In this document: in pieces, positions 1-64,000 of the stretch | Position numbering within the stretch: the first letter of the stretch is position 1 | Layout of the letters: each line of letters opens with the position of its first letter | Source: Hirudinaria manillensis | Lineage: Eukaryota; Annelida; Clitellata; Hirudinida; Hirudinidae | DNA: 64,000 bases | Assembly (NCBI GenBank): GCA_034509925.1 | Contig: CM067530.1 | Coordinates: 8,858,501-8,922,500 of the forward strand | Direction: 5' to 3' | The notes under the pieces: model-generated | Databases searched by the model: none | Told to the model about the DNA's origin: nothing | The model's input: only the letters and a program-made list of their open reading frames with translations | Position numbers and translations under genes: made by a program

Positions 1-229
1 AAGCTTTATTTATAATTTATATTTATTTATATATTTTTTTAAGATAATAGCTTCATGATTTTTTTTTTATCACTCATTCTTAAGACGGCGTCCTCTCGGG
101 TCGGCGTGGCCGTGCGGTTACTTCGTACAAAAGACCTAAACTGCACTTTAGAATTCTTCAGCACTCGGCAACCGCTGGCGCAATCCGGCCTTTTAAGTCG
201 AGTCCGCTTGAACACGAATTAAGATTTTA

Positions 230-611
230 ATATAATAATAATAATAATAGTTAATTTATACAGCGCCATATGCATAGCGTCGGAGGCGCTTTGTGTGATC
301 TTGTGTCTAGTCTGGAAGGTATTTCCTGAAGAGGTGAGTCTTCAGGTGACGCTTGAAGAGCTCCAGGGATGGCTGGGCTCTCAAAGATGGGGTAGCTCGT
401 TCCAGACTGCAGGAGCGGCGTGTGAAAAACCTCTGTGAACCGGTTGATGGAGGTTGATGGTGGCAGATGAGCGAAGGCTAGAGGGTGGGTGGCGACGCTG
501 TATGAGGCGTTGGAGGTATGGCGGATTTGACGTCGCGTGTATGCGATATGTATATAATTTTACATTTCTTTGTTTTGAAATAATTTGCTTAATTTGTTCC
601 AAATGAGGCAT
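230..611 (-). mobile_element. 3' end of a decayed non-LTR retrotransposon (LINE), reverse transcriptase C-terminal fragment
   Basis: On the minus strand, positions 611 to 381 encode a stretch ending with the motif FSHAAPAVWNELP. This resembles the conserved end of LINE reverse transcriptase ORFs, where a 'serine-rich, AAP-x-x-WN-x-LP' block follows the RT domain. After a frame change the match resumes at 372-307 as PSLELFKRHLKTHLFRKYLP followed by a stop, again typical of a CR1/L2-like C-terminus. The 3' end then has a short GC-rich stretch and a (TTA)n tail at about 230-250, the kind of microsatellite tail seen in CR1/L2-clade elements. It is 5'-truncated and frameshifted, so it is dead. The clade is inferred and not tested. 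Confidence 0.7.
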
Positions 612-1683
612 GAAACAGACTAGAAAATACTGACTACTATACTCAGTGCAAGTATCAAAACAATTTTCAAATCATTAACTGCACTTTGCTATCGACCAAA
701 TTCCAACAATGAACGCGCTTACTTTACCAATGGCTTCGCTCGACTTCGAACTCACCGTTTCTCCGCTGGACCAATTCGTGTTTGTACAAAACAATTAAAT
801 CTAAATAAGCAACTTATATTGATGTATGAACCTAGGCGAACACCTGGTGAAAAGGTCGAACTTCGCCAGCGGCCATTTTGAGGTAAAGACTTTTAACTAA
901 CGTTCAGTTTTTTTGCACGAAACAACCGTTTTGGCTAATCCGACCAGTGGCGACGACCCACTCAAGGCTGCAATTGTTATTTCTCGAGCGTCCAAAAAAA
1001 AACTAACCAGCCTACATTTCTCTATCTTTAATTTGCAACACCAACCACGTATCAACCAACGACTAATCCTGGCGACACGCACCCCTCCCAGCCGGCCGCA
1101 ATAATAACAAAAGCCTCTTATTAGGCTTACTGAGTAGGCGAATGACTCGGTATTACGCAACTCTAACACTTCCCTCTCGAAGACATATCAGTTATTTACA
1201 CTTTCTCCACTTCCGGAAGTTAGTAGGTTCAAACAAACCCGAAACCCAAACAAGCCCCATGAAAATCCCAGATTGCTTAGACAAACACACATTGATCAAT
1301 GATTCACCAGTAACATAGGCAACCCCGCTCGTTATAAAATACCCCAAAGTCACAAAATGAGAACCTTTTTGACATTTACGACTCTTCAGTGGTTATATTA
1401 AATCAATTTTCAAGTTAGAACGCCAACAAAAATTGAAAAAGCTTTAGTCCTAGACAAATCTAACACACTGGCAATGACGATTCTATGAGATACATCAAAT
1501 GCTCCTTTGATATGGGAAAGACTCATAATTTTGACTGTCCTCCATCAACTAGTCAAGAAACGTACTCCCACTTTCCAACTGAAAAAAAAGTATTTCACAC
1601 GTTGATTAGGGCTGTTTTGGCGCATGGTTATAGAATAAATCACAATAATCTGCAAAATAAATAACAATTAATAAAGAAATAAT
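612..1683. other. Intergenic region, nothing recognised
   Basis: This lies between the LINE fragment and the 3' end of the pyrophosphatase gene. Short open frames exist, but none has a recognisable motif, flanking splice sites or a neighbouring exon. The part near 1.6 kb probably carries the 3' UTR of the minus-strand pyrophosphatase. I see no clear polyadenylation signal there apart from an AATAAA that overlaps the stop codon. Confidence 0.4.
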
Positions 1684-4600
1684 TTATTCACCTTCATCAG
1701 GAATGTCCTTGGGAGGAGCATGGGCTGGATTCTGATCAAAATAACAATTAAAAAATTAGAAAGAACAAGACTTAATATTATTATTAACTTATTATGATAT
1801 TTATGATAGTCATGGAAACCACGTCACTCACAGCATCAACAACGGCCTTTGCCTCCTCGGCTGAGACTTTTGACTTGCTGTCATTGACAGTCGTGTTGAA
1901 GCTGCAATTTGGAATCAAAAACAAATCTTTAAAAAACTACAATTTAATGGCACTAACTTATCCTCTGGTTTTTTAATCAAAGGGAGAATGATCTGGCAAA
2001 TTTCCAAATTGGACAGACCATGGTTAACAAAATTAGCAATTACTTAACGTATAAATCTATAACAAGCGTGAGTAATATAAATTCTATTATAAATATATTC
2101 TATTGGTTCGAGTTATTATAGCTACATTCAGGCAATCTAAACCACTCGAAAAAACTTAATAGTTTCAAGTTGTCTCTTTGAGTTCATAAAATGTTACTCA
2201 TCATCAATATCATAGAACACATCACTAATCTCAGAAAGGTATAAAATCAACGAATATCTCTCAACAAACAAAGTTAAATCTTCACTGCAAGAATAGAAAC
2301 TGACCAAGAAATTTTTCCTGCTTCGCTTTCACCTCTCATGAGTTTCACCCAGTGATGGTTGGCCTGCTCAACCACTTCAAGAGCAAATTGCTGTGCAAAG
2401 CAAAACAATCAGAAGAATTATAAAAGATACTTTTAAGTCTAATGTCTTAACCCCATTTCAGCCGTACGAAGTTTAAAAAACCGTTTGTCAAACCTGGTCT
2501 CTGAAGTTGCCGTCAAATGCAAACTGATTTTCTGGTTTACCAGTGGGGATCTTGTAAATCCTGAACCACTGATGGGTGGCCTGTTAATGATTCAATAATT
2601 CGTTAATGTGGTTTTACATGCATTGTAAAAGTGTTAAATAATAAATAGAATAACTTATTATAAATAATTAATTAGCAAAAGCAAATGTCCCCAAATAAAC
2701 ATAAGGAATAATAAACGACTCACCTTCAACAGTCCAGGCATGTGCCTGTCAATATCACCAATATCTGAAATTAATGAACATCAACAATAAATACCAAGAT
2801 AACACTAATGCTTAAAATAAAAAAAAAGAAATTTCACTTCAAAATTAAGAAGGAAATAAAAAAAAACAGAAAAAATTAAATGACAGAAAACATGTTCACC
2901 ATTCAATTTTGATGCCAAAGGATCCTTCACATCAATGGCGATGAGTTTCCAGTCCGTCTCGCCTTTGAAATTAGTTTCAATAAATCAGAAAAATTAAAAC
3001 AAATCCCTACTTAAAAATGAAATAAACACAAAACATCAAAGAGCTTATCAACATAGGAAAAACTATTAATTCCAAGATGGAATTTCAAGATGGCCGTGCG
3101 AATTCGAGGAAGTGAAAATCGGTCGAAATGCATCGCAGACAAACAGGTGAGACCGCAACAACACGAAGACGCAGGTGATCGAATACCTTCGTCGATTAAT
3201 CCCAGGACTCCGAGCACCTTCACCTGGATTACTTCTCCTCGCTTCTTGATCTGTCGGGGCGTTAATTAAAAGTAATCAATGTTATGACATGCAATACAAT
3301 GAAGGAAAATGGTGGAAGTTAAAGCCATTAAAAGTATCTATTTAATAGTTATTATTGTTGCAAATTTATAATAATTACAGAAGTCATCTCTCAAAACAAT
3401 ATCAGGGCTCCACAAAAATTTTTTAAATCAATTTTTAAAACACACCAACTTTTTATAACAATTCTCAGAAATCCTTATCACCGTGCACTAAACACTATCG
3501 TTAAACCTCTTAGAGTCAAATGGATTCGCTTTCAAGAACTTTTCAAAACTCTGCACTCACCCTGAACCCGATCTCGCAAACGTCGATGGGATCGTTATCT
3601 CCTTTCTGAAGGGTTCCTTTGTCCACAACATTTGGGTCCTCCCAGGTCTGCCAATTTAAAGAAAATTTGTGAATGATTCCATCTCCTTTAGAAATTGTGT
3701 TCAAGTGCACTGATTATTAATTATTAAAGCTATCTATTACAATCTAAAATTACAAAAAAAAAATCCCATCAACCAAAATATTACCTAATTTAGTCCACAA
3801 AATAGAACCATCTATATATATTACATATATTATTAAATATCTTAAAACAACTCAGAAACATAATCACTCAAGAGTCCAAAAATCACCATCGGTTTATGAA
3901 TTACCCGTGGCAACATAAATTACCTGTGGCAGAGCTCCATAATTCCAGATGTAACCATTGTAAGGGAAGCAGTTGTGGACAAATCTTAGCTTTCCCTTCT
4001 TAACATCCTGCTTGATGGGGTTCAGTTTGTCTTCCTTGCTAATCTGAAATGGATGATTTGGCATGTTGAATGTTCAAGTAATTCTAGACATTGGTTATGT
4101 GATTAACTAATTCATTAAGATGACATCATTGGTCTGTTGTCTTGAGATTTTGTAGCTACAAAGAGCTAATCACTCGACATGTTTTGTTGTGCAAACTTTG
4201 ATGTGCTCTTGAATTTGCATTTCAATGACTTAGCACATCAGAAAATATGTAAAAACTAAACATCCATTAACAGAACTTTAAGCAAGTTTATTAAGTTCTT
4301 AAGAGAGTGAAAGTCATTATACAATTAGCTGATTTTAAGCCATTTTTGTTGTAAAAACATCAGACATCTTTAGAGAGCACTGAGATGCCTCTGTAACAAA
4401 AATGCATTTCATGCAGGGATACTTCTGAGGAAAAGAGCCTCAAACAGAAAGAAATAAACCCGTTGCTTATTGCTCAAATACCCAAGAAGACGAGGAAGAA
4501 AAATCAATAAGGAGATGCTACAAACAACTGTCTATTAATAGACACCAGATTCTTGTCACATCTATCTCATAAAATTGACTTCTGCAATGCCTTATTTATT

Positions 4601-5372
4601 AGATGGACCAATCCTTATTAATACTATTAAGATAAAACCTTAAAAAGCAAAATGAAACTATAAAAATTTCCTTTAAAATTCTGATCTAAGAATACTGTGC
4701 TATTCATTTTGTAACATGAGTTATTACTGTATTGCCTTAGCTATCTAATTAATTATGTAATTTATCAATTAAGCAGTAGTTGGTCATTACAACAAGCATT
4801 TATCACTCTCACTCTTACTGAGCTAGCTTGAGAGAGCACCATGGCAAATTATTAATAATTTAGATAAGTTGATTGCCCCACAATATCCATTATCTTACAA
4901 CAAGATTGGAAATATTATTTAGAACCGAAAACGAACCTCCATCTTGGCGTTTGTCCACCTAGGTACTTCAACGACCATGTTGAAAACGCTCTTGCTCTTG
5001 TCAGCATGAAGTGGAATATCGTGGAAAGGGGAAATGTGGAGGCCGGACTTGTCGACTAAAACAATTATTCGAATAATGGAAACAATAATTCAATGACTGA
5101 TTCCATGGCACAAAACATCATGACGCGACACCGATTCAAAATGAATGACAGAACAGAAAGCATGACTGCTTACCGAAATACACTCTGTAATCGAGAGAAT
5201 AAAGAGAGCCTTTTTCTACAAAAGAGTAAGACATTTTCGATGTCGATGTTAACGTTCTGCCAACAGAACGGGCGAAGAACGAGCACTGGACTTGCTTGAC
5301 TAACGAACTGAATAGAGCCGGCCCCGTACGCGCCAGCAAACCACGAGAAAACATTGGAGTCATCGCAGTCAT
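1684..5372 (-). CDS. PPA: Inorganic pyrophosphatase (family I), 11 exons, probable dual mitochondrial/cytosolic product
   Basis: It hydrolyses pyrophosphate to two phosphates, pulling biosynthetic reactions forward, with Mg2+ as cofactor. Exons read from the minus strand: 5372-5174, 5055-4937, 4043-3924, 3647-3561, 3250-3187, 2962-2900, 2764-2724, 2580-2494, 2390-2305, 1901-1832, 1731-1684. All junctions are GT-AG and in phase, giving 984 nt and 327 residues. Family landmarks are [35 protein letters not shown], the metal-binding signature [29 protein letters not shown] and [16 protein letters not shown]. The first 46 residues are Arg-rich and lack acidic residues, as in a mitochondrial presequence. 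The second start (Met47, at 5234) begins [18 protein letters not shown] and gives 281 residues, close to animal cytosolic PPA1. The stop codon sits inside an AATAAA. The fold and function are near certain; the dual localisation is inferred. Confidence 0.95.
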
Positions 5373-7311
5373 ATATACAATTATGATATTCTTAAGTAAG
5401 CAACAGCAAACCCCTCCCTCCTAATTAAAATAATTTATTTAAACATAATATAATGGAATTTAAAAAAAAAGATATTTAATCTCAAAAGCGAATCAAATTC
5501 GAAGTGTAAAAATTATGAAATGTAATTTTTAAAGTGTGAGTTAACTACAAATTTATGTTATCAAATGTTATAAACAGATATTTCAATATATTTATTCATA
5601 TTTTAGATGTAATGCCTGTAACACATATAGGTTCCCTGGAAGTGGACGAAACTCGTGAGATATACATACAGTAGTATGGCTTGATCAATCATCAACATAT
5701 ACATATATGTCCTTTTCCATATCCGTTTATCCGGGCTGCGTGGGTGGCATGCCTTCAACCTGCATTGTATCCTTTTTCAGTGTGTTTGTTGACTGTGTTG
5801 TCAAACACATTTCGTTTAGAAGAATAAATTCTTCGATAGGGTCAGCAATTTATGAGAAGTGACACATAGCTGTAGTTGTGTTTACTAAACGGTAGCATTT
5901 CCATTTCATATTCTTTGACTAAATATTTGGAAAGTCTCAGAGATAAAAAAAATCTATCCAGTGGGACTTAGGTCTGAGAAACGGGCTACAAATTAAACTA
6001 CAGAAGTCTGCGCCACGTTTGTATCCTGTCTTAGATTATCATCACTATAACCGCGTCGTAGTCACCGTCATCATTTTAAGATCAAATTTAAAATTTAATT
6101 AAACCCTAATGTTATCTTAAATGTTAATGTGATTAACGTAACATAATATATCTATTTAGATTGGAAGGCGGAGTTTGCCACTGTTTGCATTAGAATATCT
6201 TAATTCTATATCGGACTGCGGAGACCAGAAGTCGAGAAAAAAAATCCGATATTCATAGACAGGGCCACGCCTTTGAAATTTGGAGTAGAATGTTAATGAA
6301 TGCTAAAATATCTTCCTACACAAACAATAGATATACTTAGTGTAATTAAAATTCTATATATCGGCGCTGATTAAGCCCTATTATGGCTTCAATCATCCAC
6401 TTTAGATTTTATTTACTGCTAAGAAACAGTTTTATGATTAATAAATTTTACGGAATGTTTCTAAATTTATTAAATACTTCTAATGATTCTGAACTAATAT
6501 AAAAATTAACTTCCAGAGCATACTTTACCAGTCCCTGAGAATTTGAGATTTCTTATCGTTTTATACGTGCTCAAGTTTAAATGATCATAATTTTTTTGGT
6601 TGTTGCCTTTTATTAACTTTCTAAATAATTGATTTACTTTTACGCAAGCACTCAATGAAAAAAGATCAAAAAGTTGATTTCAGATTGAAGAGGTAAAAAT
6701 AATCATTTCGAACTAATTATCCAGAACTATGTACATAAAAATATTTCCCTAAATATCTGTAATTTCAATAAGTCGGTAAAAGTATTTAATGCTCAATTTA
6801 TATAATTCAATTTCACTCAGTTTTGTACTCATGATGAAGATGAATAATCGATAATGTTGTCATTAAAAGTTATTGAAAATAAGCTTGTTCGTTTTCATTA
6901 AGCATTGAAAAGTATTTTGTTTTAACAAAATTTCATGTCCATTCTCTGTAATACTATTGGACGGGTTCACGAACGTTATTTTGCTTTCTGTTTTGTATAC
7001 TGCGCTTTATTGTGTCTTTATTAATATATATTTCGAGGTATTGAAATTAAGCAGTTGTTTTTCAAGGCTGTGATTTTAGAAGTCTCAAATAGCGAAAGTT
7101 GATTATTCAATTTTCACTTAAAAGTTTCATTTGTTAGAGGTACGTATATCGCAATTTATAGGTGTTGCAATGTTGTTTCTGCAGTATCCTCTATTAGGAA
7201 TGTTGATTAGCAAATAGCATTATAATTCTATGACGACTATTCAAGACAAGTGAATCCTTTAAAGTAAAAATTAACTGCCTTACTAAAAATCTAAAGGTGG
7301 GGATTATAGAA
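5373..7311. other. Intergenic region between divergent PPA and UBFD1 genes
   Basis: This AT-rich stretch lies upstream of both the minus-strand pyrophosphatase and the plus-strand UBFD1 gene, so it should hold both promoters and 5' UTRs. I see no conserved open frame, no obvious core promoter motif and no mobile element. Confidence 0.5.
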
Positions 7312-9224
7312 ATGTCAGATATGCCTGGAACAGAAAGTCAGTTTGAAAAAGAGACTGTTTCTGAAGATAACCAGTTTAATGGTGAAATTGTCAGCGAACA
7401 GGGTTTGAGTCAATTTTACACTTTGTGCTTTATAACATAGTTTTTCTTTTGCTAAACATTAATTAGTAATTACCCTAGAATTTGTAAAAGTTTTAATCAC
7501 ATGTTCTTTGCCTCAATAACTCAAAATTTTATTTGCATAAAAATTATTTAAATATTTTAATCTTAAATGTGACTTGTAATTTTTTTTTTCAGAACAAAAG
7601 GAAAATGAACCAACGAATGACCAGAGTAAAGAGATGGTCTCGTTCAAAGTTGTTTATAACAAACAGACGTATGATGTTACATTTCCATTAGATGATACAG
7701 TCACATCTTTAAAGAATCACATAGAAAAGCTAACAGGTTGTTTATAGAACCCAGCTACCCTTTGTTGTTCTGGTATTTGACGAGGTGGTTTGTGGGCTCC
7801 AATGGAATTAAATTATGTTTTTTTTTTTAATTTTTAGAAGTCCCGGTCAACATGCAGAAAATTATGTTTCGAGGTAGATTATAAACCAAAGCTTCGTGAG
7901 TCATCAGGAAGGTTGCAAATGATGGTTTTTATTTTCTGATTTTTATCCAGGAAGGATGAAAGAAGATGCGACGCTCAGAGATAACAAGGTCATGCCCGGT
8001 TCAAAACTCATGGTCATCGGGAGTACGATGAATGCTGTGATGTCTGTCAATCAGGTGACACCCAAAGCTACAAAGGAAGCCCCGGTCCCTGAAGCATCAG
8101 GAAAGGAACCTCTCTGCAAACAAAAGGTTACTTCTCGGACGACTTGTTTTTTATTTTTTTGTTAGATTTTTTATTTAATAGTTAAAAAACATCAATAATA
8201 ATTTTAAAGAATTACTTGGGTTAGGTTTAGAATGTGGTTAAAGAAGTTGGAGAATTGAATTATACATAGTATCTTATACAAACTTAAGAGTCTAAAAACA
8301 TGTCTAGCCTCACAAAACTGTGCTTGACAAGCACGGGGTGCCGGAGGATGCCATGCCCGGAATAAGGGACTGTCACGAGCCTCTTCCGCCGTTTCCAATC
8401 TCCGGCATGTATAACAAGTCGGGTGGAAAGGTGCGACTCACCTTCAAGTTAGAAACAGATCAATTGTGGATTGGAACAAAAGGTGGGAGATGTTAATGAC
8501 GTTGATAAATAAAAATCATACTCATCATCATCATGTCAGAAGAGAGTCTTGAATCTCATATAAAGATTTGTAAGAATAAAATGTTTTGCCTGCTTTTAAA
8601 ACGTTAAGTAATTGACTACTTTCTTTCAGAGAGAACGGAAAAGATAGGACTGGGATCGATCAAGAGCGTCATCAGTGAACCCATAGAGGGACACGAGGAA
8701 TACCACATCATGGTGATGAACTGATCTAATTATTTTTATTTTTATTCCAATTGTAGTTAGTGAATTTGTGGAGCATTTTAGTTTCACTTATATCCTGTTG
8801 ACTGTCTATCCATGATGTCTGTCAAAGCACTTCTTTATCTATTTAGCTACCTAGCTAGATTTCAAAGTTGGCTTGTAATGCTATGCTGTCAAAACCTTGT
8901 GTGGGAATGTGAACCTATTATAATGTGAATTCATACATTATATTTCTGTTGTTTCCATCATGAATTTTTGCATTAGATTCTGCTTAATAAATTATTATCA
9001 TTACTGATATTGTAATTAGTTTAATATTATAATTATTATTGTTACTGTTATATTACGTGTTTAAGAAACCGCTCTCAGTTTTTGACTTCTCTAAGAAATA
9101 GTTCTTTATGCAGGCTCTGCAACTCGGTCCGACCGAAGCTTCGAGGTACTGGTTGTACTGGGTGCCAGGACAGTACGTCAACTCCATCAAGGACACCATA
9201 TTAGGTAACTGGCAGTACTACTGA
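7312..9224 (+). CDS. UBFD1: Ubiquitin-like domain protein UBFD1, 7 exons
   Basis: Exons are 7312-7402, 7593-7736, 7838-7873, 7951-8126, 8308-8482, 8630-8712 and 9114-9224. All junctions are GT-AG and in phase, giving 816 nt and 271 residues (human UBFD1 is about 309). Residues 46 to about 110 form the ubiquitin-like domain (SFKVVYNKQTYDVTF, SLKNHIEKLT, then VNMQKIMFRG and GSKLMVIGST). The C-terminal half matches the UBFD1-specific region closely, with SGMYNKSGGKVRLTFKLE, DQLWIGTKERTEK, SEPIEGHEEYH, LGPTEASRYWLYWVPGQYV and the end GNWQYY. UBFD1 is conserved in animals and its molecular role is poorly defined; it has been linked to NF-kB signalling and polyubiquitin binding in vertebrates. The first 44 residues are polar and unconserved. 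The start is the first ATG after an upstream stop-rich stretch. Confidence 0.95.
8986..8991 (+). promoter_or_regulatory. Possible intronic polyadenylation signal in UBFD1 intron 6
   Basis: An AATAAA lies in intron 6 (8713-9113). Reading past the exon 6 donor adds only Val-Met-Asn before a stop, and the following 270 bp look like an ordinary AT-rich 3' UTR. Use of this site would give a UBFD1 form lacking the last 37 residues. This is inference only. Confidence 0.3.
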
Positions 9225-9378
9225 GGCTTAAGTCTTCAAATGCTGCTGAGAGATATTTGACGAATTGTTGCAAAATCCGAGGACGCAAGCCTCTCGCGCT
9301 TGTCAAACTTTCTAACCTTTCCCCGTGACGTTTGGCGGATGTCGATCGATCGATCGAACGAACGAACGAATGAAAAGA

Positions 9379-9384
9379 AATAAA
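9379..9384 (+). promoter_or_regulatory. Polyadenylation signal candidate, UBFD1
   Basis: AATAAA lies 155 bp after the UBFD1 stop on the same strand, followed by an A-rich stretch. It is the first canonical signal after the last exon. Confidence 0.5.
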
Positions 9385-9452
9385 AAACCCGACATGCTCA
9401 GATCTCGTTTGAACTTTTCAATTTGTTGAATGTCTTTTGGAGATTTAAACTT

Positions 9453-9458
9453 TTTATT
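9453..9458 (-). promoter_or_regulatory. Polyadenylation signal candidate, CaMKII
   Basis: On the minus strand this reads AATAAA, about 1.2 kb after the CaMKII stop at 10663. It lies within 80 bp of the UBFD1 signal on the opposite strand, so the two genes probably end tail to tail with adjacent or overlapping 3' ends. Confidence 0.4.
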
Positions 9459-10509
9459 CGAGCAATTTGGAGCTCCGTGACCCTTAGAATGAACTTCAGA
9501 GGAGAGATTGAAAACACGTAGGAAAAATGAAAGAATCTCGTGCAAGTGGTCTTCAATGAGCCATCGCCGGTCGCAAATCCATCATGCGAATGTCAATTCA
9601 AGCAGCTACAGAGTAAGACAAGAAAAATCGCGTCTCTCTTTCTTAAGTCAAATAACAAATAAAAAAATGCAAGAATCACAACAGGTCGTCTGAAACAGGA
9701 AGAAATGCTCGAGGAGTATTTACAATCAGCAATAAAATTATAGAAAAATATTCACAATCCAATCCGTCCTACATGTCGTGAGGAACGAGAATAGCATGAT
9801 CGAAAAATGAAAGAAAACACCAAAGATACATAATAAGTAATATTCAACGACAATTCGCCCCAATCACATGAATTCGTAGAAAGAATAATTGTGTCCGTAG
9901 ACTCCAAAAAATGTTAAATCGTTCAACGGTTACGTGTTGAGCCAGAGGAACTAGGACCATGATTTTCACCAGCAATCACTTTTGAATAAATTTGAATAAA
10001 TTGAATAAATTTGAATAAATAACAGCAGCAGCATCAGCAGCCCTGGCATCTCGTAAATAATTTTAGTGTCGACATAAATAAATGCACGGACGCAGGTAGT
10101 CACTCGCCGCAACAATCCGGATCGAGACTCGATCGAAGGACAAATCGAAGAACGATCACGACGGGAGAGAACTCCGACGGTAGAAGGACGTGCAGGACGA
10201 AAGAGTAAAAGATCATGAATAATTTTTCCTCCCGAATGACGTCATTAAGACGTCGCAGATCGCTCGGAGGCGGAGCTGAAACTCTGAACGTGTCGACAAA
10301 TTGAAATCCTCCGAGGATCTTTGGCGCGTTAAATTTTCAGACACGTCGATTAGATTTTTATGAAACAAAAAGTCATGGTAAAGTTCTGAAAGGGCGGGGT
10401 TAGATCAATAAATACCAAAAAAGAGATAATTTTTCCATCGTCGTCGTCGTCGTCACCATCGAGACACTGGAAAGACAAAAACTCCTTAGCACCACCAGAC
10501 GGATGGCAG

Positions 10510-10540
<31 letters not shown>

Positions 10541-10662
10541 CGTTCCCTCCGACGGAAGGGGAACGGTCGCCACAGACACCGAGAAGAAGCAGTTGTCGAC
10601 AGGTTTAGAACAATGAAAGTTTCTTCTCCTCCTCCGGCGTCTTGGCAACATCCATTCCGAGG
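9459..10662 (-). other. Probable 3' UTR of CaMKII
   Basis: This stretch follows the CaMKII stop codon on the minus strand and has no other gene. It holds a four-copy 10-bp repeat (TTTGAATAAA type, 9981-10020) and a purine (GA)n run at 10508-10541. The extent is inferred from the nearest canonical AATAAA. Confidence 0.4.
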
Positions 10663-31838
<21,176 letters not shown>

Positions 31839-32440
31839 TTTGCTACTTTACGAACTAGCAATTATAAACATCGCAGACCAACGAGACTCGAGACTGCTGT
31901 ATGTACTAGTCGAGATATCCCGAATAGCAGCGAATTTAAAAGGTGCACATATGCACGGGAAAACAAATATTTTTCTCAATAAATAATGTATTAATGTAAA
32001 TAATAAGCTTCAATTTGATCACGCAATTTAATTTAATAATCTGTCGATTTATGAAACATGGTTGCATAATAAGCATGATTTTGCGATATCGCAGTTTAAA
32101 AAAATTCCGGACTATATTTTTTTGAAAATAGTTATATTACCAAATATTTAAGTATTGCCAAGAAACTTTAAATACTCATGATTTCATCTAGTAAGATTTA
32201 TTAATGTACAACTATCCTTGAAATCTAAGGCTCTGTTGAATTGGCAAAAAATTTCATTGTTAACATGTAATTAGTTATTATACAATTATGAAATCAATTT
32301 TATATTTTTAAACTAAATATTTAATTGGTAAAAGGGGTTTTATTTGTGAGTTTAATATTAACATCAGTTCATCCTAAACAGTCGCGGGACTTGTGTATAA
32401 ACAACGAAACCCTGTACTGTTCTCATTACTTTGTGGAAGG
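31839..32440. promoter_or_regulatory. Head-to-head intergenic region, putative bidirectional promoter of CaMKII and CBX
   Basis: Only 602 bp separate the CaMKII start codon (minus, 31838) from the start codon of the CBX gene (plus, 32441). Both 5' UTRs and both core promoters must fit here unless there are unseen upstream exons. The sequence is AT-rich without an evident CpG island or a convincing TATA box. Confidence 0.5.
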
Positions 32441-34052
32441 ATGGAGATGTCAAGTACTGGGGAACGCATTTATGCTGTTCAGAAACTTATCAATAAGAGA
32501 ATTAACAGAGTTTGTCTTTTTACGGCTTCTGCTTTAATATCTGCGTCAATTAACAATCAAAATGCGGTCTTAGCCAATACTTTTGTCTCGAAACAGTTAC
32601 ACATATGTACCTTTGTTATTATATACTTATTCGTGAAAAGTAACTTATATTCCAATGTAATGATTAAGGAAGTTGTGTAGAAATGTTGCAAGGTTGTATC
32701 AACCTTAAATTAAAGACGTTTGCTCAGACTAATTACAATTACTTGGGGTTGTTTTGCATTTTGCTTGCATATCTTTATTTGCAATTATATGAATTGTCTA
32801 ATTTATTTTGCATTACAAACAATTAAAATTTAATTTCAGGGTAGAGTTGAATATTTGGTGAGATGGAAGGGTTGGAGCAGCAAGTGAGGGCTCAGCAGTT
32901 GCACATTCTACATTCTTGAGCTTTAAAGTTTATTAAGTACAACCTGCTTCCTTGCTTTCAGATATAACACCTGGGAACCAGAGGCACACATCCTTGATGC
33001 AAGATTGCTACGTTCATTTGAGTTGAGGTTGAGCAGTTCAGAAATTTGTTAAATTTTAGTGATGACTTTCAAAAATAATTGTGTGTCAAGTTTTACAATT
33101 CAATTAGGTGTTTTATTGATTTAGTTGATTTAGCTGAATTCAATTAGGTGTTTTATTGATTTAGTTGATTTAGCTGAACATTTTAGTTTTTATTATTTTT
33201 AAGAAAAAGAAGAAGACTACAAAATCTCTCAGAAAGAAAGGTGACTGAAATATTAATATAGATAATTACCAGATAATTACAGAACTGCATAGTTATGACT
33301 CGTCTTCATTTTGCTAGGATTCAGATGCACAGAATAAAGATGGAGCAGAAGATGATGACCTGAGTTCTAGTGAATCAGATGAGGACTTTCAAGACCAGAG
33401 AGAATTGACTGAAAAAGAACAGGAAATTGCAAAAAAAGTACAAAAAGTCACAAGGAGTACAAGTGACATTGTTTCCCACGAAGCCTCGACCTCTCACACC
33501 TCACCCTCAAAGGCAAGTCCAAGCTCACATCTATCGTCGGCGGTCAACAGCGACTTGCACCAAGAACAACAAAAGACATCTGAGTCGAAGAAGAGCCAAG
33601 AATTTCAAATTAGAAGAGGTAGAGGACGCCCTCCAAAACAATTAACTCTCCAAAAATTTTCTTTGGGTGCCTACCGTTCAACCACGCCATCATCCACCAG
33701 TTCGAGTCTTCCAGACAAATCTTTGAAACGCAAGAGAGGAAGGCCATTAGGATCAAAGAACAAAAGCAAGGATGATGCAACACCCTTAACCACATCTTCA
33801 AAGGCACCTAAGGAAGCTTTTTCATTGAAAGCCGTGAACAAAGACAGCGAAGTTGTCGGAGATGGCGGTCATTTGTCTGTCGAGAACTCCGTATCAGATG
33901 CCATTTGGCGGATTCCCGAGAGCTCGAGGCATCTCTTGGACAAGGTCTGCATCACCGACGTGACTGCAAATTCTTGCACCATCACGATACGTGAAAGTTC
34001 ATGTCAAGATGGATTTTTCACATCCTCAGAAGTTGTTGTTGATAAAACGTGA
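32441..34052 (+). CDS. CBX: Polycomb-group chromobox protein (Pc/CBX2-like), 5 exons
   Basis: This is the chromatin reader of PRC1, which binds H3K27me3 and helps keep developmental genes silent. Exons are 32441-32509, 32840-32883, 32962-33027, 33204-33240 and 33318-34052. Junctions are GT-AG and in phase, giving 951 nt and 316 residues. The chromodomain (about residues 9-60) is split over exons 1-3: GERIYAVQKLINKRINR, GRVEYLVRWKGWSSK, YNTWEPEAHILDARLLRSF. The aromatic cage is Tyr11, Trp32 and Trp35. An acidic stretch follows (EDDDLSSSESDEDF). Two AT-hook cores (RGRGRPPK near residue 173; RKRGRPLGSKNK near 211) point to a CBX2-type paralogue. The C-terminal Pc box (CITDVTANSCTITIRES, then GFF) is the RING1-binding motif of Polycomb CBX proteins. 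The start Met is supported by the alignment of the first residues with CBX N-termini. Confidence 0.94.
33097..33176. repeat. 40-bp perfect tandem duplication in CBX intron 3
   Basis: The same 40-bp segment, beginning AATTCAATTAGGTG, occurs twice back to back at 33097-33136 and 33137-33176. It is intronic. Confidence 0.9.
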
Positions 34053-34559
34053 TGTCCACAAGTTTTGATGTGAAATGCCTTATATTTTAGCCTTATAAAA
34101 ATTATGAAGGTTCTGTTATTTCTACTTTGGTTTAAATCTGTTTTGTGACTGTTTTAGGCTTTCTTTTTTAGTTTTTTGCTTTGCTACTGTGAAGCCTTGG
34201 CCTGAGTTTGTTGTTTATGTTTTTTATTTGGTTTTTGGTTTGCGACAAGGTTTTTATGTTGATTAAGACCCTGAAAAGATATATACATATTGTTGCTGAA
34301 TTATTAAATAGGTATGATTTGTGTTGGTGGGCCAGGTCTTGGAGAAGCGGGGGTGTCGTGATTATCTCAGATGTAGCGCTGATTTTTATTATGGAGAATT
34401 GATTTGATAGTATCTAGTGAGATTTGGATTTCTAGCGGACGCATAAATTCTGGTGAGTTAGTACCACTTGACTCACCCTTGATGCAGGTGAGTGCGCTTT
34501 GAATGGGAGATCGCAATAAGATAGGTTTGTTTATTTGTCGGAGCCGGCGTAACTCCGGG
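34053..34559. other. Short spacer between CBX and DUSP19-like genes
   Basis: About 500 bp of T-rich sequence separates the CBX stop from the DUSP19-like start on the same strand. It should contain the CBX 3' end and the DUSP19-like promoter or 5' UTR. I see no canonical AATAAA on the plus strand in it. Confidence 0.4.
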
Positions 34560-35350
34560 ATGTCTTTCCAAGAAGAGATCAGAAGTTTTAACAAGGGAAT
34601 CTTAAAACATAATGATACTGTTGTAACGACCCCGTGTGGTATTAAATATGTAGAAATTGAAGACCAGGGTAAAATCCAATTGACTGGAACCTCTAGCCAA
34701 TTCTATGTGATTGATTTCAAGCCAGATCTGCAAATTGGTGAGATTCGACCCTATTTGTGTCTTGGTAAGTGAATTCACTTTATTTATGAACTATTTGTTG
34801 AGAGTATGTACTAGTAAATTTCATAAGCTAATCCAAAAAACTTTGATTGTTCTAAGGTTCTGCTGATGCAGCAGGAGATTCAAACCTTCTTTTGTCAATG
34901 GGTGTTACACACATTTTGAACGTAGCCACTATCAAGATGGAGAATTTTCCAGATAGATTTGTTTATCATAATGTACCTCTGTTAGATATACCACAAGAGA
35001 ATCTACTTACCAAGCTCAAAGAATGCTTTGAATTTATTGATTCTTCAAGGTCCAGCAATGGGAAAGTACTGGTTCATTGTATGGCTGGTATTTCAAGGTT
35101 GTCTTAAAGTGTAATGATAATTATAAAGGAATATTTTAAAGAATTGCATAAAGCAATATTTTTATATTGGTACTTAAGTTACAATTTTATTTTTTTTAGA
35201 TCAGCCAGCATAGTAATTGCTTATATAATGAAACAGTCAGGGTCGACTTTTGACGAAGCCTTTGAAGAAGTGAAGAAACATCGACCATGTGCAAATCCAA
35301 ATGAAGGTTTCAGAAAGCAACTCAGGAACTGGAATTACAACTTTCAGTGA
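34560..35350 (+). CDS. DUSP19: Dual-specificity protein phosphatase, DUSP19-like, 3 exons
   Basis: This cysteine phosphatase is of the atypical DUSP class; vertebrate DUSP19 (SKRP1) acts in the JNK pathway. Exons are 34560-34764, 34857-35097 and 35200-35350, in phase, giving 597 nt and 198 residues (human DUSP19 is 217). The N-terminus MSFQEEIRSFNKGILKH followed by VTTPCG aligns with the DUSP19 start. DLQIGEIRPYLCLGSADAA and GVTHILNVA open the catalytic domain. Asp112 (PLLDIPQENL) is the general acid. The P-loop VHCMAGISRSAS has Cys143 and Arg149 and is split by intron 2 inside the Arg codon. An in-frame ATG at 34503 would add 19 unconserved residues; I chose 34560 from the alignment. There is no MAP-kinase-binding domain, as expected for an atypical DUSP. 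Confidence 0.92.
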
Positions 35351-35699
35351 TGTTACAATCATACAACTCTGAAAGCATTTAGGAAAATTGTTCATCAAAT
35401 ACGTGCCTGAAAATAGCTTTGTAAACAGATATTCTCACATATAGGAAAAGTGCATTTTAGACATGAGACCATTTAACAATATGCTGAACTATTCAGCTGA
35501 TTATTCCATGTTCAGAGAGCTTACGCTTGATCAACCATCACCTCTTGGATCACTAGATGTTTTTAAGATGAACCACACAATTTCCCCATTCTTATTAGTT
35601 AAGTGCATTATTATAAAGAGGAGAAACTTATTTTCACCCTTTTTTATTTATTAAAAAACAACAAAAATGTTCAAATTAGAATTACAATTCAAAACAAGA

Positions 35700-35705
35700 A
35701 ATAAA
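35700..35705 (+). promoter_or_regulatory. Polyadenylation signal candidate, DUSP19-like
   Basis: AATAAA lies 350 bp after the DUSP19-like stop and is the first canonical signal on the plus strand. Confidence 0.45.
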
Positions 35706-36929
35706 CCTAAGGGAAAAGCTCCTTCTAGCAAGCATCTTCTTAAGTATCTTAATCACCAAGTATGAAGATTTTAGTGCATTTGATCTAAACATAAATTTAA
35801 TAACAGGAGTTGCTTGCCAAAGCTTTGTGGTATTCATTGAATGTACTTAAACCCGATTGGTTCTAGATTTGACTAAGAATGTCATCTGGTGACAATTTTT
35901 TTTTATTGAATTTGAGTACAAGGGAAAGATACAAAAACAAATCTTTGTATCAGGGGATACGACTCTACCACTCTAATGGTACATAGTCGTTAGGGTTGTA
36001 TTGGATTCAATTTTTACGAAATAAAAGGACCGATGCCATAAACTACTAAGGTCAAGCCTATCACTGGATCAGTCAAATCGCTGGGTTATCACTGGTTGAT
36101 TATTAAATTTGTTTAATTTTTGATTTGTTAATAATAAAATAAACCAATATATGCAGCTAGTATTGCCAGCAAAAGCAGTTAATTTAATCTCTCAAAATTC
36201 AGTTGATCGGGTTGATGGGTTGTACTTCAATAATATCAACTTTTCTGTTGTGCAGCAGACGGCTGCAATAGTCAATGATAATGTCTCCTGCTGTAGTCAA
36301 ATCTATTCTGGTAGACTAGTAGATGGTGATGAAAGAAATATCCATGCAAGGAAATCCTGGCCGAATTGTCTATTTCAGGTCTTTTCCTTAAGGAATTGAG
36401 TCAAAAGCAACTGCCCGAACCAGAATCACCTTGTCACTTGGCAGAGTGGTTGACATAAGCTGAAGCAATGAAATCTTTTTGATTTACGATTCGGATAGGT
36501 TTGTTTTCATGGATTTGACTCAGGGTTGGCATTTTCATAGCATTTTCTGGAAGGTATATGTCAAACTCTTTTTCAATGTCATAATAATGTCAATACATAA
36601 AACCGAGTCTTTCACAACCTGGAAAGGCTCCATCTCTGTTGCTATCGTCCTAACTAAAGCAACGTGAATACGTTTAGCATTTGCTATTATACATTTGCTG
36701 GATTTCAGTGGACATATGCTTATTCCTGTTTATAATATGTATCCATTATCTTCAACGATCTTAGAATTCGTCGACCCTTTAATTATAAACATGTATCAAT
36801 CATTCTTACTTATGCAATGGTAAAAGCATCTCTTCGGACGAGATGTTTATGCTCCAATAAGACGAGATTAATTGTTGAACGCGACGAAATCTCATTTGTA
36901 ATTTTGAAATAAATTCAATTGGTCTCAGC

Positions 36930-36935
36930 TTTATT
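36930..36935 (-). promoter_or_regulatory. Polyadenylation signal candidate, AHNAK-like
   Basis: On the minus strand this reads AATAAA, about 480 bp after the AHNAK-like stop codon. A plus-strand AATAAA lies 20 bp away at 36908-36913. Confidence 0.4.
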
Positions 36936-37417
36936 AGTTACATTACGACGATCAATAAAGTTCAACAGTTAAAGAGTTAGGACTAAAGCACAATGATCCG
37001 CAAGTTGTAAGGGTCAAGCAGCATATTCCAACAATAAATCTATGTAGTTCGATGTAGTGTCACATGACATTCATAGCTCGATCAGTAAAAAAGCAGGTGT
37101 AAAATCGTTACGAGACGATGAGACATCGATGAACAATTATTACGAGGAAGCCACTAATTAAAAGCAAAGCCTATTAAAAATAAGACGTATTTAGTCATCA
37201 ATTTCAATCCAGGTATGCTTAATCGTATTAAAGGTGTCATTATGAGGCCCCACTCGAAGAAAGTGGAAAAGTCATTCTGAAACGTTTATAACTGTCACAT
37301 TTTCAAGCAGTTTTAATAATTATAAATGGACGTGCTGATAAATTCAAAACTGGATGCGGGCTATTTTGCAAGCGTCGTAATCCTCTAGCCCTTAAAAGTA
37401 CAGCTGTAGAACACTTG

Positions 37418-40400
37418 TCACTGATGAATTTTCTTTTCAACTTGGACATGGGATGTTTCGGATGCGGATTTAAAATCCGAAGAAATGCCTCCTTTTTCAA
37501 TTCTAATTTCTTTCGTTTCGGTAACCTGATGATGGGATGGCCCTTTGCTCTCAATGATCGTCTTGCTCGAGGAAAATGAATATGAAACTGACGGCATGTC
37601 GGCTTGTAGTCCACCGGACACAGCAGGAGATGAAAGAGAAACACCGGCTTCGGGGACACTACCAGCCACTTCGATTATGGAAGACTTCGGCTTGACTGAA
37701 AATCCCGAATCATCGTGGGTTATCGAAACAGCACTAACGTTGGGCTTTTCATGATAATCTGGGTGTTCTGGAGCTGAACCCTGTTCAAATTCTAAGCTAG
37801 GTGATTTAGAATCAGAAGTACTGAAAAAATCTTTGAGGCGCTGAATAAAACCTCTCCGCTTCCTCTTCTTTCCAGAGATACCAGTTTCATCAGCTGCCAA
37901 TTCGTGGTCACTTTCGGAAGCGCTGGCGCCTATTTCCATACTGCGAGGCCTGGCCTTAACCCTAAATTTACCTTTTCGTGAGGATGAATCAATTTCTCGA
38001 GGCAAACTTCCAACTTTAACGCCAGATGTATCCATGTTGACATTTAAATTGGGTTCAAATGACTGACTCTTTGAGGTGATTTTTGGAAAACCAGTTTGAT
38101 ATCTTCCGGAAACGTGAACAGGACTCGAACCTGAGACAGAAGCACCGCTGTGAGCAGCAGAGCCAGAAACATCAGCTCGAGCTTCAAGACCTGAAGCGGC
38201 AAGATTAAACTTCGGAAGCTCAATGGAATAATCCTTTCCAGAAAAATCTGCATCAATGCCATCAGATTTGGCGCGAGAAAAACCGCTGGATTTAACTCCT
38301 TTACCTTTACCACTAAACTTCGGAAATCCAATATGAAAACCCTTTGATTTTGATTTGGAAGACAAAGCAACATTATCGCTGTCGCTTTTCGGGAGAGCAA
38401 CACCAGCATCGATGTCTGCCGCACCACCCAAAGATTTATCTAAGTTACCCCGAGAATCAATGTGCAACTTTGGAAAACTCTTTGGGACATGAACATCGAC
38501 ATCAGCAGCACCAGAAACTTTAGCATCACCAGATGGAATGACATATTCAGTATCTCCAAGAGAAGTACCTTTTGCTTTCAAATTCACTTTAGGAAAACTC
38601 GGTAAATTCACATTAAAACCACTTTTACCTTTGTGAGCACCAACATTGACATCAATATTGCCAACGTCACTGCCTAAACCAAGGTCTCCCTTTGGCAAAT
38701 CAATTCCACCTTCAAACTTCGGACCTTTACCGCTTATATCGAACGAAGGCAAGTTGATGCCACCGGAACCTTTCGGACCCTTCAAGTTCACGTCTGCGTC
38801 GGGGAGGCTTGCATCCACGTCGAGTCCTGCTTCTGGAAGATTCACGTCAACGTCGCCCTTGACACCTTTTCCTTTAATGCCGAACTTTGGCATTCCTATG
38901 TGAAAACCACCTGATCCTTTAGGCGCCTTGATGTCTACGTCTGGAGCTTCGGCAGAAACGTTCAAATCTGCTTCCGGTAAATCGACGTCCACTCCGGCGT
39001 CTCCTTTCAGGCCTTTTCCTTTCAGGCTCACCTTTGGCAGACTAGGAAGACCGATATGGAAACCCCCTTTTCCTTTCGGTCCTTTCAGATCGATGTCGGC
39101 ATCAGGCAGCTCTCCTTTGATGTCGATGTCACCTTTAGGCAATTTCACATCGGCATTCACGTCAATGTCACCGCTCGGACCCTTGGCATCCAAGCCGAAC
39201 GAAGGCAATTCTATGTTAAATCCACCCTTTGGACCTTTCAGATTGACGTCGGCATCTGGAAGGCTCGCATCCACGTCAACTTCTCCTTTGGGAGCCTTGC
39301 CTTTCATTCCGAATTTGGGTAAACCGAAATGGAAACCTCCTTTACCCTTTGGAGCTTTCACGTCGATGTCGGCATCTGGAAGTTCTGCTTTCAGGTCGAT
39401 GTCTCCCTTTGGCAGTTTCACGTCTGCCTCCACACCACCTTCCACTTTCGGGCCTTTTCCGCTAATACCGAACGACGGCAATGATGGCAAGTTGATGTTG
39501 ATGCCACCGGAATCTTTCGGACCCTTCAAGTTCACGTCTGCGTCGGGAAGGCTTGCATCCACGTCGAGTCCTGCTTCCGGTAGATTCACGTCGACGTCGC
39601 CCTTGGCACCCTTGCCTTTGAACCCGAACTTTGGCATTCCGATGTGAAATCCTCCTTTACCCTTTGGAGCTTTCACGTCGATGTCGGCATCTGGAAGTTC
39701 TGCTTTCAAGTCGATGTCTCCCTTTGGCAGTTTCACGTCTGCGTCCAAACCACCTTCAACTTTCGGTCCTTTTCCGCTAATACCGAAAGACGGCAATGAT
39801 GGCAAGTTGATGTTGATGCCACCGGAACCTTTCGGACCCTTCACGTTCAGGTCTGCGTCGGGAAGGCTTGCATCCACGTCGAGTCCTGCTTCCGGAAGAT
39901 TGACGTCGACGTCGCCCTTGGCACCCTTGCCTTTGAACCCGAACTTTGGCATTCCGATGTGAAATCCTCCTTTACCCTTTGGAGCTTTCACGTCGATGTC
40001 GGCATCTGGAAGTTCTGCTTTCAAGTCGATGTCTCCCTTTGGCAGTTTCACGTCTGCGTCCAAACCACCTTCAACTTTCGGTCCTTTTCCGCTAATACCG
40101 AAAGACGGCAATGATGGCAAGTTGATGTTGATGCCACCGGAACCTTTCGGACCCTTCAAGTTCACGTCTGCGTCGGGGAGGCTTGCATCCACGTCGAGTC
40201 CTGCTTCTGGAAGATTCACGTCAACGTCGCCCTTGACACCTTTTCCTTTAATGCCGAACTTTGGCATTCCTATGTGAAAACCACCTGATCCTTTAGGCGC
40301 CTTGATGTCTACGTCTGGAGCTTCGGCAGAAACGTTCAAATCTGCTTCCGGTAAATCGACGTCCACTCCGGCGTCTCCTTTCAGGCCTTTTCCTTTCAGG

Positions 40401-43400
40401 CTCACCTTTGGCAGACTAGGAAGACCGATATGGAAACCCCCTTTTCCTTTCGGTCCTTTCAGATCGATGTCGGCATCAGGCAGCTCTCCTTTGATGTCGA
40501 TGTCACCTTTAGGCAATTTCACATCGGCATTCACGTCAATGTCACCGCTCGGACCCTTGGCATCCAAGCCGAACGAAGGCAATTCTATGTTAAATCCACC
40601 CTTTGGACCTTTCAGATTGACGTCGGCATCTGGAAGGCTCGCATCCACGTCAACTTCTCCTTTGGGAGCCTTGCCTTTCATTCCGAATTTGGGTAAACCG
40701 AAATGGAAACCTCCTTTACCCTTTGGAGCTTTCACGTCGATGTCGGCATCTGGAAGTTCTGCTTTCAGGTCGATGTCTCCCTTTGGCAGTTTCACGTCTG
40801 CCTCCACACCACCTTCCACTTTCGGGCCTTTTCCGCTAATACCGAACGACGGCAATGATGGCAAGTTGATGTTGATGCCACCGGAACCTTTCGGACCCTT
40901 CAAGTTCACGTCTGCGTCGGGAAGGCTTGCATCCACGTCGAGTCCTGCTTCCGGTAGATTCACGTCGACGTCGCCCTTGGCACCCTTGCCTTTGAACCCG
41001 AACTTTGGCATTCCGATGTGAAATCCTCCTTTACCCTTTGGAGCTTTCACGTCGATGTCGGCATCTGGAAGTTCTGCTTTCAAGTCGATGTCTCCCTTTG
41101 GCAGTTTCACGTCTGCGTCCAAACCACCTTCAACTTTCGGTCCTTTTCCGCTAATACCGAAAGACGGCAATGATGGCAAGTTGATGTTGATGCCACCGGA
41201 ACCTTTCGGACCCTTCACGTTCAGGTCTGCGTCGGGAAGGCTTGCATCCACGTCGAGTCCTGCTTCCGGAAGATTGACGTCGACGTCGCCCTTGGCACCC
41301 TTGCCTTTGAACCCGAACTTTGGCATTCCGATGTGAAATCCTCCTTTACCCTTTGGAGCTTTCACGTCGATGTCGGCATCTGGAAGTTCTGCTTTCAAGT
41401 CGATGTCTCCCTTTGGCAGTTTCACGTCTGCGTCCAAACCACCTTCAACTTTCGGTCCTTTTCCGCTAATACCGAAAGACGGCAATGATGGCAAGTTGAT
41501 GTTGATGCCACCGGAACCTTTCGGACCCTTCAAGTTCACGTCTGCGTCGGGGAGGCTTGCATCCACGTCGAGTCCTGCTTCTGGAAGATTCACGTCAACG
41601 TCGCCCTTGACACCTTTTCCTTTAATGCCGAACTTTGGCATTCCTATGTGAAAACCACCTGATCCTTTAGGCGCCTTGATGTCTACGTCTGGAGCTTCGG
41701 CAGAAACGTTCAAATCTGCTTCCGGTAAATCGACGTCCACTCCGGCGTCTCCTTTCAGGCCTTTTCCTTTCAGGCTCACCTTTGGCAGACTAGGAAGACC
41801 GATATGGAAACCCCCTTTTCCTTTCGGTCCTTTCAGATCGATGTCGGCATCAGGCAGCTCTCCTTTGATGTCGATGTCACCTTTAGGCAATTTCACATCG
41901 GCATTCACGTCAATGTCACCGCTCGGACCCTTGGCATCCAAGCCGAACGAAGGCAATTCTATGTTAAATCCACCCTTTGGACCTTTCAGATTGACGTCGG
42001 CATCTGGAAGGCTCGCATCCACGTCAACTTCTCCTTTGGGAGCCTTGCCTTTCATTCCGAATTTGGGTAAACCGAAATGGAAACCTCCTTTACCCTTTGG
42101 AGCTTTCACGTCGATGTCGGCATCTGGAAGTTCTGCTTTCAGGTCGATGTCTCCCTTTGGCAGTTTCACGTCTGCGTCCAAACCACCTTCCACCTTCGGT
42201 CCTTTTCCGCTAATACCGAACGACGGCAATGATGGCAAGTTGATGTTGATGCCACCGGAACCTTTCGGACCCTTCACGTTCACGTCTGCGTCGGGAAGGC
42301 TTGCATCCACGTCGAGTCCTGCTTCCGGAAGATTCACGTCGACGTCGCCCTTGGCACCCTTGCCTTTGAACCCGAACTTTGGCATTCCGATGTGAAATCC
42401 TCCTTTACCCTTTGGAGCTTTCACGTCGATGTCGGCTTCTGGAAGTTCTGCTTTCAGGTCGATGTCTCCCTTTGGCATTTTCACGTCTGCGTCCAAACCA
42501 CCTTCCACTTTCGGTCCTTTTCCGCTAATACCGAACGAAGGCAATGATGGCAAGTTGATGTTGATGCCACCGGAACCTTTCGGACCCTTCACGTTCACGT
42601 CTGCGTCGGGAAGGCTTGCATCCACGTCGAGTCCTGCTTCCGGAAGATTCACGTCGACGTCGCCCTTGGCACCCTTGCCTTTGAACCCGAATTTTGGCAT
42701 TCCGATGTGAAATCCTCCTTTACCCTTTGGAGCTTTCACGTCGATATCGGCATCAGGAAGTTCTGCTTTCAAGTCGATGTCTCCCTTTGGCAGTTTCACG
42801 TCTGCGTCCAAACCACCTTCCACTTTCGGTCCTTTTCCGCTAATACCGAACGACGGCAATGATGGCAAGTTGATGTTGATGCCACCGGAACCTTTCGGAC
42901 CCTTCACGTTCACGTCTGCGTCTGGGAGGCTTGCATCCACGTCGAGTCCTGCTTCTGGAAGATTCACGTCCACGTCGCCCTTGACACCTTTTCCTTTAAT
43001 GCCGAACTTTGGCATTCCTATGTGAAAACCACCTGATCCTTTAGGCGCCTTGATGTCTACGTCTGGAGCTTCGGCAGAAACGTTCAAATCTGCTTCCGGT
43101 AAATCGACGTCCACTCCGGCGTCTCCTTTCAGGCCTTTTCCTTTCAGGCTCACCTTTGGCAGACTAGGAAGACCGATATGGAAACCCCCTTTTCCTTTCG
43201 GTCCTTTCAGATCGATGTCGGCATCAGGCAGCTCTCCTTTGATGTCGATGTCACCTTTAGGCAATTTCACATCGGCATTCACGTCAATGTCACCGCTCGG
43301 ACCCTTGGCATCCAAGCCGAACGAAGGCAATTCTATGTTAAATCCACCCTTTGGACCTTTCAGATTGACGTCGGCATCTGGAAGGCTCGCATCTACGTCA

Positions 43401-46400
43401 ACTTCTCCTTTGGGAGCCTTGCCTTTCATTCCGAATTTGGGTAAACCGAAATGGAAACCTCCTTTACCCTTTGGAGCTTTCACGTCGATGTCGGCTTCTG
43501 GAAGTTCTGCTTTCAGGTCGATGTCTCCCTTTGGCAGTTTCACGTCTGCGTCCAAACCACCTTCCACTTTCGGTCCTTTTCCGCTAATACCGAATGACGG
43601 CAATGATGGCAAGTTGATGTTGATGCCACCGGAACCTTTCGGACCCTTCAAGTTCACGTCTGCGTCTGGGAGGCTTGCATCCACGTCGAGTCCTGCTTCT
43701 GGAAGATTCACGTCCACGTCGCCCTTGACACCTTTTCCTTTAATGCCGAACTTTGGCATTCCTATGTGAAAACCACCTGATCCTTTAGGCGCCTTGATGT
43801 CTACGTCTGGAGCTTCGGCAGAAACGTTCAAATCTGCTTCCGGTAAATCGACGTCCACTCCGGCGTCTCCTTTCAGGCCTTTTCCTTTCAGGCTCACCTT
43901 TGGCAGACTAGGAAGACCGATATGGAAACCCCCTTTTCCTTTCGGTCCTTTCAGATCGATGTCGGCATCAGGCAGCTCTCCTTTGATGTCGATGTCACCT
44001 TTAGGCAATTTCACATCGGCATTCACGTCAATGTCACCGCTCGGACCCTTGGCATCCAAGCCGAACGAAGGCAATTCTATGTTAAATCCACCCTTTGGAC
44101 CTTTCAGATTGACGTCGGCATCTGGAAGGCTCGCATCCACGTCAACTTCTCCTTTGGGAGCCTTGCCTTTCATTCCGAATTTGGGTAAACCGAAATGGAA
44201 ACCTCCTTTACCCTTTGGAGCTTTCACGTCGACGTCGGCATCTGGAAGTTCTGCTTTCAGGTCGATGTCTCCCTTTGGCAGTTTCACGTCTGCATCCACA
44301 CCACCTTCCACTTTCGGTCCTTTTCCGCTAATACCGAACGACGGCAATGATGGCAAGTTGATGTTGATGCCACCGGAACCTTTCGGACCCTTCAAGTTCA
44401 CGTCTGCGTCGGGAAGGCTTGCATCCACGTCGAGTCCTGCTTCCGGTAGATTCACGTCGACGTCGCCCTTGGCACCCTTGCCTTTGAACCCGAACTTTGG
44501 CATTCCGATGTGAAATCCTCCTTTACCCTTTGGAGCTTTCACGTCGATGTCGGCATCTGGAAGTTCTGCTTTCAAGTCGATGTCTCCCTTTGGCAGTTTC
44601 ACGTCTGCGTCCAAACCACCTTCAACTTTCGGTCCTTTTCCGCTAATACCGAAAGACGGCAATGATGGCAAGTTGATGTTGATGCCACCGGAACCTTTCG
44701 GACCCTTCAAGTTCACGTCTGCGTCGGGAGGCTTGCATCCACGTCGAGTCCTGCTTCTGGAAGATTCACGTCAACGTCGCCCTTGACACCTTTTCCTTTA
44801 ATGCCGAACTTTGGCATTCCTATGTGAAAACCACCTGATCCTTTAGGCGCCTTGATGTCTACGTCTGGAGCTTCGGCAGAAACGTTCAAATCTGCTTCCG
44901 GTAAATCGACGTCCACTCCGGCGTCTCCTTTCAGGCCTTTTCCTTTCAGGCTCACCTTTGGCAGACTAGGAAGACCGATATGGAAACCCCCTTTTCCTTT
45001 CGGTCCTTTCAGATCGATGTCGGCATCAGGCAGCTCTCCTTTGATGTCGATGTCACCTTTAGGCAATTTCACATCGGCATTCACGTCAATGTCACCGCTC
45101 GGACCCTTGGCATCCAAGCCGAACGAAGGCAATTCTATGTTAAATCCACCCTTTGGACCTTTCAGATTGACGTCGGCATCTGGAAGGCTCGCATCCACGT
45201 CAACTTCTCCTTTGGGAGCCTTGCCTTTCATTCCGAATTTGGGTAAACCGAAATGGAAACCTCCTTTACCCTTTGGAGCTTTCACGTCGACGTCGGCATC
45301 TGGAAGTTCTGCTTTCAGGTCGATGTCTCCCTTTGGCAGTTTCACGTCTGCATCCACACCACCTTCCACTTTCGGTCCTTTTCCGCTAATACCGAACGAC
45401 GGCAATGATGGCAAGTTGATGTTGATGCCACCGGAACCTTTCGGACCCTTCAAGTTCACGTCTGCGTCGGGAAGGCTTGCATCCACGTCGAGTCCTGCTT
45501 CCGGTAGATTCACGTCGACGTCGCCCTTGGCACCCTTGCCTTTGAACCCGAACTTTGGCATTCCGATGTGAAATCCTCCTTTACCCTTTGGAGCTTTCAC
45601 GTCGATGTCGGCATCTGGAAGTTCTGCTTTCAAGTCGATGTCTCCCTTTGGCAGTTTCACGTCTGCGTCCAAACCACCTTCAACTTTCGGTCCTTTTCCG
45701 CTAATACCGAAAGACGGCAATGATGGCAAGTTGATGTTGATGCCACCGGAACCTTTCGGACCCTTCAAGTTCACGTCTGCGTCGGGGAGGCTTGCATCCA
45801 CGTCGAGTCCTGCTTCTGGAAGATTCACGTCAACGTCGCCCTTGACACCTTTTCCTTTAATGCCGAACTTTGGCATTCCTATGTGAAAACCACCTGATCC
45901 TTTAGGCGCCTTGATGTCTACGTCTGGAGCTTCGGCAGAAACGTTCAAATCTGCTTCCGGTAAATCGACGTCCACTCCGGCGTCTCCTTTCAGGCCTTTT
46001 CCTTTCAGGCTCACCTTTGGCAGACTAGGAAGACCGATATGGAAACCCCCTTTTCCTTTCGGTCCTTTCAGATCGATGTCGGCATCAGGCAGCTCTCCTT
46101 TGATGTCGATGTCACCTTTAGGCAATTTCACATCGGCATTCACGTCAATGTCACCGCTCGGACCCTTGGCATCCAAGCCGAACGAAGGCAATTCTATGTT
46201 AAATCCACCCTTTGGACCTTTCAGATTGACGTCGGCATCTGGAAGGCTCGCATCCACGTCAACTTCTCCTTTGGGAGCCTTGCCTTTCATTCCGAATTTG
46301 GGTAAACCGAAATGGAAACCTCCTTTACCCTTTGGAGCTTTCACGTCGACGTCGGCATCTGGAAGTTCTGCTTTCAGGTCGATGTCTCCCTTTGGCAGTT

Positions 46401-49400
46401 TCACGTCTGCATCCACACCACCTTCCACTTTCGGTCCTTTTCCGCTAATACCGAACGACGGCAATGATGGCAAGTTGATGTTGATGCCACCGGAACCTTT
46501 CGGACCCTTCAAGTTCACGTCTGCGTCGGGAAGGCTTGCATCCACGTCGAGTCCTGCTTCCGGTAGATTCACGTCGACGTCGCCCTTGGCACCCTTGCCT
46601 TTGAACCCGAACTTTGGCATTCCGATGTGAAATCCTCCTTTACCCTTTGGAGCTTTCACGTCGATGTCGGCATCTGGAAGTTCTGCTTTCAAGTCGATGT
46701 CTCCCTTTGGCAGTTTCACGTCTGCGTCCAAACCACCTTCAACTTTCGGTCCTTTTCCGCTAATACCGAATGACGGCAATGATGGCAAGTTGATGTTGAT
46801 GCCACCGGAACCTTTCGGACCCTTCAAGTTCACGTCTGCGTCTGGGAGGCTTGCATCCACGTCGAGTCCTGCTTCTGGAAGATTCACGTCCACGTCGCCC
46901 TTGACACCTTTTCCTTTAATGCCGAACTTTGGCATTCCTATGTGAAAACCACCTGATCCTTTAGGCGCCTTGATGTCTACGTCTGGAGCTTCGGCAGAAA
47001 CGTTCAAATCTGCTTCCGGTAAATCGACGTCCACTCCGGCGTCTCCTTTCAGGCCTTTTCCTTTCAGGCTCACCTTTGGCAGACTAGGAAGACCGATATG
47101 GAAACCCCCTTTTCCTTTCGGTCCTTTCAGATCGATGTCGGCATCAGGCAGCTCTCCTTTGATGTCGATGTCACCTTTAGGCAATTTCACATCGGCATTC
47201 ACGTCAATGTCACCGCTCGGACCCTTGGCATCCAAGCCGAACGAAGGCAATTCTATGTTAAATCCACCCTTTGGACCTTTCAGATTGACGTCGGCATCTG
47301 GAAGGCTCGCATTCACGTCAACTTCTCCTTTGGGAGCCTTGCCTTTCATTCCGAATTTGGGTAAACCGAAATGGAAACCTCCTTTACCCTTTGGAGCTTT
47401 CACGTCGACGTCGGCATCTGGAAGTTCTGCTTTCAGGTCGATGTCTCCCTTTGGCAGTTTCACGTCTGCATCCACACCACCTTCCACTTTCGGTCCTTTT
47501 CCGCTAATACCGAACGACGGCAATGATGGCAAGTTGATGTTGATGCCACCGGAACCTTTCGGACCCTTCAAGTTCACGTCTGCGTCGGGAAGGCTTGCAT
47601 CCACGTCGAGTCCTGCTTCCGGTAGATTCACGTCGACGTCGCCCTTGGCACCCTTGCCTTTGAACCCGAACTTTGGCATTCCGATGTGAAATCCTCCTTT
47701 ACCCTTTGGAGCTTTCACGTCGATGTCGGCATCTGGAAGTTCTGCTTTCAAGTCGATGTCTCCCTTTGGCAGTTTCACGTCTGCGTCCAAACCACCTTCC
47801 AACTTTCGGTCCTTTTCCGCTAATACCGAAAGACGGCAATGATGGCAAGTTGATGTTGATGCCACCGGAACCTTTCGGACCCTTCAAGTTCACGTCTGCG
47901 TCGGGGAGGCTTGCATCCACGTCGAGTCCTGCTTCTGGAAGATTCACGTCAACGTCGCCCTTGACACCTTTTCCTTTAATGCCGAACTTTGGCATTCCTA
48001 TGTGAAAACCACCTGATCCTTTAGGCGCCTTGATGTCTACGTCTGGAGCTTCGGCAGAAACGTTCAAATCTGCTTCCGGTAAATCGACGTCCACTCCGGC
48101 GTCTCCTTTCAGGCCTTTTCCTTTCAGGCTCACCTTTGGCAGACTAGGAAGACCGATATGGAAACCCCCTTTTCCTTTCGGTCCTTTCAGATCGATGTCG
48201 GCATCAGGCAGCTCTCCTTTGATGTCGATGTCACCTTTAGGCAATTTCACATCGGCATTCACGTCAATGTCACCGCTCGGACCCTTGGCATCCAAGCCGA
48301 ACGAAGGCAATTCTATGTTAAATCCACCCTTTGGACCTTTCAGATTGACGTCGGCATCTGGAAGGCTCGCATCCACGTCAACTTCTCCTTTGGGAGCCTT
48401 GCCTTTCATTCCGAATTTGGGTAAACCGAAATGGAAACCTCCTTTACCCTTTGGAGCTTTCACGTCGATGTCGGCATCTGGAAGTTCTGCTTTCAGGTCG
48501 ATGTCTCCCTTTGGCAGTTTCACGTCTGCATCCACACCACCTTCCACTTTCGGTCCTTTTCCGCTAATACCGAACGACGGCAATGATGGCAAGTTGATGT
48601 TGATGCCACCGGAACCTTTCGGACCCTTCAAGTTCACGTCTGCGTCGGGAAGGCTTGCATCCACGTCGAGTCCTGCTTCCGGTAGATTCACGTCGACGTC
48701 GCCCTTGGCACCCTTGCCTTTGAACCCGAACTTTGGCATTCCGATGTGAAATCCTCCTTTACCCTTTGGAGCTTTCACGTCGATGTCGGCATCTGGAAGT
48801 TCTGCTTTCAAGTCGATGTCTCCCTTTGGCAGTTTCACGTCTGCGTCCAAACCACCTTCAACTTTCGGTCCTTTTCCGCTAATACCGAAAGACGGCAATG
48901 ATGGCAAGTTGATGTTGATGCCACCGGAACCTTTCGGACCCTTCAAGTTCACGTCTGCGTCGGGGAGGCTTGCATCCACGTCGAGTCCTGCTTCTGGAAG
49001 ATTCACGTCAACGTCGCCCTTGACACCTTTTCCTTTAATGCCGAACTTTGGCATTCCTATGTGAAAACCACCTGATCCTTTAGGCGCCTTGATGTCTACG
49101 TCTGGAGCTTCGGCAGAAACGTTCAAATCTGCTTCCGGTAAATCGACGTCCACTCCGGCGTCTCCTTTCAGGCCTTTTCCTTTCAGGCTCACCTTTGGCA
49201 GACTAGGAAGACCGATATGGAAACCCCCTTTTCCTTTCGGTCCTTTCAGATCGATGTCGGCATCAGGCAGCTCTCCTTTGATGTCGATGTCACCTTTAGG
49301 CAATTTCACATCGGCATTCACGTCAATGTCACCGCTCGGACCCTTGGCATCCAAGCCGAACGAAGGCAATTCTATGTTAAATCCACCCTTTGGACCTTTC

Positions 49401-52400
49401 AGATTGACGTCGGCATCTGGAAGGCTCGCATCCACGTCAACTTCTCCTTTGGGAGCCTTGCCTTTCATTCCGAATTTGGGTAAACCGAAATGGAAACCTC
49501 CTTTACCCTTTGGAGCTTTCACGTCGATGTCGGCATCTGGAAGTTCTGCTTTCAGGTCGATGTCTCCCTTTGGCAGTTTCACGTCTGCATCCACACCACC
49601 TTCCACTTTCGGTCCTTTTCCGCTAATACCGAACGACGGCAATGATGGTAAGTTGATGTTGATGCCACCGGAACCTTTCGGACCCTTCAAGTTCACGTCT
49701 GCGTCGGGAAGGCTTGCATCCACGTCGAGTCCTGCTTCCGGTAGATTCACGTCGACGTCGCCCTTGGCACCCTTGCCTTTGAACCCGAACTTTGGCATTC
49801 CGATGTGAAATCCTCCTTTACCCTTTGGAGCTTTCACGTCGATGTCGGCATCTGGAAGTTCTGCTTTCAAGTCGATGTCTCCCTTTGGCAGTTTCACGTC
49901 TGCGTCCAAACCACCTTCAACTTTCGGTCCTTTTCCGCTAATACCGAAAGACGGCAATGATGGCAAGTTGATGTTGATGCCACCGGAACCTTTCGGACCC
50001 TTCAAGTTCACGTCTGCGTCGGGAGGCTTGCATCCACGTCGAGTCCTGCTTCTGGAAGATTCACGTCAACGTCGCCCTTGACACCTTTTCCTTTAATGCC
50101 GAACTTTGGCATTCCTATGTGAAAACCACCTGATCCTTTAGGCGCCTTGATGTCTACGTCTGGAGCTTCGGCAGAAACGTTCAAATCTGCTTCCGGTAAA
50201 TCGACGTCCACTCCGGCGTCTCCTTTCAGGCCTTTTCCTTTCAGGCTCACCTTTGGCAGACTAGGAAGACCGATATGGAAACCCCCTTTTCCTTTCGGTC
50301 CTTTCAGATCGATGTCGGCATCAGGCAGCTCTCCTTTGATGTCGATGTCACCTTTAGGCAATTTCACATCGGCATTCACGTCAATGTCACCGCTCGGACC
50401 CTTGGCATCCAAGCCGAACGAAGGCAATTCTATGTTAAATCCACCCTTTGGACCTTTCAGATTGACGTCGGCATCTGGAAGGCTCGCATCCACGTCAACT
50501 TCTCCTTTGGGAGCCTTGCCTTTCATTCCGAATTTGGGTAAACCGAAATGGAAACCTCCTTTACCCTTTGGAGCTTTCACGTCGACGTCGGCATCTGGAA
50601 GTTCTGCTTTCAGGTCGATGTCTCCCTTTGGCAGTTTCACGTCTGCATCCACACCACCTTCCACTTTCGGTCCTTTTCCGCTAATACCGAACGACGGCAA
50701 TGATGGCAAGTTGATGTTGATGCCACCGGAACCTTTCGGACCCTTCAAGTTCACGTCTGCGTCGGGAAGGCTTGCATCCACGTCGAGTCCTGCTTCCGGT
50801 AGATTCACGTCGACGTCGCCCTTGGCACCCTTGCCTTTGAACCCGAACTTTGGCATTCCGATGTGAAATCCTCCTTTACCCTTTGGAGCTTTCACGTCGA
50901 TGTCGGCATCTGGAAGTTCTGCTTTCAAGTCGATGTCTCCCTTTGGCAGTTTCACGTCTGCGTCCAAACCACCTTCAACTTTCGGTCCTTTTCCGCTAAT
51001 ACCGAAAGACGGCAATGATGGCAAGTTGATGTTGATGCCACCGGAACCTTTCGGACCCTTCAAGTTCACGTCTGCGTCGGGGAGGCTTGCATCCACGTCG
51101 AGTCCTGCTTCTGGAAGATTCACGTCAACGTCGCCCTTGACACCTTTTCCTTTAATGCCGAACTTTGGCATTCCTATGTGAAAACCACCTGATCCTTTAG
51201 GCGCCTTGATGTCTACGTCTGGAGCTTCGGCAGAAACGTTCAAATCTGCTTCCGGTAAATCGACGTCCACTCCGGCGTCTCCTTTCAGGCCTTTTCCTTT
51301 CAGGCTCACCTTTGGCAGACTAGGAAGACCGATATGGAAACCCCCTTTTCCTTTCGGTCCTTTCAGATCGATGTCGGCATCAGGCAGCTCTCCTTTGATG
51401 TCGATGTCACCTTTAGGCAATTTCACATCGGCATTCACGTCAATGTCACCGCTCGGACCCTTGGCATCCAAGCCGAACGAAGGCAATTCTATGTTAAATC
51501 CACCCTTTGGACCTTTCAGATTGACGTCGGCATCTGGAAGGCTCGCATCCACGTCAACTTCTCCTTTGGGAGCCTTGCCTTTCATTCCGAATTTGGGTAA
51601 ACCGAAATGGAAACCTCCTTTACCCTTTGGAGCTTTCACGTCGACGTCGGCATCTGGAAGTTCTGCTTTCAGGTCGATGTCTCCCTTTGGCAGTTTCACG
51701 TCTGCATCCACACCACCTTCCACTTTCGGTCCTTTTCCGCTAATACCGAACGACGGCAATGATGGCAAGTTGATGTTGATGCCACCGGAACCTTTCGGAC
51801 CCTTCACGTTCACGTCTGCGTCGGGAAGGCTTGCATCCACGTCGAGTCCTGCTTCCGGAAGATTCACGTCGACGTCGCCCTTGGCACCCTTGCCTTTGAA
51901 CCCGAACTTTGGCATTCCGATGTGAAATCCTCCTTTACCCTTTGGAGCTTTCACGTCGATGTCGGCTTCTGGAAGTTCTGCTTTCAGGTCGATGTCTCCC
52001 TTTGGCATTTTCACGTCTGCGTCCAAACCACCTTCCACTTTCGGTCCTTTTCCGCTAATACCGAAAGACGGCAATGATGGCAAGTTGATGTTGATGCCAC
52101 CGGAACCTTTCGGACCCTTCAAGTTCACGTCTGCGTCGGGGAGGCTTGCATCCACGTCGAGTCCTGCTTCTGGAAGATTCACGTCAACGTCGCCCTTGAC
52201 ACCTTTTCCTTTAATGCCGAACTTTGGCATTCCTATGTGAAAACCACCTGATCCTTTAGGCGCCTTGATGTCTACGTCTGGAGCTTCGGCAGAAACGTTC
52301 AAATCTGCTTCCGGTAAATCGACGTCCACTCCGGCGTCTCCTTTCAGGCCTTTTCCTTTCAGGCTCACCTTTGGCAGACTAGGAAGACCGATATGGAAAC

Positions 52401-55400
52401 CCCCTTTTCCTTTCGGTCCTTTCAGATCGATGTCGGCATCAGGCAGCTCTCCTTTGATGTCGATGTCACCTTTAGGCAATTTCACATCGGCATTCACGTC
52501 AATGTCACCGCTCGGACCCTTGGCATCCAAGCCGAACGAAGGCAATTCTATGTTAAATCCACCCTTTGGACCTTTCAGATTGACGTCGGCATCTGGAAGG
52601 CTCGCATTCACGTCAACTTCTCCTTTGGGAGCCTTGCCTTTCATTCCGAATTTGGGTAAACCGAAATGGAAACCTCCTTTACCCTTTGGAGCTTTCACGT
52701 CGATGTCGGCATCTGGAAGTTCTGCTTTCAGGTCGATGTCTCCCTTTGGCAGTTTCACGTCTGCATCCACACCACCTTCCACTTTCGGTCCTTTTCCGCT
52801 AATACCGAACGACGGCAATGATGGCAAGTTGATGTTGATGCCACCGGAACCTTTCGGACCCTTCAAGTTCACGTCTGCGTCGGGAAGGCTTGCATCCACG
52901 TCGAGTCCTGCTTCCGGAAGATTCACGTCGACGTCGCCCTTGGCACCCTTGCCTTTGAACCCGAACTTTGGCATTCCGATGTGAAATCCTCCTTTACCCT
53001 TTGGAGCTTTCAAGTCGATGTCGGCATCTGGAAGTTCTGCTTTCAGGTCGATGTCTCCCTTTGGCAGTTTCACGTCTGAGTCCAAACCACCTTCCACTTT
53101 CGGCCCTTTTCCGCTAATACCGAACGACGGCAATGATGGCAAGTTGATGTTGATGCCACCGGAACCTTTCGGACCCTTCACGTTCACGTCTGCGTCTGGG
53201 AGGCTTGCATCCACGTCGAGTCCTGCTTCTGGAAGATTCACGTCCACGTCGCCCTTGACACCTTTTCCTTTAATGCCGAACTTTGGCATTCCTATGTGAA
53301 AACCACCTGATCCTTTAGGCGCCTTGATGTCTACGTCTGGAGCTTCGGCAGAAACGTTCAAATCTGCTTCCGGTAAATCGACGTCCACTCCGGCGTCTCC
53401 TTTCAGGCCTTTTCCTTTCAGGCTCACCTTTGGCAGACTAGGAAGACCGATATGGAAACCCCCTTTTCCTTTCGGTCCTTTCAGATCGATGTCGGCATCA
53501 GGCAGCTCTCCTTTGATGTCGATGTCACCTTTAGGCAATTTCACATCGGCATTCACGTCAATGTCACCGCTCGGACCCTTGGCATCCAAGCCGAACGAAG
53601 GCAATTCTATGTTAAATCCACCCTTTGGACCTTTCAGATTGACGTCGGCATCTGGAAGGCTCGCATCCACGTCAACTTCTCCTTTGGGAGCCTTGCCTTT
53701 CATTCCGAATTTGGGTAAACCGAAATGGAAACCTCCTTTACCCTTTGGAGCTTTCACGTCGATGTCGGCATCTGGAAGTTCTGCTTTCAGGTCGATGTCT
53801 CCCTTTGGCAGTTTCACGTCTGCATCCACACCACCTTCCACTTTCGGTCCTTTTCCGCTAATACCGAACGACGGCAATGATGGCAAGTTGATGTTGATGC
53901 CACCGGAACCTTTCGGACCCTTCAAGTTCACGTCTGCGTCGGGAAGGCTTGCATCCACGTCGAGTCCTGCTTCCGGTAGATTCACGTCGACGTCGCCCTT
54001 GGCACCCTTGCCTTTGAACCCGAACTTTGGCATTCCGATGTGAAATCCTCCTTTACCCTTTGGAGCTTTCACGTCGATGTCGGCATCAGGAAGTTCTGCT
54101 TTCAAGTCGATGTCTCCCTTTGGTGCGTCCACACCACCTTCCAACTGAGGCCTTTCGCCACTTATACCGAAAGATGGTAAATTAATGTTGATGCCACCCG
54201 AACCTTTTTGACCTTTGATGTTTAAGTCGGGTAGGCTTTTATCGACGTTTAGATCTGCTTCTGGGAGATTAACTTCAACTTCGCCCTTTGTTCCTTCTCC
54301 TTTGAACCCGAACTTTGGCATTCCGATTTGGAAGCCTCCTTTACTCTTCGGTGCTTTTAAGTCAAGCTTGGCATCTGGATGTTGTGCGTTCATGTCAATG
54401 CTTCCTTGTGGTAGTTTCCCGTCCACTCCACCTTCTACCTTCGGCAGTTTTCCACTTATTCCGAAAGATGGTAAATTGATATTTATGCCACCAGAACCTT
54501 TCGGACCCTTCAAGTTCACGTCTGCGTCGGGAAGGCTTGCATCGACGTCGTGACCTGCTTTCGGAAGATTCACGTCAATGTCGCCCTTGACACCTTCTCC
54601 TTTAATGCCGAACTTTGGCATTCCTATGTGGAAACCATGTGATCCTTTAGGTGCCTTGATGTCCACGTCTGGGGCTTCGGCCGAAATCTTGAAATCTGCT
54701 TCTGGTAAATCGACGTCGACTCCCGCGTCTCCTTTGAGGCCTTTTCCATCCAGGCTCATCTTTGGCAGGTTTGGAAGACCAATTTGGATCCCTCCTTTTC
54801 CCTCTGGTCCTTTGACTTTGATGTCGCCTGATGGAATTTTTGATGTAATACCAACATCGGATTTTGATTTGTTTATTTCTATGTTGACATCTTCGACTTT
54901 GGCTGTTTCATGACCTATTCCAAATGAAGGTAAGTTAATATTTATACCCCCTGACTTTGGTGACTTGAGATGACTGTTTTCATCACGCAGTGTTGTGTCA
55001 ATTGTTACATTTGATTGCTTTGCTTCGAGACCAACATCTGCTTTAACTTTTCCTTTATCTCCAAATTTTGGAAGTTTTATCAGATATCCCTTTGGTTTTG
55101 GATCGTGGATAGATGCTTCTTGAATTGTTCTTGGGAATGTTATGCTACCAGTTGGTGATTGCACGTCGATGTCTAATGTTTTGGTATCTGATTTGTGCTC
55201 AAATCTCTTTATTTTGATTTCATCATCAGGAAGAGCAACATCTATACCAGCACCACCTTTTGCTTTTCTTCCTCTTAGTTCAAACTTTGTCTGATCTATC
55301 TTTGGGCCCTTGATTTCAATTCCTGAATCGATCATGCTAAACTGTTCGTTTAGCCCAATGTCTCCCGTGGCACTTGCATTTAAACTTTCATCATGTGAAG

Positions 55401-56080
55401 CTTTTTTAACTGAAATTTTGACTGGATATGGTGATAGAACCTTCAATAAGCTCTGTGCTTCCTCAAGGCTCAATGTGTTCATGTCAATTGTTATGCCTGT
55501 CAACTGATCACCTGAAACATGAATTTTAATTTCACAAGTTTTAAATTTGAAATTGCAAATTAGTTTTACTATATCCATTCAATCGATGCAATGTTTACTC
55601 CACAATACACCTTCTCCTCTCAAACTAAAAGGCATGCATACCACTTCATTTTACTTTTGATGTACTAATTAATAATAATTGAAATAAAATTAATACGTAT
55701 ATATATATAATAATTTATACCGGTTTCAATTTTTCCGGATGCTTCTGCTACGCTATGAGGCTCCACCTCCTTGACATAAAACCCATGCTGGGCATTGCCT
55801 TCCACATTAATGCCAATGTTCTCATTTCCATGGGTTTTTATGCTTACTGCATCGGAATGCTGCATAAACAATGACCATTTATGAATTTTATGACATTTTT
55901 AATGAGATTCTAAGGGACAATAACAATAAAGGCAAAAGGTAAATGCTATAAATAAATAAAACAACAAATATCCAAATACTTCATCAATACAAAGATCTTT
56001 AAAACTATTAGATTAAAATGGTTGAAAATAATAACCTGTACAGATGGAACCTTAACTTCAATTGATGCACTCGACTGCAT
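37418..56080 (-). CDS. AHNAK-like: Giant AHNAK/periaxin-like PDZ scaffold protein, 3 exons, about 6,092 residues, frame broken by three 1-bp indels
   Basis: Exons: 56080-56036 (MQSSASIEVKVPSVQ), 55859-55721 and one giant exon 55511-37418. Exons 2-3 make a PDZ domain (about residues 16-98): IGINVEGN as the carboxylate-loop strand, GFYVKEVEPHSVAEASGKIETGDQL, then SLEEAQSLLK. Residues after it are degenerate repeats, then a near-identical array of beta-strand-like repeats rich in DxDxxxPK, KGPKG and FGFKGKG, as in vertebrate AHNAK. The C-terminal tail is unique and Ser-rich, with a basic cluster KKRKRRGFIQRLKDFF near 37.8 kb, and ends VEKKIHQ. The open frame changes at about 50.02, 47.80 and 44.73 kb. 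Discounting these, the coding length is 18,279 nt, an exact multiple of three. Vertebrate AHNAK (about 5,890 residues) links membrane, actin and S100A10/annexin A2; a scaffold role here is inferred. The large exon after a split PDZ domain matches the AHNAK/periaxin gene plan. Confidence 0.9.
44720..44735 (-). other. One-base deletion (G4 to G3) breaking the AHNAK-like frame
   Basis: On the plus strand the site reads GCGTCGGGAGGCTTGC. Sister copies with the same flanks read GCGTCGGGGAGGCTTGC. The loss of one G shifts the minus-strand frame. Confidence 0.9.
47790..47805 (-). other. One-base insertion (C to CC) breaking the AHNAK-like frame
   Basis: On the plus strand the site reads CACCTTCCAACTTTCGG. 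Sister copies read CACCTTCAACTTTCGG. The extra C restores the frame lost at about 50.02 kb for the downstream part. Confidence 0.9.
50015..50030 (-). other. Second copy of the same one-base deletion (G4 to G3) in the AHNAK-like frame
   Basis: The sequence is identical to the site at 44.73 kb and lies exactly 5,295 bp (five 1,059-bp units) from it. Confidence 0.9.
54121..55110 (-). repeat. Older, diverged AHNAK-like repeats at the N-terminal edge of the array
   Basis: The same module types are recognisable here (for example ISAEAPDVDIKAPKGSHGFH near 54.66 kb) but with many substitutions and small in-frame gaps. The equivalent point at 54656 is 1,332 bp from its neighbour, that is 1,374 minus 42 bp. 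This looks like an ancestral edge left out of the recent homogenisation. Confidence 0.8.
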
Positions 56081-58570
56081 TATTCAAAACAGGCTTCAAT
56101 GCTTCAAGCTGTCACTTCGAAAAATAATATGTCTGCAAAAATAAACAGACTTGAATAAATCAAATGGAAATGAAAATAATTAGTAACTTAAACATGAATT
56201 TGTGGTGATTTGAATCAAAGGTTAAATAATTTTCCTGTTGTATACACATGTTTAACAATAATTTCTAGATTGAAATTAATGCCCTAAGTAAGACACAAGT
56301 ATGGACCTAAAATAAAATACTAAGTTGATAATTACTCAAAGAAATAAAAAGTATTATTTAAATACATGAAGCATCGAATTCAAGCAAAAAAAAAGAAGTT
56401 TGTTAATCTTTTTATAGATGATAAAATTATAAGAAATCATGAAATTGAACTGAAATTCATTATGTTACGGAGCAAAAAAATTGTTTATTTACAGGAAGCA
56501 TTTGCCAAAATTCTACATTTCGGTAGCAGAATATCCACTATCCAGTAAAGCCACAGACGTTCTTATCATGTGTAAGTTGACACATCGAGGGTTGATGCAA
56601 AGCCAAAATCGATCCTGAATGTGTACAGGATCTCGTCATGGAAACCAGCATCTTTCGTTCCTATTTGCGAGAATTCATATCTCCGTGCAACTCAAATGCC
56701 ATCTGACGGCCACCAGCGCTAGTTCAAATACGGAACATTGCAAAACGATCCAAAGGATCATCAAATTTTTGACCAGATTTCAGGATGGCGTTGCTAATAG
56801 TAACGGGCAATGGCAAACAAAAACGAAAGAAAATTGTTAAAAACTTGTCTAGATTAAGTTCATTGAATAATCAAGTAATTTATTTCATTAATATCAATTT
56901 ATTTGCAATCTATTTTACACTTAATAAACCAAGGAAACTAATGATAAATCGCAAATGTGTCAAGAATGCATCAATAAATTTTCTTCACGTCCAGCTTCAG
57001 TTGCTAGGAGGTGTTTGGTAGCCGATAAAAGCTTTGTGTCAAGAACAAATGTGAACAATGTGTGATAACAGAATAGAAAAGAAGATTGTGAAAGCTTGTT
57101 GCTCGTTAGTTAAAACAATTGCAACGATAGTAAAAAGCTAACAATGGATAAGTCAGTAATAATTCGTGTAATTTTACGATATGCATGAATAAATACGAAT
57201 GGGTTAGAAATTAATACAAATTACTTTCACTTTTAAGATTTATTACTACTCAAAATTGCGCCATCTATCGATTAAAAAGTAATCATAAGGGCTCAAAGTA
57301 CTCAAAGATTACTTTCACAAAAGTTAATAATTTTATGCAACAAACTGATTTGCATTTATTTTATATTTTCTAAATCACATTATTGAATAAATATCTAGTA
57401 AAATATTTTGGTGGTTTGATAATTTGCAATCTTTCTGTTGGATAACTAGCTTCGTTGAATCTAATTATTAATAACGAATTAAAGTTAATACTTGAATTCA
57501 GCATTTGCCATAAAATTTAGGATTATGATTAAATTTTAAAATGAAATTAAATGTTAAAAAAGGAAATCGAGCCCTTTATATTTAACAGCAAGCAACACAA
57601 ATTGCAGACTTAGGGATAAATAAATTAATTTCTTCATCCTAGTCATTTTAGCTATTCATCTGGCCTTAACTAACTCTTAACTTAAATCATGAACCAAGTA
57701 GTTTAAAGAATAAAAATTAACTAACAAAGCATGACATGAACGAATAAAAACAGTTAACCAACCTGAAGGCTTATTAGGCAGGAAATGAAGTTAAACCGTC
57801 GTCTCAGATTGAAGACGTGGTAATCACTTGAAAGACTTTTTTTTCAAATCTTTTAAGAGACTTTTTCTGACCACTTCCGAGAGACGCGAAAAGTTGAGAA
57901 ACCGCAAAGTAATTCAAGTGTGACGGGTCAAATGCGGACGCTCTCGTGAATTTGTCGGAAATAAAAAACAACTACAACGATCAGACGACGGCAACTTTAA
58001 GCGGCAAGAGATGAGTTGTCCGAGTTGTAAAATATCTTCTAAGAGTAAAAAAAAACAAGAAATCCAGCACGCGTGTTTCTTTGGAACTTTGCTTGACAAC
58101 AAAATGCTTTTCCGATGTTCCTGTAACAAAGAATAATAAAGGAAAGTTTATTTCCACTCGATATCTACAATAAGTTTCTTTTTTTCTCTATAAAATCGAT
58201 GAATGAACGAGCGATTGATTAATCCGCAACAACACAAAAAGCAAGACGAAAGAGAGAGATACAGAGAGAGACAGAGGAGAAAAACAACCAGCTGTACAAT
58301 CACAAGCACATGTTCTACAACCGTCAATCGTCGACTGAGAATCAATAATCTTCACCTCCCGTATTTCAGATTATTCCCGCGCCTTCAGAGCACTAACGGA
58401 CAGAGCTCGCTGGCGAAAAGAACGAGCGCTCTCGGTCCTTTCGGCGGAACGTTCGTGCCCAGAATATGAAGCAATCCCTTCACGGATCAAGCCAATCCGC
58501 CGATAGCAAGGAGCAGTCTTCCCCTCTTTTTTCTCTTCGAATCCGAGAGTCTGCCGAGCTATTTTATATT
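56081..58570. other. Upstream region of the AHNAK-like gene
   Basis: This holds the 5' UTR and probably the promoter of the AHNAK-like gene. Most of it is AT-rich. A less AT-rich patch at about 58.38-58.57 kb, with several CpG dinucleotides, is a candidate promoter. No recognisable coding exon is present; the short open frames lack motifs. Confidence 0.4.
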
Positions 58571-59458
58571 CGTTGCCCGTTGTGCTATGCGATGATATCG
58601 ATGATTTTTGCGCGCGCTGCCTGATATCACATGTTTATCCGACTCCTCAATGTCTTCTATATCATTTTTCAGATTGCTGCTATCATCGTCATTATCACCA
58701 TCATCGTCGTCGCCGTCGTCGTCCAATTTACCTAAACTTGCTTCCCATTTATTTTGCTTCAACATCAGTTTGTAAATGGACGATTAATTTGTGTTTACCG
58801 AATAATTCAGTGAATTTTCTGAGCAGCCCGTACTCGGCCCAAGCCGGAGTGGAGGATGTTTATTTACGAATTTCTCCAATCATTTGAATCGAATTGATGG
58901 CATTGAAACAATCTCTCATTAATTCGTTTAGAACGACAGCATAATTCAAACAAATTACTAAAACAAAAAAATCTCTTATCCTGATCATCATGTCATTCAA
59001 AAATTCATAAATTCGAAATCAACACACAGTGCTGTAGCTGTGAGGACGTCAAAAGATATCCCAGGTTTTCTTCCAATTTAATGTAATAATAATTAATATG
59101 TAAAATAACGTTAGTAATGTTATGATTATTATTACTACTAATTAGAAGATTATTGCAATATTATTCTTATTTCGTTATAATTATTTTTATATATAATTTT
59201 ATAATTATATTATTACGATAATAATAAAATATAATAACATTTTCACGATTGTATTATGAGTATTAACAATGCAAACAACAATAAATAATGGAGAATCTGT
59301 AGTTGAAAATGAACTCGAATCATTGACTCCTTCCTCAACCTGGTGCTTAGGTCCGTTGGTGTAAAATACCAATTAAAGTTACTCGTTTTGCAACATTTCA
59401 TCTTTTTTAAATGAAATTAAGAATAATTACTACAATTATTCCATTGTTGTTATTATTA

Positions 59459-59538
<80 letters not shown>

Positions 59539-60002
59539 TATAGTTTTATATATATTATTAGCATAGTTTCACTTTATTTATATGTTATTTACATTTTTAT
59601 TGCTTGTTATTCTTTTGATTTTTCTAGCATCCTGCATTCTCTGCAGTACCTCAAAGAGATATCAGCATCCAAAATGTTTGAAGCTAAGGACTAAAGACCA
59701 AATGCCACACTAAGCGGATATTGGCGGTAATTACGTTATTATTATTATTATTGTTATTATTCAAATTTATTATTATATTTATTTAATCCATTTATAGTTG
59801 AATATTTTTTATAACCATTTAATGGAAAATAAATGATAAATGATTCATTTGAAATGGTTATAAATAAAAAAAAATTACTCCTATCGTATTGTTTGAACAT
59901 AAACAACTTAAACTTTATAACTTATTTATAATTACCAACTATCACAACCCAAGAACCTAAGTTGTGATGATGACGATGCCGATGGCGATGACCCATTTAC
60001 TG
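58571..60002. other. Noncoding, microsatellite-rich stretch
   Basis: Acidic Asp-rich codons on the minus strand near 58.6-58.77 kb come from a (GAC/GAT)n repeat. The rest is AT-rich sequence with ATT repeats. I see no supported gene. Confidence 0.4.
59453..59540. repeat. (TTA)n microsatellite
   Basis: About 28 nearly perfect TTA units. Confidence 0.95.
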
Positions 60003-60279
60003 GAAAGTCGTAAGTAAGGAATCGATCCTAGCAGACCGTCCAGCGCCGGAGACGGGCTCTGTGCAGTCAGCAAACCAGCTGCCTGCCCTATCGACATTGG
60101 ACTTGGGTGCTGCAGACATTCATGTTTCGATTTCACTTCTCGAGAGAGCATTAAATTCACCATTAATTCGACATCTCCGTGTTTTTCCATCGGCATGGAA
60201 GAGGAACAGGGCCGGCCATCCGTTGGAGTCCGGATAGGTCTTTGGCCATCCCATACACCATCGCTTTCTAGGTGTTTCA
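60003..60279 (-). CDS. Candidate internal coding exon, unrecognised protein
   Basis: On the minus strand this stretch is open with mixed, unrepetitive composition, unlike its surroundings (for example HLESDGVWDGQRPIRTPTDG, then PSPALDGLLGSIPYLRLSS). A possible acceptor (TCCAG before GGTGAAACAC) and a possible donor (GTAAATGG) bound it. Its phase is compatible with the candidate first exon at 62660-62860. I recognise no domain, the polypyrimidine tract is weak and the downstream exon is not identified, so it may be a chance open frame. Confidence 0.22.
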
Positions 60280-60965
60280 CCCTGGATTCGAGTAGTCAAT
60301 TTTAGTTCTTCTCAGTCCAAACAATCGCAGCATTGTGTCTGCTTCACATCGACTTTGTCGAGAGCCTCGCTGCTCGAATCAGTCGGGCGTGACAACAAGT
60401 CGAACGTGACCGAAGCGTTTTGGAATTCAACATGGCCGTCCTAAAAGGCCGTCTCGTTTATCATCAGAGTTATTTGCTTTGTAATCAATCCTGAATCTCG
60501 GATCATCACAAATTTGATGAAATATTGTTTCCTGATTTCAGGGCTGAATATCAAATATTCTAATTAGGCTTATTAATGGCACAGCTACGTCGTTTGAGAA
60601 AAACTTGAATTTCTCCATAATTATGATATTAATAATTTTGCTGTTAATTATTTTTGAATATTACGATGCTTATGGTGTTTCCATCGGGTGCATCGGGTGC
60701 AGGGTGGAAATCCATGCAACAAATCGTGAAATTAGTTTAAAATTAGTTTAAAATAGAAAATCTTTAAAAAAATAATTTAAAGCTTATCTCGACTAATTAG
60801 GAACTACATAAAAATACAATAGAATTGCTCCTTATAGAAATGAAATGTTCCAGATGACTTGGTGCATTTTAAGTAATTATTCATAATAACGAATGCAACG
60901 TGGGCGATATTAAGGAAAGTCGGGCGATAATGAGAGAGCATTGTCGAACGATGACGAAGACAATG

Positions 60966-61171
<206 letters not shown>

Positions 61172-62655
61172 AAGATAAAAAATACATATGCTAATGTTTG
61201 CAGATGTCGATTGGATGATGATGATGAGAGCGGAGACCATGAGTAAACTTGATGAGCAACGCCGAATGTGATAAGACTGATAGGCACAATCATGATCTGC
61301 AGTTATTTTATTTATTATGGCCTTTCAAGCGATGGTGACATGATAAAGATAACGATTCAGTAGAGAATGCTACGATAACGATAGAATTCTTATGTTAAGG
61401 AAGATAATAGTCAATTCCATCTACTTAATTTATATTCGACTGCGGACAATGAATGCACCGGTTGAGATGAATTGATTCATCGAAATGAATTCCAATCAGC
61501 AGTGCACCCGGTCTCCTTTCTCGTACGTGCATACCATCTCGACTAACCAAACGATAAGTTGTTTAAAAGTGCATTCCATAGATAATGAACAATAAAATAG
61601 GCCACCATCGCGATGACGACAACGACGGCGGCGATGATGATAATGATAGATGTGGTAGTGATAGTGATGCATGATGGCATCTTCGTCCGCCCACTTTGTT
61701 TACTACCTGACCGGAGATCTCATGAATAATCAATGATCTTATGAATAGTCAATGATTTCAATAATTAATGCATTCCTGCATTCCGTCCCTTCTTTTTTTT
61801 ATTGCTTCCGGGATCCCGAAATCGAAAGTGGAAGAGAAAATGGCTTTCCAGAAATAAGATCTCAACCTAAACACATGCGATAATGAACGGGTGGAACTCT
61901 TATGCTCGTGTATGTTCGTATGAATATGTAAATATGCAAATGTGGATGCAAACTATGCCAACGTCGAATAATTCCACGTCGAGGCATCAAGAATGATAGA
62001 ATTTATTTATCATTTATTTGCTTATAAAGTAAAAAAAAAACAAACGGAATAATAAAATCAATATTTAAAAATAAATATGAGCAATAAATAGAGATATGAA
62101 CAAAAACAGGAAATAAAAAAAAATCACTAAAACAATAAATGTTAAAAATGAAGTCGGATGCACAGGACAATATAGTCAATAATAAAGAGCTCAGATTTCG
62201 GTATAATTTGCATGGAAATATTATTGCATTTTTGCCTGAATTTCGTTTTTATTGTAGTTTTTATTACAATTATAATTGCTATTTATGGATCCGCCACGAA
62301 GATAAATATCCGACATACGAGAAAACCTGTATCCGTGCACTGCAACAAGACATCATCGTCATCATCACCTCCGACGCCAAGCAAAACAAAACAAAACAAC
62401 AACAGCAACAACAACAACAAAGCGATAGTAAAAGCAACTCACCGGATTTAGAGAAGTGAGTAAAATTGAAAGTACGTGCTCTTAGAAAGTCGAGTGTATC
62501 AAAACATTGGTCTACGAATAGCCTTCGAAATTCTGCATCTCTGACACAAGTTTCAACGACCGGCTGCCTATAAATCCCCGACCATGTCTTTGCGCTTCTT
62601 ACGCCGGCTCGGCACGTAGTACAGAGTAGTAGCAGCTAATAATAACGCCAACCAA
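61172..62655. other. Intergenic sequence, nothing recognised
   Basis: AT-rich sequence with short GAT and CAA runs (about 61.6 and 62.39 kb). No open frame with a recognisable motif. Confidence 0.4.
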
Positions 62656-62659
62656 GCTA

Positions 62660-62860
62660 CCAACAATGACAAGAGGCTATGTACTCAGCCATCTCTCTTC
62701 TCTTCTTCGTCTTCTTCTTGAGAGAGAAGAAGGCTTTCATTCGCCCAGAGGCTTTGAGGAGGTTCTCTGACATTTTTGTTTTGTTGTGTTCTCGTCGAAC
62801 AGGTGATCTGGAAGTGGAAGTGTGAGATGGAAAATCACCAGAAGTTGCATTGCTTTCCAT
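62660..62860 (-). CDS. Candidate first coding exon, unrecognised basic protein
   Basis: An ATG at 62860 opens 67 residues of mixed composition: an N-terminal Ser/Thr-rich part, then NLLKASGRMKAFFSLKKK followed by further Lys and Arg. A possible donor (GTACAT after ATGGCTGA) near the end would leave phase 2, which fits the candidate exon at 60003-60279. No domain is recognised. Without a third exon or a homologue this stays speculative. Confidence 0.22.
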
Positions 62861-63189
62861 TTTAAAATCTGCTTTTAAATTAGATGCACTTTTAGTTTAA
62901 AAAAACAATAAAAAGGATTTTAAAACATTTTATATTTATATTTCCCATCTTTAGGTAACCTCGCCTACTGGGAATCGATCGGTGACTCACCCGAACGCCT
63001 ATCATAACACGGGCTTGCTCAATTATCATAATGTATGCCAGAGATAAATAATAAAAATGTCAGGTACTCTGGTCAATCAAAGCAAAACACGTCGATTGAT
63101 GTCGTGCCTCTTACTTAAAAACGATGATAGACTTCAAGCCATCAACAAGTGCTGGGAATGTCAGGCTCGCGAGGAATCTGGAAGCTTCA

Positions 63190-63312
63190 TTTGACCAATC
63201 AACCAATCAATCAATCACTCAGCCAATCGATAAACCAATCAATCAGTTAATCAATCAATCAGCCAGTTAATGACAGCAATCGAGTCAACCAAATCACAGA
63301 CCAATCACGTCA
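63190..63312. repeat. Degenerate (CAAT)n repeat
   Basis: Many CAAT/CCAAT tetranucleotides occur in about 120 bp with substitutions. It is most simply an old tetranucleotide microsatellite. Confidence 0.7.
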
Positions 63313-63603
63313 TTCAAGCAATTATTCGAGTTTAAGCCAAGGATTGTTTATTTTTCTGAAGCAGTCAGTATTATTGGTCAAGCCAGCAGACATAAATTAT
63401 TTCGTTGTCAAAAGTAAAATAAAATTGTTATTATATTGTTATTTTTTTTATTATTTTTTTTTAATACTATTATTAACAATAATAATATTTTTATTCTGTC
63501 CCAAATCAATCCCAAGCAATTTTTCTCCGTTAGCTCACAAATTCACAACAGAACGGCATAATGTCGGCCTTATGGTATTTAAAATTTAAGTGAACGGCAT
63601 AAC

Positions 63604-63634
<31 letters not shown>

Positions 63635-64000
63635 TTTTGTACAATAATATTATGTTATTTTAAATTTTTTAATAATAATTATTATAATATAATACTATTA
63701 GTAGAATTAATAATTTTCTGGTGCAAAATATTAAATGACATTTTTCAAATGTTTATCAATACGGATTTGTCGAAAGCATTGCGAATGAATATGAATTCAA
63801 TTTCAAATATTTAAATTAATTAATTATCAAATCAACCAATTAACGAGTGACGTTACATTCCGAATGTAATTAGGACTTAAAACTGACAACGTCACATGTC
63901 CTGCCGAGTCTCGAGTGACGTCATCAGAGATGACGATGAAGACTACGACGATGAGGACGACGAGGACGATGATTACGATGATGATGATGATGATGTCGAA
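63313..64000. other. AT-rich end of window with microsatellites
   Basis: This holds an (ATA)n run at about 63602-63634 and a (GAT/GAC)n-rich tract from about 63920 that runs off the end of the window. No gene is recognised. Confidence 0.5.

Follow-up and report, generated by a model that had tools for sequence, protein, structure and literature searches.

The leech Hirudinaria manillensis carries a giant gene that, judged from its sequence, is probably a member of the AHNAK/periaxin kind. It lies on the minus strand of the window, the 64-kb stretch of DNA that was analysed as a whole, and extends from an ATG at 56080 to a stop codon at 37418. Our main reading, to which we assign a probability of roughly 0.78 as a whole, is that this gene encodes a PDZ domain followed by a giant and putatively disordered array, that its product would serve as a scaffold, that the array grew by unequal exchange, and that the breaks in its reading frame are likely assembly errors.

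Three exons were predicted, all on the minus strand. Exon 1 (56036..56080) encodes 15 residues from the ATG and ends at the donor GTTATTAT in phase 0. Exon 2 (55721..55859), flanked by an acceptor ending in TTTATGCAG and the donor GTATAAAT, encodes the first part of the PDZ domain. Exon 3 (37418..55511) comprises the remainder of the PDZ domain, a linker, the repeat array, the tail and the stop codon; in the assembly it measures 18,094 nt and contains three one-base frame breaks. The exon borders follow the GT/AG rule with compatible phases, and the frame is continuous through the PDZ domain into the array. The first-pass annotation had described a PDZ domain split over small exons and followed by a giant repeat exon, and this plan was borne out. 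The intron within the PDZ domain is in phase 1 and falls inside the Gly codon of a GDQ motif. A Pfam search, which the same annotation had proposed, assigned the spliced 99 residues to the PDZ family PF00595 with an E value of 8.2e-10 and 39.4 bits, above the cut-off of 23.2. Thus, an N-terminal PDZ domain is present, as is a predicted giant last exon in which coding repeats stand in tandem, with 14 copies of the largest block. The tail (37421..38764) contains a KKRKRR cluster and has no Pfam match. It had been called basic and Ser-rich; the latter holds, with 17% Ser, whereas its basic character is weak, at a net charge of +5 across 448 residues.

Tandem Repeats Finder detected period-315 arrays within 39.3-54.6 kb, in line with the tandem-repeat decomposition that had been suggested as a check. 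Locating the units by C, I and F landmarks in all three minus-strand frames revealed 14 C-blocks together with 13 full I-modules and 16 F-modules. Of the F-modules, one precedes the first C-block. Every C-block is followed by a 315-nt I-module, the 14th of which, at 38896, is diverged and runs into the tail. Between successive C-blocks there are zero, one or two 315-nt F-modules: nine of the C-to-C units have one, three have two and a single unit has none. At the N-terminal side, diverged edge copies (53740..54951), delimited by landmarks, end in one F-module at 54036; those at 54624 and 54324 still bear an I or F landmark despite their divergence. They are followed by superunits S1-S9 (44210..53739), each composed of a C-block, an I-module and one F-module and belonging to the 1,059-nt class, with S4 and S9 at 1,058 nt and S6 at 1,060 nt. 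Superunit S10 (43466..44209) lacks an F-module and spans 744 nt, superunits S11-S13 (39344..43465) contain two F-modules and span 1,374 nt each, and the 14th and last C-block occupies 38897..39343, all on the minus strand. The module corresponds to 105 residues, the C-block to 143 residues and the higher blocks to 248 to 458 residues.

The 13 spacings between C-blocks are accordingly 1,059 nt (six times), 1,374 nt (three times), 744 nt (once), 1,058 nt (twice) and 1,060 nt (once). The rule of a 744-bp core plus 0, 1 or 2 copies of a 315-bp module, as first formulated, is therefore exact in 10 of the 13 spacings, whereas the other three are off by one base. Moreover, the 744-bp core is better viewed as two parts, a C-block of 429 nt (744 minus 315; 447 nt when cut at the landmarks, as for the last copy) and a 315-nt I-module, which is related to the optional F-module. 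Superunits S3 and S8 are identical over all 1,059 bases, which rules out chance as the source of the array pattern.

Pairwise comparison of the copies revealed a gradient from the core of the array to its edges. Superunits S6 and S9 match S3 and S8 apart from one indel each, and S12 differs from S13 by 1 base in 1,374. Between S1 and S2-S9 there are 10-12 substitutions, and between S11 and either S12 or S13 there are 23-24. Between I- and F-modules there are 12-19 differences per 297 positions (10 of the 13 I copies, the three frame-broken ones being dropped). At the protein level, the 16 core F-type matches are 97-100% identical to the module, compared with 74-82% for the edge stretches (74% and 82% in the N-terminal edge) and 38-51% further out. 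The DNA of two edge copies shows 71-119 differences per 240 positions in an ungapped count, which is inflated by gaps. Inner copies that are alike and edges that are unlike are the mark expected of unequal exchange or conversion, and the pattern fits the earlier proposal of growth by unequal exchange at two nested scales.

The two halves of the module resemble each other with a z score of 18.0, and the C-block resembles the module with a z score of 26.8, each against 400 shuffles. Given these likenesses, the entire array seems to derive from a single ancestral element some 50 residues long. Differences among the copies are biased towards silent changes: pN/pS is 0.12 among I copies (10 of 13, again without the frame-broken three), 0.28 among all 16 F copies and 0.56 among all 14 C-blocks, the last value coming from two variable sites alone. 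The 14 C-block copies encode only two distinct proteins. Judging by these ratios, the protein sequence seems to have been under selection during the turnover of copies. The third-position GC content forms a dome along the gene: it is 0.27 at the N-terminal edge, rises to 0.36-0.44 in the edge copies, stands at 0.57 in the first F stretch and at 0.50-0.52 in superunits S1, S5 and S11 (the 3 of 13 measured), and declines through 0.43-0.46 at the far edge to 0.27-0.37 in the tail. GC-biased conversion may account for this dome, and a GC-rich founder unit would equally produce it.

We searched the PDB with the leech PDZ domain and obtained 128 matches at E values up to 1. Periaxin ranked first (4cmz, E value of 7e-7), followed by LNX (8.5e-6) and AHNAK2 (4cn0, 1.1e-5). 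In BLAST alignments, gapless over 68 residues, the leech domain shares 34% identity with periaxin and 29% with AHNAK2. We further compared 14 hand-chosen PDZ rows, in which the family was represented by periaxin and AHNAK2 and not by AHNAK itself, and from which the whirlin-type 1uez was omitted for a short alignment gapped near the site of interest. The leech domain, periaxin and AHNAK2 have in common a one-residue deletion after GDQ, absent from all 11 other rows, as well as a PYxV segment. In our own reading, the deletion in the GDQ loop is diagnostic for the AHNAK/periaxin family.

Phylogenetic analysis gave the group weak support. In the first tree, the group received support of 54/55 and included another leech PDZ domain; in the second, the leech domain, periaxin and AHNAK2 grouped alone at 68/31.9, with long-branch warnings. 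A grouping of the leech domain with LNX was not rejected, at a p-AU of 0.274, and LNX nearly equals periaxin in bit score against the spliced leech domain (45.1 versus 46.2). Reverse searches of the leech genome listed four places for the periaxin PDZ and six for the AHNAK2 PDZ, with a gene on contig C13 ranked first and the AHNAK/periaxin-like gene itself absent from the four and six places listed. The intron within the leech PDZ domain handicaps such genome searches; when it is spliced, the domain ties with the C13 domain against AHNAK2 at 42.0 bits each, and leads it against periaxin with 46.2 bits to 34.3. The C13 gene was considered as a paralogue and rejected, since the 1,382 residues of its frame read by eye as an ankyrin-type PDZ protein that lacks such an array. 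The placement of the PDZ domain in the AHNAK/periaxin group, as the first-pass annotation had it, is thus favoured by the best PDB match and the common deletion, but not by the trees or the reverse searches.

These trees, the near equality of LNX and the preference of the reverse searches for another PDZ domain would also suit a convergent protein, in which an ordinary PDZ domain was joined to a lineage-specific array without homology to AHNAK or periaxin. The repeat itself has no credible relative in Pfam or the PDB, which adds to that side. A match of the array to the FlgA N-terminal family of Pfam (E value of 2e-10) lies above the cut-off with no single stretch passing, and was rejected as a match of composition; PDB hits for the module, with E values of 0.04-0.34, were taken as chance, and the two NCBIfam matches were both well under their cut-offs. 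On the other hand, convergence would have to reproduce the one-residue deletion together with the PYxV segment, as well as an overall plan equal to that of AHNAK and periaxin. The leech repeat also resembles an AHNAK repeat with a z score of 13.3 over 400 letter shuffles, and a periaxin stretch with a z score of 6.6, both of which are leads only. We therefore consider convergence unlikely, albeit the most serious of the alternatives, and retain membership of the AHNAK/periaxin kind as the preferred reading.

The gene appears to be the only one of its kind among the genome matches listed, the search scoring the best candidates alone. All 66 module matches listed and all 79 tail matches listed fall within this gene, revealing no second copy of the array or the tail, and the leech PDZ query recovered this gene through two of its exons, with four weak matches elsewhere (E values of 0.001-0.5). 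An AHNAK-type plan in an invertebrate genome, as the first-pass annotation supposed, is found in a leech. A leech origin also agrees with the mitochondrial genes: in COX1, AGA/AGG fits Ser, AAA Lys and ATA Met, as in the invertebrate mitochondrial code, whereas the length of open frames alone did not separate several codes. The genes, named from their translations, follow one another on one strand as cox1, cox2, cox3, nad6, cob, a masked stretch, nad1, nad3 and nad2, which is the order of annelids. In addition, hirudin-family matches in the genome exceed the cut-off. A tunicate origin, which genome size and GC content had first suggested, was rejected on these grounds.

As assembled, the giant exon is interrupted. 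A listing of stop-to-stop frames of at least 150 residues gave four frames on the minus strand, at 55578-50008, 50065-47699, 47883-44713 and 44770-37418, and a protein translated from exon 1 onwards would stop at 1,895 residues. Alignment of the 14 I-module regions located three breaks on the minus strand: a missing base near 50023, most simply a change of CCCC to CCC; an extra G near 47800, seen in one of the 14 regions; and another missing base near 44728, at a module site identical to that of the first. In the 12 regions unbroken at this site, the motif reads CCCC in eight and CCCA in four, and nearby variants place the two broken regions in the CCCC group. The breaks leave a net change of −1 base, so that in the assembly the tail and the PDZ domain lie in different frames. 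Given the three spacings that are one base off, the exon as assembled is not one open frame, and the claim of a single intact giant exon with exact periods is not borne out in that form.

The published H. manillensis assembly, built from HiFi contigs polished with Illumina data, has a reported Merqury QV of 33.5 (PMC10671345), which is a genome average and applies here if the window is taken as that assembly or its released version. At this value, some 4.5 errors are expected in every 10,000 bases and some 8 in the 18,094 bases of exon 3, so that three one-base indels are unremarkable. In view of this reported quality, the frame breaks are most likely assembly errors. A real origin, whether through truncation of the allele after 1,895 residues, decay of the gene or a change of frame by ribosomes, is slightly less likely still than convergence. 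It gains from the first and third breaks being the identical change at one module site, 5,295 bases or five 1,059-base units apart, and from S6 and S9 differing from S3 and S8 by an indel alone, as a real mutation, in one case spread by exchange, is conceivable. However, the last frame remains open for 2,450 codons across the array and the tail, and the differences between copies, pooled over the whole array, are biased to silent ones, both of which count against this reading. The reported quality with Illumina polishing also stands against a real origin, though short reads map poorly in repeats of this kind. Least likely of all is that the copy number is an artefact of a collapsed or expanded assembly, as 100% identity of some units over 1,059 bases might suggest, given that the mean HiFi read length of 18.73 kb (PMC10671345) exceeds the ~15-kb array, several copies bear distinguishing substitutions and the number of F-modules is stepped along the array from one to none to two.

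We propose a putative model for the protein. The N-terminal PDZ domain encoded by exons 1-3 probably makes homodimers, by analogy with the PDZ domains of periaxin and AHNAK2. The giant last exon would give rise to a long strand, probably disordered, in which an element of about 50 residues is paired into modules of 105 residues and these are arranged in the higher blocks. AlphaFold2 prediction of a 353-residue superunit from an alignment of eight window rows yielded no fold, at a pLDDT of 27.6; this value is compatible with disorder, and the shallow alignment may equally explain it. A terminal PDZ domain combined with dozens of like elements makes a dimerising flexible scaffold the simplest mechanism. 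We infer that the protein most likely serves under membranes as a flexible scaffold or a tether that offers many equivalent weak binding sites. The number of modules would set the length of the protein, and with it the reach and the number of binding sites; length may thus vary, in steps of 105 or 248 residues as the first-pass annotation had proposed. The module number would have grown through unequal exchange acting on both the 315-bp and the ~1-kb scale, and continued exchange or conversion would keep the array uniform.

A broader proposal, to which we give slightly less than even odds, is that the AHNAK/periaxin PDZ scaffold is older than the protostome/deuterostome split and hence than vertebrate myelin, and that each lineage regrew its own giant array by exchange, GC-biased conversion leaving the third-position GC dome over the homogenised core. 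If the leech protein indeed combines the PDZ deletion, the giant exon and AHNAK-like repeats, it would place the family outside vertebrates and allow its basic scaffold role to be studied apart from myelin. The array itself is a clear case of coding-sequence growth at two nested scales, and it warns that single-base assembly errors can shorten automatic gene models of such arrays. In plain terms, the kind of gene is known and the animal is the less expected part: one very large leech gene with near-identical coding blocks in its middle.

The occurrence of AHNAK in an invertebrate is less of a surprise than first supposed, since AHNAK has already been named as a neuronal marker in an earthworm single-cell study (PMC7253469) and among octopus mucus proteins (PMC10138644). 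A literature search of partial coverage, mostly without subscription papers, found no paper on the evolution of AHNAK in invertebrates. Like vertebrate AHNAK, the leech gene has an N-terminal PDZ domain, a giant repeat exon and a C-terminal region. However, the AHNAK repeats are about 128 residues long and extend over 4,392 residues (PMC10682155), whereas the array of the leech consists of 105-residue modules and 143-residue blocks in the order C-I-F. AHNAK2 shares the one-residue PDZ deletion and the use of one large exon, which measures about 17,559 bp and holds 24 repeats, each 165 residues long (PMC10682155), but differs in repeat length and order and in the low identity of its PDZ domain noted above. 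Binding of S100A10/annexin A2 through a motif is described as a trait of the AHNAK/periaxin family (PMC7072810). Periaxin provides the best PDB match and the same succession of a PDZ domain and a long tail; its PDZ domain dimerises in an intertwined manner, and disorder is predicted for its tail (PMC7072810). The periaxin tail is divided into five composition regions, without mention of a long uniform array (PMC7072810). The strongly basic region that follows the PDZ domain of periaxin has no leech counterpart, the corresponding 231 residues bearing a net charge of −1.

Across the giant repeat exon (37418–55511), third-position GC forms a dome above the array of near-identical coding modules, rising from 0.27 to about 0.5 and returning to 0.27–0.37 over the 12 stretches measured.

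Elsewhere in the window, Pfam searches revealed the C-terminal motif of the CBX family at 33318–34049 (+) (PF17218, E 1.5e-11) and a match to the CaMKII association domain at 11658–12023 (–) (PF08332, E 1.2e-9). A second stretch paired with the latter, at 17797–18159 (–), contains a putative kinase-like peptide; a Pfam search of this stretch at a threshold of 0.01 returned no match. A very long AAT microsatellite of about 267 copies, with 98% matches, occupies 14661–15461.

At 98–195 (+), the sequence matches the Rfam Vault RNA model over its full length with 46.7 bits. A search of the leech genome, in which the best 49 of 8,230 candidates were scored, yielded at least 14 Vault RNA matches above the cut-off, located on contigs C2, C5, and C9. 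On the nuclear contig C9, a locus around 3026446 (L002) matches the 15,581-base mitochondrial contig at 99.7% over all 4,341 bases fetched, and the match spans the origin of that contig. This locus represents either a nuclear copy of recent date or an assembly join.
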